Assembly (NCBI RefSeq): GCF_005222845.1
Contig: NZ_STFZ01000036.1
Coordinates: forward strand, 241,308 to 305,307
Direction of reading: 5' to 3'
Source of the DNA: Rhizobium sp. FY34
GTDB taxonomy: Bacteria; Pseudomonadota; Alphaproteobacteria; Rhizobiales; Rhizobiaceae
Length of the DNA: 64,000 nt
Within the stretch, counting starts at the first letter, position 1, and every line of letters begins with the position of its first letter. Positions 1-64,000 of the stretch are shown in pieces. The position numbers were made by a program, and so were the translations under genes. The notes beneath the pieces were generated by a model, which was not told where the DNA came from, ran no database searches, and saw only the letters and a list, made by a program, of their open reading frames with translations.

Positions 1-71
1 AACTTGGACCGGCTTCTTCCGTCTGCAGCGCGCATTCTGATTTGCGCCTGAGCGGTTTGCTCTAAGATCGA

Positions 72-97
72 AAAACCCGCCTTTTGAGGCGGGTTTT
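72..97. terminator. Intrinsic terminator, probably bidirectional
   Basis: A 10-bp perfect stem (72-81 with 88-97) encloses the loop TTTTGA. It has an A run on its left and a T run on its right, so it could stop transcription from either side. The first 70 bases lie between the window edge and this hairpin. They may hold the 3' end of a gene on the plus strand, but three short open frames end there (near 40, 51 and 65) and I cannot choose among them. Confidence 0.85.
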
Positions 98-153
98 TTG
101 TTGTGTGATCTATGTATCTGACGTGATGATGTTTTTCGGCTGTTGGCCTGTCG

Positions 154-1041
154 TCAGGGAGCCTCTTTGAGGAAGTCTGCGATAGCCCGGCTGACTGAAC
201 CCAGATGCAGCAGTGGCGCATGGCCCTGGCCGATGGCCATGACATTGTTCAATGCCGGGCGTCTTGCCTGCATGGCATTGACTGTCTCGCTCATCAGAAG
301 CGTCGAATTTTCTCCCCGCACCACCATCATGGCCACATCTGGAAACTGATCGAACTGTTCCCAGAGTGACGGTAGCGGATGGGCGCCAAGATCGGCAGCG
401 CTGAAGGCACGGGCAATCTCCGGGTCGCAATCTGCGACGATACCATCGTCCGTCTCGACAAACAGATCGCGGGCCATATCCTGCCAGTCCCCGTCCGAAA
501 GAGCGGGGAAGGCCGGTCCATGGATCTGTGTCAGATGGGTGACGGCATCATCCCAATGGCTGAGACGCGGTGCGGTTTTCAGATAGGCCTGAATGTCGAG
601 AAGCCCCTGCAAGGGCAGTTCCGGGCCGACATCGTTGAAGATGAGGCCGGCAATGCGCTCGGGCGCCACGCTTGTGAGCACATGCAGGATCAGCCCGCCG
701 CGCGATGTGCCGATAAAGACGGCTCTTTCGATACCCAATACATCGAGGAGCGCGCAGAGGTCCTGCGTTTCGGTGACGATGGTGTAGCTGGCCTTGTCCT
801 CCACCCTGTCGGAGAGGCCGCGGCCGCGATAATCGATTGCGACAATTCGGCGTGGCTTCGTCTGCGATGCGGAAATCTCCAGCGCCAGCTTATGGAAGTC
901 CCGCGCGTTGCGGGTCAGGCCGGGTAGGCACACCAGCGGCAGTGCGTGGTTGACATCCGATTCGGTGTCTGTGCCATAGTCGCGATAGGCCAGACGGGTG
1001 CCGTCGGCAGCGGTTATATAGCCCTGCTGGAAATTCTGCAT
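154..1041 (-). CDS. Alpha/beta-hydrolase fold protein
   Basis: A 295-residue cytosolic hydrolase of the alpha/beta fold. The nucleophile elbow is GTSRG at residues 111-115 (Ser113), and His274 in the motif GQGHAPLLH fits the catalytic histidine. The strand leading to the usual catalytic acid reads RGENSTLL (about 242-249). Many relatives have an Asp after the Ser there and this protein has Thr, so the acid may be elsewhere. There is no signal peptide. Substrate is unknown; esterases, lactonases and haloperoxidase-like enzymes share this fold. It lies downstream of the lytic transglycosylase gene on the same strand, about 100 bases away, so the two may be co-transcribed. Confidence 0.85.
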   Translation of the reverse strand: MQNFQQGYITAADGTRLAYRDYGTDTESDVNHALPLVCLPGLTRNARDFHKLALEISASQTKPRRIVAIDYRGRGLSDRVEDKASYTIVTETQDLCALLDVLGIERAVFIGTSRGGLILHVLTSVAPERIAGLIFNDVGPELPLQGLLDIQAYLKTAPRLSHWDDAVTHLTQIHGPAFPALSDGDWQDMARDLFVETDDGIVADCDPEIARAFSAADLGAHPLPSLWEQFDQFPDVAMMVVRGENSTLLMSETVNAMQARRPALNNVMAIGQGHAPLLHLGSVSRAIADFLKEAP

Positions 1042-1138
1042 GGTCGCGTCCCTCCCTACCGATCGCGGCAGTCTAGCGAATCGGGAGCACCATGGGGAGG
1101 CTAAAACGAATCAGGCGGTGTGTCTGACGAGGCAGGGC

Positions 1139-3211
1139 TCAGCGGCGACCGTAACGCAGATCGTTTTCAATATCCGCGCTTTGTCCCAGCCGTACCTTGT
1201 AGACCTGATAGTTTTCCATGACCCGCTGCACGTAGTTGCGGGTTTCGGGGAAGGGAATCCGTTCGATCCAGTCAACAACCTCATCGATCGACTTGCCGCG
1301 CGGGTCGCCATAGCGTTCGATCCATTCGGGCACCCGGCGCGGGCCGGCATTATAGGCGATGAAAGTCAGGATATAAGAGCCACCGAAGGCATCGATCTGT
1401 TCGCCGAGGTAATGTGCGCCAAGCGTTGCGTTATAGCCGGGATCTGTGGTCAGTTTGGCCGCCGTATAGGCAATGCCATGCCGGCTCGCGACGCCCTTTG
1501 CCGTTCCGGGCAGGATCTGAAGGAGGCCGCGTGCATCGGCGGGCGATATGGCCGCCGGATTGAAGGCGCTTTCCTGGCGGGCAATGGCATAGGCCAGCGC
1601 CTTGCCTGAGCCTTCGATATTGGCCGTCGGGGGAATAACGCCAACGGGGAAGGCGAGCGCTGCGACATCGATGCCGCGGTTGAAAGCCGTCTTGCCGATT
1701 TCCAGGGACAGCGCGTGGTTGCGGTTGCGTTCTGCACGGGCGGCGAGGATTGCCAGTTCGCCGGGGCTGGTCATATCGTCGGCAAGCGCGCGGTAGAGCG
1801 CATCGGCTCGTTGGCTATGGCCTGCCGCGTCCAGCCGGTCGATGGCGCGCACGGCTTCTCTCGAGGCAAAGTCGCGACGGTCCGCCTCGGTCGGGGAGGG
1901 GTAGGAGACATCGAGTGTCTTCATGTTGAGCCGCGAGGCGGCCAACTGCCCATAAAAGGTCGCCGAATAGCGCGCTGCTTTCTGATAATAGTCGGCGGCC
2001 TTGCCAGGCCCGCCAGCCTCTGCCGAGCGGCCAAGCCAGTAGAGCCCGCGCGACGCAGAGAGCGGCCGCGAGGAGGCGGCAAGAATGCGCTCGAAATGGC
2101 GGGAGGCGGTGGCGGGATCGCGCAAAGATCGCAGCGCATACCAGCCGGCATGAAATTCGGCATCGGCAATGTCGGCAGCGCTTTTTGCCGTATGGCCGGC
2201 CACGATCCGGTAAGCGTTTTGAAAATCGCCCTGGTCGGCAAGGCCGCGCGCCACGATGCGCCGCTCGTTCCACCATTCGCTGGCATTGACCAGTTCGGAT
2301 GTGTCGCGTGGTGCAGCTTCCAGTAGACGTGCTGCCTCGCTATAGCGATCCTGCTGGCGCAGAAACTCGATGCGCACGAAAAGATAGGCCGTGTCGCGTC
2401 CCCAGGCGGGGGCTGCGGCGTTGATCAGGGCTTCGGCATTCTTGGCACGCCCCGCAACGGCACTCCAGGCCGCATAAAGCGACTGCGCCTTGCCCAGATC
2501 GCCAAACCGTTTCGCCTGTGCCGTGCGGCCGCGATACATAAGGTAATCCATACGCGCCTTGTGCATGGAAGGTGTGATCAAGCCGGCGAATTCCTTCAGG
2601 ATCGCATCTTCCAACTCCTTGTCGAGCGCGTTGCCGACCCAGAAGGGTCGCAGAACCGTTGCGGCCTGGCTGCTCTTGCCTGTGGCCACCAAGGCACGGG
2701 CAAGCGTGATGGCGCCCTGCGGGGTTTCGGGACTGGTGCGGCCAAAGGCTGCCAGAACATCGGCGGCTGGCGGATTTTCCTGAAACAGCGCCCGTTCGGA
2801 ATTGGCGCGCAGCCGGTTCAAGCCGGGCCAACCAACCAGTTCCTGGCGGGCGGCAGCAATCTCGTGCGACGGCACGCTGCGCAGTCCCGATGTGGCGATG
2901 GCCCAGGTGAGAAGATGCCGATCGAGCGAACCCTGCGGCAGCGAATCGCGTACGGAAAGTGCGCCTTCTGCATCGCGGGCCGATAGCGCATCAAGGCCCG
3001 ATGCCAAGACCTGCGCCGAAGCCTGTGGCGCACCCTGGGCGGAAGGGCGTGGAATGGCGCCGGTAATCTCCGGGGATGGCATGGCGGCGGACCGTACGGT
3101 ATCGGGCCGGGTCAAAGGCAAAGGAAGCCTTCCATCCGGCAGCGTTGCTGCCGCAAGAGCGCCTGCGCTTGCTGAAAGCAGCAGGCCAGCTATCCAAAGC
3201 GACTTTCTCAT
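1139..3211 (-). CDS. Soluble lytic murein transglycosylase, Slt70 type
   Basis: A 690-residue periplasmic enzyme that cleaves glycan strands of peptidoglycan to give 1,6-anhydromuramyl ends. It starts with a clear Sec signal peptide (residues 1-21, ending GALAAA). The middle is alpha-helical and rich in Ala and Arg, like the superhelical ring of Slt70. The SLT catalytic domain is at about 540-690. The catalytic Glu547 lies in the motif ARQESAF, and the later motifs GLLQILP and AYNAGP match the family. Length matches Slt70-like proteins. It is divergent from dapA with about 220 bases between them, so each probably has its own promoter. Which peptide substrates or partners it uses cannot be told. 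Confidence 0.93.
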   Translation of the reverse strand: MRKSLWIAGLLLSASAGALAAATLPDGRLPLPLTRPDTVRSAAMPSPEITGAIPRPSAQGAPQASAQVLASGLDALSARDAEGALSVRDSLPQGSLDRHLLTWAIATSGLRSVPSHEIAAARQELVGWPGLNRLRANSERALFQENPPAADVLAAFGRTSPETPQGAITLARALVATGKSSQAATVLRPFWVGNALDKELEDAILKEFAGLITPSMHKARMDYLMYRGRTAQAKRFGDLGKAQSLYAAWSAVAGRAKNAEALINAAAPAWGRDTAYLFVRIEFLRQQDRYSEAARLLEAAPRDTSELVNASEWWNERRIVARGLADQGDFQNAYRIVAGHTAKSAADIADAEFHAGWYALRSLRDPATASRHFERILAASSRPLSASRGLYWLGRSAEAGGPGKAADYYQKAARYSATFYGQLAASRLNMKTLDVSYPSPTEADRRDFASREAVRAIDRLDAAGHSQRADALYRALADDMTSPGELAILAARAERNRNHALSLEIGKTAFNRGIDVAALAFPVGVIPPTANIEGSGKALAYAIARQESAFNPAAISPADARGLLQILPGTAKGVASRHGIAYTAAKLTTDPGYNATLGAHYLGEQIDAFGGSYILTFIAYNAGPRRVPEWIERYGDPRGKSIDEVVDWIERIPFPETRNYVQRVMENYQVYKVRLGQSADIENDLRYGRR

Positions 3212-3433
3212 CCACTCACCCGCGACACGACGTAATCCGTATGTTTACTTAGCCGTCGGTCTGCTTAACGGAACCTTACCAGAATGCCGCAAGCCGACCG
3301 ATTGCGCCATCACGATCTGTTGCAAAACACCAAAGACCACGCTTGTCGTCCCATGGGCACCGCTTTATGGTGCGCCCCTCATAAGCAATTAATACGGCCG
3401 AACAATGAAGTGCGGTCGATGGGGAGTCTTCGC

Positions 3434-4318
3434 ATGTTCAAAGGGTCCATGCCCGCGCTTGTCACACCTTTCACCGACGCGGGTGCGGTTGACGAGGCGG
3501 CTTTCGCTGCCCACGTCGAGTGGCAGATCACCGAGGGAAGCACCGGTCTTGTGCCTGTCGGCACGACAGGCGAATCGCCGACGCTCTCGCATGATGAGCA
3601 TAAGCGGGTGATCGAGATCTGTATCGAAGTGGCGGCCAAGCGCGTGCCGGTGATTGCCGGCGCCGGTTCGAACAATACGCGCGAGGCGATCGAGCTTGCC
3701 CAGCATGCGCAGGAGCAGGGCGCCGATGGTCTTCTGGTCGTCACGCCCTATTACAACAAGCCGACGCAGAAGGGCCTGTTTGCGCATTACAGCGCGATTG
3801 CGCAAGCTGTCCATCTGCCGATCATCATCTACAATATCCCGCCGCGCTCGGTCATCGACATGTCGCCGGAAACCATGGGCGCGCTCGTCAAGGCACACAA
3901 GAACATTGTCGGCGTGAAAGATGCCACCGGCAAGCTGGAGCGCGTGTCCGAGCAGCGCATCACCTGCGGCAAGGATTTCATCCAGCTGTCCGGTGAAGAC
4001 GGCACTGCGCTTGGCTTCAATGCCCATGGCGGCGTCGGCTGCATTTCGGTCACGGCCAATGTCGCGCCGCGCCTCTGCGCTGAATTCCAGCAGGCAACCC
4101 TTGCCGGTGATTACGCCAAGGCGCTCGAATACCAGGACCGTCTGATGCCGCTGCACAAGGCGATCTTCCTTGAGCCGGGCGTCTGCGGCGCCAAATATGC
4201 GCTGGCGCGCACCCGCGGGCTGAACCGCACGGTGCGCTCGCCGCTGATGTCGACTCTGGAGCCGGGCACGGAAGCTGCGATCGATGCAGCGCTTCAGCAT
4301 GCGGGCCTGTTGAACTGA
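3434..4318 (+). CDS. dapA: 4-hydroxy-tetrahydrodipicolinate synthase
   Basis: DapA condenses pyruvate with aspartate semialdehyde, the first step committed to lysine and diaminopimelate. The 294-residue TIM barrel carries the Schiff-base Lys162 in GVKDATG, Tyr133 in IIYNIPPRS, the pyruvate-binding GTTGE at 43-47 and the Tyr106-Tyr107 pair. I chose the ATG at 3434 because GGGGAG stands about eight bases upstream and the resulting length is typical. An in-frame ATG at 3419 would add five residues. A hairpin follows the stop, and smpB comes next on the same strand, as is common in Rhizobiaceae. Confidence 0.97.
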
Positions 4319-4327
4319 ACCTATGAG

Positions 4328-4358
4328 GCCGGACGCTGCCCTGCGGATGTCCGGCTTC
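4328..4358 (+). terminator. Candidate dapA terminator
   Basis: GCCGGAC (4328-4334) pairs with GTCCGGC (4349-4355) ten bases after the dapA stop, and a T-rich stretch (TTCCCTTT) follows. The loop is long (14 bases) and the T run is broken, so termination may be partial. Confidence 0.55.
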
Positions 4359-4457
4359 CCTTTGGGCGCTCGACACACTACATAGGTGAAAACAGCTGCC
4401 ATTCCGGCGGCACATCGGGCCACCAGACCCCAAGCGGGCGGAGATAACCAGACATCC

Positions 4458-4934
4458 ATGGCACCCAAAGGCAGCCAGCGCACCATCAACAAGATCGTTG
4501 CGGAAAACCGCAAGGCGCGCTTCAACTATGAAATCATCGATACATATGAAGCGGGCATCGTTCTGACGGGCACCGAGGTCAAGTCTCTGCGCGAAGGCAA
4601 GGCGAATATTGCCGAATCCTATGCCTCTGATGAAGGCAATGAGATCTGGCTGATCAATTCGCATCTGCCGGAATATCTGCAGGCCAATCGCTTCAACCAC
4701 GAGCCCCGCCGGCGCCGCAAGCTGCTGCTCGGCAAGCGCGAGATCAATCGTCTGCGTGTCGGTATTAACCGCGAAGGCATGACGCTCGTGCCGTTGAAGA
4801 TCTACTTCAACGAGAAGGGCCGTGCGAAGCTGGAACTGGCGCTGGCCAAGGGCAAGAAGCTGCACGACAAGCGCGAGACTGAGAAGGAACGCGACTGGAA
4901 CCGGCAGAAGAGCCGGCTCTTGAAGACCGGCTGA
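4458..4934 (+). CDS. smpB: SsrA-binding protein SmpB
   Basis: SmpB carries tmRNA to stalled ribosomes for trans-translation. The 158-residue protein has the family features in order: [18 protein letters not shown] (about 35-52), NSHLPEY, the RRRRKLLL basic stretch, and the C-terminal basic tail [16 protein letters not shown] that mimics an mRNA in the ribosome. The ATG at 4458 gives the standard beginning [12 protein letters not shown]. Upstream in-frame codons add sequence not seen in the family. The tmRNA gene itself was not recognised in the window. Confidence 0.97.
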
Positions 4935-4968
4935 CGGTCCGCTCCCTATATCGACTTCGGAAATGATC

Positions 4969-4995
4969 AGCCGGAATGCGCGCATTCCGGCTTTT
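4969..4995. terminator. Intrinsic terminator after smpB
   Basis: A 24-base perfect palindrome (4969-4992, AGCCGGAATGCG and its complement) is followed by TTTTG. It lies between the convergent smpB and DUF1127 genes, about 35 bases after the smpB stop. Confidence 0.85.
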
Positions 4996-5014
4996 GTCGT
5001 TTCAAATCAAGGCC

Positions 5015-5308
5015 TCAGCGACCTCTCATGCCGATGGCAAGATAGAGTGCGTCCTGATGCGCCTGCCGCAGCCGGGCTTCCTGCCGGGCGCTGCGGCTTA
5101 TAGCTTCATGCACGGTCGGATGTCCGTCATCCAGCCCGATATCCTGCATCTGATAGTCGCTGAGATCACGGATGGAATTACCGGTCCGGCGCCGTGTCAG
5201 GCCTCGCACAACCAGGCTCAGCCAGCGCATGCCCAAGGTCACTTGATTGCGGGTGTTCCGCTGGGCCTGGTCGGAGGGGCTTTGATCGGCTTGGTCGGTC
5301 GTGCACAT
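5015..5308 (-). CDS. DUF1127 domain small protein
   Basis: A 97-residue protein whose centre (about 30-60) matches DUF1127: a basic WLSLVVRGLTRRRT stretch followed by IRDLSDYQMQDIGL. DUF1127 proteins are small, Arg-rich and abundant in Rhizobiaceae. In Agrobacterium some take part in phosphate, carbon and RNA turnover, but the role of this one is unknown. The start at 5308 has AGGATCAGGATC just upstream. It has an N-terminal Gln/Asp-rich extension of about 25 residues. The gene is monocistronic, facing smpB and separated by 207 bases from ada. Confidence 0.85.
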   Translation of the reverse strand: MCTTDQADQSPSDQAQRNTRNQVTLGMRWLSLVVRGLTRRRTGNSIRDLSDYQMQDIGLDDGHPTVHEAISRSARQEARLRQAHQDALYLAIGMRGR

Positions 5309-5515
5309 GATCCTGATCCTTGTCGGTGAGGCACGAAAACGGGCAACCTCTCCGCCGGTCAGGCAGAAAGGAAACGGGTGAAGGTTTGAGGGTTGATGAA
5401 GGGGTTAAGTACAGCCAAAAGGTGAATTTGTGGGAGGAAATTCACATCTTCTGTGACGGCGGCAAACTGCCGCACAAGGGGGCATTCGTCCAGTGAATGT
5501 TGGAAATGCTTTTGA

Positions 5516-6595
5516 TCAGCGGATTTGATGGGTTCCGGCTGCCATCCCTTGCATCTGCTGTTCGTGCCGAATCAGCCATTGCTTGCGCCAGAGACCGCCG
5601 CCATAGCCGGTGAGGCTTCCGTCGGCGCCGATGACGCGGTGGCAGGGAATGATCACAGCGATCTGATTGGCGCCATTGGTGCGGGCAACAGCCCTGACAG
5701 CGCTCGGTCTGCCCAGTGACGCGGCAAGGCTCGAATAACTCTGGCTCTGACCGGCAGGAATTGCCTGCAGGGCGCGCCAGACATCACGTTCGAATGGCGT
5801 GCCATGGCTTCCGATTCGCACCGTGAACGTGCCCGCGCGTCCGGCGAAATAGTCTGCCAATTCCTCTTCGACCTGCTCTGTGACGATGGTACGGCCCATG
5901 ATGATGCCATGACCGGAGCGCTGTTGCAGGCGCTTCAACTCGGTAGGCAAGGCGGGGCGATCGGCAAATTCCAGCAGATGCAGAGCATGTTCGCAGGCAA
6001 TGCACAGCATTGGCCCGATCGACGTCTCGATCCAATGCGCCTTCATCAGGCTCTGGGAGCGAATAGCCTGAGGCGTGGCTCCCAGCAACTGATTGATGGC
6101 ACTGCGAAAGCCGCTACCGGACTCAAATCCGGCATCGAGTTGCGCTTCGATCACGGATGCGCCCTCATGCAATGTCATGGTGGCCGAGCTGATACGCCGT
6201 AACCTGGCAATCTCAAGAAAACTCATACCAAAACGCCGTTTGAAGGCTCGCCTGACCGTGGACGTGTCATGGCCAAGCGCGACGATGTCTCTCTCTGTCC
6301 GGCGTCTTGCCGGTTCGGCATCCAACGCGGACAGAAGCCCGGTCACTGCCGGATCCGTATCGCCGTAGCGCAGCATGGGACGACAACGCTTGCAGGGACG
6401 AAAGCCGGCCTCCAGGCAGGCTGCAATTGCTGTCTCGAAGCGGCAATTGTCCCGGCGCGGTTTCCGTGCAGGGCAGGTGAGTCGGCAGAAAATGCCGGTC
6501 GAGGTCACGCAGACAAAGGCAAAGCCTTCATAGGCTGCATCGCGGCAGAGAAGCGCTTGATAAAGGGTGTCGTCATCGGGGCGAGTGAGCATCAT
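5516..6595 (-). CDS. ada: Ada: methyl-DNA repair methyltransferase and transcriptional activator
   Basis: A full-length bifunctional Ada of 359 residues. The N-terminal zinc domain has the four cysteines at 37, 41, 68 and 71, spaced as in E. coli Ada; Cys37 would take the methyl group from methylphosphotriesters. An AraC-type helix-turn-helix follows (about 85-180). The C-terminal O6-methylguanine methyltransferase domain has the acceptor Cys318 in the motif IIPCHRVIG. By analogy, methylation at the first site turns the protein into an activator of its own gene. No alkB or alkA is adjacent, so any other target genes must lie elsewhere. Confidence 0.95.
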   Translation of the reverse strand: MMLTRPDDDTLYQALLCRDAAYEGFAFVCVTSTGIFCRLTCPARKPRRDNCRFETAIAACLEAGFRPCKRCRPMLRYGDTDPAVTGLLSALDAEPARRRTERDIVALGHDTSTVRRAFKRRFGMSFLEIARLRRISSATMTLHEGASVIEAQLDAGFESGSGFRSAINQLLGATPQAIRSQSLMKAHWIETSIGPMLCIACEHALHLLEFADRPALPTELKRLQQRSGHGIIMGRTIVTEQVEEELADYFAGRAGTFTVRIGSHGTPFERDVWRALQAIPAGQSQSYSSLAASLGRPSAVRAVARTNGANQIAVIIPCHRVIGADGSLTGYGGGLWRKQWLIRHEQQMQGMAAGTHQIR

Positions 6596-6721
6596 GATGT
6601 CACTCTAGCGCCATGCGATTGCACCCGCCGCCGAAAATCGGGCGCCTACTGTGCAAATCTCATCGTAATGAACGAAAGCCCCGGCGGAGGACGAGCAACC
6701 GCCGGGAGCCTCCAGATCCTA

Positions 6722-7300
6722 TTAGTCTTCCGTGGGTTCCACGACCGGCTCCGGCACACGTTGCACGCGCTCGGAAGGATCACGACCGATTTCCGCCTTC
6801 AGCGAGATGAGGTCGATAAAGTGGTCCGACTGGCGGCGCAGGTCATCGGCAATCATCGGCGGCTGGGTTGCCATGGTGGAGACGACGGAGACCTTGCGGC
6901 CCTTGCGCTGAAGCGCCTCGACCAGCGTGGTGAAATCGCCGTCACCGGAAAACAGTACGAGGTGATCGACGGTCTCCGACTGTTCCATGGCGTCGATGGC
7001 CAGTTCGATGTCCATATTGCCCTTCACCTTGCGGCGGCCCATGGAATCGGTAAACTCCTTGGCGGGCTTGGTGACAACCTTATAGCCGTTGTAATCCAGC
7101 CAATCGATCAGCGGGCGAATCGACGAATATTCCTGGTCCTCTATCAGGGCGGTGTAATAATAGGCTCGCAGCAGGTAGCCGCGCTTCTGAAATGCTTTCA
7201 GCAGTTTGCGATAATCGATGTCAAAGCCAAGGCTTTTCGATGCCGCATAAAGGTTTGCGCCGTCAATGAAGAGTGCAATCTTCTCTCTTGGGTCGAACAT
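6722..7300 (-). CDS. NYN (LabA/DUF88) domain protein, putative nuclease
   Basis: A 192-residue protein of the NYN superfamily, a PIN-like fold linked to RNA cleavage. Acidic residues expected in the metal site are present: Asp13 in FIDGANLY, Asp97 in NMDIELAIDAM, and Asp120/Asp122 in FSGDGDF. The C-terminus (about 168-192) is acidic and probably disordered. The start has a strong Shine-Dalgarno sequence (GGAGGACAT). It is divergent from rpoZ, a neighbourhood I recall as common in Rhizobiaceae. The RNA target is unknown. Confidence 0.88.
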   Translation of the reverse strand: MFDPREKIALFIDGANLYAASKSLGFDIDYRKLLKAFQKRGYLLRAYYYTALIEDQEYSSIRPLIDWLDYNGYKVVTKPAKEFTDSMGRRKVKGNMDIELAIDAMEQSETVDHLVLFSGDGDFTTLVEALQRKGRKVSVVSTMATQPPMIADDLRRQSDHFIDLISLKAEIGRDPSERVQRVPEPVVEPTED

Positions 7301-7586
7301 ATGTCCTCCATCCCCCTAAAATACATTGGGTATCGCTCAGTATGAAATAGTTTGTCGAAACTTTACGTTTCGGGACAAGATTAAGCGCGATACATTATGA
7401 CTTATTCATATAAATTCATTTACGTGACGATTCGGAAAACTCCAAGCAACCGCAGGTTGAGTTTACTGGAGATTTTGAGGCCGTGGCTCTGCTATTCAGG
7501 GGTGGCGGAGGAAAAACTTGAATTTAGCGTTCAATCCCTGTATCGGGCATGCTAAATCCTGAAATAGCGACCGCAAAGGACAGGCA
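7301..7586. promoter_or_regulatory. Divergent intergenic region between the NYN gene and rpoZ
   Basis: This 286-base gap must hold promoters for both flanking genes. An imperfect hairpin lies at 7352-7378 (TTGTCGAAAC against GTTTCGGGACAA, two bases bulged). An AT-rich block follows at about 7381-7430. A weak candidate rpoZ promoter is TTGAAT at 7518 and TATCGG at 7541 with a 17-base spacer. No gene is visible in it. Confidence 0.4.
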
Positions 7587-8000
7587 ATGGCCCGTGTCAC
7601 AGTAGAAGATTGCATCGACAAAGTCGATAACCGTTTCGAGCTGGTGCTGCTTGCTAGCCACCGCGCACGGCAGATCTCCCAGGGCGCATCGATCACGATC
7701 GATCGCGACAACGATAAGAATCCGGTTGTGGCGCTACGCGAAATCGCCGACGAAACCCTGTCGCCCGACGACCTGAAGGAAGACCTCATCCACTCGCTGC
7801 AGAAGCATGTGGAAGTCGACGAGCCCGAGCCCGATCCGTCGAGCCTGATTTCCGCCAATGGCGGCGCATCGGCTGGTGGAGACAAGGGTCTGGACGAAGA
7901 CGACATGCCGGAAACCGTTACTTTCGACCAGATGTCGGAAGAAGAGCTGCTGGCTGGCATCGAAGGTCTGGTTCCGCCGGAAAAGAGCGACGATTACTGA
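7587..8000 (+). CDS. rpoZ: RNA polymerase omega subunit
   Basis: The 137-residue omega subunit helps assemble and stabilise RNA polymerase and forms part of a ppGpp site in proteobacteria. The N-terminal 65 residues are the conserved domain: [23 protein letters not shown] is reduced to key motifs VEDCID, RFELV, RARQI and [11 protein letters not shown]. The remaining residues form an acidic tail ([16 protein letters not shown]), typical of alphaproteobacterial omega. The start has AAGGACAGGCA upstream. It stands just before rsh, linking ppGpp synthesis with its target enzyme. Confidence 0.96.
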
Positions 8001-8051
8001 CGATTACCAATCGTCAATGCTGTCGCATTAAATCGCTTGTCTATATGCTCA

Positions 8052-8087
8052 TGGCTGCGCCAGTCTCCCGATTGGCGCGCCATTTTT
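8052..8087 (+). terminator. rpoZ terminator
   Basis: TGGC(T)GCGCCA at 8052-8062 pairs with TGGCGCGCCA at 8073-8082 with one bulged T, followed by TTTTT. It lies in the 120-base gap before rsh, so rsh transcription may depend on read-through or a separate promoter close to its start. Confidence 0.75.
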
Positions 8088-8120
8088 ATTTTCTAGTGTG
8101 TTGTAAGGAACTCCCACGGC

Positions 8121-10358
8121 ATGATGCGGCAATACGAGCTCGTCGAGCGGGTTCAGAAATACAAGCCCGAAGCGAACGAAGCTCTTCTGAACAAGGCCTA
8201 TGTCTATGCCATGCAGAAGCATGGCCAGCAGAAGCGCGCCAGTGGCGACCCCTATATTTCGCATCCGCTGGAAGTGGCCGCCATCCTCACCGACATGCAT
8301 CTGGACGAATCCACCATTGCGGTGGCGCTGCTGCACGATACGATCGAGGACACGACGGCGACCCGTGCCGAGATCGACGAACTGTTCGGTGAGGATATCG
8401 GCCGGCTTGTCGAGGGGCTGACCAAGCTCAAGCGGCTCGACCTTGTCTCGAAAAAGGCCAAGCAGGCGGAAAACCTGCGCAAGCTGTTGCTTGCGATTTC
8501 CGACGACGTGCGCGTCCTGCTCGTCAAGCTTGCTGACCGCCTGCACAATATGCGCACGCTTGAGCACATGTCGCAGGAAAAGCGCGCCCGCATTTCCGAA
8601 GAGACCATGGATATCTATGCGCCGCTTGCCGGCCGCATGGGCATGCAGGATATGCGCGAGGAGCTGGAAGAGCTTTCCTTCCGCTACATGAACCCGGAAG
8701 CCTATGAGACGGTGACGAAGCGCCTGGCCGAGCTTTCGGCGCGCAACGAGGGCCTGATCACCAAGATCGAGGACGAATTGCGTGACCTGCTGATCGCCAA
8801 TGGTCTGTTGAACGCGTCTGCCAAGGGCCGGCAGAAAAAACCCTATTCCGTCTTCCGCAAGATGCAGTCGAAGTCGCTCTCTTTCGAGCAGCTGTCGGAT
8901 GTCTACGGCTTTCGCATTCTCGTGGATGATATTCCTGCCTGCTACCGGGCTCTTGGTATCGTGCACACGCGCTGGCGCGTCGTGCCGGGCCGGTTCAAGG
9001 ATTACATCTCGACGCCGAAGCAGAATGACTACCGCTCGATCCACACCACCATTGTCGGACCATCGCGCCAACGCATCGAGTTGCAGATCCGCACCAAGCG
9101 CATGCACGAGATCGCCGAATTCGGCATTGCCGCGCACAGTCTCTACAAGGACGGCGAGGGCGGCGAGCAAGGCGAGCTTCTGTCGAAGGAATCGAACGCC
9201 TATAACTGGCTGCGGCACACGATTGAGGCTCTGGCGGAAGGCGACAATCCGGAAGAATTCCTTGAACACACGAAGCTTGAGCTTTTCCAGGATCAGGTGT
9301 TCTGTTTCACGCCGAAGGGCAAGCTGATTGCGCTACCGCGCGGCGCGACACCCATTGATTTTGCCTATGCGGTGCACACCAATATCGGCGACACCACGGT
9401 CGGCGCCAAGATCAACGGTCGCATCATGCCGCTCGTCACACGCCTTTCCAATGGCGATGAAGTCGAGATCATCCGGTCGGGCGTACAGGTGCCGCCGGCG
9501 GCCTGGGAGGAAATCGTTGTGACCGGCAAGGCGCGCGCCGCCATTCGCCGCGCCACCCGCATGGCCATCCGTAAGCAATATGCCGGCCTTGGCTATCGCA
9601 TTCTGGAGCGCACCTTTGAGCGTGCCGGCAAGGCCTTTACCCGCGAAATCCTGAAGCCGGCGCTCTACAGGCTCGGCCAGAAGGATGTCGAGGATGCCAT
9701 AGCCTCCGTCGGTCGCGGTGAAATGTCGTCGCTCGATGTGCTGAAGGCCGTCTTCCCCGAATACAAGGACGAGCGCACCACCATCAAGCCCGCCGCTGAT
9801 CAGGGCTGGTTCAATATGCAAAGTGCCTCAGGCATGATGTTCCGCCTGCCGGGCAATGAACGCACGCTGAGCGAGGCGACCGAAGCCGCCATCCCGTCCG
9901 GCGGTCCCGAACCCCTGCCGATCCGCGGACTGGCCGGCAATGTCGAGGTGCGTTTTGCACCAGCGGGCGCCGTGCCCGGCGATCGTATCGTCGGCATCAT
10001 GGAGGAGGGCAAGGGCATGACCATCTACCCGATCCAGGCCTCTGCGCTGCAGAAGTTCGATGACCAGCCGGAAAGCTGGGTGGACGTGCGCTGGGATCTG
10101 GACGAGGCCAACAAGTCCCGCTTTCCGGCCAAGATCACCATCACGGCGCTCAATGAACCGGGGACGCTTGCCACGATTGCCCAGACCATTGCCCGGCTGG
10201 AAATCAATATCCGGCTGATGACCATGGGCAATGTACAGGCGGATTTTTCCGAGTTCGCCCTTGAAGTGGAGGTCTGGGATCTGCGCCAGTTGAACCAGCT
10301 TCTGGCGCAATTGAAGGATCTCGACTGCGTTTCGACCGTGAAGCGCGTCTATGACTGA
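8121..10358 (+). CDS. rsh: Bifunctional (p)ppGpp synthetase/hydrolase (RelA/SpoT homologue)
   Basis: A 745-residue long-form RSH enzyme, the single stringent-response regulator typical of alphaproteobacteria. Domains in order: HD hydrolase with His48, His72-Asp73 and Glu76-Asp77 (SHPLEVA, LLHDTIEDT) and the later LADRLHNMRTL motif; synthetase at about 245-360 with YGFRILV and RFKDYISTPKQNDYRSIHT; TGS at about 393-455; and a C-terminal ACT domain (about 668-745). The intact hydrolase residues argue for both activities. Two adjacent ATG codons begin the gene at 8121; TAAGGA stands upstream. Its place after rpoZ is conserved in related genomes. Confidence 0.96.
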   Translation: MMRQYELVERVQKYKPEANEALLNKAYVYAMQKHGQQKRASGDPYISHPLEVAAILTDMHLDESTIAVALLHDTIEDTTATRAEIDELFGEDIGRLVEGLTKLKRLDLVSKKAKQAENLRKLLLAISDDVRVLLVKLADRLHNMRTLEHMSQEKRARISEETMDIYAPLAGRMGMQDMREELEELSFRYMNPEAYETVTKRLAELSARNEGLITKIEDELRDLLIANGLLNASAKGRQKKPYSVFRKMQSKSLSFEQLSDVYGFRILVDDIPACYRALGIVHTRWRVVPGRFKDYISTPKQNDYRSIHTTIVGPSRQRIELQIRTKRMHEIAEFGIAAHSLYKDGEGGEQGELLSKESNAYNWLRHTIEALAEGDNPEEFLEHTKLELFQDQVFCFTPKGKLIALPRGATPIDFAYAVHTNIGDTTVGAKINGRIMPLVTRLSNGDEVEIIRSGVQVPPAAWEEIVVTGKARAAIRRATRMAIRKQYAGLGYRILERTFERAGKAFTREILKPALYRLGQKDVEDAIASVGRGEMSSLDVLKAVFPEYKDERTTIKPAADQGWFNMQSASGMMFRLPGNERTLSEATEAAIPSGGPEPLPIRGLAGNVEVRFAPAGAVPGDRIVGIMEEGKGMTIYPIQASALQKFDDQPESWVDVRWDLDEANKSRFPAKITITALNEPGTLATIAQTIARLEINIRLMTMGNVQADFSEFALEVEVWDLRQLNQLLAQLKDLDCVSTVKRVYD

Positions 10359-10379
10359 TGCCTTTTTGGGCATTTGTTA

Positions 10380-10410
10380 AGCAATGCGGCCAAGGCATGG
10401 CCGCATTGCT
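10380..10410. terminator. Strong hairpin after rsh
   Basis: A 13-bp perfect stem (10380-10392 with 10398-10410, loop AGGCA) starts 21 bases after the rsh stop. No T run follows on the plus strand, so it may act with Rho or protect the 3' end and not be a classic terminator. Confidence 0.6.
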
Positions 10411-10502
10411 ATGCGTCTGGCGCAGGGCTGCCGAGGCAAGCCAGCGGTGGTGCTCGAGCGCGACTGATCGTATCTTGTGCATAGCAACATAAGGAAAAGA
10501 TC

Positions 10503-10655
10503 ATGTTTAAGCCGCTCAAGACTTTCGCCCGCGCTCTCCGTGCTCCCAGCGTCCAGGACCGCGAAATGGCCTATCTGAATGAATCGCATGATGCGATCGA
10601 ACTCGAATACCGCATGCGCCAGATCGATCGCGGCATGTTCCGCAAGGGTCTCTGA
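10503..10655 (+). CDS. Small DUF3563-like protein (50 residues)
   Basis: A 50-residue open frame with a good Shine-Dalgarno sequence (AAGGAAAAGATC before ATG). It encodes MFKPLKTFARAL, then EMAYLNESHDAIELEYRMRQID and RGMFRKGL in outline. The pattern AYLxxSxDxxxLExRMRxID is what I recall for DUF3563, a small family of unknown function seen in proteobacteria. It has no signal peptide or membrane segment; the N-terminus is basic and amphipathic. It stands alone between rsh and acpS with hairpins on both sides. Confidence 0.7.
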   Translation: MFKPLKTFARALRAPSVQDREMAYLNESHDAIELEYRMRQIDRGMFRKGL

Positions 10656-10794
10656 AATATCGCGCTGAAGACAAGGCGCTTTTCTTCTGTCCGTCGCGAA
10701 GCCTCGCGCTTCATGACGCAGATATGCGCCCACTGCCTGTAGAAGTCGCGGCTCTGCTGCGATATCGCCATGATTGTCGGCATTTAAGATGATG

Positions 10795-10838
10795 CGCGCC
10801 GTGTCGGGGAACATTTAGTTTCCGCGCCGACACCGCGC
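10795..10838 (+). other. Long imperfect stem-loop upstream of acpS
   Basis: GTGTCGG (10801-10807) pairs with CCGACAC (10827-10833), and the inner GGAAC pairs with GTTTCC with one bulge around the loop ATTTA. GC-rich flanks could extend the stem. The 247-base interval between the DUF3563 gene and acpS holds no other gene that I can support. The hairpin could be a terminator without a T run or a leader structure for acpS. Confidence 0.45.
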
Positions 10839-10902
10839 CGGATGGTCGACAATTTCGCCTCGGTCTGACATGGATTGTGCCGAGGCAGGCGAGAGGAACC
10901 GC

Positions 10903-11319
10903 ATGATCATTGGCATGGGCAGCGACCTGATCGATATAAGACGGGTCGAGAAGTCGATCGAGCGGTTTGGCGACCGTTTCACGCATCGCTGTTTCACCGA
11001 TATTGAAAGAGGCAAGTCCGACGGTCGCAAGACACGGGCCGCCTCGTATGCCAAGCGCTTTGCCGCCAAGGAAGCCTGTTCCAAGGCGCTCGGCACAGGG
11101 CTCGCGCAAGGCGTGTTCTGGAAGGACATGGGTGTCGTCAATCTGCCAAGCGGCAAGCCGACGATGCACCTGACCGGCGGCGCGGCCGAAAAATTGGCCG
11201 AACTCATGCCCGCCGGGCATCGCGCCATCATCCATCTCACCATTACCGATGAATTTCCCTATGCCCAGGCCTTCGTGGTCATTGAGGCGCGTCCGCTGGA
11301 CGGTCCGGCTGTGCCGTGA
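10903..11319 (+). CDS. acpS: Holo-[acyl-carrier-protein] synthase
   Basis: AcpS transfers the 4'-phosphopantetheine arm of coenzyme A to apo-ACP. The 138-residue protein shows the family motifs: [13 protein letters not shown] (4-16) with the metal-binding Asp8, and the [14 protein letters not shown] helix with the second acidic ligand Glu. Length fits the AcpS trimer class. ATG at 10903 is preceded by GAGAGGA and gives the conserved beginning MIIGMGSDL. It opens the run acpS-lepB-rnc-era. Confidence 0.96.
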
Positions 11320-11406
11320 CGGCGCATCCTTGCCGATTGATGCCATTGCCCGCTTGCGGGGAAGAGTTTAGAGAAGCCGAAACTGTTGAAAGCGAGAGAC
11401 GTGCAC

Positions 11407-12150
11407 GTGTCCGAAAAAGTCGAGAAGAAGCAGAGCGCCCTTTGGGAAAACATCAAGGTCATCATCCAGGCGCTGCTGCTGGCGATGGTCATCCGCACGG
11501 TGGCGTTTCAGCCCTTCACCATTCCCTCCGGTTCGATGATGCCGACTCTGCTCGTCGGCGATTACATCTTCGTCAACAAGTTCGCCTATGGCTATTCCCG
11601 CTATTCCATGCCGTTTTCGCCGGACCTGTTTTCCGGCCGCATCCTGGCCAGTGAGCCCAAGCGCGGCGACGTCATCGTCTTTCGCCTGCCCACTGATCCC
11701 GATGTCGATTATATCAAGCGCCTGATTGGCCTGCCGGGTGACCGCGTGCAGATGATCAACGGTGTTCTGCAGCTGAATGGCCAGCCGGTTCCCAAAATGG
11801 CCGACGGCAATTTCACCTCCGATTACCGCCTCGATCCGGGCTCTGACGTTCCCGTGTTCCGTGAAACGCTGGACAATGGCCGAACCTATGACACGCTCGA
11901 CCAGTCGCCCGTGTCGCGCGGGGATAATACCCGCGAATTCATCGTTCCCGAAGGCCACTATTTCTTCATGGGCGATAACCGCGACAATTCCCTCGATAGC
12001 CGCTTCGATGTGGGCTATGTTCCGGCGGAAAACCTGGTGGGCCGCGCCAGCATGATCTTCTTCTCGCTGGGCAATGACACCTCGTTCCGCGAGATCTGGA
12101 AATGGCCGGCCAACATGCGTTGGGATCGCTTGTTCAAGGTGGTTGACTGA
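11407..12150 (+). CDS. lepB: Signal peptidase I
   Basis: This inner-membrane enzyme removes Sec and Tat signal peptides. With the GTG start at 11407 the protein has 247 residues and begins MSEKVEKK, as rhizobial homologues do. A TTG at 11386 is a possible longer start. A membrane segment spans about 16-34. The nucleophile is Ser43 in IPSGSMMPTLL and the general base is Lys104 in DYIKRLIGLPGD. The late motif MGDNRDNSLDSR is also present. The stop codon overlaps the rnc start by one base (TGATG), which suggests coupled translation. Confidence 0.95.
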   Translation: MSEKVEKKQSALWENIKVIIQALLLAMVIRTVAFQPFTIPSGSMMPTLLVGDYIFVNKFAYGYSRYSMPFSPDLFSGRILASEPKRGDVIVFRLPTDPDVDYIKRLIGLPGDRVQMINGVLQLNGQPVPKMADGNFTSDYRLDPGSDVPVFRETLDNGRTYDTLDQSPVSRGDNTREFIVPEGHYFFMGDNRDNSLDSRFDVGYVPAENLVGRASMIFFSLGNDTSFREIWKWPANMRWDRLFKVVD

Positions 12151-12866
12151 TGCGCAGCACGACATTGTCGGCAGATCAGCGCGCCCGGCTTGAAAAGGTC
12201 ATCGGGTACGAGTTTGCCGACAAGCAATGGCTTGACCGTGCCATGACCCATGCCAGCACTGGCGGGGCCAAGGTTGCCAATTACGAGCGTCTGGAATTTC
12301 TTGGCGATCGCGTTCTGGGCCTGTGCGTGGCCGAACTTCTGTTCGCCACGTTCCGCGATGCGGCGGAAGGCGAATTGTCCGTGCGCCTGAACCAGCTGGT
12401 GAGCGCTGAAAGCTGCGCTGGCATTGCCGATGAGCTTGGACTTCACCAGTTCATTCGCACCGGCGCCGATGTGAAGAAGCTGACCGGAAAGCGCATGCTG
12501 AATGTGCGCGCCGATGTGGTAGAAAGCTTGATTGCCGCACTTTACCTCGATGGCGGCCTGGATGCAGCCCGAAGCTTCATCCTGCGCAACTGGAAGGGCC
12601 GCGCAACACATGCCGATGCCGCCCGTCGCGATGCCAAGACCGAGCTGCAGGAATGGTCGCATGCCCGCTTCGGGCTGACCCCCGTATACCGGATCGACGA
12701 TCGGTCCGGCCCGGATCATGAGCCGCGCTTTACGGTGACGGTGGAAGTCAAAGGCGTTCTGCCGGAAACCGGCGTGGAACGCTCCAAGCGCGCCGCCGAA
12801 CAGGTGGCCGCCACGAAAATGCTGGAACGTGAAGGCGTGTGGCAAAAGCCCGCCGACGAAGGCTGA
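12150..12866 (+). CDS. rnc: Ribonuclease III
   Basis: RNase III cuts double-stranded RNA, including rRNA precursors. The 238-residue protein has the signature YERLEFLGDRVLGL (about 45-58). The second catalytic pair is Asp122/Glu125 in RADVVESLIAALYLDGG. A double-stranded RNA-binding domain occupies about 160-231 (DAKTELQEW through EQVAATKMLE). The start overlaps the lepB stop, and era follows after eight bases, so these three are one operon. Confidence 0.97.
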   Translation: MRSTTLSADQRARLEKVIGYEFADKQWLDRAMTHASTGGAKVANYERLEFLGDRVLGLCVAELLFATFRDAAEGELSVRLNQLVSAESCAGIADELGLHQFIRTGADVKKLTGKRMLNVRADVVESLIAALYLDGGLDAARSFILRNWKGRATHADAARRDAKTELQEWSHARFGLTPVYRIDDRSGPDHEPRFTVTVEVKGVLPETGVERSKRAAEQVAATKMLEREGVWQKPADEG

Positions 12867-12874
12867 AGGATCAG

Positions 12875-13843
12875 ATGAGCGAAGAAGAAAACACGGCCGG
12901 CCTTCCCGAGGCGGCACCCTCCACACCGGTGGACCCGACCCGCACCGGCCCCACGCGCTCCGGCTTCGTGGCGCTGATCGGCGCGACCAATGCCGGCAAA
13001 TCGACGCTGGTCAACCGGCTGGTCGGCGCCAAAGTGTCGATCGTCAGCCACAAGGTGCAGACAACACGCGCCATCGTGCGGGGCATCGCCATCCATAACA
13101 ACACGCAGATGGTGTTCATGGATACGCCCGGCATCTTCAAGCCGCGCCGCAGGCTGGACCGCGCCATGGTCACCTCCGCCTGGGGCGGCGCCAAGGATGC
13201 CGATTTCATCGTGCTTCTGGTCGATAGCGAGCGTGGCCTGAAGGGCGATGCGGATGCCATTCTGGAAGGTCTGAAGGAAGTCTATCAGCCGAAGATCCTT
13301 GTGCTCAACAAGATCGACCAGGTTCGCCCGGAAGATCTGTTGAAGCTGGCGCAGGCGGCCAATGAAAAAATCCCGTTCATCGAGACCTTCATGATCTCGG
13401 CGACGACCGGTTCCGGCTGCAATGACTTGATGGACTATCTGGCCAAGCAACTGCCGGAAGGCCCCTGGTATTATCCCGAGGACCAGATTTCCGACCTGCC
13501 GATGCGCCAGCTCGCTGCCGAAATCACCCGCGAAAAGCTTTTCCTGCGCCTGCATCAGGAACTTCCCTATTCCTCGCATGTGGAAACGGAAAAGTGGGAA
13601 GAGCGCAAGGACGGCTCGGTGCGCATCGAGCAGGTGATCTATGTCGAGCGCGACAGCCAGAAGAAGATCGCACTTGGTAAGGGCGGCGATGCCATCAAGG
13701 CGATTTCGACCGCATCCCGCAAGGAAATCTCCGAGATCCTCGAACAGCCGGTGCACCTCTTCCTCTTCGTCAAGGTGCGCGAAAACTGGGGCGATGATCC
13801 GGAGCGGTTCCGCGAAATGGGTCTGGAATTCCCAAAGGGCTGA
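12875..13843 (+). CDS. era: GTPase Era
   Basis: Era is a GTPase that binds the 3' end of 16S rRNA and checks small-subunit assembly. The 322-residue protein has G1 GATNAGKST (36-44), G3 DTPG (83-86) and G4 NKID (145-148). A C-terminal KH domain carries the variant GKGGDAIKAI where many homologues have GxxG. An N-terminal extension of about 28 Pro/Thr-rich residues precedes the GTPase fold, as in rhizobial Era. ATG at 12875 gives MSEEEN; longer in-frame starts lie inside rnc. Confidence 0.96.
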   Translation: MSEEENTAGLPEAAPSTPVDPTRTGPTRSGFVALIGATNAGKSTLVNRLVGAKVSIVSHKVQTTRAIVRGIAIHNNTQMVFMDTPGIFKPRRRLDRAMVTSAWGGAKDADFIVLLVDSERGLKGDADAILEGLKEVYQPKILVLNKIDQVRPEDLLKLAQAANEKIPFIETFMISATTGSGCNDLMDYLAKQLPEGPWYYPEDQISDLPMRQLAAEITREKLFLRLHQELPYSSHVETEKWEERKDGSVRIEQVIYVERDSQKKIALGKGGDAIKAISTASRKEISEILEQPVHLFLFVKVRENWGDDPERFREMGLEFPKG

Positions 13844-13875
13844 TGCCCAAAAAGGCAGGATTTGCGGCGCCTCGG

Positions 13876-14268
13876 TTATTTGCGCCGCATCATCAGCACC
13901 TTGATCTCTTCGAAGCGCCGGCGCTGCTCCGGCTCTTCCGCGGCCTGCGAATAGCAGGTGTCCGACATGCAGAACTGCACCAGTTCCAGCGGCGCCGTAT
14001 TGTTCTTGAAAGTGCATTCCACTTCGTCGTTGAAATCGGTCGGCTCAGGGTTCTGGCGTGTCGTATAGGTCAGGCGTGCGCCGGGCGGGGTGAGTTCCGG
14101 GAACGATTGTACGATACCGGTGTTGAGGACCGGAGACAGCAGAAAGCTCTTGGCGACATTGACGCAAGCCGCCTCAAGGTCGGGCGACTGGGCGGCCGCG
14201 GGTGGTGCCGACAGGGCAAGGGTCGCGGGCAGGGCGAGGGCCGTGGCTAAAAGCAGAATATGGCGCAT
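13876..14268 (-). CDS. Small exported protein of unknown function
   Basis: A 130-residue protein with a signal peptide (1-27, ending PPAAAQS) and four cysteines in the mature part (in EAACVN, VECTF, FCMSDTC), which could form disulfides in the periplasm. No family name can be given. The start at 14268 has GGAG upstream; a longer frame to 14382 lacks the signal sequence at its front. It lies between era and recO on the opposite strand, so it breaks the usual era-recO succession. Confidence 0.7.
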   Translation of the reverse strand: MRHILLLATALALPATLALSAPPAAAQSPDLEAACVNVAKSFLLSPVLNTGIVQSFPELTPPGARLTYTTRQNPEPTDFNDEVECTFKNNTAPLELVQFCMSDTCYSQAAEEPEQRRRFEEIKVLMMRRK

Positions 14269-14425
14269 GGGATCTCCGGAAATTGTTTTGCGGCCAGCAA
14301 CAGCGCTGGCGGCCGGTTTGTTCCATCGCCTATGGCCGACAGCTGTCGAAATGCGGTAAAACTCCGATTCAATTGCAGGCACTTGTCAGATAGCGTCGCA
14401 ATTCAACATGAAATGAGCGTGCGCC

Positions 14426-15199
14426 ATGCAATGGCAGGATGAAGGCATCGTCATCGGTGTTCGACGCCATGGGGAAACCAGCGTGGTGGCGGAGCTGATG
14501 ACACGCGAGCGCGGCCGCCATATGGGGCTCGTGCGCGGTGGCCGCTCGCGCAGCATGCAGCCGGTGCTGCAACCGGGAAACCGGGTGGAAGCCGTCTGGC
14601 GCGCAAGGCTCGATGAACATCTTGGCGATTACCGGCTGGAGCCCGTGCATCTAAGGGCCGCACGGCTTATGGAAAGTGCAACCTCCGTTTATGGCGTACA
14701 GGCCATGGGGGCTCTCTTGCGCCTGTTGCCGGAGCGTGATCCGCATCCGCATCTGTTTGATGCGCTCGACGTGATCCTCGACCACATGGACGATCCGGCA
14801 GGGGCGGGCGAGCTGTTCGTGCGCTTTGAACTCGCCGTGCTCAACGATCTCGGCTTCGGGCTTGACCTCACCGAATGTGCAGCCACCGGCACCCGCGAGG
14901 ATCTGATCTATGTCTCGCCGAAAAGCGGCCGGGCCGTTTCGGCGGCGGCTGGCGCGCCCTATGCTGATCGTCTCCTGCCTTTGCCGGCGTTTCTCGGTCC
15001 CCAGACGGGTGAGCCGACCAAGGGCGCCAATTGTCAGACCCTGACGGCGGCCTTTCGACTCAGCGGCTTTTTCCTGCACCGGCATGTCTATGAGCCACGC
15101 GGCATGACGGAGATTGCCGCACGCGATGGCTTCGTGCAGGCCGCGCTGAAGGCGCTTGGCCGTATAGAGACGGACAGGCGCGCGCAGCTGACGGCATAA
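14426..15199 (+). CDS. recO: DNA repair protein RecO
   Basis: RecO loads RecA on SSB-coated DNA together with RecF/RecR. The 257-residue protein begins [17 protein letters not shown], the start of the OB-fold domain, with the usual GLVRGGRS loop near 35-42. The helical C-terminal half contains [25 protein letters not shown], the family's most conserved stretch in outline. The start at 14426 agrees with homologues, although the Shine-Dalgarno match is weak. It follows era after the inserted minus-strand gene. Confidence 0.94.
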
Positions 15200-15202
15200 G
15201 CC

Positions 15203-16423
15203 TCAAGTAGCCAATGCAAGAGGCCTGTCGACCGGCCGCTCGCGGATCGGCCAATGCACGGCGGCGGCAAACAGGCCAAGGCCTACCCCGATCCACCAGA
15301 CCGGATCATAGGAGCCAAAATGGTCATAGAGATAGCCGCCCATCCATACGCCGAGGAAGGAGCCGATCTGATGGCCGAGAAAGACCATGCCGCCCAGAAG
15401 GCCCAGATGCCGGGTGCCGAACATGATGGCAACCAGTGCATTGGTGGGTGGCACTGTCGATAGCCAGAGAAGCCCCATCACCACGGCAAACAGAATGACC
15501 GAGAGGGGCGTCTGCGGCAGGAGCAGGAAGGCCGTGACGGCAATCGAGCGGCCGATATAGATCAGCGCCAGAAAATAGGGCTTGGAATAGCGCTGGCCGA
15601 TAAAGCCGGCAGCCAGCGAGCCAATGATGTTGAAGAAGCCGATCAGCGCCATGGCAATCACCGCATAGCGCGCATCAATGCCCAGATCGCCGAGATAGGC
15701 TGGAAAATGCGCGGTGATGAAAGCCACCTGATAGCCGCAGACGAAAAAGCCGGAGACCAAAAGCAGATAGCTGCGATGGCCAAAGGCTTCTTTGAGGGCT
15801 TGCGCAATGCTCTGTTCCACATCCGATTGTTTCTGCGTGCCCGAGGAGGAATTGCCGCGCAGCGGAAAGGCCAGAAGCGGCACGACCAGCATCAGCACAC
15901 CCATCAGCACCAGGCTGTCGGACCAGCCATAGGCATTGATCAGCGTCTGGCTGAGCGGCGCAAACAGGAACATGCCGGCAGACCCGGCAGCCGTGCCGAT
16001 GCCGAATGCCATGGAGCGCTGTGCCGGGGTGACATTGCGGGCGAAGGCGGAGAGAACGACGCTGAAGGAGCCGGCACCGATGGCCATGCCGACCAGCATG
16101 CCGCCGCCGACATGCAGCCAGATCGGCGCGGCCGCATGGGCCATGACGCTCAGACCTGCTGCATAGAGAAGGCCGGACATGGCCAGCACCCGGCCGGTGC
16201 CATATTTATCGGCAAGCGCGCCGAAGAAGGGCTGGCTGAGACCCCAGAACAGGTTCTGCAGGGCCATAGCGAGACCGAAGGTCGATCGGTCCCAGCCGGT
16301 ATCGGCCAGCATGGGCAGCTGGAAAAAGCCCATGGCTGAGCGCGGGCCAAAGGTCAGCATGGCAATCAGCGAGCCGCTGGCAATAATCAGCCAGGGCATG
16401 GTGGCAGCGCTTTTCTGCGTCAT
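15203..16423 (-). CDS. Major facilitator superfamily transporter
   Basis: A 406-residue carrier with about 12 predicted membrane spans. Features of the family seen here include DKYGTGRVLAMSG (loop 2-3 motif A-like, FFGALADKYGTG) and the matching repeat in the second half (GFIGQRYSKPYFLALIYIGR). The sequence resembles the oxalate/formate or CynX-like branch in feel, but substrate cannot be assigned. I chose ATG at 16423 because GAGGA is eight bases upstream. It converges with recO, whose stop is three bases away, and no terminator fits in that gap. Confidence 0.85.
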   Translation of the reverse strand: MTQKSAATMPWLIIASGSLIAMLTFGPRSAMGFFQLPMLADTGWDRSTFGLAMALQNLFWGLSQPFFGALADKYGTGRVLAMSGLLYAAGLSVMAHAAAPIWLHVGGGMLVGMAIGAGSFSVVLSAFARNVTPAQRSMAFGIGTAAGSAGMFLFAPLSQTLINAYGWSDSLVLMGVLMLVVPLLAFPLRGNSSSGTQKQSDVEQSIAQALKEAFGHRSYLLLVSGFFVCGYQVAFITAHFPAYLGDLGIDARYAVIAMALIGFFNIIGSLAAGFIGQRYSKPYFLALIYIGRSIAVTAFLLLPQTPLSVILFAVVMGLLWLSTVPPTNALVAIMFGTRHLGLLGGMVFLGHQIGSFLGVWMGGYLYDHFGSYDPVWWIGVGLGLFAAAVHWPIRERPVDRPLALAT

Positions 16424-16525
16424 CGGGCAATCCTCGCTCACGTCACCATCAAGCATAGATCCTGCTATCGATAAGCCAAGCGAGTTTTATTGCTGTTTGC
16501 TATTCGAGCGCGTGATGTTTCGCCG

Positions 16526-17497
16526 TCAGTTGAACAGCTGGAGAATGTTCTGCGGTTCGTTATTGGCGATGGAAAGCGCCTGGATCGCTAGTTGCTGCTG
16601 CGCTGTCAGCGCTTTGAGGCGGGTTGCCTCTTCGTCCATGTCGGCATCGACAAGCGTGCCGATACCGCGATCCATCCAGTCACGCAGATCATGCACGAAA
16701 CTTGTCTGGATTTCGAGGCGCGACTGGACCGCACCGAAGCCGGCGCCGGAATCGGCCAGCATCTGCACCATGCCGTCGACGACGGCAATCATGTCGTCCA
16801 GTTCGTCGGATGTTGTGTCCTTGGTGAGAGCAATTTCCGTCGCCGTCGCGCTGTTGCTGTCATTCACGACGAGCACGTAATTGGTCGCGGCACCGGCATC
16901 TACGGCAAATTGTGTGCTGGTCAAAATACCGGCTTCGCCACCCGTATTGGTTGAACGATCATCGATCAGCGGGCTGATGCTGCCGCCCGATGTCCACAGT
17001 TCCATGTCAATTGTCTCCATATACACACCGCCATTCGTGTCGCGGTAGAAGGAGGCCGCAAGTTCGGCCGTATTGTCCGAACTGTCGCTGATATTGAGCC
17101 AGTTGACGCCGTTGAAGCTCGCTGAGCTTGCGATCGATTGCAGCTGCTCCTTGAGCTGGGTGATTTCCGAGTTGACCTTTTGCTTGTCGACGCCCGGTTC
17201 CGAAGCGGAGACGAGCTTGGCCTTGATCTCGTCAGTCACTGAAATTGCGGCTTCCAGCCCTTCATAGGCAACATCGACGGTGGCAGAGCCCAGGTTCAGC
17301 GCATCCTCGACGGCTGCCAATGCCTTGTCATCGGAGCGCATCGTGGTGGCGATTGACCAATAGGCGGCATTCTTGGATGCCTGGTCGATGCGCTGGCCGC
17401 TCGACATCCGCCCTTGCGTCACGGCAAGATCATTGGATACATCGCGCAGCGTCGCAAGCGCCGCGGTTGCGCCGAAATTGGTGTGAATACTCGACAT
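16526..17497 (-). CDS. Flagellin, isolated from other flagellar genes
   Basis: A 323-residue flagellin. The N-terminal coiled-coil region begins MSSIHTNFGATAALATLRDV and contains RMSSGQRIDQASKNAAYWSIATTMRSD (about 30-56, in outline). The C-terminal region ends EATRLKALTAQQQLAIQALSIAN and NILQLF. Both D0/D1 ends match rhizobial flagellins. The central 120 residues are variable, polar and free of cysteine. No other flagellar gene is in the window; flanking genes are transporters. No sigma-28 consensus was recognised in the 165 bases upstream. It may be a minor filament subunit or a dispersed paralogue. Confidence 0.92.
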   Translation of the reverse strand: MSSIHTNFGATAALATLRDVSNDLAVTQGRMSSGQRIDQASKNAAYWSIATTMRSDDKALAAVEDALNLGSATVDVAYEGLEAAISVTDEIKAKLVSASEPGVDKQKVNSEITQLKEQLQSIASSASFNGVNWLNISDSSDNTAELAASFYRDTNGGVYMETIDMELWTSGGSISPLIDDRSTNTGGEAGILTSTQFAVDAGAATNYVLVVNDSNSATATEIALTKDTTSDELDDMIAVVDGMVQMLADSGAGFGAVQSRLEIQTSFVHDLRDWMDRGIGTLVDADMDEEATRLKALTAQQQLAIQALSIANNEPQNILQLFN

Positions 17498-17662
17498 AAT
17501 ACGCTCTACTCAGTACAAAATACACGCATTGATACAACAGCAGGCACCTTGAACATGGTTACCGGACCGTCGCCTGATCTGAGCTTCATTCAAGCATTGC
17601 TAACCTTAATGCCGGTTTAAAGCCGGGCAAAAAAGGTTGTCCTATTTGAAAGATGGATGCCG

Positions 17663-18550
17663 TTATCTTTGAAGACGCGCGCGCCGGCTTTCCCGCCAGA
17701 TAGTGAACAGCCCGGCACTGATGACGAGAAGTGCGCCGAGGATCATGTTGATCGTCAGCACCTCGCCATAGATCAGCACCCCGAGTGCGCAGACGAGAAC
17801 CACCTGTACATAGCCGATCTGCTGCACGGTTACGGCATCGACCAGATCATAGGCGCGGATCAGCAGGTAATGCCCGCTCATGCCCGTCAGGCATAGAGCC
17901 GCCATCCAGATCCAGTCCTCACGTGCCAGCGTCGTCCAATAGAAGGGGCCAACAAAGCTGATGGCGGCGGCGCCGGCCACGCCCGTATAGAAAAAGCTGG
18001 TAGCCGAGCTGTCCACCCGACCGGCAAGCCGCGTGGTAATGGCATAAAGCGCAAAGATCACCGAGCCGATCACCGGCAGGATGATGCGGGCGTCGAGATG
18101 GGCCTTCGTCGGGTTGATGATCATCAGCACGCCGAACATGCCCACCGCAATGGCTGTCCAGCGCCGCCAGCCGACCTTTTCGCCGAGCAGCGGCACTGAG
18201 AGCGCGGCCACCACCAGCGGCGTTGCGGCAAAGATCGATTGCGTCTGCGACAGGCCGACAAGCACGAAAGAGGTGATGGCAAAACAGATCTGCACCACCA
18301 GGATCACGCCACGCGTGATTTGCAGGAAAGGCCGCCGGCTTTTTGCTACGCCGGCAATGCCGCCCGGCATGCGAGCGCTGAGGAGAATGACGAAGAGGGC
18401 AAAGGCCCAGTAGCGGATCATGATGATGAAGATCGGCGGATAAAGCGAGCCGAGATGCTTGGAAACCACATCCTGCGCGGCAAAGATGGTTACCGCTGCA
18501 AGGGAAAATACAAGGCCAGTGGTTCTTCCAGTCATGTTGTGTCTCGGCAT
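17663..18550 (-). CDS. EamA/DMT-family membrane transporter
   Basis: A drug/metabolite transporter of about 295 residues with ten predicted membrane spans in two EamA repeats (repeat 1 about 8-140, repeat 2 about 150-290). Examples of spans are GLVFSLAAVTIFAAQDV and VQVVLVCALGVLIYGEVL. Substrate is unknown. The start could be 18550 (MPRHN) or 18535 (MTGRT, with GAGA upstream). It stands 165 bases upstream of the flagellin gene on the same strand. Confidence 0.85.
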   Translation of the reverse strand: MPRHNMTGRTTGLVFSLAAVTIFAAQDVVSKHLGSLYPPIFIIMIRYWAFALFVILLSARMPGGIAGVAKSRRPFLQITRGVILVVQICFAITSFVLVGLSQTQSIFAATPLVVAALSVPLLGEKVGWRRWTAIAVGMFGVLMIINPTKAHLDARIILPVIGSVIFALYAITTRLAGRVDSSATSFFYTGVAGAAAISFVGPFYWTTLAREDWIWMAALCLTGMSGHYLLIRAYDLVDAVTVQQIGYVQVVLVCALGVLIYGEVLTINMILGALLVISAGLFTIWRESRRARLQR

Positions 18551-18637
18551 TTCAAACAGGCTGGCCACCGCAAGCTCAGGGGCCGCGGGGGCAGGGGATA
18601 GGGCCGGCCCGCCAAGATGACGGGCATGCAGAGAGCG

Positions 18638-19483
18638 TCAGCGATGCTTGATCGCAAAGGGTTGGCGGCGGTCGAGAACACGCACCTCCTCACCGACGGA
18701 CAAAAGGCTTGAGCCCACCGGCACGGCATTCCAGCCGAACAGCGGGCCGGGTACCCGCCGATCTGCCGACATGCGGATACGGCCCATGGCCGGCATCGGG
18801 CTTGCGCCCTCGCGCGAACCGGTCTCCTGGTCCTGCGTCGTCATGATGCAGCGGGCGCAAGGCTTGACGAGATAGAGCACGAGCCCGCCGATTTCGAGCG
18901 AGCCCCAGCCGTCTTCCGCCCAGGCCTCCGCATGGTCGAGAACGATGTTGGCGCGGAAACGATCCATGTTGACCGACGCTTCGCCATGCGCTGCCATATC
19001 GGCATTCAATGCGGCAAGCGAGCCGGTGGTGGTGACCAGAACCTGATAGCCATCGGCGAAGGAAACCGGCGTGCCGGGGCCGGCCCATTCGGCGCTGGCC
19101 TCGCGTTTTGCATCGGCATCGAAATGCACGAGGCGCACTTCGCGCGACAGCCAGGCCGAGAGCGTGGCATTGACGGCATCCGGTGCAAGTGCTGCGCTGA
19201 CCGTGGAGCGCCAGACGACGACATCCTGGCGCCTGTCCGGTGCCGGGGCGGCAACCTCCATCTCGCCCTTGCCCTCCATCCTCAATCGTAGACCCTGCGT
19301 GCCTGTCGCCGTTTGCAACTGCGCCAGAAGTGGCATTTCGCGCTGGGTGATGAAATGGCCGGTGGGATCAATGATCATCCAGCGACGATCCCCCTCCAGC
19401 CCCAGGGCATTGATCGATGACTGTTGAAGGGCAATGCCGCGGGCGCTTTTCAGCGGAAAGATGTTGAGTTCTGCAATGCGCAT
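18638..19483 (-). CDS. MOSC domain protein (molybdenum cofactor-binding type)
   Basis: A 281-residue protein with an N-terminal beta-barrel MOSC_N domain (MRIAELNIFPLKSARGI, GDRRWMIID) and a C-terminal MOSC domain. The latter has the conserved cysteines in KPCARCIMT near residue 218, thought in the family to hold a sulfur or molybdenum cofactor. Related proteins (YcbX, mARC) reduce N-hydroxylated compounds with an electron donor. It has no ferredoxin domain, so a separate donor would be needed. It ends a probable operon with the HD and DUF2339 genes (15 bases from the HD stop). Confidence 0.88.
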   Translation of the reverse strand: MRIAELNIFPLKSARGIALQQSSINALGLEGDRRWMIIDPTGHFITQREMPLLAQLQTATGTQGLRLRMEGKGEMEVAAPAPDRRQDVVVWRSTVSAALAPDAVNATLSAWLSREVRLVHFDADAKREASAEWAGPGTPVSFADGYQVLVTTTGSLAALNADMAAHGEASVNMDRFRANIVLDHAEAWAEDGWGSLEIGGLVLYLVKPCARCIMTTQDQETGSREGASPMPAMGRIRMSADRRVPGPLFGWNAVPVGSSLLSVGEEVRVLDRRQPFAIKHR

Positions 19484-19498
19484 GGGGAAATGCCTTGG

Positions 19499-20161
19499 TT
19501 AGATTTCGTAGAGGAACGCGTCGTAGAAGGCAGCGAGTTGGCGGTGCCGCTCTTGCGCCAGGAGCCGACCCGCCGGCGTCCGGAAACCATCGGCAAGCTT
19601 GAGCAGCTTTGTCTGAAAATGATCGAGCGCATAGGTTCGGTCGTCAAGGTCACGTTTCATCCCGGATGGATCGCCGGCATGATAAAGTTGCGAGCCCATG
19701 CGCCCGGCAATGTAGAAGGTGCGCGCCACGCCGATGAGGCCAAGCGAATCCAGCCGGTCCGCATCCTGCAGGATTTTCGCTTCCAGCGTCTGCGGCGCCA
19801 CATTGGCGGAAAAGCTGTGCGCGTGAATGGCATGCGCGACAGATGCTATTCGCGCCTTTGCCCAGCCAAGCTCTGAGAGGATACGGCTTGCCTTGTCCGC
19901 CGCAAGCGCTGATGCTTGCGCTCTGTTCTGCGCATTCTTCTCGACGGCCACGCAATCATGCAGCAGAACGGCGGCGGCCAGCACCTCGCCATCGCCGCCT
20001 TCGCTGCTCTGGATGCTGAAAGCATTGCCAAACACGCGCAGGATATGCGCCAGATCATGGGCGCCATCATCGCTGTCGGTGGCATGGTCTATCAACTGGG
20101 CGGCAAGCGCTTCAAACGGGGCGAAACGCGCGGCAAGCGCGTCCGTCGGCAATTCAGGCAT
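19499..20161 (-). CDS. HD-domain phosphohydrolase
   Basis: A 220-residue protein with an HD-type metal site: HDLAHILRV (about 35-43), then LLHDCVAVEK (about 67-76), and an Asp in ILQDADRLDSLG (about 130). This pattern is that of YedJ-like HD hydrolases. Substrate is unknown. Its start lies eight bases inside the end of the upstream DUF2339 gene, so translation is probably coupled. Confidence 0.87.
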   Translation of the reverse strand: MPELPTDALAARFAPFEALAAQLIDHATDSDDGAHDLAHILRVFGNAFSIQSSEGGDGEVLAAAVLLHDCVAVEKNAQNRAQASALAADKASRILSELGWAKARIASVAHAIHAHSFSANVAPQTLEAKILQDADRLDSLGLIGVARTFYIAGRMGSQLYHAGDPSGMKRDLDDRTYALDHFQTKLLKLADGFRTPAGRLLAQERHRQLAAFYDAFLYEI

Positions 20162-22913
20162 CCGGCATGTCTTTCGAATCGGCGGGGGTTGTCACTGCCG
20201 TCTTCTGCGCCAGAACACGCTGGTAGAACAGCCCGATCCCGATCAGCACCCCGCCAAGCCCGATGAAGGACAGCGCCCGCAGGATGCCTTCGAGATTGGC
20301 CATGTCGATGAGAAAGACCTTGAGCACCGAGACCAGTACCAGGCCTGCCGAGGCCAGCCGTAGCAAGCGCGCATCACGTCTTGAGCCGAGCGTCAGCAGG
20401 CCGACGCCGATCGCCAGCCAGACCACGGAATAGGTATAGGTTTCTCCCTCCAGAAAGCCCTTCCAATCGGCAATATTGGTGCCCTGCCAGACACCGCGCA
20501 CCGAAAGTGTCGCCCAGGCGAAGCCGAGCAGCGCAGCCGTCAGCGCCAGCAGTACCATGTAGGGGCCGGGACGCTTGTTGCGCGCATAAAGGGAAAGGCC
20601 TGCATAGGCGAATGCCGGCAGGAGATAGCCCGGCAGGAGCAGGTTGACGATTGGCCAATTGCCGATGAGTTCGCCTGAAAAGTAAGGGTTCAGTGAGCCC
20701 AGATGCAGTACCAGCACATTGATAGTGGCGATAACGCCGGCGAGGATCGAACCATCGCGGAAGACCGTGCTCGGGCTCTTGAGGTCAAGCGTCATCAGCA
20801 CACCGGAGAGGCCAACGGTCAGCAGCGTATAGATCGACTGTTCGCCAAGCGTCAGCGCACGGTCATCCAGCACGCCGCCGCTCATGGCATGACGCACGAG
20901 GATGGCAAGGGTGAGAAAACCCATCAGTGCTGCCAGCCCCTGCAGCGCATTCAGCACCCGCCGTCCCGGCCAGCGGCGCAGCAACCAGGCAGAGGCAATC
21001 AGCAATATAGCCGGGATGCCATAGCCGGGCAAAAGTGCGTTGAAGAGCGGTGTCGTGCCCAGCCGGTCTGGGCCGACAATTGTGGGGTCCCATCCGATGC
21101 GGAAGAACACCACCAGTGTGGCGGCAACCATCATCCAGGGCAGGCCGCGCCAGGGCCTGGATCGTGTGAGGACCACATAGGCGAAGCCGAGGAGGGACAC
21201 GCCAATCGTCGTTGCAAGACCATGGGTCAGCGCATGCAGCGACAGCGTGAAGGCGGCAAAGGAGCCGATGAGCAGCAGGTCGCGGGCAAGGTTCGGGGCG
21301 GCAGGATCTTCGTCTGTCTTTGCAAGATGGAAGGCGACAAACCGCAGGGCTGCGCCAATCGCCAGAGCATAGAGGCCATGCAACCAGTCGCGCCCGAGCG
21401 TGCCGTAATTCAGGAAGGTAATGCTGGCCAGCGTCACCGGCACGGCGGAGGCAAGCACGGCCCAGACTGCGGCCATGTCCGGATCGCTTTGGCCCTTGCG
21501 GCGCAGGAAAAGCAGGCCGCAGGCGGTGAATATGGCGCCAAGAACCAGTGCCCCGAGCACGTCCGGCCCGATGGCGGCGAGCATGCCTTGGGTCTCGGCT
21601 GTCGTCGGTGACAGGTCCGACAGGTCAAACAGCGCCGTCAGCCCGACACCCCATATGGCCGCGGTGCTGGCAAGCAGTGCCGGCCAAGCGCCGGCGCGGC
21701 GCCCCGCACCGAGACCTGCCAGAAGGCCGGTCACGGCCACGAAAATCAGGACCGGGTGGGTGAATGCTGGTGTATCGACAAGCAGCAGCGTCAGCGCCCC
21801 GAACATGACTGCCAGCGAGACTGACATCATGATGCCACGTGGCCGGCGCCCGAGAAGCCGAAACAGGCGCCGCAAGGCGCCGGCCGGCGCCGGTGCCGCT
21901 TCGACCGTGTCTTCGAAGGCACGGCCGGGCCAGAGGAATGCGGTGCCGGTTAGCATGACAAGCAGCGACAGGCCTGGCGGCACGCTATCCAGCACGTTTG
22001 CATTTACTGCATAGGCAACAACCCAGGCAAGCATGCCGAAATTGGCAAGAGCAGGCACCAGCAACCAGCGGCGGATGCGGGCTGCGCCATTGCTGGCCAG
22101 CCAGACCAGTGACAGGAAGCCGAAGAGGGCGCCGATATTGGGCGCATCCGATGTGACCAATGCCGGCGTGATCAGCGAACCGATCAGGCCAAGCCCGGCC
22201 AGCGCCTGTCCATGCAGAAGCGAGAGGGTTATGGTTGAAAGAGATACCAGCGCCAGAAGAACGAAGGCGGGCGTCGTGCCGATAAAGCCATAGGAAGCAT
22301 GTGCAGTGTAAAGGGTGGCAAGCAGCGTTACGCTGGCCGCGGCCGTCAGCATGCCCGGCACCATGGCATTCGTATAGATGGCCGGCAGGTTCGGCAGAGC
22401 CCGGCGGCGCAGACCTTCGCCGGCACCCGCCAGCAGGAGCCCGAAGAGGGCTGCCAGCACAAGCCGCGTGCCGGGGCCAAGCAGACCGCTTTCGATCGAA
22501 TAGCGCACGAGGAACACGCCGCCGAGCGCCAGTGCCAACCCGCCGACCCACACGGTCCAGCGCGCCCCAAGCCGGCTTTCGAAGCTTTCGCCCGGTTTGT
22601 GGCTTACCGGTTTTGGTGCCGGTTTTGCGGCCGGTTTCGGCGTTGATATTGCGGGGGCGGGCGTTTTCTGCGGCTTCGGCTCCATGGTCTGGGGTGCTGC
22701 CGTCTTGATATCGGAAGATGGCAGAGCTTTCGCTGTCTCGATCGGCTTTTGCGCCACCGGTTCTGGCACCGCTGGCACGGCTATGGAGAGGGGTGCTGCC
22801 AGGCTCTTCTTCAGGGCCTTGACCTCTTTCTCCAGCGTCTTCAGACGGTGCGAAAGCTGGCGCTGCCAGAATAGCAGCGCAAAAAGCAAAGCGATCAGAA
22901 TGAGTTCCAGCAT
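20154..22913 (-). CDS. DUF2339 multispanning membrane protein
   Basis: A 919-residue membrane protein. A first hydrophobic segment (1-15) is followed by a short coiled-coil (LSHRLKTLEKEVKALKK), a Pro/Lys/Ala-rich linker (about 45-115), and more than twenty predicted membrane spans to the C-terminus. This layout is that of DUF2339, a family of unknown function found in many proteobacteria. The linker may extend into the cytoplasm or periplasm. It is the first gene of a unit with the HD and MOSC genes. The gene is divergent from the ABC importer genes with 263 bases between. Confidence 0.88.
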   Translation of the reverse strand: MLELILIALLFALLFWQRQLSHRLKTLEKEVKALKKSLAAPLSIAVPAVPEPVAQKPIETAKALPSSDIKTAAPQTMEPKPQKTPAPAISTPKPAAKPAPKPVSHKPGESFESRLGARWTVWVGGLALALGGVFLVRYSIESGLLGPGTRLVLAALFGLLLAGAGEGLRRRALPNLPAIYTNAMVPGMLTAAASVTLLATLYTAHASYGFIGTTPAFVLLALVSLSTITLSLLHGQALAGLGLIGSLITPALVTSDAPNIGALFGFLSLVWLASNGAARIRRWLLVPALANFGMLAWVVAYAVNANVLDSVPPGLSLLVMLTGTAFLWPGRAFEDTVEAAPAPAGALRRLFRLLGRRPRGIMMSVSLAVMFGALTLLLVDTPAFTHPVLIFVAVTGLLAGLGAGRRAGAWPALLASTAAIWGVGLTALFDLSDLSPTTAETQGMLAAIGPDVLGALVLGAIFTACGLLFLRRKGQSDPDMAAVWAVLASAVPVTLASITFLNYGTLGRDWLHGLYALAIGAALRFVAFHLAKTDEDPAAPNLARDLLLIGSFAAFTLSLHALTHGLATTIGVSLLGFAYVVLTRSRPWRGLPWMMVAATLVVFFRIGWDPTIVGPDRLGTTPLFNALLPGYGIPAILLIASAWLLRRWPGRRVLNALQGLAALMGFLTLAILVRHAMSGGVLDDRALTLGEQSIYTLLTVGLSGVLMTLDLKSPSTVFRDGSILAGVIATINVLVLHLGSLNPYFSGELIGNWPIVNLLLPGYLLPAFAYAGLSLYARNKRPGPYMVLLALTAALLGFAWATLSVRGVWQGTNIADWKGFLEGETYTYSVVWLAIGVGLLTLGSRRDARLLRLASAGLVLVSVLKVFLIDMANLEGILRALSFIGLGGVLIGIGLFYQRVLAQKTAVTTPADSKDMPDA

Positions 22914-23176
22914 GAAGGCCCCGCCGAGATGTTTGGAGCCCGGTTATATCGCCCCAAGCCTGCAAAAGGAAAGGCGCTTCGAGCTGTGGTTGGTGCTGGC
23001 GGGCGACCGGATATGCTGAAACTTGCGGCAGATCATGCAAGTTTACATGGCTTGCGCTCAATGCGTAGGCAATGGAGAATATGTGGTCACATAATGTGCA
23101 ATTTCGACTTGCAAGCGGCGGCAAGAATGGCTTTGATGATCTGTGTCTCAAGAACATTCCAGGGGGAAACCAAGAT

Positions 23177-24208
23177 ATGCTGACCCGCCGCCTTTTCGCC
23201 AAGCTTCCGGCCGTCGCCGCATTGGCGCTTGCTACCGGTTTTTCTGCACCTGCCTTTGCCGATACTGCCATCAAGTTCACGCTCGACTGGAAGTTCGAGG
23301 GCCCAGCCGCGGGCTTCCTGCTGGCACTCGACAAGGGTTACTTCAAGGCCGAAGGTCTGGACGTGACGATCGATAGTGGCAACGGCTCCGTGGAAGCCAT
23401 TCCGCGCGTTGCCACCGGCGCCTACCAGATGGGCTTTGGCGATATCAACTCGGTCATCAAGTTCCTCGACGAGGATCCGAGCCAGAAGATCAAGGCCGTG
23501 ATGATGGTCTATGAGCGCCCCACCTTTGCGGTCGTCGGCCGCAAGTCGCTCGGCATCACCACCGATCCGAAGTCGCTGGAAGGCAAGAAGCTCGGCGCTC
23601 CGCCGCCGGATGGCGCCTTTGCCCAGTGGAAGGCCTTCAAGCAGGTCGCGAAGATCGACGACAGCAAGATCAAGATCGAATCGGTCGGCTTTCCGGTGCG
23701 TGAGCCCATGCTCGCCAAGGGCGATGTCGACGCGGTCTTCGGGTTCGCCTTCTCCGTCATCCTGAACCTGAAGAAGCAGGGCATCAAGGACGAGGACATC
23801 GCCACCATCCTGATGGCCGAGCATGGACTCAACCTCTACGGCAACGCCGTGCTGGTGAACAAGGATTTCGCTGAAAAGAACCCGGCTGCGGTCAAGGGGT
23901 TCCTCAAGGCGCTGGCCAAGGGCTTTGCCGATGCCGTGGCCAAGCCGGACGAGGGCGTCGCCGCCGTTCTGAAGCGCAACGAGACGCTGGATAGCGCCAT
24001 CGAGCTGGAACGCCTCAACATGGCAAATGCCATGAACATCAAGACGCCTTACGTGGTCGCAAACGGCTTTGGTGGCGTCGATATGACCCGCCTCGGCGCC
24101 TCCATCGATACGTTGAAAGTCTCCATGGGGCTGAAGGGCAATGTGAAGGCGGAAGACGTGTTCGATGCCAGCTACCTGCCGGAGAAGTCGGCACGCATGC
24201 TGCCCTGA
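23177..24208 (+). CDS. ABC transporter substrate-binding protein, NMT1/SsuA-like
   Basis: A 343-residue periplasmic binding protein. The signal peptide (1-28, ending SAPAFA) follows MLTRRLFAKLP. The mature part shows the NMT1/THI5-like pattern: FTLDWKFEGPAAGFLLALDKGYF and a GNGSVEAIPRVATG segment in outline. Relatives bind nitrate, sulfonates, taurine or thiamine precursors; the ligand here is not known. I saw no thiamine riboswitch upstream. ATG at 23177 has AGGGGGAAAC before it. The permease and ATPase genes follow, after a palindromic repeat. Confidence 0.9.
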   Translation: MLTRRLFAKLPAVAALALATGFSAPAFADTAIKFTLDWKFEGPAAGFLLALDKGYFKAEGLDVTIDSGNGSVEAIPRVATGAYQMGFGDINSVIKFLDEDPSQKIKAVMMVYERPTFAVVGRKSLGITTDPKSLEGKKLGAPPPDGAFAQWKAFKQVAKIDDSKIKIESVGFPVREPMLAKGDVDAVFGFAFSVILNLKKQGIKDEDIATILMAEHGLNLYGNAVLVNKDFAEKNPAAVKGFLKALAKGFADAVAKPDEGVAAVLKRNETLDSAIELERLNMANAMNIKTPYVVANGFGGVDMTRLGASIDTLKVSMGLKGNVKAEDVFDASYLPEKSARMLP

Positions 24209-24225
24209 ACGTAAAACCCCGCCCC

Positions 24226-24374
24226 AAACCCCTCCCCACAAGGGGGAGGGGCTTAACCTGCCGCACGGGTTTGCGCATTTCGAGCGCGAATGTGGGTGGA
24301 GCACGGGTTGGGCGGGTGCCCCGCGTCTTCTCCCCCCTTGTGGGGAGATGGCCGGCAGGCCAGAGGGGGTCTTT
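24226..24374. repeat. Paired inverted palindromic element (REPIN-like copy 4)
   Basis: The left arm has CCCCTCCCC (24229-24237) pairing with GGGGAGGGG (24243-24251). The right arm (about 24326-24374) has TCTCCCCCC and TGGGGAGA followed by GGCCGGCAGGCCAGAGGGGG. The two arms are in inverted orientation. This copy is more diverged than the ones at 42 and 44 kb. It sits between the binding-protein gene and the ATPase gene of one ABC importer. Confidence 0.75.
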
Positions 24375-24403
24375 GGGCCTGCATGAGACTGGACGGAGAA
24401 AAC

Positions 24404-25192
24404 ATGTCCCACCTCGTTTCCATCGATAATGTCGATATGCGCTATGGCGGCGCGGAAGGCACGCTGGCCGTTGCCGGCCTCACCATGCGGGTCGATAAGG
24501 GTGAATTTACCGCTGTGGTCGGGCCGTCAGGCTGCGGCAAGTCCACGCTGATGAAGCTGGTGACCGGTCTGCATATTCCCCAGACCGGTGTTGTCGTCGT
24601 GGCCGGTCAGCAGGTGACGAAACCCGTCTCCATCGTCGGCATGGCGTTCCAGAACCCGACAATGCTGCCCTGGCGCACGACGCTCGAAAACATCCTGTTG
24701 CCGCTGGAAATTGTCGAAAGGCACCGCCATCGCCTGCGCGCCAACAAGATAGAATATGTCGAGAAGGCGGAAAACCTGCTGGAGATCGTCGGCTTGAAGG
24801 GTTTCGGCTCGAAATTTCCCTGGCAGCTTTCGGGCGGCATGCAGCAGCGCGCCAATCTCTGTCGCGCCCTGATCCATGAGCCGGACCTGTTGATGCTGGA
24901 CGAGCCCTTCGGCGCGCTGGATGCCTTTACCCGCGAGGAACTCTGGTGCGTCATCCGCGATCTGCATGCGGCCCAGGGCGTCACCATCGTGCTCGTCACG
25001 CATGACCTGCGCGAGGCGGTCTTCCTTGCCGACAAGATCTTCGTCATGACAGCGCGTCCGGGCCGGATCCTGAAAGAACACTATGTGCCCTTCGAGCGTC
25101 CGCGCGATCTGGAGATCATGTACGAGACGCGCTTCAACGACATGGTGCATGAGTTGCACGGGGAAATCGCCAAGGCGAGGGTAGTGGCATGA
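24404..25192 (+). CDS. ABC transporter ATP-binding protein, NitT/TauT type
   Basis: A 262-residue ATPase. Walker A is GPSGCGKST (40-48), the signature is LSGGMQQ (142-148), Walker B is LLMLDEP (162-168), and the switch histidine is in LVTHDLREA. Residues QNPTMLPWRT form the Q-loop region typical of the SsuB/TauB group. ATG at 24404 has ACGGAGAA upstream. It overlaps the permease start by four bases (ATGA), so the two are translationally coupled. Confidence 0.93.
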   Translation: MSHLVSIDNVDMRYGGAEGTLAVAGLTMRVDKGEFTAVVGPSGCGKSTLMKLVTGLHIPQTGVVVVAGQQVTKPVSIVGMAFQNPTMLPWRTTLENILLPLEIVERHRHRLRANKIEYVEKAENLLEIVGLKGFGSKFPWQLSGGMQQRANLCRALIHEPDLLMLDEPFGALDAFTREELWCVIRDLHAAQGVTIVLVTHDLREAVFLADKIFVMTARPGRILKEHYVPFERPRDLEIMYETRFNDMVHELHGEIAKARVVA

Positions 25193-26010
25193 GCGCGCTT
25201 TCAGACAATTCCGCAAGCCTTGCCACGCCGCGCAAGCCGGTGATGGCCCGCATCAACTGGGTGCGTGCCGCCCCCTGGCTTTACACGATCGGCCTGTTTG
25301 TCCTCTGGGAACTGCTGGTCATCGCCCTCGATATGCCACCGACCATTCTGCCGGCCCCGACCGATGTGTTTGCCGCCATCGTCAAATATTGGTCGCCGAT
25401 CTGGAAGAATTCTGTCCAGACGCTTTACACCACGACCATGGGTTTTGCGATTGCCGTTGTGGCCGGGCTTGGCATCGGCCTCTTCATCGGCTGGTCGAAG
25501 ACCATCTATGCGGGGCTCTATCCGCTGATGATCGGCTTTAATGCCATTCCGAAAGTGGCGCTGGTGCCCATCCTCGTCATCTGGTTCGGTATTGGCACAG
25601 TGCCGGCGGTGCTGACGGCCTTCCTCATCTCCTTCTTTCCCATCGTTGTGAATGTCGCGACCGGGCTTGCCACGATCGAGCCGGAAACCGAGGACGTTCT
25701 GCGTGCGCTCGGCGCCCGCAAGATGGATATCATGCTGAAAGTCGGCATTCCGCGCTCCATGCCCTACTTTTTCGGCTCGCTGAAGGTGGCGATCACGCTC
25801 GCCTTCGTCGGTTCGGTCGTCTCGGAAACCGTCGCCTCCAATTACGGTCTTGGCAATATGATGAGCTCGGCGCAGAGCCAGTTCAACGTGCCGCTGGTGT
25901 TTGCGGGCCTCTTGATGCTCGCCTTCGAAGGTATCGTCATGTACGCGCTGATGGCCTGGATCGAAAAGCGCATGACCGGCTGGGCGCACCGCTCGACGAT
26001 GGCGCAGTAA
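25189..26010 (+). CDS. ABC transporter permease, NitT/TauT type
   Basis: A 273-residue inner-membrane permease with about six spans. The coupling-loop motif typical of the family is present (ALGARKMDIMLKVGIPRSMPYFFGSLK in outline, near 175-205). The N-terminal 25 residues are cytoplasmic and polar. It completes the importer with the upstream ATPase and binding protein. A short inverted repeat (gccagccc... about 26012-26050) follows the stop and may be a weak terminator. Confidence 0.92.
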   Translation: MSALSDNSASLATPRKPVMARINWVRAAPWLYTIGLFVLWELLVIALDMPPTILPAPTDVFAAIVKYWSPIWKNSVQTLYTTTMGFAIAVVAGLGIGLFIGWSKTIYAGLYPLMIGFNAIPKVALVPILVIWFGIGTVPAVLTAFLISFFPIVVNVATGLATIEPETEDVLRALGARKMDIMLKVGIPRSMPYFFGSLKVAITLAFVGSVVSETVASNYGLGNMMSSAQSQFNVPLVFAGLLMLAFEGIVMYALMAWIEKRMTGWAHRSTMAQ

Positions 26011-26080
26011 AAGGCCAGCCCGCCGTCACTGATATCTTCGGTGACGGCTGGCACTCTATCAATGCTGAATGCATTTCCAA

Positions 26081-26599
26081 TCAGTCTGTCAGCGGCAGAA
26101 CGAAGCTTGCCCGGCCATCCGTTTCAGCACCGCGGCCGATGGACTTGATCGCAGCGACCAGCCGGCCATTGCGGGAAAGCGCCTTGTCGCCAAATTCGAT
26201 CAGCCGGCTATTGGGCGTCGCATGCGGGGCAACCTGCCGCAGCCGGTTTGCCAGTGCAAATTCATCCTGGTCCGGATCAAGCGACAGGGATGCGATTACG
26301 GCAGCGGCCGGCGAGCGCGATACGCCCATCCAGCAATGGATGACGAGCGGCGCCGTCTGGTCCCAGTCCTTCACGAAGGCGATCAGCTCCTCCACATGCT
26401 GCGTGCTCGGCGCAATCAGATCGCCGGTACCAGCAAAGGCGATATCGTTCATGGCAAGCTTCAGGTGGCGTTCGGCGCGAATGACGCCCGGCCGGTGGAA
26501 ATCCTGGCCTTCCGCCATCAGGCTGACCATTTCGCTTGCGCGGTGGCGCACCGCTAGCTCGGCAATATGGGAGAGCGGGCAGACGATGATGGCTCTCAT
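26081..26599 (-). CDS. Tyrosine-phosphatase-like protein
   Basis: A 172-residue protein with the phosphatase signature HCWMGVSRS at 88-96, giving Cys89 and Arg95 in a CX5R loop. It fits the small bacterial dual-specificity-like phosphatases. The upstream Asp that serves as general acid is not obvious. Substrate is unknown. It overlaps the HD gene by four bases and ends a four-gene minus-strand unit. Confidence 0.85.
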   Translation of the reverse strand: MRAIIVCPLSHIAELAVRHRASEMVSLMAEGQDFHRPGVIRAERHLKLAMNDIAFAGTGDLIAPSTQHVEELIAFVKDWDQTAPLVIHCWMGVSRSPAAAVIASLSLDPDQDEFALANRLRQVAPHATPNSRLIEFGDKALSRNGRLVAAIKSIGRGAETDGRASFVLPLTD

Positions 26600-27231
26600 G
26601 CGGGGCGCGCTCCGGTAGAGGTTTCCTGCAGGCGGGAGGTATCGAGCGCCTGGAAGCGTGCCAGAAACAGGCTTTGCGCCTCGGTTGCCGCCATCGGTTC
26701 GATGCGCAGCATGTCGCGGGTCACGCCGCGCGGGGTGCCGAAGAATTTCTGGGCTTCTTCCGTCGAAAAACCGGCAAGCTCGGTTGCTTCGAAGAAGGCG
26801 GCCATCGTATCGGCCTTCTTGATGCGTGTCTTCAGCGTCGCCGTGGGATGCGGCGGCAGGCCGAACCGCAGATGCACCGCCGCTTCCAGCCGCTTTTCAA
26901 CCGCCTTGTAGCCGCCACCGACGACGGCCTTGAAGGGCGAGATCATGTCGCCGATCACATATTCCGGCGCATCATGCAGCAGCGTCATCAACAGGTCGGT
27001 CGTCGAGGCGTTAGGGTTGGCGAGGCGAAAGATTTCCTCCACCGCCAAGCTGTGCTGCGCCACCGAATAGGCGTGGTCGCCGCGTGTCTGGCCGTTCCAC
27101 CGCGCAACGCGGGCCAAACCATGGGCAATATCGGCGATTTCCACGTCAAGCGGTGACGGGTCGAGCAGGTCGAGGCGCCGGCCGGATAGCATGCGCTGCC
27201 AGGCGCGGGCAGAGGACAGGCTACCGCTCAC
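26596..27231 (-). CDS. HD-domain nucleotidase, YfbR-like
   Basis: A 211-residue HD hydrolase. Candidate metal ligands are His60 (YSVAQHSL), His86-Asp87 (LLHDAPEYVIGD) and an Asp about 40 residues later (KKADTMAAFF). YfbR-like enzymes dephosphorylate deoxynucleoside monophosphates; that role is inferred by family only. Its start overlaps the YgfZ stop by four bases, and its stop overlaps the phosphatase start, so all three are coupled. Confidence 0.87.
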   Translation of the reverse strand: MSGSLSSARAWQRMLSGRRLDLLDPSPLDVEIADIAHGLARVARWNGQTRGDHAYSVAQHSLAVEEIFRLANPNASTTDLLMTLLHDAPEYVIGDMISPFKAVVGGGYKAVEKRLEAAVHLRFGLPPHPTATLKTRIKKADTMAAFFEATELAGFSTEEAQKFFGTPRGVTRDMLRIEPMAATEAQSLFLARFQALDTSRLQETSTGARPA

Positions 27232-28070
27232 GTCTCTGCCTCTTGCGCCTCAACCGGAAAGGCAAGCCCTGTCCATGCCGGGAGCGACAGCGTGACGGCG
27301 ACATCATTGGCAGTGACTGGAACGCCGCGTGCCAATGCGTCCCCGACCCGGTCTATGCGCACAATGGCAAGGCCACGCGCGCCCGCAACGGTTCCAAGCG
27401 TGCCGACCGGCTTTCCGGCGGCCATCAATTCGGTGCCGCTGGCTGGCAGTTCCGTTTCGGCAGACACCTGCACCACGCGGCGGCGTGCCGTTCCGCGATG
27501 CTGCATGCGCGACACCACTTCCTGGCCGACATAGCAGCCCTTGCGGAAGGAGAGCCCGCCATCGCGATCGAGCAGGATATCGTGGGGGAAGGCGTCTTGC
27601 AGCGCGTAGTCGGCGCCAGATGAGACGAGGCCGGCCTGGATGCGCAGGACATCGTAGTCCGCCCTGCCATCGGGGCCGGACCCGCCGGGCATGCGCTGCA
27701 GCACAATGCCGGCCTTTGCGAAGGCCGTATCGGCCACGCCTGCCGCAGAGTCTGGGTGATCACCCCAGGTGACGGTGACGCCATCATCACCGGGAGACAG
27801 GGTCACGGCGGCGCGCAGCTTGTACATGGTCAGTCGGCGCAGCAGGGCCTCGCGCTGGGCGCTGTCGCATTCCAGCGCAAAGCCTGAAGCCGTGCGCCAG
27901 ATGATGAAGTCGAACAGGATCTTGCCCTGTGGCGTGAGAAGTGCACCGGTGCGTGCCTCGCCGGTGGCCAGACTGTCGACATCTGTGGTGATGATACCCT
28001 GGAGCAGGGTCTGCGCATCTGTGCCTTCAACAAGGACAAGACTGCGATGGGCAAGGAAGGCGACGGGCAT
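27228..28070 (-). CDS. ygfZ: YgfZ/GcvT-like folate-binding protein
   Basis: A 280-residue protein with the YgfZ signature KGCYVGQE at 177-184, including the conserved Cys179. YgfZ proteins bind tetrahydrofolate and help repair or assemble iron-sulfur clusters. Start at 28070 gives MPVAFLAHRSLVLVEG, the usual beginning. An upstream frame to 28187 would run into the preceding gene. Ribosome-binding sequence is weak. The downstream gene overlaps by four bases. Confidence 0.88.
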   Translation of the reverse strand: MPVAFLAHRSLVLVEGTDAQTLLQGIITTDVDSLATGEARTGALLTPQGKILFDFIIWRTASGFALECDSAQREALLRRLTMYKLRAAVTLSPGDDGVTVTWGDHPDSAAGVADTAFAKAGIVLQRMPGGSGPDGRADYDVLRIQAGLVSSGADYALQDAFPHDILLDRDGGLSFRKGCYVGQEVVSRMQHRGTARRRVVQVSAETELPASGTELMAAGKPVGTLGTVAGARGLAIVRIDRVGDALARGVPVTANDVAVTLSLPAWTGLAFPVEAQEAET

Positions 28071-28152
28071 GGCAGGATGAATCCGGTTCTGTGCGCCAGA
28101 GATAGGCACAAGCGAAAGCCAAGGCAAGTCGCTTGGGCGTGGCCGAGCGATA

Positions 28153-28869
28153 TCAGTCGCCGCCGGCAAACAGTCGCCACCGGCCATCGACTGCGATGCC
28201 GACGCGGTAGAAATTGTAATTGTTGGTTTCCTGCATGGTCACCAGATCGCCGGCGGTGATGATACGCAGCAGCTCCACCTTTTCCGGCGCGCTGAGCCCG
28301 GCCAGCGGTTTCCCGACGAAATAGGGCCAGACATACATCTCGTCCGGCGTACCGATGCCCACATGGGCGGCACCCGTCTGCAGTATGTCGAGAATGATGG
28401 CAAGGATCTCCAGTCCATCGGGATCGCCCGACAGGCTCTTGAAGGATTCGACCGGATTGCCGCCATCGGCCTCCAGCTGCTGCATCACATCCGGATCAAA
28501 GGCCATCAGCGGGCGCAACCGTTCCACATCACCGGAAGCAGCCGCCTCGACCAGCGCCTGGCGCGTCTTGCGCACCGCTTCCGGAAGCTTGCTCAGATCC
28601 TGCAGGATCTCGATCTTCGGTGTGGACGCGTCACTACCGCTGTCGTTCGTTGCGGCCTGTGCGCTGCTCGGCTTGACCAGAGGCTCGGGCAGGGGAAGTC
28701 CCGTTGCCGGAGCCTTTTCCTCGGCCGGTGCCGCTTCCGGCACGCTTGTGCCGGACAGCGCAAGCGCCGGGCCTGCGACACTTACCATCAGCACGCTGCC
28801 GGCAAGGCCGGCCGCAAGCGCCAGGGTCCGGAAAAAGGGGCCAGCCTTGATCGCCACATCGGTGTTCAT
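28153..28869 (-). CDS. Exported protein of unknown function
   Basis: A 238-residue protein. A signal or anchor segment is at 15-38 (LALAAGLAGSVLMVSVAGPALALS). A Pro/Glu/Ala-rich linker follows (about 45-75), then a folded domain (about 85-238). The domain ends EMYVWPYFVG, TMQETNNYNFYRVGIAVDGRWRLFAGGD in outline, a shape seen in conserved rhizobial hypotheticals. Function is unknown. It precedes ygfZ on the same strand by 82 bases. Confidence 0.75.
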   Translation of the reverse strand: MNTDVAIKAGPFFRTLALAAGLAGSVLMVSVAGPALALSGTSVPEAAPAEEKAPATGLPLPEPLVKPSSAQAATNDSGSDASTPKIEILQDLSKLPEAVRKTRQALVEAAASGDVERLRPLMAFDPDVMQQLEADGGNPVESFKSLSGDPDGLEILAIILDILQTGAAHVGIGTPDEMYVWPYFVGKPLAGLSAPEKVELLRIITAGDLVTMQETNNYNFYRVGIAVDGRWRLFAGGD

Positions 28870-28933
28870 GGGTCGTCTTTCAGGAATGATGGCCAGTCTG
28901 CTGCAAAGTCGGATGATAAGTCAGTTCAATGGT

Positions 28934-29191
28934 TTACTGCACGGTCCGCTCAGGCGAAAACTCGCCGGCAAGCATGCGGGCGCGCAGCGATTCCAGCATG
29001 GCTTCCGCACCGTCTTCACCGTGAATGCGGATGGTTTCGCGCATGGCAAGCGCAATAGCTGCGTCTGCGATGATTTCCGGCTCGATGCCGTCTGCACGCC
29101 CGTCAGCCCAGGCTTCGTTCTGGTATTCCAGCGCTGCCTGCATCTTTTCGTGCACAATCATGTCGTCGATGTCGTTGCGCGCTGTCTGCAT
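28934..29191 (-). CDS. Small acidic protein of unknown function
   Basis: An 85-residue, mostly helical, acidic protein with GAGGACGTAAC ahead of its ATG. It contains no membrane segment or cysteine. Residues EIIADAAIALAMRETIRIHGED in outline suggest a helical bundle. I do not recognise the family, though its look is that of a conserved rhizobial hypothetical. It stands alone between two other small genes on the minus strand. Confidence 0.7.
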   Translation of the reverse strand: MQTARNDIDDMIVHEKMQAALEYQNEAWADGRADGIEPEIIADAAIALAMRETIRIHGEDGAEAMLESLRARMLAGEFSPERTVQ

Positions 29192-29297
29192 GTTACGTCC
29201 TCTTTCAAGGGGTGCCTGTTGTTACCGGCACGTTAACAACACTAGCAGCCTTTTATCAAAACGACACGCCCGCCCGGTCAAACAGGTAAATAAAGAC

Positions 29298-29726
29298 CTA
29301 ATTTCCGTAGCGTGCCGCGATTTCGCCAGCCAGTGTTGCACCTTCGTTACGGTAGCGTTCTTCCGCCGTCCGGGCAGCCGGCGTGCACGATGTGTGCACT
29401 GCCGCAAAGGCCCGATAACCCCGGTTGAACGACGCCGTCAGTCTCTCACGCCGCTGCGGTTCATTGACGGTCTCAGCATCCAGAAGTGTCTGCATGGAGG
29501 TGCGCCAATCGGCCGAATCGGCTCCGCAAAGCGTTCTGAGGTAGTGGACGGAGCCGAGAATTTCCGCAAGCCGCAACAGCTGTCCGTCATAGGGCGTGGG
29601 CTTTTCTTCTGTCGGTATGGTTACTTCCGGGGCGGTCTTCGGCGCAGCGGCGGGTTTTTGCGCAAAGGCGGTGCCCGCGAGCGCGCACATGACGACAAAC
29701 GGCAGAAGACGGGTGGTGAGGGGCAT
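29298..29726 (-). CDS. TIGR02301-family exported protein
   Basis: A 142-residue protein with a signal peptide (1-21, ending GTAFA). The mature part fits TIGR02301: RLAEILGSVHYLRTLCG near residue 60 and RERLTASFNRGYRAFA near 100, with two cysteines (in TLCGA and TSCTPA) likely disulfide-linked. Function is not known. The start at 29726 is the one that begins the signal sequence. It lies 20 bases downstream of the Nudix gene on the same strand. Confidence 0.8.
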   Translation of the reverse strand: MPLTTRLLPFVVMCALAGTAFAQKPAAAPKTAPEVTIPTEEKPTPYDGQLLRLAEILGSVHYLRTLCGADSADWRTSMQTLLDAETVNEPQRRERLTASFNRGYRAFAAVHTSCTPAARTAEERYRNEGATLAGEIAARYGN

Positions 29727-29746
29727 GGGCTTCAATTTTCCGCATA

Positions 29747-30217
29747 TTATGGTGAGGCTTCGCGAGCCTTTTCCAGTGCCGCCAGCCGTTCGGCGCATTC
29801 CAGCACGCTGTCTGGCACCGGTAGGCGGCGGATCTCGTCCACGCTATACCAGCCGGCATCCGTCGCGTCGTCGGCGGCGATTGCTTCCACCTCCCCATCC
29901 GCCACGACACGAAACACCGAGAGGAAGAAGTGGCTGATCAGCCGGCCCGCCTCATCGCGCGTTTCCAAGTCATAGGTGGCAAACAGTTCAGGCTCGCGGG
30001 CGGCAATGCCGGTCTCTTCCAGAAATTCGCGCAGCGCCGTTTCTTCCGGCGTTTCTCCCGGTTCGGCGCGTCCGCCCGGAAAGGCAAACAGTTCGGCCGC
30101 CGGCGGATTGCGCCTGCGGATCAAGAGGTAACGCCCGTCGCGCTCCAGAATGGCGGAAGAGGCAGGGCAGGGATTGGCGAGTTGCAGATCGGGTAAAGAC
30201 GCAGCGGATATTGTCAT
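29747..30217 (-). CDS. Nudix hydrolase
   Basis: A 156-residue enzyme with an intact Nudix box, GGRAEPGETPEETALREFLE, then ETGI (about 52-75). The box matches GX5EX7REUXEEXGU in full. The protein is of MutT/ADP-ribose pyrophosphatase size, but substrate cannot be told. ATG at 30217 gives the domain a normal N-terminus; a longer frame to 30313 crosses into the divergent SRAP leader. It is the first gene of a pair with the TIGR02301 gene. Confidence 0.9.
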   Translation of the reverse strand: MTISAASLPDLQLANPCPASSAILERDGRYLLIRRRNPPAAELFAFPGGRAEPGETPEETALREFLEETGIAAREPELFATYDLETRDEAGRLISHFFLSVFRVVADGEVEAIAADDATDAGWYSVDEIRRLPVPDSVLECAERLAALEKAREASP

Positions 30218-30311
30218 GCAGGCCAGCATAAAGGCGGCTTGCGCGCGCGCAAGCATTTCATGTCTGTGCTGTACGCTTGACCCCGCGCAGGGCCGGTGCC
30301 ATTTCTCCTGC

Positions 30312-31082
30312 ATGTGTGGACGCTACGCCCTGACCGCGACGCCGGAAGACATCCTGGAATTTCTGAGCGTCATCGAGATCGACGATTTTCCCAAGCGCTA
30401 TAATATCGCGCCGACGCAGCCGATTTTGCTGGTCGTTGAAAGCGAGCGACAGGCGCCCGGCAGCAATCTGCCGTCCCGCCGCGCCATGCTGGCCCGCTGG
30501 GGTTTTCTGCCGGGTTGGGTGAAGGACCCGAAGGATTTTCCGCTGCTCATCAATGCGCGCGCCGAAACGGCTGCCGAGAAGGCTTCGTTTCGCGCCGCCA
30601 TGCGCCATCGCCGCGTGCTGGTTCCGGCCTCAGGTTTTTACGAATGGCATCGCCCGTCCAAGGAAGAAGGCGGCAAGTCGCAGGCCTATTGGATCAGGCC
30701 GAAGCACGGTGGCCTGGTGGCCTTTGCAGGCTTGATGGAAACCTATGCATCGGCGGATGGATCGGAAGTCGACACGGCAGCCATTCTGACAACCCGTGCC
30801 AATGGTGCCATCTCGCCCATTCACGAGCGCATGCCGGTGGTGATCGATCCGCAGGACTTTACGCGCTGGCTGGATTGCAAGACGCAGGAGCCGCGCGATG
30901 TCGCCTCCCTGATGAAGCCGGCACAGGATGATCTGTTCGAGGCCATTCCGGTTGCCGATCTGGTCAACAAGGTTGCCAATATGGGGCCGGACCTGCAATT
31001 GCCCGTGGCGCCGCTTATGCCGCTGCCAAAGGTAAAAAAGGCCGCCTCATCCGGAGACGGCGGCCAGCTTTCGCTATTTTGA
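30312..31082 (+). CDS. SRAP-domain protein (YedK/HMCES family)
   Basis: A 256-residue SRAP protein. The catalytic Cys2 follows the start Met in MCGRYALT, and ATG at 30312 is needed to expose it after Met removal. The conserved NARAET motif (about residue 80), GFYEWH (about 110) and the later HERMPVV are present. SRAP proteins form a thiazolidine cross-link with abasic sites in single-stranded DNA and so shield them. Divergent from the Nudix gene with about 94 bases between starts. Confidence 0.93.
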   Translation: MCGRYALTATPEDILEFLSVIEIDDFPKRYNIAPTQPILLVVESERQAPGSNLPSRRAMLARWGFLPGWVKDPKDFPLLINARAETAAEKASFRAAMRHRRVLVPASGFYEWHRPSKEEGGKSQAYWIRPKHGGLVAFAGLMETYASADGSEVDTAAILTTRANGAISPIHERMPVVIDPQDFTRWLDCKTQEPRDVASLMKPAQDDLFEAIPVADLVNKVANMGPDLQLPVAPLMPLPKVKKAASSGDGGQLSLF

Positions 31083-31124
31083 AAACACCGCTCTACGCAA
31101 ACGCGCGCTGGTGATCGCCAAAAT

Positions 31125-31253
31125 TCAAGCCGATTTCAGGGTCTTGCGCTTCAGCATCAATGCTGCTGCAACAACGGCCTTGATGCCCAGAGGACGCAGC
31201 GGTGCATGCAGATCCTGCTTGGCGGTGTGGGTGTTCTTCTTTTCGGTTGCCAT
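31125..31253 (-). CDS. Small basic protein (42 residues)
   Basis: A 42-residue frame with a near-ideal Shine-Dalgarno sequence (GGAGGA, nine bases before ATG). It encodes MATEKKNTHTAKQDLHAP, then a hydrophobic/basic end (IKAVVAAALMLKRKTLKS). This could be a membrane-associated amphipathic peptide. No family is recognised. The upstream 216 bases to the pssA stop are AT-rich and contain a perfect GNRA hairpin (31396-31409, GTTGT-GAAA-ACAAC) but no other gene. Confidence 0.55.
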   Translation of the reverse strand: MATEKKNTHTAKQDLHAPLRPLGIKAVVAAALMLKRKTLKSA

Positions 31254-31469
31254 GACTGTTTTCCTCCAAAGGCCGGCGCGATTCTGTTGGTGATCGCGTT
31301 CGGTGGGCCTGATCGTCAGAAAACAGGGCGGAATTTTGTCAGGCAAGAAAACTTGTATATTTCAGTAATGCGTTAACCATTGTTTGCCGCAAACTGTTGT
31401 GAAAACAACGCTTTATTTTGCAGCGCAATATAAATCGAAGCTTTTTAAGTGCTATCTTATTGCGACGCA

Positions 31470-32285
31470 CTATACGTTTGCGTGGTCGTCTTCGATGGTC
31501 AGCGTGCCATAGCGACGCTTCCAGGCGCGCGCACTGAAGGGCAGGATGCACAGATAGGCGAGCGTGGTGACGCAGAGCACTTCCCAAGTATAGCTCATCA
31601 GCAGCGCCACATAGATCACGCCGCAGAGCAGGACCGGCAGCATGAGGTCGCGGCGCACCCGCGTTTCGGACTTCCCGGACCAGACGGGCAGTCGGCTGAC
31701 GAGCAGATAGCCCATCAGCACCGTATAGGCGGTGGCGGCAAAGGCGATGGGGCGGGTCACTTCCATGCCGAGAAAGCCGAGATAGACCGGCAAAAGCACG
31801 AGCAGTGCGCCCATCGGCGCCGGAACGCCGACGAAGAATTCCGACTGCCACTTCGCCTTGTATTCCCGGTCCGCCATCACGTTGAAACGGGCAAGCCGCA
31901 AGCCCGCAGCAATGGCGTAGATAAGTGCTGCGATCCAGCCGATCGAGCCGACCCGGTCGAGAATATAGACATAGAGGACCAGCGCCGGCGCCACGCCGAA
32001 ATTGATGATGTCGGCCAGCGAATCCATCTGGACGCCGAATTTCGACGTGGCTTTCAGCGCGCGTGCCACGCGGCCATCAATGCCGTCGAGAAAGGCAGCA
32101 AGCAGCACCATGGAGACCGCAAGCTCGAAGCGCCCCTCGAAGGCCAGCCGAATGCCGGTCAATCCGGCGCAGATCGCCAGCACGGTGATGAGGTTGGGCA
32201 CCATCAGCCGAAGGGGGATCTCTCTCAGGCGTGGGCCGCGGGCCGCATCGTCGTCGTTCGGTTCGGGATGGCCATTCGGCTGCAT
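31470..32285 (-). CDS. pssA: CDP-diacylglycerol-serine O-phosphatidyltransferase
   Basis: PssA makes phosphatidylserine from CDP-diacylglycerol and serine in the membrane. The 271-residue protein carries the CDP-alcohol phosphotransferase motif DGX2ARX8GX3DX3D, here DGIDGRVARAL through FGVQMDSLAD (about 83-108). About eight membrane spans follow and precede it. A good Shine-Dalgarno sequence (GGAGACTAGC) stands before 32285. It is 16 bases downstream of psd, so the two steps to phosphatidylethanolamine form one operon. Confidence 0.95.
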   Translation of the reverse strand: MQPNGHPEPNDDDAARGPRLREIPLRLMVPNLITVLAICAGLTGIRLAFEGRFELAVSMVLLAAFLDGIDGRVARALKATSKFGVQMDSLADIINFGVAPALVLYVYILDRVGSIGWIAALIYAIAAGLRLARFNVMADREYKAKWQSEFFVGVPAPMGALLVLLPVYLGFLGMEVTRPIAFAATAYTVLMGYLLVSRLPVWSGKSETRVRRDLMLPVLLCGVIYVALLMSYTWEVLCVTTLAYLCILPFSARAWKRRYGTLTIEDDHANV

Positions 32286-32301
32286 GCTAGTCTCCGTTCA
32301 C

Positions 32302-33003
32302 TCAGTTGCGGCGGCTGACGGTCGGACCCTTGGGCGAGCCGAACTCGGCAATCACCGTTTCGCCGCAGATGCAGCGTTGGCCGAGCGCAACGCGCGGCTG
32401 GCCACCTTCGGGCACATAGACATCGACGCGCGAACCGAAGCGGATGAGGCCGAAGCGCTCGCCCGCATCGAGCGGCTCGTTGGGATGGACGAAGCACAGG
32501 ATGCGACGGGCGACGAGACCGGCGATCTGCACTACGCCCAGATCACCATGCTTGGTTTCGATAACGAGACCGTTGCGTTCGTTGTCGACGCTTGCCTTGT
32601 CGAGTTCGGCATTGACGAACTGGCCGGGGCGATAGACGATCTGCTTGATGCGGCCGCGCGCCGGTGCACGGTTCACATGGCAGTCGAACACATTCATGAA
32701 TACGGAAATGCGCAGCATCGGCGCAGAGCCCAGCTCCAGTTCGGCTGGCGGCACCACCATCTGTACAGACGACACGCGGCCATCGGCCGGGCTGATGATG
32801 ATATCGTCATCCTGCGGAATGACGCGTTCCGGGTCGCGGAAGAAATAGGCGCACCAAAGCGTCAGAATGAGGCCGATCCAGAACAGTGGTGCCGCGATCA
32901 ACCCCAGAACGAGGGATACGACGAAGAAGGCGATGACAAAGATATAGCCTTCCTTGTGGATCGGAACGAGCGTGTTGCGGATAGTGTCGAAAAGATTGCC
33001 CAA
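32302..33003 (-). CDS. psd: Phosphatidylserine decarboxylase (short form)
   Basis: Psd converts phosphatidylserine to phosphatidylethanolamine. The 233-residue protein has two N-terminal membrane segments (about 18-62), ISPADGRV near 82 and the cleavage site RFGSRVD near 203, where the Ser becomes the pyruvoyl group. The start appears to be TTG at 33003 ([20 protein letters not shown] in outline), with GGAG eight bases upstream. Reading from ATG at 33075 would add a 24-residue leader not expected. pssA follows directly. Confidence 0.93.
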
Positions 33004-33098
33004 CGGGTGTTCTCCAGATTGTCCGGCCTTGGATCGTGATCCTAGCTGACTACAGGCAAACCCATCCGGGGGCAATGTGGTTCCGTTTACGACATGCG

Positions 33099-33422
33099 TT
33101 ACCCAATCCCGAAAAAGACGGCCAAAGAACGGGTAACGGAGAGCAGGGTTTCATCGTCGAGCCTGCCGAAGGGTGCGCCTACGCGACCGCGTTGCACGGT
33201 CATGACCTTGTCGATCATCACCTGCGACGGCTTTCTCAGCCCGTTATCCGGTGTCGGATTGACTTCAGGGCGTAGCAGCGGTGCATCCACCAGCGTGCCC
33301 GAGAGGAGAAGCACGGTGATTGTTGCCGTTTCGTTGAAGGCATCCGCCTGAATGATGAGGGCCGGGCGAGGCTTGCCAAAATCACCGGATAGAGCAACGG
33401 TGACAAGATCGCCGCGCTTCAC
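33099..33422 (-). CDS. MazF/PemK-type mRNA-interferase toxin
   Basis: A 107-residue toxin of the MazF/PemK/CcdB-like fold. It begins [25 protein letters not shown], with the conserved GDLV and RPALII. The late motif ([12 protein letters not shown] near 65-76) contains the Asp-Lys expected in the family. Toxins of this fold cut mRNA or rRNA in a sequence-specific manner, or poison gyrase; sequence cannot tell. It overlaps the antitoxin by four bases. Confidence 0.88.
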
Positions 33423-33643
33423 GCAGGCTCCTCGTCATCGATTTCTGACAGTGCAGCGTCCAGAAAGATGTTGAGATCCAGATCGCTTTCGTCTGCATGA
33501 GCGGTAACCTGGGCCTGGCGTCGACATTCCTCGGCAAACCCTGGCCGGCGGGTGTCCGGCAGCCAGACCTGCACCGGGCGTAAGCCTGCTGCGCGCAATG
33601 CTTGCCTGCGCTTTTGCACTCTTTGATTGACAGGCGTCGGCAT
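33419..33643 (-). CDS. MazE-like antitoxin (DUF3018)
   Basis: A 74-residue antitoxin of the DUF3018 type: QRVQKRRQALRAAGLRPVQ is followed by WLPDTRRPGFAEECRRQ in outline, then an acidic tail ([17 protein letters not shown]). ATG at 33643 has GAGG upstream. The basic N-terminal half is likely to bind the operator and the acidic tail the toxin. Its stop overlaps the toxin start, so the pair is coupled. A palindrome lies on its promoter. Confidence 0.87.
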   Translation of the reverse strand: MPTPVNQRVQKRRQALRAAGLRPVQVWLPDTRRPGFAEECRRQAQVTAHADESDLDLNIFLDAALSEIDDEEPA

Positions 33644-33661
33644 GGCGACCTCGCAACAGCT

Positions 33662-33700
33662 GTTACATGTAACTGTAGGCGCGTGTCGCAGTCTGGTCAA
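33662..33700 (-). promoter_or_regulatory. Promoter and palindromic operator of the MazEF pair
   Basis: On the minus strand TTGACC (33700-33695) and TACAGT (33677-33672) are spaced 17 bases apart, a good -35/-10 pair. A perfect 12-bp palindrome, GTTACATGTAAC (33662-33673), overlaps the end of the -10 box and the expected start site, ending 19 bases before the antitoxin ATG. This is the layout of an autorepressed toxin-antitoxin operon. Confidence 0.65.
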
Positions 33701-33780
33701 GCGGATCGCTGTTGGATGTCATCGGCAAGCAGTAAGATCTAAGTTGCCGCTTGGACCGATCGGCCTCTGTGCCAAACGCC

Positions 33781-35667
33781 TCAAACGGCTGGAGTTTTCC
33801 GCACCACAACGCCCATGTCGTCGCTTTCTCGCACCTGGCGCAGATGCTCTTCGGCCTGCGTTGCTTCACGCTGGCGGTTCCACATCGAGGCATAGAGACC
33901 GTTCTGCTCCAGAAGCGCTGCATGCGTACCGCGCTCGGCAATCTCGCCGGCCCGCAACACGATGATTTCATCGGCATTGATGACGGTCGATAGCCGGTGG
34001 GCAATCACCAGCGTCGTGCGGTTCTTCGACACAAGGTCGAGCGCATCCTGGATTTCCTGCTCGGTCGTCGTATCGAGCGCCGAGGTTGCCTCGTCGAGAA
34101 TGAGGATCGGCGGCGCCTTGAGCACGGTGCGGGCAATGGCCACACGCTGCTTTTCGCCGCCGGAAAGCTTCAAACCCCGCTCGCCCACCATGGTCTGGAA
34201 ACCATCGGGCAGGGTGGTGATGAAATGGCCGATCTGCGCAATGTCGGCGGCGGCCAGCATGTCCTCTTCCGTAGCGCTCAGGCGGCCATAGCGGATATTG
34301 TAGGCGATCGTATCGTTAAACAGCACCGTATCCTGCGGAACCATGCCGATCACCGCGCGCAGGCTCTTCTGCGTCACGTCGCGCACATCCTGCCCGTCGA
34401 TTTCGACCGAGCCCGACTGCACGTCATAGAAGCGGTAGAGCAGGCGCGATATGGTGGATTTGCCAGCCCCCGACGGGCCGACAATGGCGACCGTCTTGCC
34501 GGCTGGCACTTCGAAGGAGACGCCCTTCAGGATCGGCCGCTCTGGATCATAGGAAAAGTGAACATTCTTGAACGAGATGCTGCCGTTCTGGATGGCAAGC
34601 GGCCTGGCATCCGGCCTGTCCACCACCTCGGCTTCCACCTCCAGAAGGTCGAACATCTGCTCAATATCGGTGAGGCCCTGGCGGATTTCGCGGTAGACGA
34701 AGCCGATGAAATTCAGCGGCACGGACAGCTGGATCAAAAGCGCATTGACGAAGACGAAATCGCCAATCGTCTGTTCGCCGCGCTGCACGGCCAGCGCCGA
34801 CATCACCATCATCACCGTCGTGCCAAGGCCGAAAATCAGCCCCTGGCCGAAGTTCAGCCAGCCAAGCGAAGTCCAGACCTGGGTGGCCGATTTCTCATAG
34901 CGGGCCATGGAGGCATCGAAGCGGCTGGCCTCCATGTCTTCATTGCCGAAATATTTTACCGTCTCGAAGTTCAGCAGCGAATCGATTGCCTTGGTATTGG
35001 CATCCGTATCGCTGGCATTCATCGAGCGGCGAATGGCGATGCGCCAGTCGGAAGCCTTCACGGTGAACCAGATATAGGCCCAGACCGTGACGCCGGTGAC
35101 CGCCACATAGGCAAAGCCGTAGGAATGCCAGAAGATGATTGCCGTCAGCAGGAACTCGACCAGCGTCGGCACGGAATTGAGGATCGTGAACCGGACGATC
35201 GTTTCGATGCCCTTTGTGCCACGCTCGATGATGCGTGACAGGCCGCCCGTCTTGCGCTCCAGGTGAAAGCGCAGCGACAATTGGTGCATATGCACGAAGG
35301 TCTTGTAGGCCAGCTGGCGCACCGCATGCTGGCCGACGCTGGCAAACAGCGAATCACGCAATTGGTTGAGGCCCAGCTGCGCGATGCGCGTGAGGTTATA
35401 GGCGATGACGAGTGCCACGGCGCCGAGCAGAAAGGCCGGCAGCAGGCCCACCATGTCCAGCTTTCCGTTCAGCGCATCGGTTGCCCATTTGAAGAAATAG
35501 GGAACGCCTATCAGCACCAGCTTGGCAATTAGCAGGAAGACCGTCGCCCAGACCACGCGCGCTTTCAGGTCCGCCCGGCCGGACGGCCACATATAGGGCC
35601 AAAGGTTTACGAGCGTTGCCAGCGGATTGCCTGAATCCGCCGATACGGTCTTGCGTCTGTCTGCCAT
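33781..35667 (-). CDS. Atm1-like ABC exporter (half transporter)
   Basis: A 628-residue fused permease-ATPase. Six membrane spans occupy about 30-330 (such as VVWATVFLLIAKLVLIGVPYFFKW). The ATPase has Walker A GPSGAGKST (about 394-402), signature LSGGEKQR (about 500) and Walker B ILILDEATS (about 520). The sequence resembles bacterial Atm1, which exports glutathione-linked compounds and heavy metals. Works as a homodimer by family. Start at 35667 has CGGAGGCATTC upstream. It is not clearly linked to neighbours. Confidence 0.92.
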   Translation of the reverse strand: MADRRKTVSADSGNPLATLVNLWPYMWPSGRADLKARVVWATVFLLIAKLVLIGVPYFFKWATDALNGKLDMVGLLPAFLLGAVALVIAYNLTRIAQLGLNQLRDSLFASVGQHAVRQLAYKTFVHMHQLSLRFHLERKTGGLSRIIERGTKGIETIVRFTILNSVPTLVEFLLTAIIFWHSYGFAYVAVTGVTVWAYIWFTVKASDWRIAIRRSMNASDTDANTKAIDSLLNFETVKYFGNEDMEASRFDASMARYEKSATQVWTSLGWLNFGQGLIFGLGTTVMMVMSALAVQRGEQTIGDFVFVNALLIQLSVPLNFIGFVYREIRQGLTDIEQMFDLLEVEAEVVDRPDARPLAIQNGSISFKNVHFSYDPERPILKGVSFEVPAGKTVAIVGPSGAGKSTISRLLYRFYDVQSGSVEIDGQDVRDVTQKSLRAVIGMVPQDTVLFNDTIAYNIRYGRLSATEEDMLAAADIAQIGHFITTLPDGFQTMVGERGLKLSGGEKQRVAIARTVLKAPPILILDEATSALDTTTEQEIQDALDLVSKNRTTLVIAHRLSTVINADEIIVLRAGEIAERGTHAALLEQNGLYASMWNRQREATQAEEHLRQVRESDDMGVVVRKTPAV

Positions 35668-35799
35668 GAATGCCTCCGGAAGGAGACCTGCACATATTCC
35701 TTACCCAGGCACTTTGCAACGAATGGCAAGTCCGCATGTAGAGAAGGCGCCGCTTGCGCGACGCCTTCCGGTCAATGCCATGCCGATTGTGGCTGTTTA

Positions 35800-37569
35800 T
35801 CAGCTGCGGTTCAGGCGCCGATGCAGTTTTTCCGCCTCATCATCCGGCAGCGCATCCTTCGGCACGCCAAAGATCTGGCCGGGCTCGATCAGGTTCGGAT
35901 TGGCGATCTGGTCCTGGTTGGCGAGATAGATCGTCGTGTAGCGCACGCCCTGTCCATAAACGCGGCGCGAGATCTGCCAGAGCGTGTCGCCGCGGCGGAT
36001 GATGACAGAGGAAGCCTCGCTCTGCGTCAAAGGTGCCTGTGCAATTGTACGACTGGCCAATGGCTGTGACGTAGCGGTCGCGGCGGCGGCAAGCGGTGCA
36101 ACCGTACCATTTGGCAGCACGGGGCCGACAGCACGGGCAATCATTTCGCCGATTGCCTTGAGGTTCTGGCCGACCGAGGCAACATCGCGGGGCAGGGCAT
36201 CGAGCGCGGCAAGCGCTGCAGCGGCCTGCTTCACCGTATTTTCGGCAATCATGCTGGTATTGGCATCGACGCCAGCCGGCAGGCGGTATTCGCTGAGCGA
36301 CCGCAACGCTATGGAGATCGAGGACCGCGCCGCCGCCACCTGTTCGTCGGTCGGTATCTTGCCATCGGCATAAAGCGCGACAAGCAGCTGGAAGGCGCGC
36401 GAGACATCATTGCGCAGCCGGTCAAAGGCGCCGTCATCGATCTGTGTCAGCGTTGATGCGCCAGCCTGCGGTGCGGTGGCCACGGCTGCCACCTGCTCGC
36501 CCGCCGGCCGGTTGAACGGCACTTCGACCCGCACGATTACCTTGCCATTGGCGCCAATCTGATCGACGGCAATCCGGTGTTCGCCAACGGAAAGCGGCAT
36601 AATGCCGTCGATGACGAAATGGCCATCGCTGCCGGCGGTCGCTTCACCGATCGCCTGGTCATCCGCATAGCCCTTCAGCCGCGCACCGGTCTTGGAAATG
36701 CCGGCGATGAACAGGCGGTCGCCCTCGATTTCGACGGCAGTTACCTGTAATGCCGGCTTATCGCCGGCATCCGGTACCGGGTTGGCCGGAGCGGCAGCGC
36801 TCTCGACCGGCTTTGCCACCTGGGCCACAGGCTGGCTCGCCACCGGTGCGGCTGCCACGCCAGCCGACGCCTGCGCAGCGGGCGCTGGCAGGGCGGGAGC
36901 GGCCGTTTCCGCACCGCCCAGCGCTACGCGCTCGGTCTTGGTCTTCTGATTGACATTCGGCATGGCAAGGATGCGGCTGGCTTCGCCGGGCTTGGTGACG
37001 AGCGCCAGCAGCTCGCCATCCTTGGTTACCGGTACGGAAACGGTGGCAATCTCCTCCGACATCACCGTGCGGCCATCTTCCGTGGTTGCTTTCAGCACAA
37101 GCTGGTGGTCGCCGGGCGCGAGCGGCTGGTCGAGAATGGCGACGAACTCGCCGGCCTTGTCTACGCCGGTCGTTGCGACGGTTTCCACCTGATCGGCCAC
37201 TTCGAGCTTGGCCTTCGGCTCGGCGCGACCGGCAATCACGGTCGAACCGTCAGGCTCGACGCGCAGAACATCGAAGGTTGGAATGATCAGCGCCGTCTTG
37301 GCCGGGCTAGATGCTGCGGGTTGCGGTGCCGGCAGGCTATCGGTCTTTGCGGCCTGGGCAGGTGCCTTTTCCGGTGTGGGATCAACGAGCTGGCGGGCGG
37401 CATCGCCACCTTGCGTGACGGCATCCTTGATTTCCTGTCCAGCCGCATTGATGACCTCGCCGACAGGCTTGGTATCGGATGAAAGGCGTGGCATGACGAA
37501 GAAAACCATCAGGATCGTCGCAATCGCGAGCACGGAAATCGCCAGCCAACCAGCGCGGTTTTTCATCAT
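35800..37569 (-). CDS. Membrane-anchored LysM protein with Ig-like repeats
   Basis: A 589-residue protein. One membrane span is at 8-28. Then comes an Ala/Pro-rich region with beta-rich segments that look like repeated Ig-like domains: DVLRVEPDGSTVIAGRAEP near 95 and VTAVEIEGDRLFIAGISKTGA near 280. A helical region follows (about 370-500). The C-terminus (about 525-575) is a LysM module (RRGDTLWQISRRVYG and NPNLIEPGQIFGVP). The protein would bind peptidoglycan from an inner-membrane anchor. Such LysM proteins are conserved near here in Rhizobiaceae; exact role is unknown. SD: GGAGAGGTGCA. Confidence 0.85.
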   Translation of the reverse strand: MMKNRAGWLAISVLAIATILMVFFVMPRLSSDTKPVGEVINAAGQEIKDAVTQGGDAARQLVDPTPEKAPAQAAKTDSLPAPQPAASSPAKTALIIPTFDVLRVEPDGSTVIAGRAEPKAKLEVADQVETVATTGVDKAGEFVAILDQPLAPGDHQLVLKATTEDGRTVMSEEIATVSVPVTKDGELLALVTKPGEASRILAMPNVNQKTKTERVALGGAETAAPALPAPAAQASAGVAAAPVASQPVAQVAKPVESAAAPANPVPDAGDKPALQVTAVEIEGDRLFIAGISKTGARLKGYADDQAIGEATAGSDGHFVIDGIMPLSVGEHRIAVDQIGANGKVIVRVEVPFNRPAGEQVAAVATAPQAGASTLTQIDDGAFDRLRNDVSRAFQLLVALYADGKIPTDEQVAAARSSISIALRSLSEYRLPAGVDANTSMIAENTVKQAAAALAALDALPRDVASVGQNLKAIGEMIARAVGPVLPNGTVAPLAAAATATSQPLASRTIAQAPLTQSEASSVIIRRGDTLWQISRRVYGQGVRYTTIYLANQDQIANPNLIEPGQIFGVPKDALPDDEAEKLHRRLNRS

Positions 37570-37738
37570 TGCACCTCTCCAGACGGATCACCGCCAAACT
37601 CTCTTGGAATTACAGGTTTCACACCGCCTTCACAAGCATGCCGGCCGTTTTGCACTTGCTCACAGCTTGATTTCCCGCCAGTTTTGCAGGTCGAACGGCT
37701 CGCTTAGTCGTTGCCTGTGATGAATGACGGAGAATCCT

Positions 37739-38344
37739 GTGCCAATTCGATCCATTTGCGCTTACTGCGGCTCCCAGCCGGGCCGTGATCCTGCCTATCT
37801 CGAGGCGGGCCGGGGGCTTGGCAAGTCCATTGCCGCCCATGGTCTGCGACTCGTTTATGGCGGTGGCACCAAGGGCATTATGGGGGCTGTGGCGTCGGGC
37901 GTCCTGTCGCATGGCGGGCAGGTGACGGGCATCATCCCCGAGTTTCTGGTCGATATGGAAGCGACCCGCCATTCGCTCGGCCAGTTGGACGAGTTGATCA
38001 TCACCAGGGACATGCATGAGCGCAAACACAAGATGTTCGAGCGCGCCGATGCTTTCGTGACGCTTCCGGGCGGCATCGGCACGCTGGAAGAGATCGTCGA
38101 GATCATGACCTGGGCGCAGCTTGGCCGGCATCGCAAGCCGATGGTATTTGCCAATATCGGCGGCTTCTGGGATCCGATGCTGGAACTGATCGACCACATG
38201 AAGCGCCAGGGCTTCATCCACAATGCCAATCTCGTGCAGCCGCTGGTCATCGACCGGGTCGAGGATATCGTGCCGGCCATTCTCGATGCCGTGGGTGACG
38301 AGCGGGTGGATGACGGGCAGGAGGCGGTCATCGAAAAGCTTTAG
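37739..38344 (+). CDS. LOG-family nucleotide 5'-monophosphate phosphoribohydrolase
   Basis: A 201-residue LOG protein, a Rossmann-fold enzyme that releases the base from nucleoside 5'-monophosphates (cytokinin activation in some organisms). Motifs are CAYCGS near the start, GGGTKGIMG, and PGGIGTLEE (about 112-120). I chose GTG at 37739 because GGAG stands about seven bases upstream; ATG at 37724 would add five residues without a ribosome site. It converges with the cupin gene with a four-base overlap at the stops. Confidence 0.9.
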   Translation: MPIRSICAYCGSQPGRDPAYLEAGRGLGKSIAAHGLRLVYGGGTKGIMGAVASGVLSHGGQVTGIIPEFLVDMEATRHSLGQLDELIITRDMHERKHKMFERADAFVTLPGGIGTLEEIVEIMTWAQLGRHRKPMVFANIGGFWDPMLELIDHMKRQGFIHNANLVQPLVIDRVEDIVPAILDAVGDERVDDGQEAVIEKL

Positions 38345-38670
38345 TCGACAATAAACAGTGTCGCGCCGGTTTTGGTCGAAGACCGGTGCGGTTCGGCACC
38401 ATCGGCCACCTGGTAGCTCATGCCGGGCTTTAGAACGAAGATGCGCCCGTCCGCCAGTTCCGTCGTCAGTTCGCCGGAGAGGCACAAGAGGATGTGGCCT
38501 TTCTCGCACCAGTGGTCGGCGAGATAGCCCGGCGTGTACTCGACCATCCGCACGCGAATGTCTCCGAATCTCTGCGTTCGCCATGTCGCCATGCCGGTGT
38601 CACCGGCATGCTGTGTCGGTGCAATGGTCGCCCAATCGGTGGTGCCGAAGGGAATGTCCAGGATACGCAT
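38341..38670 (-). CDS. DHCW-motif cupin-fold protein
   Basis: A 109-residue single-domain cupin. It carries ADHWCEKGHILLCLSGEL (about 51-68), the mark of the DHCW cupins, then LKPGMSYQVADGAEPHRSS. His and Cys here could bind a metal. Enzymatic role is unknown. Its stop overlaps the LOG stop by four bases in convergent array, and rarD ends just upstream (13 bases). Confidence 0.82.
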   Translation of the reverse strand: MRILDIPFGTTDWATIAPTQHAGDTGMATWRTQRFGDIRVRMVEYTPGYLADHWCEKGHILLCLSGELTTELADGRIFVLKPGMSYQVADGAEPHRSSTKTGATLFIVD

Positions 38671-38683
38671 CGATATTCCTTTC

Positions 38684-39595
38684 TTAGCGGGCGCGGTAGG
38701 CCTTCAGCATCGACCAGCTGTAGAGCGCCAGCGCTGCCCAGATCAGCGAAAAGGCAAACAGCTTCACCGGGTTCATCGGCTCATGGAAGATGAAGACGGC
38801 GATGAGGAAGATGATGGTCGGCGTGATATATTGCATGATCCCGATGGTGGAGAGGCGCAGAAGCTTGGCCGCATTGGCATAGATCATCAGCGGCACGGCG
38901 GTCGCAATGCCAGCGGCGGCGAGCAGCCAGGTATCGGATGTTGTTCCGTGGGTGAAATGCCCTGTGCCGCTTGCCTCCAGCCACAGGATATAGGGCAGGG
39001 CGGCAAAGCTCAGGATGGCCACTTCGAGGAAAAACCCCTGGTTCGGGCCGACCGGCAGCGTCTTGCGCAAAAAGGCATAGGCACCCCAGCTGAAGGTCAG
39101 CGTCAGCGAGATCCACGGCAGGCGCCCGGCATCCCAGGTGAGAATCCCGACTGCCACGAAAGCAAGCGCGATGGCCGCCATCTGCACCGGCGCAAGCCGC
39201 TCCTTCAGCAGGATCGAGCCCAGAAGAATGCTGAACAGCGGATTGATGAAATAGCCGAGCGCTCCTTCGACCGCGTGGCCTGAGCCGACAGCGTAGACAT
39301 AGGTCACCCAGTTGATGGTAATCAGCGTTGCCGTCAGTGCCGCCATCAGCATGGTGCGGCGAGAGCGCATGGCAGCCCGAATATCACCGAAACGCCTGGT
39401 GATCAGCAGGATCAGGGCCGCAAACGGCAGCGACCAGACGACGCGATGCGCCAGAACCTCGAAGGGTGAAATATGCCCGAGCGCCTTCAGATAGAGCGGT
39501 AGAAAGCCCCATATTCCATAGGCGGCGAGCGCATAGGCAAAGCCCTGCGGCGTATCGCCGGTCTGTGCCGGCGCTTGTGCCGTTTCTGTTGCCAT
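38684..39595 (-). CDS. rarD: RarD-type EamA transporter
   Basis: A 303-residue carrier with ten predicted membrane spans. It is close to RarD, whose markers here are YGIWGFLPLYLKALGHISPFEVLAHRVVWS in outline (residues 24-54) and the motif NWVTYVYAVGSGHAVEGALGYFINPL. Substrate is unknown; E. coli RarD was named for chloramphenicol sensitivity. ATG at 39595 gives the normal N-terminus, with AGAGG about ten bases upstream. It is in line with the cupin gene, downstream by 13 bases. Confidence 0.9.
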   Translation of the reverse strand: MATETAQAPAQTGDTPQGFAYALAAYGIWGFLPLYLKALGHISPFEVLAHRVVWSLPFAALILLITRRFGDIRAAMRSRRTMLMAALTATLITINWVTYVYAVGSGHAVEGALGYFINPLFSILLGSILLKERLAPVQMAAIALAFVAVGILTWDAGRLPWISLTLTFSWGAYAFLRKTLPVGPNQGFFLEVAILSFAALPYILWLEASGTGHFTHGTTSDTWLLAAAGIATAVPLMIYANAAKLLRLSTIGIMQYITPTIIFLIAVFIFHEPMNPVKLFAFSLIWAALALYSWSMLKAYRAR

Positions 39596-39731
39596 ATGCG
39601 TGAGACCTCTTGCTGCTTTGGCCCCTGCATAGGCCGGAACAGCCGCCACTGCCAATTCATTCGTTTGCTGCTTGCATCAATGCCGTTCATCCGACACCTT
39701 TTGCGCGTGATCACAAACGGAAGTAGCACGA

Positions 39732-40598
39732 ATGAGTGGCATTCCCCTTCATCGCAGTATCTATGCTCAGCAAATGCTGGCGCGCGCCTTTGTCGAGCAA
39801 GATGAACCGCTGGCGCAGGCCTTTGCCCGTGTGCCGCGAGAGGCCTTTGCCGGGCCACCGCCATGGCATATCCGCGATCAGGACCGTTACCGGGCGCTGC
39901 CCTCGGCGGATCCGGTGGTGCTCTATCAGGATGTGTTGCTCGGGCTTGATATGTCGCGTTCGGTCAACAATGGCAGCCCGTCTCTGCATGCTGGTCTTCT
40001 GCACCAGTTGCGTGTGACGGAAGGCGAGCATGTCGTGCATCTGGGGGCCGGCAGCGGCTATTATTCGGCCATTCTGGCCGAGCTTGTGGGACAGAGCGGG
40101 CATGTCACGGCGGTAGAATATGACGCGAAACTGGCGCAGATGGCGAAAGCTGCACTTGCCCATTACCCGCAGGTGACGGTCGTGCATGGCAGCGCCTTTG
40201 ATTGGCCGCAGCAGCCGGCCGATGTCCTCTATGTCAACTTCGCGCTCGATCATCCGCCGGCGCGCTGGGTGGACAGTCTTCACCTCAATGGCCGGCTGCT
40301 GTTTCCCTTTGGAGTTCCGGCCGTTGATGCGTCGGGTCGCCGAACCGGCGTGACGGCTCGTGCCGGCATGCTGATGATCGAGCGCCGGACATTCGGCTTC
40401 GAGGCGCGCTTCCTGCAGGGCGTCAGCTTTGTCTGGGCTGAAGGGCTGGAGGAGACGCCAGGTCGCCATGAGGGGTTGATGCGCGCCTTTCGCGGCGGCG
40501 GACATATGAAGGTTCGCAGCCTGCGCTGGGGCGATGTGGCACCCGATCAGGATTGGTATGGCGAGGAGGGCTGGGGCCTCTCCTTCAATGTCCTTTGA
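39732..40598 (+). CDS. PCMT-like SAM-dependent methyltransferase
   Basis: A 288-residue methyltransferase with the class I SAM motif VVHLGAGSGYYSAILAEL (about 100-117, in outline) and the PCMT-like lead LYQDVLLGLD / SPSLHAGLLHQL. Protein-L-isoaspartate methyltransferases normally have DxGxGxG; here His replaces Asp (VVHLGAGSG). The C-terminal 100 residues are unlike E. coli PCMT. Target (protein, RNA or a small molecule) is unknown. ATG at 39732 has GGAAG upstream. It is divergent from rarD. Confidence 0.82.
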   Translation: MSGIPLHRSIYAQQMLARAFVEQDEPLAQAFARVPREAFAGPPPWHIRDQDRYRALPSADPVVLYQDVLLGLDMSRSVNNGSPSLHAGLLHQLRVTEGEHVVHLGAGSGYYSAILAELVGQSGHVTAVEYDAKLAQMAKAALAHYPQVTVVHGSAFDWPQQPADVLYVNFALDHPPARWVDSLHLNGRLLFPFGVPAVDASGRRTGVTARAGMLMIERRTFGFEARFLQGVSFVWAEGLEETPGRHEGLMRAFRGGGHMKVRSLRWGDVAPDQDWYGEEGWGLSFNVL

Positions 40599-40616
40599 TC
40601 CTGTAGGGCCATTTGA

Positions 40617-42233
40617 CTATTCCGCTGCCAGCCGCCCCGCCATGTGGCGGTTCTTCATCAGCTTGTAGACGATCGAATCGATCAGCGCCTGGAAAGAGGC
40701 GTCGATGATGTTTTCCGATACGCCGACCGTCCACCAGCGGGTGCCATCGCCATCCATGGATTCAATCAGCACGCGGGTCACGGCTTCGGTGCCGCCGTTC
40801 AGGATGCGCACCTTGTAATCCACCAGTTCCAGATCCTCTATCTCGCGGTTGAACTTGCCGAGATCCTTGCGCAGCGCCAGATCCAGCGCATTGACCGGGC
40901 CGTCGCCTTCCGCCACCGACATCACCGGCTCGCCATCGATGACAAGCCGCACCACGGCTTCCGAGACGGTCTTCATCTTGCCATTGGCATCGAAGCGCCG
41001 CTCCACCATGACGCGGAAACCATCGACGGCAAAGAAATCCGGAATGGTGCCAAGCGTGCGGCGGGCTAGAAGCTCAAAGCTCGCATCCGCCCCTTCATAG
41101 GCATAGCCTTCCGATTCGCGCTCCTTGACAATGGTGATCAGCCTGTCGAGACGCGGATCATCCTTGGAAACCTCGATGCCGCGGCGTTTCAGCGCGTTGA
41201 GGAAGTTTGATTTTCCGCCCTGATCCGACACCATGACCTTGCGGAAATTGCCGACGCTTTCCGGCACCACATGTTCATAGGTGCGCGGGTCTTTCAGAAG
41301 CGCCGAAGCATGAATGCCGGCCTTTGTGGCAAAGGCTGAGGCGCCGACATAAGGCGCCTGATGATTGGGCGAGCGGTTGAGCAGCTCGTCGAAGGCGTGC
41401 GACAGTTTCGTCAGCTCCGTCAGCCGCTCGGCATCGATCGCGGTCTCGAAGCGGCTGGCATAGGTTTCCTTCAGGGACAGCGTCGGAATCAGCGTGATGA
41501 GATTGGCATTGCCGCAGCGCTCGCCGATACCGTTCAGCGTGCCCTGGATCTGGCGCACGCCAGCCTCCACGGCGGCAAGCGAATTGGCAATCGCCTGGCC
41601 GGTATCGTCATGCGCATGGATGCCGAGGTGATCGCCCGGAATACCGGCGGCCATCACGGCCGAGACGATGGCGCGCACCTCATGCGGCTGGCTGCCGCCA
41701 TTGGTATCGCACAGCACCACCCAGCGGGCGCCGGCCTGGTACGCCGTCGTTGCGCAGGCCAGCGCATAATCCGGATTGGCCTTGTAGCCATCGAAGAAAT
41801 GTTCGCAATCGATCAGCGCCTCGCGACCTGAGGCGATGACCGCCTCGACGCTGTCGCGGATCGATTGGAGATTTTCCTCATTGGTGCAGCCGAGCGCCAC
41901 CCGCACATGGTAGTCCCAGCTTTTTGCCACAAGACAGATGGCATCGCTTTTGGATTGCAACAGTGCGGCCAGACCCGGATCATTGGCGGCAGAGACCCCT
42001 GCGCGTTTCGTCATGCCGAAGGCGACGAATTTGGCATCGCGGGTGCGCTTCTTGTCGAAAAAGGCCGTATCCGTCGGGTTCGCGCCCGGATAGCCGCCCT
42101 CGACATAATCGATGCCGAAGTCGTCCAGCAGCTTGGAGATGGCGATCTTGTCTTCGACGGAAAAATCCACGCCGGGCGTTTGCTGCCCGTCGCGCAGGGT
42201 CGTGTCGAAGAGATAGATCTTTTCCCGTGTCAT
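40617..42233 (-). CDS. cimA: (R)-citramalate synthase
   Basis: CimA joins pyruvate and acetyl-CoA to make citramalate for isoleucine. The 538-residue protein has the LeuA-like catalytic domain with LFDTTLRDGQQTPGVDFS (about 6-22, in outline) and the HAHDDTG metal motif near 205, followed by a LeuA regulatory domain (about 400-538). ATG at 42233 follows GAGAGAGG. Homocitrate and isopropylmalate synthases share this fold; the length and DTTLRDG form fit CimA. A REPIN-like repeat stands just upstream. Confidence 0.93.
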   Translation of the reverse strand: MTREKIYLFDTTLRDGQQTPGVDFSVEDKIAISKLLDDFGIDYVEGGYPGANPTDTAFFDKKRTRDAKFVAFGMTKRAGVSAANDPGLAALLQSKSDAICLVAKSWDYHVRVALGCTNEENLQSIRDSVEAVIASGREALIDCEHFFDGYKANPDYALACATTAYQAGARWVVLCDTNGGSQPHEVRAIVSAVMAAGIPGDHLGIHAHDDTGQAIANSLAAVEAGVRQIQGTLNGIGERCGNANLITLIPTLSLKETYASRFETAIDAERLTELTKLSHAFDELLNRSPNHQAPYVGASAFATKAGIHASALLKDPRTYEHVVPESVGNFRKVMVSDQGGKSNFLNALKRRGIEVSKDDPRLDRLITIVKERESEGYAYEGADASFELLARRTLGTIPDFFAVDGFRVMVERRFDANGKMKTVSEAVVRLVIDGEPVMSVAEGDGPVNALDLALRKDLGKFNREIEDLELVDYKVRILNGGTEAVTRVLIESMDGDGTRWWTVGVSENIIDASFQALIDSIVYKLMKNRHMAGRLAAE

Positions 42234-42274
42234 GTCAGTGCCTCTCTCTGGCATGTCATCTTCAGACCGCCGTT

Positions 42275-42491
42275 ACCCCCCTCTGCCCTGCCGGGCATCT
42301 CCCCCTCAAGGGGGGAGATCGGCAGAACGGTACGCTTGCCACCCCAAATCGGCCCCAAATACCCTCTGCCGTCATCCTTGGCGGTTAGAGCCATAGGGCT
42401 AAAGACTCCGCGCCTGAGAATGGCCGCTGCCAGTGCGGCAAATCGATCTCCCCCCTTGAGGGGGAGATGCCCGGCAGGGCGGAGGGGGGTA
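42275..42491. repeat. Paired inverted palindromic element (REPIN-like copy 1)
   Basis: The left arm (42275-42330) begins TACCCCCCTCTGCCCTGC, then GGGCATCTCCCCCTCAAGGGG and GGAGATCGGCAGAACGG in outline. The right arm (about 42437-42491) is its inverse but ends its inner side with AAATCGATC instead of GCAGAACGG. Each arm holds its own hairpin (TCTCCCCC with GGGGGAGA). The spacer of about 110 bases contains no gene. It lies between cimA and pip. Confidence 0.85.
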
Positions 42492-42510
42492 ACCAGGCTA
42501 CTCATCGTTC

Positions 42511-43930
<1,420 letters not shown>

Positions 43931-43934
<4 letters not shown>

Positions 43935-44410
43935 GGCTGCTTCTCCGGTGGCCATTCGGCCGTATCATGGTCTGGATGCTGGTAGGAGACGATGTCGATC
44001 AGGAACGGCGCCTGTTCAAGGTCTTCGTCCGTCGGGTGGCCGGGCAGGTCTGGCAGATGATCGACAAAGACGATCTTGGCTTCGGTGCCGAACTGGGTGG
44101 TGGGCGGCAGCGTGGATGGATCATCGAAGGCGCCGGCTGCCACGGCCATGCCATCCGGTGCCTCATAGGTCAGCGGTGTGCCGCAGTCTGCGCAGAAACC
44201 GCGTGACACGACATTGCTCGACTGGAAGATTTTTCGCTCCCCGCGTGTCCACTGGAAATCCGTGCCCCTCACAGAGACGAGAGGCGCATAATAGGCGCCG
44301 AACGCTTTCTGGCACATGCGACAGTGACAGATCGAGGCATTCTTCAGCGGGCCACTGACCCGAAAGCGGATGGCGCCGCACTGGCAGCCGCCGGTGTGGA
44401 TCTCAGTCAT
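43931..44410 (-). CDS. GFA-family protein (CENP-V/GFA fold), copy B
   Basis: A 159-residue paralogue of copy A, with GGCQCGAIRF, CHCRMCQKAFG and GFCADCGTPLTY. ATG at 44410 has GGAGG eight bases upstream; the alternative at 44425 has none. It is about half identical to copy A by eye, with the same C-terminal tail. It is first of a three-gene unit (copy B, copy A, pip). Zinc binding is likely; formaldehyde activation is only a family label. Confidence 0.9.
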
Positions 44411-44436
44411 GCTATCGGCCTCCATTTGGACGGGAT

Positions 44437-44585
44437 ACCCCCCTCTGCCCTGCCGGGCATCTCCCCCTCAAGGGGGGAGATCGGCAGAACGGCCACCGGT
44501 TTATCTTCAAGAGAGGAACAGGAGAGCGCGGCATATCGATCTCCCCCCTTGAGGGGGAGATGCCCGGCAGGGCAGAGGGGGGTAT
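44437..44585. repeat. Paired inverted palindromic element (REPIN-like copy 2)
   Basis: The left arm (44437-44492) matches that of copy 1 through the inner GCAGAACGG. The right arm (44529-44585) is inverse and ends inward with ATATCGATC, as in copy 1. Only about 36 bases separate the arms. It stands between GFA copy B and cysS, 24 bases after the cysS stop. The order and orientation of its two arm types are the same as in copy 1. Confidence 0.87.
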
Positions 44586-44608
44586 GACCGACCACCAGGT
44601 GCAGCATG

Positions 44609-46354
44609 TTACCGCTTCACCTCCCAGGTCGTCACCCGTTCGCCGGTTGCCGCATCCTTGCCGTCCTTCAACTGGATGCCCTTGGCCAGCAGCTCATCAC
44701 GAATGCGGTCGGCCTCGGCGAAGTTTTTCGCTTTCAGCAGTTCAAGGCGTTGGTCAATTGCATATTGGACCTGTAACTCTTGTTCACCACGTTCGTTGGG
44801 ATTTAGAGCTTCAAGCCTAAAGTCTCCGTCACCGGTCAAGACAACCTGCTCGCCCTCGTTCTTGAAAACTTCGGTTATCCGATCAATCGCATTTTGATCA
44901 CCGTTGCTAAAAGAAACGCGTAAACTCTCCACCATTTCCCAGTAATTCGGGATCCGCAGGGCAGCCATGGATACGCTATCCGACAATGGTCCATTCGAAG
45001 CGAAGCTCCCAGCATTTTGGGGATTCATTAGGCTAAGGAACTGAACTGTTGAAGCAAACTGGACTGCCTCGTTTTTGTCAAAACTAAAACTCGTTCCGGC
45101 TTTCTGACGCAAAATGCTAATCGCCAGTGGCGTGTTAAGGTCTTGAGAAAGAGCTTCCAGCACTTCCGGATACGGCTCTGTCAGCCCCGCACGCATCCAG
45201 TCGCCCACAAATGACCAAGCGTTGTAGCGCGATCCTGCGTTGAAAAAACGCTCCATATCCTTCCGGGCGTCTACCAAACTAGAAACAGTGAAATCCAAAG
45301 GCTCTCTATAGTGCGTCTTTAGAAGAGCTAGTCGCAGAACACCACCGTGCCATGTGCGGCCGCCGAATTTTTCAGTTGCCAAGAGTTCATGGATGGTGAC
45401 GAAATTGCCGTCCGATTTCGACATCTTGCGGCCTTCCACCTGCACGAAGCCGTTGTGCATCCACACACTCGCCATCACATCGGTGTCATAGGCGCAGCAG
45501 GATTGGGCTATCTCGTTTTCGTGGTGCGGGAAGATGAGGTCCAGCCCGCCGCCATGGATATCGAATTCATGCGGGCGGGCTTTGCCCTTGGGCGAAAGCC
45601 TGTCCTTGATCTCTTCCCACAGATAGCGGTTGGCCATGGCCGAGCATTCGATATGCCAGCCGGGGCGGCCATAGATTGCGTATGTTTCGCCCTCGAAGGT
45701 AAATTGGGCGGCCCAGCCCGGTTCTGTATCGGCCGATTGCTTCCACAGCACGAAATCGCCGGGATTGGTCTTGTGGGCTTCCACGGCCACGCGCGCGCCG
45801 GCCTGCTGGTCTTCCAGCTTGCGTTTGGACAATTGGCCGTAATCGGCCATGGAGGCTGTGGCAAACAGCACTTCGTGGCCTTCCGAACCCTTGGCCACAT
45901 AGGCATGGCCCTTTGTCAGCAGGCGCTGGATGATCTCGATCATCTGGGCAATATTGTCGGTGGCGCGTGGCTGATGCGTCGGCTCAAGGCAGCCGAGAGC
46001 CTTCACGTCTGATTGAAATTGACTTTCCGTCTTGCCGGTGACGGCGCGGATCGCCTCGTTGAGGCTCATCGAGCCATCGGCAATCTTCGCCCCGAAATCG
46101 CGCAGTGCGCGGGCATTGATCTTGTCGTCCACGTCGGTGATGTTGCGGGCATAGGTGACGTGGGCCTCGCCATAGATGTGGCGCAGCAGGCGAAACAGCA
46201 CGTCGAAGACGATCACCGGACGGGCATTGCCGATATGGGCAAAGTCATAGACCGTCGGGCCGCAGACATACATGCGCACGTTTTCAGGATCGATCGGCTG
46301 GAACTCCGCCTTTTCGCGGGTCAGCGTGTTGGTGAGCTTGAGCATATGGCTCAT
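44609..46354 (-). CDS. cysS: Cysteinyl-tRNA synthetase with atypical C-terminal segment
   Basis: CysRS charges tRNA-Cys. The N-terminal catalytic half is standard: zinc ligands Cys31, Cys237 (GWHIECSAM), His277 and Glu281 (HHENE); HIGN at 40-43; KMSKS at 310-314. The protein has 581 residues, while the family is about 460. The extra length lies between about 332 and 531, coded by 44761-45360, where GC is about 50% by hand count against roughly 60% around. The last 50 residues (from [15 protein letters not shown]) return to the normal type. All catalytic parts are whole, so the gene is probably active. Confidence 0.92.
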
Positions 46355-46612
46355 GGACGAAAGTCTCCCGATACAGATCGTGACCGGCCTGACCGGTTCT
46401 GTGTCTTTTAAAGACTGTCGAGAGACGAGAACGGCCAGGCCAGCGGTGCGCTAGCGAATAATGATCCCGCAGATGGTGCAGAGGGCCGTGTTCATGGGAA
46501 AGCTTATGGCGCGCAACCGTGGCCCGGTCAAGGGGAGGGCAAGGCGCAAATGTTCGCCAAGAAAGGCCGAGGTGAAATATTCATTCGGCAGGCGGGCGTG
46601 GCGCGGAACGGA

Positions 46613-47500
46613 TCAGGGTTGTAGCGGGATCTTCGCCTTGGCCGGCATCAGGCCGAGCACCAGCGCACAGCCGGCGATGATCACCACGCCGCCGGCAATT
46701 TGGATCAGCGTCAGCGGTTCATCCAGCACCAGCGCGCCGATCAGCACGGCAACCACCGTCACGGCAAATTCCACGCTGATCGCCCGCGTTGCGCCGATCG
46801 AGGAAACGAGGCCGAAATAGAGCACATAGGTCAGCGAACTCATCAGGCCGGCAAGACAGACCAGATAGAGATAATCGATCGGCTGCGGCACGCCGGGCAC
46901 CGGCACCACGGCCAGCAGCGGCAGGGCGATGATACCGCCGGCGAGAAATGCGCCGATGGTCACCTCCCAGGGGCCGGTCTCCTTCAGATGTCGGCTGGCA
47001 TAATTGCTGCCAAAGGCCGCCGAGAAGGTGGAAAACAGCATGGCCGCGCAGCCGAGCAGGAAGGGCGTGGTGATCGGCACGGCCGGAAAGCCGACGAGCA
47101 TCAAAAGCCCGATCGTGCCAAGCGTCAGCCCGGCCACCCGCGCCGGTGTGATCGGCTCAAGCCCCCAGAGCCGCGAAATCACCATGGAAAACAGCGGGAT
47201 GGAGGCGACGAAAATGGCGGCCATCGCCGTGCCGATCAGCGGCGTTGCATAGGAAAGCCCGATCAGCTGGCCGGCAACCGTCGTGGCACCAACGATCGCC
47301 AGCGGCATCCATTTTTGCGGAAAGGCCAGGCGGCGGCGCGTCGTGCGCGCCAGCACCATCAGGATGGCGGCGGCAATGAAGCAGCGGAAGGTCACGGCGC
47401 CCACCCAGCCGAAGGCGGCAACCACCTTCAGAAGCAGTAGGAAGGACAGGCCCCAGGCAATGGCGAGGAACAGATAGGCGGCAAGATCGCGGGGGCGCAT
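46613..47500 (-). CDS. EamA/DMT-family transporter
   Basis: A 295-residue carrier with ten membrane spans in two EamA repeats. Typical segments are YLFLAIAWGLSFLLLLKVV near the start and AVTVVAVLIGALVLDEPLTLIQIAGGVVIIAGCAL in outline near the end. ATG at 47500 is preferred over GTG at 47506. Substrate is unknown. It is the last gene of a minus-strand row after purF and the SDR gene. The 258 bases between it and cysS hold no gene I can support. Confidence 0.86.
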   Translation of the reverse strand: MRPRDLAAYLFLAIAWGLSFLLLLKVVAAFGWVGAVTFRCFIAAAILMVLARTTRRRLAFPQKWMPLAIVGATTVAGQLIGLSYATPLIGTAMAAIFVASIPLFSMVISRLWGLEPITPARVAGLTLGTIGLLMLVGFPAVPITTPFLLGCAAMLFSTFSAAFGSNYASRHLKETGPWEVTIGAFLAGGIIALPLLAVVPVPGVPQPIDYLYLVCLAGLMSSLTYVLYFGLVSSIGATRAISVEFAVTVVAVLIGALVLDEPLTLIQIAGGVVIIAGCALVLGLMPAKAKIPLQP

Positions 47501-47539
47501 GGGCACTGCTTGATTGGCGTGAAAGAGCGATGTCGTGGT

Positions 47540-48280
47540 CTATTCCGGCAGGCGGTAATCGACGAACTTGTCCTGCCGCACGACATAGAGCCTGCCGGTC
47601 TCCGTCATCTGCGGCGCACAGAGCGGCAGCAGCTTTTCGGCCACTTCGGAGGGGTGCGGCAGCGTTGTCGGATCTTCGCCGGGCATGGCCTGAGCCCGCA
47701 TGGCGGTGCGGGTGGCACCCGGATTGACATTGATGACGCGCAGTTTCGTCTGCTTGGTTTCGGCAGCCCAGGTGCGCCCGAGCATTTCGACGGCAGCTTT
47801 TGAGGTGGCATAGGCGCCCCAGAAGGGCCGCGCATCGGTCGCCACACCCGAAGACAGGATAAGCGCGCGACCGGCATCTGATTTCAAGAGCAGCGGCTCG
47901 ACCGAGCGGATCAGCCGCCAGGTGGCTGTCACATTGGTCAGCATCACCTTATCGAACACTTTTGCCTCGATATGGCCTACCGGCGAAATGACGCCGAGAA
48001 TGCCGGCATTGGCCACTAGAATGTCGAGCTTGCCCCAGCGCTCGAAGATCGAGGCGCCGAGCCTGTCGATGGCTGCCATGTCAGTGAGATCGAAGGGAAC
48101 CAGGGTGGCGGTGCCGCCTGCGGCCTGGATCGCGTCGTCCAGATCCTCAAGTCCGCCCACCGTGCGGGCGCAGGCAATCACATGCGCGCCAGCCTTGGCG
48201 AGTGCCAGCGCCGTGAAATAGCCGATGCCGCGCGATGCGCCGGTCACCAGCGCGATCCTGCCCGTGAGGTCGATTGTCAT
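47540..48280 (-). CDS. Short-chain dehydrogenase/reductase
   Basis: A 246-residue SDR of the classical type. The cofactor motif TGASRGIG is at 13-20 and NAG at 91-93. The catalytic residues are Ser144, Tyr157 and Lys161 in YATSK. Substrate is unknown. In Rhizobiaceae an SDR gene commonly follows purF. It sits 58 bases downstream of purF on the same strand, and a DMT gene follows. Confidence 0.9.
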   Translation of the reverse strand: MTIDLTGRIALVTGASRGIGYFTALALAKAGAHVIACARTVGGLEDLDDAIQAAGGTATLVPFDLTDMAAIDRLGASIFERWGKLDILVANAGILGVISPVGHIEAKVFDKVMLTNVTATWRLIRSVEPLLLKSDAGRALILSSGVATDARPFWGAYATSKAAVEMLGRTWAAETKQTKLRVINVNPGATRTAMRAQAMPGEDPTTLPHPSEVAEKLLPLCAPQMTETGRLYVVRQDKFVDYRLPE

Positions 48281-48338
48281 GATATGTCCCGTTCACCCCA
48301 TACGGTGGAGCGCTTGTCCGCGCTCGCACCGGATCTCC

Positions 48339-49829
48339 TCAGCCGTTGCTGGCCATCACCGAGATCTTCCGTCCCATCGGTTCGCCATCCTTGTCAAGCA
48401 GGCGGGTCGGATAGTCGCCGGTGAAGTAATGGTCGGTGAATTGCGGCCGGGCCGCATTGCGTTCTTCGCCGCCAACGGCGCGATACAGGCCGTCGATGGA
48501 GAGGAAGGCCAGCGAATCGGCGCCGATATAGCGGCACATGGCTTCCACATCGTCATATTGGTTGGCGAGCAGCTTGTCGGCGTCCGGCGTGGCGATGCCG
48601 TAGAAGTCAGGATAATAGATCATCGGCGAGGCAACACGCAGGTGAACTTCCTTGGCGCCGGCATCGCGGATCAGTTGCACGATCTTGAGCGAGGTTGTAC
48701 CGCGCACGATCGAATCATCCACCAGAATGACGCGCTTGCCCTCGATCATGGCGCGGTTGGCCGAGTGCTTCAGCTTCACGCCGAAGGCGCGGATCTGCTG
48801 CGTCGGCTCGATGAAGGTGCGCCCGACATAATGGTTGCGGATGATGCCGTATTCGAAGGGAATGCCGCTTTCCTGCGCGTAGCCCAGCGCCGCTGGTGTT
48901 CCGCCATCCGGCACGGGCACGACGACATCGCCTTCGATCGGCGATTCCTTGGCCAGATTGATGCCCATGTTCTTGCGCGCCACATAGACGCTGCGGCCGC
49001 CAACGACGGAATCGGGGCGGGCGAAATAGACATATTCGAACAGGCAGAGACGTTCCGGCTGCATATTGGTGGACTTGCGCGATTCAATCGCGATCGAGCC
49101 ATCCGGCTGGATTTCGCAGATGATCACTTCGCCATTTTCCACGTCGCGGATGAATTTCGCGCCAATGATGTCGAGTGCGCAGGTTTCCGAACAGAAGATC
49201 GGCATGCCGTCCAGTTCGCCCATCACCAGCGGGCGAATGCCGGTGGGGTCACGCGCGGCAATCAGCTTCGTGCGGGTAATGCCCAGCATCGAATAGCCGC
49301 CTTCCATCTGGCGGATGGCGTCGATGAAACGGTCGGTGGTGGAGGCGTAGCGCGAGCGGGCAATCAGGTGCAGCACAACTTCCGTATCGGAGGTGGACTG
49401 ACAGATGGCGCCACCGGCGATCAGCTGACGACGCAGGGTCAGGCCATTGGTGAAGTTGCCGTTATGGGCAACGGCAATGCCGCCGACTTCCAGTTCGGCA
49501 AACAGCGGCTGCACATTGCGCAGCGCCACTTCGCCGGTCGTGGAGTAGCGCGTATGTCCGATGGCCATATTGCCGGGAAGTTTCGCGATCGTCACCGGGT
49601 TTGTGTAATGGTCGCCGACCAGTCCCATATGCTTTTCGGTATGAAACTGCGTGCCGTCGAAGGATACGATGCCCGCCGCTTCCTGGCCGCGATGCTGCAG
49701 GGCATGCAGCCCGAGCGCCGTCAGCGTTGCGGCGTCTGGATGACCCAGAATGCCGAACACGCCGCATTCCTCATGCAGGGTATCGCCATCCAGATCGAGA
49801 AAAACATCATGTGAAACCGGCTGATTCAT
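48339..49829 (-). CDS. purF: Amidophosphoribosyltransferase
   Basis: PurF makes phosphoribosylamine from PRPP and glutamine, the first step of purine synthesis. The 496-residue protein has the glutaminase Cys22 after a short propeptide (HEECGVFGI), and the PRPP motif VILVDDSIVRGTTS near 360. Unlike simple class II Ntn enzymes it is expected to remove the first 21 residues. The start at 49829 has AAGGACCTGCAG. It follows cvpA with about 130 bases between, the order known in proteobacteria. Confidence 0.96.
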   Translation of the reverse strand: MNQPVSHDVFLDLDGDTLHEECGVFGILGHPDAATLTALGLHALQHRGQEAAGIVSFDGTQFHTEKHMGLVGDHYTNPVTIAKLPGNMAIGHTRYSTTGEVALRNVQPLFAELEVGGIAVAHNGNFTNGLTLRRQLIAGGAICQSTSDTEVVLHLIARSRYASTTDRFIDAIRQMEGGYSMLGITRTKLIAARDPTGIRPLVMGELDGMPIFCSETCALDIIGAKFIRDVENGEVIICEIQPDGSIAIESRKSTNMQPERLCLFEYVYFARPDSVVGGRSVYVARKNMGINLAKESPIEGDVVVPVPDGGTPAALGYAQESGIPFEYGIIRNHYVGRTFIEPTQQIRAFGVKLKHSANRAMIEGKRVILVDDSIVRGTTSLKIVQLIRDAGAKEVHLRVASPMIYYPDFYGIATPDADKLLANQYDDVEAMCRYIGADSLAFLSIDGLYRAVGGEERNAARPQFTDHYFTGDYPTRLLDKDGEPMGRKISVMASNG

Positions 49830-49960
49830 CTGCAGGTCCTTGTCGTGCCAAAACAGAAATAGGCCGGAAGGGGCGATATCGCTTGTTCCCGTGGTCCGGC
49901 CTGTGATGGGTGCATACCATAAAAGGTGGCGTCTGGCTCTCTCTCAATCGAGACAAAGCG

Positions 49961-50551
49961 TCAATTATTTGGCGTCGTGGTTGCCGGAGCGTCATCGGAT
50001 GGCGCCGCATCCGTGCCGGCTGCCGGTGCTGCATCGCCACGGCCAAGAATGCGGGCGCGGATCTGCGGCTCGATATCCCTCGGCAAGACGGTTTCCAGCC
50101 TTGACACTAGCGTGTCGAGGAAGGGCTTGGACTTGGCCTGCGTGATCCAGGCCGGCTGTGAGCGGATATCCACCAGCCAGTTCCAGAATGCAACGGCCAC
50201 TACCAGAAGCAGAATGCCGCGCGCGGCACCGAACAGGAAGCCCAGCGTTCGATCCAGCGCGCCGATGCGGCTGTCGATGATGAAATCGGCAATCCGGGTG
50301 GTAATGAAGGTGATGATGATCAGCGCGACGATGAAGATCAGACCGGCGGAACCGGCCAGCGCTATGCGTTCATCGGCTGTGTAGTTCTTCGCGTAAGGCA
50401 GAAGCACCGGATAGAGGTAATAGGCCGCGGCAATCGAACCGGCCCAGCTGGCGATCGACAGCACCTCGCGGGAAAAGCCACGGACCATGGCAAGCACGGC
50501 CGAGAACAATGTGACGCCGAGGACGATGCCGTCGAAAATCGTGATGGGCAT
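49961..50551 (-). CDS. cvpA: CvpA-family membrane protein
   Basis: A 196-residue inner-membrane protein with four predicted spans (for example GIVLGVTLFSAVLAMVRGFSREV at 8-30 in outline, and AGLIFIVALIIITFITTRI). The CvpA family is linked to colicin V production and envelope function. The C-terminal 30 residues are Pro/Ala/Thr-rich and likely disordered. It is upstream of purF, a placement kept from E. coli to rhizobia. Confidence 0.92.
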   Translation of the reverse strand: MPITIFDGIVLGVTLFSAVLAMVRGFSREVLSIASWAGSIAAAYYLYPVLLPYAKNYTADERIALAGSAGLIFIVALIIITFITTRIADFIIDSRIGALDRTLGFLFGAARGILLLVVAVAFWNWLVDIRSQPAWITQAKSKPFLDTLVSRLETVLPRDIEPQIRARILGRGDAAPAAGTDAAPSDDAPATTTPNN

Positions 50552-50680
50552 GGATGGTCTACTCCAAGACTGCCCCGGTTTGGCCGGGAAGGTGCTGTGG
50601 TGGCTGAGGAAGCGCCAGATTATGCCCTGGCGCTGCCTTATGCGGCCACCTCTTACATCAGCGAGCCCGCCGGTGGAAGA

Positions 50681-52084
50681 TCAATCCTCCTCCGCAGGTT
50701 TCCCCAGGTTCTTTGCCGAGCCGGCAATCATGACCACCAGATCCGGCAGGCCATCGATCTCGTTCCAGCGGCTTTTGCTGCCCTTGGGCATTTCGGCGGA
50801 AGAGGACGGCAGAACGGCATTGGAAAAGCCGAGCTTTTCGGCCTCCTTCAGGCGCTGCGCCGTCTGCGAGACGGGGCGCACCGCCCCCGACAGGCTGACC
50901 TCGCCGAAATAGACGCATTCGGCTGGAAGCGGCGTATTGGCCAGCGAAGAGACCAGCGCTGCGGCCACCGCCAGATCGGCCGCCGGCTCGGAAATGCGGT
51001 AGCCGCCGGCAACGTTCAAGTAGACGTCATGTTGGCCAAGCCGCACGCCGCAATGGGCTTCCAGAACTGCCAGGATCATCGATAAACGCGCCGAATCCCA
51101 ACCGACAATGGCACGGCGTGCCGTGCCGAGCGAGGTGGGCGCAACCAGCGCCTGCACCTCGACCAGAACCGGACGCGTGCCTTCCATGCCGGCAAAAACG
51201 GCTGCACCCGGCGCCTTGTCATTGCGTTCGCCGAGAAACAGTTCGGATGGGTTGGAAACCTCGCGCAGGCCCTTGTCCGACATTTCGAACACGCCGATCT
51301 CGTCGGTCGGGCCGAAACGGTTCTTCACGGTGCGCAGAATGCGGTAGTGATGGCCGCGATCGCCTTCGAAATAGAGTACGGCATCGACCATGTGTTCGAC
51401 GACGCGCGGTCCGGCGATCTGGCCTTCCTTCGTCACATGCCCGACCAGAACCATGGCGGCACCCGTCTGCTTGGCAAAGCGGATCATCGCCTGCACGCCG
51501 GTGCGCACCTGGGTGACGGTGCCGGGTGCCGAATCAGCCGTATCGCTCCACAGTGTCTGGATCGAATCGATGATGACGAGATCCGGTCGCTTGCCCTCTG
51601 CAAGCGTTGCCAGAATGTCCTCGACATTGGTTTCCGCCGCCAGAAGCACGTCGGTATTGGCAGCGCCCAGGCGCTGCGCACGAAGACGTACCTGCGCCAC
51701 CGCTTCTTCGCCAGACACATAGATGACGCGATGCCCCTCGCGAGACAGGGCAGCGGCGGCCTGCATCAGCAGCGTCGATTTGCCGATGCCCGGATCGCCG
51801 CCAACCAGCACAGCCGAGCCGCGCACGAAACCGCCGCCGGTGGCCCGGTCCAGCTCGCCAATGCGGGTATAGATGCGCGGCGCCTCTTCCGTTTCGCCCG
51901 ACAGGGTGGTGAGCGTGACGGCCCGGCCTTTCTTTGGCACCTTGCCGGGTCCACTGCCGATACCGCCCATCGGATCGTCTTCGATGATCGTGTTCCACTC
52001 GCCGCAGCCATCGCATTTGCCGGCCCAGCGGGTGTGGATCGTGCCGCAGTTCTGGCACACGAATTGGGTCTTGGTCTTTGCCAT
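50681..52084 (-). CDS. radA: DNA repair protein RadA
   Basis: RadA is a RecA-like ATPase acting on branched recombination intermediates. The 467-residue protein has a zinc finger with Cys10, Cys13, Cys24 and Cys27, Walker A GGDPGIGKST (95-104), the RadA-specific KNRFG (254-258), and a Lon-protease-like C-terminal domain (about 300-460). Length and layout are normal. It is downstream of the ParDE genes by six bases and upstream of cvpA. Confidence 0.96.
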   Translation of the reverse strand: MAKTKTQFVCQNCGTIHTRWAGKCDGCGEWNTIIEDDPMGGIGSGPGKVPKKGRAVTLTTLSGETEEAPRIYTRIGELDRATGGGFVRGSAVLVGGDPGIGKSTLLMQAAAALSREGHRVIYVSGEEAVAQVRLRAQRLGAANTDVLLAAETNVEDILATLAEGKRPDLVIIDSIQTLWSDTADSAPGTVTQVRTGVQAMIRFAKQTGAAMVLVGHVTKEGQIAGPRVVEHMVDAVLYFEGDRGHHYRILRTVKNRFGPTDEIGVFEMSDKGLREVSNPSELFLGERNDKAPGAAVFAGMEGTRPVLVEVQALVAPTSLGTARRAIVGWDSARLSMILAVLEAHCGVRLGQHDVYLNVAGGYRISEPAADLAVAAALVSSLANTPLPAECVYFGEVSLSGAVRPVSQTAQRLKEAEKLGFSNAVLPSSSAEMPKGSKSRWNEIDGLPDLVVMIAGSAKNLGKPAEED

Positions 52085-52090
52085 GAAATG

Positions 52091-52408
52091 TCAGTCTTCT
52101 TGTTCTTCTTCGGGAAACAGATCGGAGGAGAGTTGCTGATGACCGTGCAGCACGCGCAGGATGATCACTTGTTCAGGAGTGGTGCGGAAGTAGATGCAGC
52201 GCCTGCGAAACGGAAGCGCCCTCAATCCGTGGCGTAGATCGTCGCGAGCTACGCCGGGGAAGCCACTTGCGGCGATCCATTCGATCTTGGCGGTAATCTG
52301 GCGAATGAGCCGTGTGGCGGCTATGATGTCGTCTTCACCGATATAGACGAACATCTCGAGGAGATCCTGATCGGCCAGCAGGGCGTAGATCAGCTCTTTC
52401 GATTTAAT
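52091..52408 (-). CDS. parE: ParE/RelE-type toxin
   Basis: A toxin of the ParE/RelE superfamily. Motifs are MFVYIGEDDIIAATRLI, ALPFRRRCIYFRT and VIILRVLHGHQQ, the last typical of ParE ends. From the first ATG (52354) it has 87 residues, short for the family. An in-frame ATT at 52408, seven bases after GGGGG, gives 105 residues with KSKELIYALLADQDLLE at the front, which looks like the normal first helices. No ATG, GTG or TTG lies between the TGA upstream and 52354. It overlaps parD by 19 bases with the ATT start. Confidence 0.8.
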   Translation of the reverse strand: MKSKELIYALLADQDLLEMFVYIGEDDIIAATRLIRQITAKIEWIAASGFPGVARDDLRHGLRALPFRRRCIYFRTTPEQVIILRVLHGHQQLSSDLFPEEEQED

Positions 52409-52647
52409 CGCCGCATCCCCCGTTCAATGATCGAGTCGGCCACCGCCTCCGCGCTTTCGAACCGGATCGTTTCGCCAGCAGCGACCTGCGCATCTGCCGC
52501 ATCGATCATCTGCCGGGTCAATTCATCGCTGTATTCAAGCGAATGCAGCGCTGCGCGCACCACGTCCTCGGCGCTTTTGTAGACACCGCTTTGCAGCTTG
52601 CTGTCGATAAAGGCCTGCTCTTCCTCGGTCAGGTGGATCTCGGTCAT
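52390..52647 (-). CDS. parD: ParD-like antitoxin
   Basis: An 85-residue ParD/CopG-type antitoxin. It opens MTEIHLTEEEQAFIDSKL and shows GVYKSAEDVVRAALHSLE, the ribbon-helix-helix region of ParD, then an acidic to basic toxin-binding tail. ATG at 52647 has GGGAGATCGAA upstream; a longer frame reaches into alr. It stands between alr and radA, which are usually neighbours in related genomes. Confidence 0.87.
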   Translation of the reverse strand: MTEIHLTEEEQAFIDSKLQSGVYKSAEDVVRAALHSLEYSDELTRQMIDAADAQVAAGETIRFESAEAVADSIIERGMRRLNRKS

Positions 52648-52666
52648 TTCGATCTCCCTTTGTTCT

Positions 52667-52689
52667 CTTATAGCGCGGCACGTGGCCGC
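52667..52689 (-). promoter_or_regulatory. Candidate parDE promoter and operator
   Basis: On the minus strand TATAAG (52672-52667) is a good -10 box about 20 bases before parD. Just upstream lies an inverted repeat, GCGGC-ACGTG-GCCGC (52675-52689). The -35 box is weak (GGTCAG). A repeat beside the -10 would suit autorepression by ParD. Confidence 0.45.
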
Positions 52690-52699
52690 TGACCAGAGG

Positions 52700-53878
52700 T
52701 CAAATTTCGGGATCAATGTAGCGGCGTTCATAGCGCAGACCAAGACCGGTCAACAGCTCATAGCCGATGGTGCCGGCAGCACGGGCAACCTCATCAAGGG
52801 GCATGTTCTGGCCGAAAAGCTCGATATAGTCGCCTGCCTGGATGTCGCGGGCGGGAATATCGGTCACGTCGAAAATGGTGAGATCCATGGTCACGCGGCC
52901 AACGACTGGCACGCGTTCGCCCGCCACAAAGCCGAAGGCGCCAAGGGGGACCGTCTCGCGAAGTGCAATGCCGGAGCCGGAGAGATTGCGCAGATAGCCA
53001 TCGGCATAACCGACGGCTGCCACGGCAAGCCGGCTGTCACGGGAAAGCTGGTGCGTGCCGCCATAGCTCACCGTTTCGCCTGCCTTGGCGTCGCGGATCT
53101 GCACGATGCGCGCCTCTGCGGTGGCAACCGGGCGCAAGGGGTTTGCCAAGGCATTCATCGCCTCGCCGCCATAGAGTGCAATGCCCGGACGCGTCAGGTC
53201 GAAATGATAGTCTTGTCCGAGAAAGATGCCGGCCGATGCCGATAGGCTTGCCTCGACGCCTTCAAAGGCACGGCTGACCTCGCCAAAGGTGGAAAGCTGC
53301 GCCTGGTTGCTTTCAGCGGTTGCCGTATCGCCGCTGTGGAGATGCGAGAGGATGAGGACGGGCGAAAAGCTTGCCGGGCGCGAGACGTCCTGCGCCAACG
53401 CGATGGCTTCATCGACAGACAGTCCAAGCCGGTTGAAGCCGGTATCCACCTGCAGCGCGCAAGGATAGGGCCCACGCTCCGACAGCACCGACATCCAGAA
53501 GGCCAGCTGTTCTTCGGATGCGAGAACCGGCACCAGATCATGATCGAAGAACAGGCTTTCCTGGCCCGGCCAGATGCCGGAGAGCACGAAGATGCGGGCT
53601 TCCGGCGCATAAGGGCGAAGCGTTGCGCCTTCGGAGGCCACGGCCACGAAGAAGTCGCGCGCGCCGGCGTGATAAAGTGCCGTGCCGCAATCCTCTATGC
53701 CGAGCCCATAGGCATCGGCTTTTACCACGGCGCCCGCGCGTGCCCGGCCTGAACGGGCCGAAAGATCACGCCAATTGTCGGTCAGCGCCTGAAGATCGAC
53801 CGTCAGGCGAAGCGGTGCGACATCGAAGGGGTCCAGTTCGGTAAAATCGAGTTCTTGAACGGTGTCTTCGATGGTCAT
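52700..53878 (-). CDS. alr: Alanine racemase (biosynthetic)
   Basis: Alr makes D-alanine for peptidoglycan. With the start at 53878 it has 392 residues and the PLP lysine at 53 in VVKADAYGLG. The second catalytic Tyr is in the GETVSYGGTHQL segment. Possible starts are 53878 (MTIED), 53890 (MPNDM) and 53938; none has a strong Shine-Dalgarno sequence, so the N-terminus is uncertain. It follows dnaB in the order known from relatives, although AraC/azlCD stand between here. Confidence 0.93.
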   Translation of the reverse strand: MTIEDTVQELDFTELDPFDVAPLRLTVDLQALTDNWRDLSARSGRARAGAVVKADAYGLGIEDCGTALYHAGARDFFVAVASEGATLRPYAPEARIFVLSGIWPGQESLFFDHDLVPVLASEEQLAFWMSVLSERGPYPCALQVDTGFNRLGLSVDEAIALAQDVSRPASFSPVLILSHLHSGDTATAESNQAQLSTFGEVSRAFEGVEASLSASAGIFLGQDYHFDLTRPGIALYGGEAMNALANPLRPVATAEARIVQIRDAKAGETVSYGGTHQLSRDSRLAVAAVGYADGYLRNLSGSGIALRETVPLGAFGFVAGERVPVVGRVTMDLTIFDVTDIPARDIQAGDYIELFGQNMPLDEVARAAGTIGYELLTGLGLRYERRYIDPEI

Positions 53879-53988
53879 GTCGTTTGGCATCCATGGTTTG
53901 CGTGTCGCCGGGCGGGGTGGTCGGATCTTGACCATCACCTATCACTTTTGTTCAAGACGGTCATGACGAAGCAGGCTAATCTGCGGTC

Positions 53989-54849
53989 ATGCACAATGTT
54001 TCGCAGCAACAGGCCGCCGAGGCGACACCGGTATCCAGGTCGGAAAACACGCGGTTCTGGCGCGACCGGCGTTTCCGCGACATGGAATGCCTGACGGCCT
54101 CCTTTATCACGCACGAGTTCTCGCCGCATTCGCATGACACGTTCTCCATCGGTGCGATCGAGCGTGGCTGCCAGGTGGCGATGATCCGTGGAACGCGCGA
54201 GCATACCGGTCCCGGCGCGCTTTATCTGATCAATCCGGGCGAGGTGCATGACGGCCAGCCCGGCGCGCCGGAAGGCTATCGCTACCGGATGATCTATCCG
54301 GACATGGAGATGCTGACCGAGATCATCGAGGATGTGACGGGCCGCGCCTTCAACGGCTCGCCCAGTTTCGCCCGCCAGCTGCTCACAGATGCGCCGTTGG
54401 CCGGCGCCTTCAACCGGGCCCACCGCGCGATTGAGGAGGGTGCGGCAACGCTGGAGGGCGAGGAGAGCATGTATGGCGTTCTTGCTGCCATGTTTGCCCG
54501 CCACGGCAGCGATATCATTCGCGCGCCCACGCATGCCGAACCGCTCGCCATGCGCCGCGTGCGCGCCTATCTGACCGAACATTTCAACGAGGATGTCGGG
54601 CTGGAGGCACTGGCCAAGGTGGCCGGTCTCAGCCGCGCTCATATGATCCGGGCGTTCCGCAAACAATATTTCATAACGCCGCATGCCTATCAGACGGATC
54701 TGCGCGTGCGCCATGCCCGCCATCTGCTGCGCAATGGCGCGACCCCGACCGACACGGCGCTTGCCTGCGGCTTTGCCGATCAGGCGCATCTGACACGCCA
54801 TTTCAAGGCGCGCTCCGGCCTGACGCCTGCCGTCTTCCGCGCCGGCTGA
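53989..54849 (+). CDS. AraC-family regulator
   Basis: A 286-residue regulator with an N-terminal cupin-like ligand domain (about 15-120; FSPHSHDTFSIG and LYLINPGEVHDGQP are its marks) and two C-terminal helix-turn-helix motifs (about 185-286; VGLEALAKVAGLSRAHMIRAF in outline, then AHLTRHFKARSGLTPAVFR). The placement before azlC-azlD on the same strand suggests control of amino acid export. A REPIN-like repeat stands between. The Shine-Dalgarno match is weak. Confidence 0.9.
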   Translation: MHNVSQQQAAEATPVSRSENTRFWRDRRFRDMECLTASFITHEFSPHSHDTFSIGAIERGCQVAMIRGTREHTGPGALYLINPGEVHDGQPGAPEGYRYRMIYPDMEMLTEIIEDVTGRAFNGSPSFARQLLTDAPLAGAFNRAHRAIEEGAATLEGEESMYGVLAAMFARHGSDIIRAPTHAEPLAMRRVRAYLTEHFNEDVGLEALAKVAGLSRAHMIRAFRKQYFITPHAYQTDLRVRHARHLLRNGATPTDTALACGFADQAHLTRHFKARSGLTPAVFRAG

Positions 54850-54871
54850 CGCAACCGTCGATTTTTGCGGT

Positions 54872-55040
54872 ACCCCCCTCTGGCTGCCGCCATCTCCCCC
54901 ACAAGGGGGGAGATCCCGTGTGGCCAATGACAGGTTCCATCAACAAGATCCAAGCACTCTCTTTCGTCAATGGCCGGATGGCGGCATCTCGTCTTGCCGT
55001 CTCCCCACCTGTGGGGGAGATGGCGGCAGCCAGAGGGGGG
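54872..55040. repeat. Paired inverted palindromic element (REPIN-like copy 3)
   Basis: The left arm has CCCCCCTCTGGCTGCCGCCA followed by TCTCCCCCACAAGGGGGGAGA (in outline; 54872-54915). The right arm (about 55000-55040) is the inverse: TCTCCCCACCTGTGGGGGAGA, then TGGCGGCAGCCAGAGGGGGG. The core differs from copies 1 and 2 (GGCTGCCGCCA in place of GCCCTGCCGGGC). It fills most of the 315-base gap between the AraC gene and azlC; no gene is seen in it. Confidence 0.8.
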
Positions 55041-55164
55041 AAACCACGGATGCCGCCGGTGCCGATAGGGTGATCCGAGCCGAGCTGGACCGGCTGATCC
55101 GGTCACTTTCCTTCAAGACGCCGCCTGTCCAAGCCGGTAAACCCTGCGCCACCAGGAGGTCTTC

Positions 55165-55866
55165 ATGATATATTATTCGACAAGGGCCGAAATCTTGCAC
55201 GGCTTGCGGGACATCGTTCCGCTGGTGCTGGCCGCCGTGCCGATCGGTTTCGTGTTTGGCGCAGTGGCCGCCGGCAAAGGGCTTTCGGCCGCGGAAGTCA
55301 CGCTGATGAGCACGCTGGTGTTTGCCGGCGGCTCACAATTCGTCGCCATGGACCTGTGGACGCATCCGGCGTCCTGGACGGCGCTCGGCTTTGCAGCGCT
55401 GCTCGTCAACCTTCGCCATGTTCTGATGGGCGCTTCGCTTGAGCGCAGCCTTGGCCGGTTTCGCCCCTGGCAGAAAATACCGACCCTTCTGGTGATGGCC
55501 GATGAAAACTGGGCGCTTGCCGAGTCAAGAGCGCGGCTCACGCCCTTGACGCCAGCCTATTATCTCGGGCTGGCGCTTCCCTTCTATCTCAGCTGGATCC
55601 TCTCCAGTCTTGCCGGCGCGCTGTTTGGCGCTCTGATCGGCGATGTGGCGGTCTATGGCCTGGATTTTGCCTTTCCCGCCGTCTTCATCGTACTGCTGAT
55701 GGGCTTCTGGAAGGGTACCGAGACGGGGCTCGTGCTCCTGGCAAGTGCGATTGCCTCGCTATCCGTTCACACGCTGGTCCCCGGCGCCTGGTATATCGCC
55801 GCAGGCGCCCTGGCCGGGCTTGCCGCCGCCTTCATTCCGCTTGGCAGACAGGAGCAGGCGGCATGA
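55165..55866 (+). CDS. azlC: AzlC-like branched-chain amino acid exporter subunit
   Basis: A 233-residue membrane protein with about seven spans. The AzlC signs are LVLAAVPIGFVFGAVAAGKGLS, LMSTLVFAGGSQFVAMDLW and NLRHVLMGASLERSL in outline. A strong Shine-Dalgarno sequence (AGGAGGTCTTC) stands before ATG at 55165. AzlC acts with AzlD to export branched-chain amino acids. azlD overlaps by four bases (ATGA). Confidence 0.93.
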   Translation: MIYYSTRAEILHGLRDIVPLVLAAVPIGFVFGAVAAGKGLSAAEVTLMSTLVFAGGSQFVAMDLWTHPASWTALGFAALLVNLRHVLMGASLERSLGRFRPWQKIPTLLVMADENWALAESRARLTPLTPAYYLGLALPFYLSWILSSLAGALFGALIGDVAVYGLDFAFPAVFIVLLMGFWKGTETGLVLLASAIASLSVHTLVPGAWYIAAGALAGLAAAFIPLGRQEQAA

Positions 55867-56165
55867 GCCTTGACCCCGCAACACTTGCCGCCATCCTCGC
55901 CATGATGGTGGCCACCGCATTCACACGCCTGTTCGGCGCGGTTCTCGTGCGGCGGTTGACCCTGAGCGACAAGACGCAGAAGGCGCTGTCCACCGTGCCG
56001 CCCGCCGTGCTGATGGCGGTGGTGGCACCCACGGCGCTGGCCACGGGTCTGGCGGAAACCTTGGCCTGCGCGGTCACGGCACTGGCCGCCTTGCGCCTTT
56101 CGCTGCTGCCAGCAGCCGGACTGGGTGTTTTGACCGTCGCGGCCTTACGCGCTTTCGGGTTTTAG
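55863..56165 (+). CDS. azlD: AzlD-like exporter subunit
   Basis: A 100-residue membrane protein with about three or four spans, starting LDPATLAAILAMMVATAFTRL in outline. This small size and the position after azlC are typical of AzlD. The ATGA overlap implies coupled translation so both subunits are made together. A strong terminator follows 20 bases after the stop. Confidence 0.92.
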   Translation: MSLDPATLAAILAMMVATAFTRLFGAVLVRRLTLSDKTQKALSTVPPAVLMAVVAPTALATGLAETLACAVTALAALRLSLLPAAGLGVLTVAALRAFGF

Positions 56166-56184
56166 CTGACGCCTACAAAACCAA

Positions 56185-56208
56185 AACGCCCGGCATCTGC
56201 CGGGCGTT
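56185..56208. terminator. Bidirectional terminator between azlD and dnaB
   Basis: AACGCCCGGC (56185-56194) pairs perfectly with GCCGGGCGTT (56199-56208) around the loop ATCT. An A run on the left and TTTC on the right serve the two convergent genes, azlD (plus) and dnaB (minus). Confidence 0.85.
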
Positions 56209-56214
56209 TCGGGA

Positions 56215-57711
56215 TCAAGGCTCTTCGTATTGCGTGAAGCTTGGATCGGCCAGATCCGCAAAGCGTGTGTATTCCGACTGGAAGGCGAGCTTGACGGTGC
56301 CGGTCGGTCCGTGACGCTGCTTGGCGATGATCACGTCTGCCGTGCCCTTTACCTTTTCAAACAGCTGTTCCCATTCCGGGTATTTCGGATCGTTCAGGTC
56401 GCGCGGTTCCTGGTTCTTCACATAGTATTCCTCGCGGAACACGAAGAGCACCACGTCGGCGTCCTGCTCGATCGAACCGGATTCGCGAAGGTCGGAGAGC
56501 TGCGGGCGCTTGTCCTCGCGGTTTTCCACCTGACGCGAGAGCTGCGATAGCGCCACGATCGGCACATTCAGCTCCTTGCCGAGCGCCTTCAGACCGGTGG
56601 TGATCTGGGTGACTTCCTGCACGCGGTTTTCGCCGGATTTGCCAGATCCCGTCATCAGCTGGATATAGTCCACCACCAGACAATCAAGGCCGCGCTGGCG
56701 CTTCAGGCGGCGGGCACGGGCAGAGAGCTGGGCAATCGAGATACCACCGGTCTGGTCGATGTAAAGCGGCACCTTCTGCATCATCTGGCTGCAGGCCACG
56801 AGCTTTTCGAAATCGGCCTCGGTAATGTCACCGCGGCGGATCTTCGAGGAGGAGACTTCCGTCTGCTCGGAAATGATACGCGTTGCCAGCTGTTCGGACG
56901 ACATTTCGAGCGAGTAGAAGCCGACAACGCCGCCGTTTTTCGCCTTGAACGAGCCGTCCGGCTGCACTTCCGGCTCATAGGAGGCGGCGATATTATAGGC
57001 GATATTGGTGGCAAGCGAGGTTTTGCCCATGCCCGGACGTCCGGCAAGCACGATCAAGTCGGAGCGCTGCAACCCGCCCATCTTGCTGTCGAGAGACATG
57101 ATGCCGGTCGAGATGCCCGAGAGGTGGCCGTCGCGCTCGAACGCCTGCCCGGCCATATCGATGGCCTGAGCCACAGCATCGGAAAAGGTCTGGAAACCGC
57201 CGTCGTAGCGGCCGGTTTCGGCAAGCTCGAACAGGCGCCGTTCGGTATCCTCGATCTGCGTTTGCGGCGGCATGTCGAGCGGCGCGTCATAGGCGATATT
57301 GACCATGTCCTCGCCGATGGTGATCAGCGCGCGGCGTAGCGCCAGATCGTAGATCGCGCGGCCATAATCCTCGGCATTGATGATCGTCACCGCATCGCCG
57401 GCCAGCCGCCCGAGATATTGCGCCAATGTCAGGTCACCGACCCTTGTATCAGCCGGCAGGAAGGTCTTGATCGTCACCGGATGTGCGATCTTGCCCATGC
57501 GAATGATGTCGCCGGCCACTTCGAAGATCTTGCGGTGCAGGGGTTCGTGAAAATGCACCGGCTTCAGGAAGTCGGAGACACGGTAATAGGCATCATTATT
57601 GACGAGGATCGCGCCGAGAAGTGCCTGTTCGGCTTCGATATTGTTGGGAGCCTCGCGATAATGCGGCTCTGGCGGCGCTGCATTGCCAAGTTTGCGCGCA
57701 ACTTCGTTCAT
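56215..57711 (-). CDS. dnaB: Replicative DNA helicase
   Basis: DnaB unwinds the replication fork. The 498-residue protein starts MNEVARKLG at 57711 (a longer frame to 57795 adds a leader not seen in homologues). The N-terminal helical domain is at about 20-125 (IEAEQALLGAILVNN). The RecA-like ATPase has Walker A AGRPGMGKTS near 225 and Walker B VVDYIQLM near 345. Acidic to the C-terminus; no intein seen. It is convergent with azlD. Confidence 0.97.
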   Translation of the reverse strand: MNEVARKLGNAAPPEPHYREAPNNIEAEQALLGAILVNNDAYYRVSDFLKPVHFHEPLHRKIFEVAGDIIRMGKIAHPVTIKTFLPADTRVGDLTLAQYLGRLAGDAVTIINAEDYGRAIYDLALRRALITIGEDMVNIAYDAPLDMPPQTQIEDTERRLFELAETGRYDGGFQTFSDAVAQAIDMAGQAFERDGHLSGISTGIMSLDSKMGGLQRSDLIVLAGRPGMGKTSLATNIAYNIAASYEPEVQPDGSFKAKNGGVVGFYSLEMSSEQLATRIISEQTEVSSSKIRRGDITEADFEKLVACSQMMQKVPLYIDQTGGISIAQLSARARRLKRQRGLDCLVVDYIQLMTGSGKSGENRVQEVTQITTGLKALGKELNVPIVALSQLSRQVENREDKRPQLSDLRESGSIEQDADVVLFVFREEYYVKNQEPRDLNDPKYPEWEQLFEKVKGTADVIIAKQRHGPTGTVKLAFQSEYTRFADLADPSFTQYEEP

Positions 57712-58017
57712 GTCATTCGATCCATCTGTCTTGTCTGCCAGCGCCGCACTGTAGCCAAGCGCGGGAAAGAGGATAGGCGTGTAACGGCAACTCACACCGA
57801 TTCACAGGCCCGATCGGTCGGAAAAGAAATATACCAGCTCTTGCGCTGAATCCGGTTGACTCCGGCTTGCAGCGAATCACCCGGATACGGCCTGCCGATT
57901 ATGAGCCCTTGCATCGGCTTTTCAGCAATGCGCTTCTCCCGTGCCATACCTACCAGCTTTGCGTCTGCGGCATGGCTGACCTGCCGCAAGCGTTGCTTGA
58001 AAAAATCGCGGCAGCGG

Positions 58018-58054
58018 AATAATTGTCTCCATAATAGATAGGAAGCTAATTATA
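58018..58054. promoter_or_regulatory. Candidate MarR operator and promoter in the dnaB-marR gap
   Basis: The 357-base gap between dnaB and the MarR gene holds no gene that I can support; a 61-codon frame there has no ribosome site. An imperfect inverted repeat AATAATTGTCTCC (58018-58030) and GGAAGCTAATTATA (58041-58054) lies 15-50 bases before the MarR start. TTGAAA (57997) and TAATTG (58020), 17 bases apart, could be its promoter. This would allow autorepression. Confidence 0.4.
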
Positions 58055-58068
58055 AGTCTGGATTACCA

Positions 58069-58527
58069 ATGTCGCGCCATACCGTGATCGAGAGGTTGTT
58101 TGACGAGATGACGGCTTTCAGCCGCCGCCTGAGATCGTATTTTGACCTGAAAAGCGAGGAAACCGGCCTGACCCTGACGCGTGCGCGTGTGCTATTTGCG
58201 CTCAGCCGGCGGGGAAGTCTCAACCAGAGGGATCTGGCGCAGGAGATGGAGATCGAAACTCCGACGCTCGTGCGCATTCTCGATGGCATGGAAAAGCAGC
58301 AGTTGATCGAGCGGCGCACGGACGACAGTGATCGTCGCGCCAAGGAAATCCACATGACGAAGGAGGGCGACGCGGCGTGCATCAAGGCACAAGCCTTTGC
58401 CCACGGTGTTCGGATGGAGCTTGTGGCCGGTATTTCGCAAGAGGATCTCGCCGTGTCGCTGCGCGTCCTGACGCAGTTGAACCGCAACCTCCTAGCCATC
58501 GGGCAGGGGAGGGCAGCCCATGCCTAA
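58069..58527 (+). CDS. MarR-family regulator
   Basis: A 152-residue winged-helix regulator. The DNA-binding part is at about 40-105: LTRARVLFALSRRGSLNQRDLA, METIETPTLVRILDGME in outline and the wing RRTDDSDRRAKEIHMT. MarR dimers repress efflux genes until a phenolic or other ligand binds. Its stop overlaps the start of the MFS gene by eight bases, so the regulator is in the same operon as the pump it probably controls. Confidence 0.92.
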   Translation: MSRHTVIERLFDEMTAFSRRLRSYFDLKSEETGLTLTRARVLFALSRRGSLNQRDLAQEMEIETPTLVRILDGMEKQQLIERRTDDSDRRAKEIHMTKEGDAACIKAQAFAHGVRMELVAGISQEDLAVSLRVLTQLNRNLLAIGQGRAAHA

Positions 58528-60151
58528 GCTGACCATTCTTGCCGCCCAGCCAAAGCCGCCGGAGGAAAGATCGCCCTGGCAGAACGTGCTCTACATTGCA
58601 TCAGGTCTGTTCATGTTCCTGGTACAGGGGCTCGGCCTGAATTTCGTGCAGGTCAATCTGTCTCAGTTGCAGGGTACGTTCTCCGCCACCACGGCGGAAG
58701 TCGCGGCCCTGTCTGCCGCCTATATGGCGCCCTATGTCAGCCTGTCGCTCGCCCTGTTCAAGATCCGCGTGCAATATGGCCTTCGCCCCTTTGCCGAGCT
58801 CAGCATCGTTGCCATGGTACTGGCCGCCGGCCTCAATCTCGTGGCCAGCGACCTGCATTCGGCGCTGGCTGTGCGTTTTGTCAGCGGCATGGCGGCAGCC
58901 CCGCTATCCTCTCTCGGCTTCCTCTATGTGCTGGAGGCTTTCACGCCTGAGCGCAAGCTGACCACCGGCCTCAGCATCGCGGTCATCGGCACATTGCTCG
59001 CGGCACCGGTCGCGCGGATCATTTCCCCGCCTTTGATGGAGCTCGACGGTTACCAGTCGCTCTATACGATGGAGCTCGGGCTTGCGCTTATGGCGCTGCC
59101 GATTATCTACCTTTTGCCGCTGACCGCGCCGCCTCGGACCGCTGTCCTGGAGCGCATGGATATCTTCACCTATCTTCTGCTCGGTGTCGGGCTTGGATGC
59201 CTGGCGGTGTTCTTCACGCTGGGCCGCTTCTACTGGTGGCTCGAGGCGCCATGGCTCGGTGTGCTTCTGGCCATTGCCATTGTTTTCCTGACACTGTTTG
59301 CCGTGTTCGAACTGCGGCGGGACAGTCCCTTGCTGGATCTGCGCTGGATCTTCTCACCGACCAACCTGCATCTGATCGCGGTGATGATCATGTTCCGGGC
59401 GATCTCGTCGGAACAATCGATCACCCTTGTCAGCTTCTTCCAGCAGCTTGGCCTGCAGAATGACCAGATGCAGATGCTCTATGGCGTCGTTCTGGCGGCC
59501 ACCTTTGCTGGCTGCGCCGTCTGCGCACGCCTGATGGTTCGGGATCTCCAGGGCACGGCGCATGTCATCGCGCTTGTGCTGATTGCCGCCGGTGCCTTTC
59601 TCGACAGCCAGTCCAACAATCTGACGCGGCCGGAACAGATGTTTCTGAGCCAGGGCATGATCGCCTTTGGCGCGGCGATGTTCCTGCCGCCGGTCATGTC
59701 CAGAGGCTTTGGCTCCTCGTTGAAGAAGGGGCCTGCCTATCTGGTCAACTTCATCGCCATCTTCCTGTTTACCCAGATCACTGGTCTGCTGGTCACAACC
59801 GCAGCGCTTGGCAGTTTCGTGACAATCCGCGAGAAGTTTCATTCCGCGGTGCTGGTCGAGAATGTGCTGCTCAGCAATCCGGTCGTTGCCGCGCGCGTTT
59901 CGCAGCTTTCGGCGGGCTATGCAAAGACCATTACCGATCCCGCACTGTTGCAAGCCGAAGGACTGCAACTCCTCGCCCAGCAGGTGCAGCGCGAAGCCTA
60001 TGTGCTCGCCTATAACGATACATTCTTCGTGCTGTTCGTCATAACCGCCTTTAGCCTTGCCGCTCTTCTTCTTCACCTTGCCTGGGACCAGTGGAAGCCT
60101 GCTTTTGCAGCGCGATCCGCAACAGCCTTGACAACGGACGCATCCAACTAG
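58520..60151 (+). CDS. MFS multidrug exporter, EmrB/DHA2-like
   Basis: A 543-residue inner-membrane exporter with about 14 spans, the DHA2 number. Sequences such as ALSAAYMAPYVSLSLALFKIRVQYGLRPFAE and LYVLEAFTPERKL lie near the first periplasmic turns. It has no clear motif C of proton antiporters that I could pick out. With the HlyD-like gene ten bases downstream it should form a tripartite pump; a TolC-like outer membrane partner is not in the window. Confidence 0.88.
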   Translation: MPKLTILAAQPKPPEERSPWQNVLYIASGLFMFLVQGLGLNFVQVNLSQLQGTFSATTAEVAALSAAYMAPYVSLSLALFKIRVQYGLRPFAELSIVAMVLAAGLNLVASDLHSALAVRFVSGMAAAPLSSLGFLYVLEAFTPERKLTTGLSIAVIGTLLAAPVARIISPPLMELDGYQSLYTMELGLALMALPIIYLLPLTAPPRTAVLERMDIFTYLLLGVGLGCLAVFFTLGRFYWWLEAPWLGVLLAIAIVFLTLFAVFELRRDSPLLDLRWIFSPTNLHLIAVMIMFRAISSEQSITLVSFFQQLGLQNDQMQMLYGVVLAATFAGCAVCARLMVRDLQGTAHVIALVLIAAGAFLDSQSNNLTRPEQMFLSQGMIAFGAAMFLPPVMSRGFGSSLKKGPAYLVNFIAIFLFTQITGLLVTTAALGSFVTIREKFHSAVLVENVLLSNPVVAARVSQLSAGYAKTITDPALLQAEGLQLLAQQVQREAYVLAYNDTFFVLFVITAFSLAALLLHLAWDQWKPAFAARSATALTTDASN

Positions 60152-60161
60152 GTTTTCCATC

Positions 60162-61214
60162 ATGTTCAAACGCTTTTTTTCTCCCGCAACCCTGATGATC
60201 CTCCTTGTCGGCCTGATCGGGCTTGGCCTTGTGCTCTATGCTTGGCGTCTGCCGCCCTTCAACAGCACGGTCGAGATGACCGATAATGCCTATGTGCGCG
60301 GTTACGTGACGACGCTCAGCCCACAGGTCAGCGGTTATGTCGTCGATGTGCGGGTCGCGGACTACCAGACCGTCACAGAAGGTGAAGTGCTGGTGAAGAT
60401 CGATGATCGCATTTACGTGCAGAAGCTGGCGCAGGCGCAAGCCACGCTTGCCAGCCAGAAGGCGGGACTGGAGAATTCACGCCAACAGGAAGTCACCGCC
60501 CAGGCAAATATTGCCTCCGCCGAGGCGGCAGTCACCAGCGCCGATGCGGCTCTCACCCAGGCGCGGCTCGCCGAAGAACGTCAGGAGAACCTCGCCCGTA
60601 ACGGCGTGGGCACCGCCAGCATTCAGGAACAGACGTCGGCTGAACTGCAAAAGGCCCATGCCGGCATGGCGCAGGCCAAGGCAGCGCTGGAGGTTTCGCG
60701 CCAGCAGTTGACGACCATTCTCGTCAATCGCGGCTCGTTGGAAGCCGCCGTCAGCGGTGCGGAGGCCTCGGTCGAGCTTGCCAAGATCGATCTCGGCAAT
60801 ACCGAGATCCGCGCACCGGGCAAGGGACGGGTGAGCGAAGTGGCCACGCGGCTTGGCCAGTATGTCACGGCCGGCAGCCAGCTGATGTCGGTTGTTCCCG
60901 ACGAGGCCTGGGTGATTGCTAATTTCAAGGAAACCCAGCTGGAAGGCATGCAGGTCGGCCAGCCGGTCAGCATCACGGTCGATGCGCTTGGCAACCGGGC
61001 CATCGCCGGCCATATCGAACGCTTTTCGCCCGCTGCTGCTTCGGAATTTGCCGTCATCAAGCCGGACAATGCGACCGGCAATTTCGTCAAGATCGCCCAG
61101 CGCGTCGGCGTACGGATCTCTATCGATCCGGGACAGGAACTGGCCGGCCAGCTTGATCCCGGCCTGTCGGTAGTGGTGCGGGTGGACAAGGCATCCAAGC
61201 CACGCGCCAATTGA
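60162..61214 (+). CDS. HlyD/EmrA-family periplasmic adaptor
   Basis: A 350-residue membrane-fusion protein. One N-terminal span (about 6-27, LMILLVGLIGLGLVLYAWRL) is followed by a biotinyl-lipoyl-like half (TLSPQVSGYVVDVRV), a long helical hairpin (about 90-210, Ala/Gln-rich) and beta-barrel domains (RAPGKGRVSEVATRLGQYVTAG). It bridges the MFS exporter to the outer membrane. In the E. coli emrRAB operon the adaptor precedes the pump; here the order is reversed. Confidence 0.9.
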   Translation: MFKRFFSPATLMILLVGLIGLGLVLYAWRLPPFNSTVEMTDNAYVRGYVTTLSPQVSGYVVDVRVADYQTVTEGEVLVKIDDRIYVQKLAQAQATLASQKAGLENSRQQEVTAQANIASAEAAVTSADAALTQARLAEERQENLARNGVGTASIQEQTSAELQKAHAGMAQAKAALEVSRQQLTTILVNRGSLEAAVSGAEASVELAKIDLGNTEIRAPGKGRVSEVATRLGQYVTAGSQLMSVVPDEAWVIANFKETQLEGMQVGQPVSITVDALGNRAIAGHIERFSPAAASEFAVIKPDNATGNFVKIAQRVGVRISIDPGQELAGQLDPGLSVVVRVDKASKPRAN

Positions 61215-61235
61215 GATTCTCAGTGTGAGCACATA

Positions 61236-61272
61236 AAAAAGGGCCCGGATCAATAAGATCCGGGCCCTTTTT
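61236..61272. terminator. Strong bidirectional terminator
   Basis: A 16-bp perfect stem (61236-61251 with 61257-61272, loop AATAA) has A and T runs at its ends. It separates the convergent HlyD-like gene and rplI, ending both operons. Confidence 0.93.
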
Positions 61273-61292
61273 CATGTGGCTAAACTAAAATC

Positions 61293-61868
61293 TCAGGCGT
61301 CTTCGTCCTGATCGTCGGCATCCGGGTTGAAGAAGTCTTCCGGACGCAGAGCGTCTTCGTCAACGCCGTAGATGGCGTCAACTGAGGTCAGGCTTTCGCC
61401 CTTGGACTGGCGCTCGGCTTCTTCCGGCGTGCGGGCAACGTTCAGTTCAACCGAGATTTCGACTTCGGCATGCAGGTGCAGAACAACCGTGTGCAGGCCG
61501 ATGGCCTTGATCGGGTTGTTGAGGTCAACCTGGCTGCGGCCGATGTTGAAGCCTTCAGCGGCCAGAACGTCGACGATGTCGCGAGCGGCAACCGAACCGT
61601 AGAGCTGGCCGGTTTCGCCGGCGGCGCGAACGACGATGAAGGACTTGCCGTCAAGCGTTTCGGCAACCTTCTGGGCTTCCGACTTGCGCTCGAGGTTACG
61701 GGCTTCGAGCGTCGAACGCTCGGCTTCGAAACGGGCCTTGTTGGCCGCGTTCGAACGCAGGGCCTTGCCGAGCGGCAGCAGGAAGTTACGGGCGTAACCG
61801 TCGCGAACCTTGACGGTTTCGCCCATCTGGCCGAGCTTGGCGACGCGTTCAAGAAGAATGACGTGCAT
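61293..61868 (-). CDS. rplI: Ribosomal protein L9
   Basis: L9 binds 23S rRNA at the base of the L1 stalk. The 191-residue protein has the N-terminal domain [32 protein letters not shown] in outline (1-32) and the central helix (about 40-75). The C-terminal domain ends near 150. An acidic tail (about 155-191, [21 protein letters not shown]) is common in rhizobial L9 and absent in E. coli. SD AAGGATATAACACC. It is the last gene of the rpsF operon. Confidence 0.97.
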
Positions 61869-61894
61869 GGTGTTATATCCTTTCGAAAGTCAGA

Positions 61895-62860
61895 TCAGGT
61901 GTTGGGTGTGTCGGTATTGCGGGCGGGCGTCAAAGCGATCGTCCGGCGCGTATCGGTGAGGCCGATGACAAAGACCGCCAAAAGCGGCAGCAGCATCACA
62001 GAGGAGAGATAGACGAGCACCAGCGCGGGAAAGCGCCAGTCCTTGCCCTTGGTGCGCAGATGCAGGGAGGCAAAGCCTGAGAGCAGAAAGCCCGCACCGA
62101 ACGTGCCGCAGATCGTGGCGCCGATCATGGCCGGCACGCCGCCCAGGAAGGTCAGTAGAATACCGGCGAGAAAGACGAACATCGCATTGCGGTTCATGCG
62201 CAGGGCAGACGGCATGTCTTCGCGCGGGCGAAGCGCACGGCCGCTGCGCGACACGATACGCACAGCCACGTAAAAAGCGGTAAACAGTAGTGTCACCCAG
62301 ATACCGCCCTGGATCAGCGGCAGCATCAGCACGATCATCGATTTCGTCTGCGCCAGCGCTGCCGCATCCGGCACCATGGCGGAATTCTGCTGCTGGAAGC
62401 TCTCCACCATGGCATCGACCATGCGGTCGGTCAGTTCCGGGCCATAGCCGATGACGGCGCCCAGGATGATCACCGCAACCGTCACGAGGCCGCACAGATG
62501 CAGGAGAATGTCGGAGATCGGGTACCAGGCCACAAGATCGTCGGGGCCGCCGATTTCAGAGGCCGGCCGCGCCAGGTTGGCGAGATGCGACAGCCAGCCG
62601 GCCGGCACCAGCGTGAATATGGTCATGGCCAGAGCAAACATCGGCGAAACGAGCAGTGCTCCGATGATGGCGGCGGTGATGATGGCAATGATGGCAGTGC
62701 GGTTGCCCCAGCCAAGGCCGGCGACAAGCACTGGAAGCGCCGAGGACGCATAGAGCACGGAGGCAAACGACGGCTGCGCATTCGCGCCCAGCACGAGCAG
62801 GGCGGCGGCAATGCCGGCAAGGATGCCGGTGGTCAGCACTGTCTGGTTCAATCCGGTCAC
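61895..62860 (-). CDS. DUF2232 membrane protein
   Basis: A 321-residue membrane protein with about eight spans (for example TVLTTGILAGIAAALLVLGA, AIIAIITAAIIGALLV). DUF2232 proteins of unknown role are kept between rpsR and rplI in Rhizobiales. The likely start is GTG at 62860 (MTGLNQTV), with AGGA nine bases upstream; an ATG at 62908 is also in frame. It may have a role tied to the ribosomal operon or to the membrane, unknown. Confidence 0.85.
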   Translation of the reverse strand: MTGLNQTVLTTGILAGIAAALLVLGANAQPSFASVLYASSALPVLVAGLGWGNRTAIIAIITAAIIGALLVSPMFALAMTIFTLVPAGWLSHLANLARPASEIGGPDDLVAWYPISDILLHLCGLVTVAVIILGAVIGYGPELTDRMVDAMVESFQQQNSAMVPDAAALAQTKSMIVLMLPLIQGGIWVTLLFTAFYVAVRIVSRSGRALRPREDMPSALRMNRNAMFVFLAGILLTFLGGVPAMIGATICGTFGAGFLLSGFASLHLRTKGKDWRFPALVLVYLSSVMLLPLLAVFVIGLTDTRRTIALTPARNTDTPNT

Positions 62861-62979
62861 GTCTCGCTGTCCTGCTGTCGAGCAGTTAGGGGATAGAACC
62901 TGAATCAATGTTTCAGGTACTTCATCCCCAACATGGGAATTTCAAGGGTTCCGATCCGCGCCCATCGCGAAAGGGGTGA

Positions 62980-63008
62980 AACCCGCCGGTCGTTGAAACC
63001 GGCGGGTT
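62980..63008 (-). other. Hairpin after rpsR inside the ribosomal operon
   Basis: AACCCGCCGGT (62980-62990) pairs with ACCGGCGGGTT (62998-63008) over 11 bp with a seven-base loop, 14 bases after the rpsR stop. No T run follows on the minus strand. It could be a partial terminator, an RNA processing site or a 3' stabiliser that sets rpsF-rpsR apart from DUF2232-rplI. Confidence 0.65.
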
Positions 63009-63021
63009 CGAAGGTCAGATC

Positions 63022-63270
63022 TTACGACAGAACGTAAGGCAGAAGGCCGAGGAAGCGGGCGCGCTTGATGGCCTGGGCCAGCTCGCGCTGCTTCTTCTGC
63101 GATACTGCGGTGATACGCGAAGGAACGATCTTGCCGCGCTCGGAAATGTAGCGCTGCAGCAGACGAATGTCCTTGTAGTCGATCCGCGGAGCGTTTGCAC
63201 CGGTGAAGGGGCAGGTCTTGCGGCGACGGTGGAAGGGACGACGTGCCGGAGCAGAGGATGCATCAGCCAT
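63022..63270 (-). CDS. rpsR: Ribosomal protein S18
   Basis: S18 binds 16S rRNA with S6 at the platform of the small subunit. The 82-residue protein has the family core: RRKTCPFTG near 15-23, [19 protein letters not shown] in outline, [30 protein letters not shown] in outline. The single Cys in KTCPF is present. SD AAGGAGAAAACACC. It is 25 bases downstream of rpsF. Confidence 0.98.
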
Positions 63271-63295
63271 GGTGTTTTCTCCTTAAGCTCTCGAA

Positions 63296-63751
63296 TTACG
63301 CACGGTCTTCGCGCGGACGGCGCTCGAAGCCACCTTCACGGGGGCCACGGTCCGGACGCGGACCACGATCGCGATCGCCGAACGAACGCTCGGGACGGTC
63401 GCCATCACGACGCGGACGGTCGTCACGGTCGCGCTTCTGCATCATGGCAGACGCGCCCTCTTCATGCTTCTCGACGGCGATCGTCATGTAGCGAAGAACG
63501 TCTTCGTTGATGCGCATCTGACGTTCCATCTCATGCACGGCAGCTGCCGGTGCATCGATGTCCATCAGGGCGTAATGAGCCTTGCGGTTCTTGTTGATGC
63601 GATAGGTCAGGGACTTGAGGCCCCAGTTTTCTACGCGCCCGACCTTGCCGCCGTTTGCTTCGAGGACACCCTTGTACTGTTCTACGAGGGCATCAACCTG
63701 CTGAGCGGACATATCCTGCCGGGCAAGGAATACATGTTCGTAAAGAGCCAT
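63296..63751 (-). CDS. rpsF: Ribosomal protein S6
   Basis: S6 forms a heterodimer with S18. The 151-residue protein has the S6 fold in its first 100 residues ([71 protein letters not shown] in outline). A highly charged Arg/Asp/Gly-rich tail (about 108-151, [18 protein letters not shown] and similar) extends it; such tails are common in alphaproteobacterial S6. It opens the operon. Confidence 0.97.
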
Positions 63752-64000
63752 TGTAAGCTTTGCCTTTCTTGCGTTTTGTCTATGCCCGGTTCCGGCGGCT
63801 AAGCCTCAACGACTGGTCTTGTGAAGGGGGAGGCCCCTGCAAGAAAAGCGTTACGATCGAGACGGTCGAGAGCGGAGACACGGGAGGCCGGAACCCCTGC
63901 GGTTCCTGCGGTTCGCCTTGCAGCGCACCTACCCTCCGTACAGCCACCAGCCAGAAGACCGGGCAGTTCGAACAGGCGCGCTTATACGCGCATTTCCCGA
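63752..64000 (-). promoter_or_regulatory. Leader region upstream of rpsF
   Basis: This 249-base stretch has no gene I can support. It should carry the promoter of the rpsF operon. A GC-rich segment near 63784-63805 (minus strand GGCTTAGCCGCCGGAACC) can fold and contains CCG elements as in S6:S18-binding leaders, but I could not show the motif. A small inverted repeat, GGAACC (63890-63895) with GGTTCC (63901-63906), lies farther up. The window ends without another gene start. Confidence 0.35.

Follow-up and report, generated by a model that had tools for sequence, protein, structure and literature searches.

Essential tRNA synthetases are usually held to evolve slowly, mostly by descent within their family. 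Genes in which a variable stretch of at least 70 amino acids lies within an otherwise conserved sequence have been described as segmentally variable (Zheng, Roberts and Kasif 2004, PMC387263); tRNA synthetases are taken up in the available part of that paper, which proposes that such stretches serve in binding. The cysteinyl-tRNA synthetase (CysRS) gene described here, cysS, belongs in this class, with a variable segment of 79-195 amino acids among conserved regions. It differs from the synthetase example in the same part of the paper, an insertion in ProRS, in that the CysRS segment is exchanged between close sister species of one family. Agrocin 84 offers a second comparison: according to the available text of PMC5059758, TM84 inhibits LeuRS, and the producing Agrobacterium carries a self-immunity tRNA synthetase. 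The likeness is that a synthetase of the same bacterial group is shaped by chemical antagonism; the enzyme there, however, gives the producer self-immunity, whereas here a single chromosomal CysRS carries an exchanged module, without a known inhibitor. Contact-dependent toxins, as the excerpt of PMC7690452 describes them, depend on EF-Tu and CysK of the target cell, and so share with the pressure that we propose for CysRS a reliance on conserved cytoplasmic proteins of translation or cysteine metabolism. A literature search of open PMC papers, as far as their text was available, found none that describes a rhizobial CysRS with an exchanged or hypervariable segment. We know of no toxin that docks on CysRS, none appeared among the papers listed, and neither agrocin 84 nor the EF-Tu- and CysK-dependent toxins provide an example of CysRS being attacked.

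The window analyzed here is a 64,000-nucleotide stretch of the Rhizobium sp. FY34 genome, in which cysS is one open frame of 581 amino acids on the minus strand. Its parts are as follows, the names HIGN (HIGH-type) and KMSKS being our assignment for residues 40-43 and 310-314.

44609 to 46354, minus strand: cysS, cysteine--tRNA ligase (open reading frame of 581 amino acids; TIGR00435; PF01406; AlphaFold2 model matching CysRS 1li7_B at Z 43.2)
45395 to 46354, minus strand: vertically inherited core, residues 1-320, the catalytic domain up to the conserved block that ends at residue 320 (residues 1-325 average 0.87 in nucleotide identity against six close relatives)
46226 to 46237, minus strand: HIGN (HIGH-type) motif, residues 40-43 (H40, G42 and N43 invariant in 46 chosen CysRS)
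45413 to 45427, minus strand: KMSKS motif, residues 310-314 (K310, M311, K313 and S314 invariant in 46 chosen CysRS)
44750 to 45394, minus strand: replaced tract, residues 321-535 (nucleotide identity steps at both edges; GC3 0.51 compared with 0.75 in the core)
44999 to 45289, minus strand: DALR_2-like helix bundle inside the replaced tract, at about residues 356-452 (AlphaFold2 secondary structure; sub-cut-off PF09190 match; alignment to CysRS structures)
44804 to 44968, minus strand: extra domain, about residues 463-517, a probable second, divergent anticodon-binding-like domain (predicted helix-helix-strand-strand; PDB matches)
44612 to 44749, minus strand: retained C-terminal anticodon-binding domain, residues 536-581 (mean nucleotide identity 0.83 over residues 535-581 to six relatives; invariant residues)

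The protein scores 401.6 bits against TIGR00435, above the curated cut-off of 340, and resembles E. coli CysRS (1li5, 1li7, 1u0b) in its core, its bundle and its C-terminal anticodon-binding domain; it differs from the E. coli enzyme in that the bundle is replaced and that an extra domain of about 60 residues stands ahead of the canonical tail domain. The match to DALR_2 (PF09190) is 14.9 bits, under the Pfam cut-off of 22; as far as residue 452, the predicted fold nevertheless aligns with known CysRS structures. Against CysS_C (PF23493), residues 534-568 score 17.9 bits (cut-off 23), and the tail could be aligned residue by residue to positions 414-459 of E. coli CysRS. Besides the motif positions listed above, the core columns C31, C237, H277, H278 and E279 and the tail residues R536, D549, R552, L555 and D564 are invariant in the 46 chosen CysRS, which represent many segment types. 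We take these core columns, together with the HIGN and KMSKS columns, to be the catalytic motifs and the core cysteines and histidines. The core also holds short inserts in its catalytic half, at about residues 86-97 and 215-262 (46064-46099 and 45569-45712) that are patchily present or absent among relatives, with loops near residues 217-227 and 247-262.

A whole-genome search found no second cysS in the window genome, a draft of 37 contigs that is 99.99% complete, and because the gene is single copy in so complete a genome, the window CysRS is probably functional. At E values up to 1, the sole further match was one of 11.5 bits over about 72 residues of a 986-amino-acid frame, and no silent cassettes were found in the genome with the whole protein at E 0.001 or with the segment at 1e-5. 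A duplicate synthetase conferring resistance or self-immunity does not fit, as these searches found no divergent second copy of cysS in the genome.

An earlier note, made from the sequence of the window, had described a low-GC segment inside cysS, and this segment is real: GC is 0.497 at 44761-45360, compared with 0.607 over the whole window, 0.588 at 45361-46354 and 0.586 at 44609-44760. In a 600-bp GC scan (step 20; 3,170 scanning windows; mean 0.608, standard deviation 0.029), 22 scanning windows were as low as the segment, 5 of them in cysS and 17 at 6901-7820. The latter place spans the start of a 192-amino-acid minus-strand open reading frame (6722-7300) and the DNA before it. Edges were placed against L002-L007, the six closest sequences by core among the matches listed (core identity 0.89-0.92; 494-525 amino acids). 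Mean nucleotide identity to these is 0.97 up to residue 320 and 0.66 from residue 321, averages 0.27 over the tract interior (residues 335-525), and jumps from 0.24 at residue 535 to 0.86 at residue 536. Because identity steps at 320/321 and at 535/536, we set the tract at about residues 321-535 (44750-45394). The limits proposed earlier, residues 332-531, were thus near the mark and are shifted at the nucleotide level to about 321 and 535; the left junction, which had been put right after the KMSKS loop, lies instead directly after the conserved block that ends at residue 320. What is kept at the far end is not one final helix, as had been thought, but the anticodon-binding helices and hairpin of residues 536-581. 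Residues at about 336-349 (HGG, KTHY) look like their counterparts in two long forms, L008 and L017, and so seem to have arrived as part of the module.

Had all close relatives carried the same 581-residue form, the form would have counted as ancestral in the earlier note. We found that form, or a similar segment, in none of the six closest relatives by core among the matches listed, whose segments are 0.23-0.34 identical to that of the window, as expected from the exchange or insertion in this lineage that the note had put forward. The module in the window is of a long type that is rare and that these six relatives do not have, and an ancestral long form in the window's lineage was rejected for this reason. 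A long form (547 amino acids) also occurs in G009, a less closely related member of the genus, with a core 80% and a segment 26% identical. The extra length is also real. The 115-120 additional residues first reported hold against a family norm of 460 amino acids, but the excess over three 494-amino-acid sisters is 87, and it consists mostly of one extra domain (about residues 463-517) ahead of the canonical tail.

An AlphaFold2 model of the whole protein, built with the 46 chosen sequences, reached a pLDDT of 88.5 and a pTM of 0.85. In it, the extra domain is predicted to comprise helices at 471-484 and 487-499 and strands at 502-506 and 512-516, and the canonical tail helices at 519-541 and 545-557 and strands at 560-566 and 573-579. 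Because the two share the same order of helices and strands, a duplication of the anticodon-binding domain is suggested. Whole-protein comparison with the PDB hardly tests residues past 453, and the extra domain was hence folded alone (residues 446-519, with eight other long forms; pLDDT 77.5, pTM 0.65), which again gave the order helix-helix-strand-strand. Of 322 PDB chains aligned to this model, the best two were CysRS C-terminal domains, 3sp1_B 427-480 (Z 6.0, a value in the range where chance arrangements occur; rmsd 3.2; 51 residues aligned) and 1u0b_B 398-461 (Z 5.5; rmsd 3.4; 59 aligned); the third match had a Z of 3.5. Foldseek alone placed CysRS tails 18th and 42nd (E 2.4 and 4.3; TMq 0.50 and 0.55), the best E value overall being 0.63. 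Profile comparison of extra domain and tail paired 17 columns in the expected register, with a score of 12.9 that 3 of 200 column shuffles matched, and Pfam CysS_C matched none of nine extra domains. From these models and comparisons, we consider the extra domain, of about 60 residues, to be probably a second, divergent anticodon-binding domain.

CysRS matches were found in 293 of the 297 genomes searched, with places given for the matches listed only. We took 144 CysRS loci from the best-listed matches (30, 6 of 80 listed, 28 new ones and 80 stretches from further matches), and the frequencies below are accordingly no unbiased census; four loci could not be split by motifs and were dropped. 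The remaining 140 sequences comprise 132 from family f1 (taken to be the Rhizobiaceae, as the nearest named relatives are Rhizobium sp., L031 and L032), six named rhizobial loci (L031-L036) and two of other families (L017, L172). BLAST clustering of the segments lumped 125 of the 140, and pairwise identities were used instead. Segment length varies from 79 to 195 amino acids in this set and tail length from 44 to 53, and core and tail are much better conserved than the segment. Among the 9,730 pairs, 751 have a core identity of at least 0.85, and in 155 of these, involving 94 sequences, the segments are less than 0.40 identical. The same holds for 6 of the 31 pairs with a core identity of at least 0.95, with tails of at least 0.84; for family f1 alone, the counts are 142 of 660 and 6 of 28. 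Tail identity is at least 0.76 in the 24 pairs that combine a core of at least 0.90 with a segment below 0.40. The most extreme pair, L230/L239, has a core identity of 0.98, a segment identity of 0.34 and a tail identity of 0.90, and similar values were obtained for L010/L012 (0.97, 0.38 and 0.92) and L187/L193 (0.96, 0.37 and 0.96).

Codon-aligned nucleotide profiles of swapped pairs step from mostly 80-100% identity to mostly 30-55% and then back; the profile of an unswapped pair, L011/L012, has no steps. Three species of genus g49, with cores 0.97-0.98 alike, carry three segments that are 0.32-0.45 alike; two of these resemble segments from other genera (0.59 and 0.56) more than they resemble one another. 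For L239, the segment of L134 from a different genus is the closer one (0.59, with a core of 0.76), and that of its sister L230 the more distant (0.34). Sister species with near-identical core and tail carry, many times over, unrelated-looking modules with sharp edges, and on these alignments the CysRS module has very probably been replaced by recombination again and again. The exchange or insertion that the earlier note had proposed for one lineage is supported, not as a one-off but as one case of a family-wide hot spot.

A core tree of the 140 sequences was built by a quick method, and 34 of its 137 inner branches are starred. On it, the 13 long-form rows, the window among them, are scattered and require 10 changes, and a low-GC segment (GC more than 0.03 below the core) requires 27. 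The window falls in a starred set of seven rows with three standard forms, three other variants and no other long form. Rows L017, L171, L169 and L117 sit on long branches at uncertain positions, and the "standard" label, a motif pattern, misses the standard-like L018, L019 and L216, so that its 16 changes on the tree are too many and do not count as evidence here. Inserts of a different kind or of greater length occur in four of the 13 long forms (L117, L170, L172 and L122).

The core of 59 low-GC variants has a mean GC3 of 0.80, compared with 0.52 for their segments; the corresponding values are 0.80 and 0.75 for 52 standard forms and 0.81 and 0.74 for the remaining 29 variants. Among the low-GC variants, segment GC tracks host GC with a slope of 0.82 (r 0.67), and segment GC3 tracks host GC3 with a slope of 0.69 (r 0.74). 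Because segment GC3 rises with host GC3, a single donor of fixed GC does not fit; the modules may have come from the hosts' own accessory pool or may have undergone some amelioration. The donor of lower GC first envisaged is therefore too simple a source: a foreign low-GC pool predicts neither the tracking of host GC nor the 29 of 88 non-standard segments that show no GC drop.

Two other synthetases, ArgRS and LeuRS, were compared in 13 pairs from 23 genomes in blocks of 40 amino acids, with the first two and the last blocks left out. The lowest ArgRS block was 72% identical and the lowest LeuRS block 68%, except in G006, where it was 48% against two relatives; in the CysRS of 11 swapped pairs, by comparison, the lowest block falls to 0-28%. 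The G006 dip (L379), at about residues 241-280 with the other blocks at 80-100%, possibly reflects a smaller segment exchange in another synthetase. Two clades served as controls for CysRS itself, genus g137, with 28 usable sequences of 30, and family f64, with 13 of 16. Of the 228 pairs with a core identity of at least 0.85 in these clades (213 in g137 and 15 in f64, the latter a weak control), none had a segment identity below 0.57, and no GC drop above 0.007 was found in either clade; over all pairs, the lowest segment identity was 0.55 in g137 and 0.42 in f64. In these clades too, the segment varies more than the core, which fits a fast but non-exchanged domain.

Within a segment type, segment dN/dS is 0.03-0.19 in 12 of 13 pairs, near the core value (one pair was not computable, three are of the standard type and some overlap in sequences), and segment dS exceeds core dS in 11 of the 12. 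Because these ratios are low, the modules are, as judged from codon comparisons, under constraint within a type (purifying selection) and change by replacement. A tRNA-Cys gene was recovered by pattern for 11 of the 23 genomes and confirmed by ARAGORN. The window genome (G000), G011, G097, G192, G267 and G320 have one identical tRNA-Cys, and their segments are 0.16-0.46 alike; G083, G306 and G183 have another tRNA-Cys in common, and G018 and G204 differ. Against the slow descent usually attributed to synthetases, then, an internal module of CysRS has been replaced repeatedly between sister species with its flanks, ArgRS, LeuRS (one dip apart) and, where recovered, tRNA-Cys unchanged.

The major identity elements of tRNA-Cys in E. 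coli and yeast are U73 and the GCA anticodon (PMC9976931, from the part available). D549 and D564 of the window enzyme, both invariant in the 46 chosen sequences, align with D436 and D451 of E. coli. We take the two E. coli residues to act in anticodon reading, presumably along with R427 and W432, whose counterparts here are L540 and F545. By this alignment, anticodon reading is likely unchanged in the window enzyme. The exchanged part is mainly the helix bundle that links core and tail. The proposal that the tRNA-recognition half had been altered consequently holds for the bundle, but not for the anticodon-reading tail, which is kept, nor for tRNA-Cys, which is unchanged in the strains compared. 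The module variants offer a natural test of how large a part of a synthetase may be swapped while tRNA recognition is preserved. Because this surface is exchanged repeatedly while the substrate stays unchanged, an outside partner is suggested.

The explanation that we find best overall has three parts. The module would likely be replaced through homologous recombination acting between the conserved blocks that flank the tract; the extra domain of the long type would likely have arisen as a duplicated and diverged anticodon-binding domain; and selection for a changed surface of the helix bundle may, with less certainty, drive the recurrence. Most simply, an antagonist, which could be an interbacterial toxin or a protein of a phage or mobile element, would dock on that surface, whether of CysRS or of its complex with tRNA-Cys, and a new module would escape it with tRNA-Cys and the anticodon-reading tail left intact. 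Taken as a whole, we think this account reasonably likely. The antagonist as the driver of exchange is a tentative proposal, on balance short of probable, and no antagonist, donor or recombination route was observed in the sequences compared. A further extension seems more doubtful to us: CysRS of the Rhizobiaceae might be a polymorphic "lock" kept in balanced polymorphism, with a widespread antagonist docking on the helix bundle and the family answering by swapping the whole module, including for a type with a second, perhaps non-reading, anticodon-binding domain. If selection does drive the exchange, the pattern indicates that CysRS of rhizobia and related bacteria is under attack by some agent, and the natural alleles offer a means to trace it.

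The module might also be swapped without any advantage, if the bundle tolerates many sequences and ordinary recombination between the conserved edges exchanges it neutrally. The conserved edges are present, conservation of the segment is below that of the core within types and in the control clades, and no antagonist was found, all of which such a neutral hot spot would accommodate. However, no exchange was seen in g137 or f64, which have the same bundle (f64 with only 15 close pairs); the segment is under purifying selection within types; GC3 falls to 0.52, compared with 0.80, in 59 of the 88 non-standard segments; and ArgRS and LeuRS of the same genomes are not so affected. We give neutral exchange a minority share of belief, appreciable and just behind that of the antagonist. 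Fast point mutation with indels, and no exchange, would explain the quicker loss of identity in the segment than in the core, seen in the control clades as well, but it is highly improbable given cores of 0.98 with segments of 0.32-0.34 in one genus, modules with kinship across genera, and step-like nucleotide profiles. Co-adaptation to a changed tRNA-Cys would suit a domain that sits between the active site and the anticodon reader; it is just as improbable, as six genomes with segments 0.16-0.46 alike have an identical tRNA-Cys, as do three others, and D549 and D564 are invariant in 46 sequences. Co-change with tRNA-Cys is thus contradicted in the 11 of 23 genomes in which the gene was recovered.

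At E. coli icd, an integrating element is known to supply a new 3' end to its target gene. A phage or mobile element that integrates in cysS could do likewise, and many viral contigs do have cysS at the contig edge (most of L270-L323). Yet the tail keeps its likeness to the tails of the recipient's relatives (at least 0.76 in the 24 pairs with a core of at least 0.90 and a segment below 0.40), inspection by eye found no integrase-like open reading frame beside cysS in the window, and a search with the segment alone found no viral relative; we regard integration as very unlikely. An assembly chimera or contamination would be easiest to imagine in a draft of 37 contigs such as the window genome, but here the segment is in frame within one contig, the long form occurs in 13 of 140 sequences from different genomes, the window included, and other types of exchanged segment are found repeatedly across many genomes, including some assembled into few contigs. 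This is the least credible of the readings, with hardly any weight. Recombinational replacement of the module, with antagonist-driven change of its surface as the uncertain part, remains our preferred account.

Candidate donors were sought among plasmids, phages and viral contigs, and none qualified. The segment matched plasmids in only four Sinorhizobium records (36.0-40.5%), and the whole protein matched 20 phage records at no more than 40.5% and viral contigs at 50% at best (best 80 of 90 matches). The segment alone had no match in viral contigs and none in PHROGs. In most of the viral contigs L270-L323, the cysS match, about 40-41% identical to the window protein, lies at or near the contig edge, which suggests a prophage boundary beside cysS in other bacteria.

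Plasmids do carry cysS in other bacteria: matches were found on 624 plasmid records, 503 of them Klebsiella by name. In one Klebsiella plasmid neighborhood (L460, NZ_CP097652.1), dksA, folE2, zigA, hisI and two repressors lie near cysS. We take this neighborhood to be a zinc-limitation (zinc-sparing) cluster, and plasmid cysS was not used as a sign of resistance. The available part of PMC4913263 mentions three CysRS genes on a plasmid. A conjugative Salmonella plasmid (L461, NZ_CP022141.1) has a full-length extra cysS, 37% identical, shortly after two annotated toxin-antitoxin pairs. In the window's own genus, one genome encodes a second, divergent CysRS (L466, G013:C10:138497-139855), 35% identical in a 501-amino-acid frame. 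Finally, between cysS and the next gene of the window, an inverted repeat at 44436-44587 consists of GCCGGGCATCTCCCCCTC and its complement; it resembles what we take to be intergenic repeat elements of rhizobia, and a similar reading occurs inside the open reading frame at 41865..42683.
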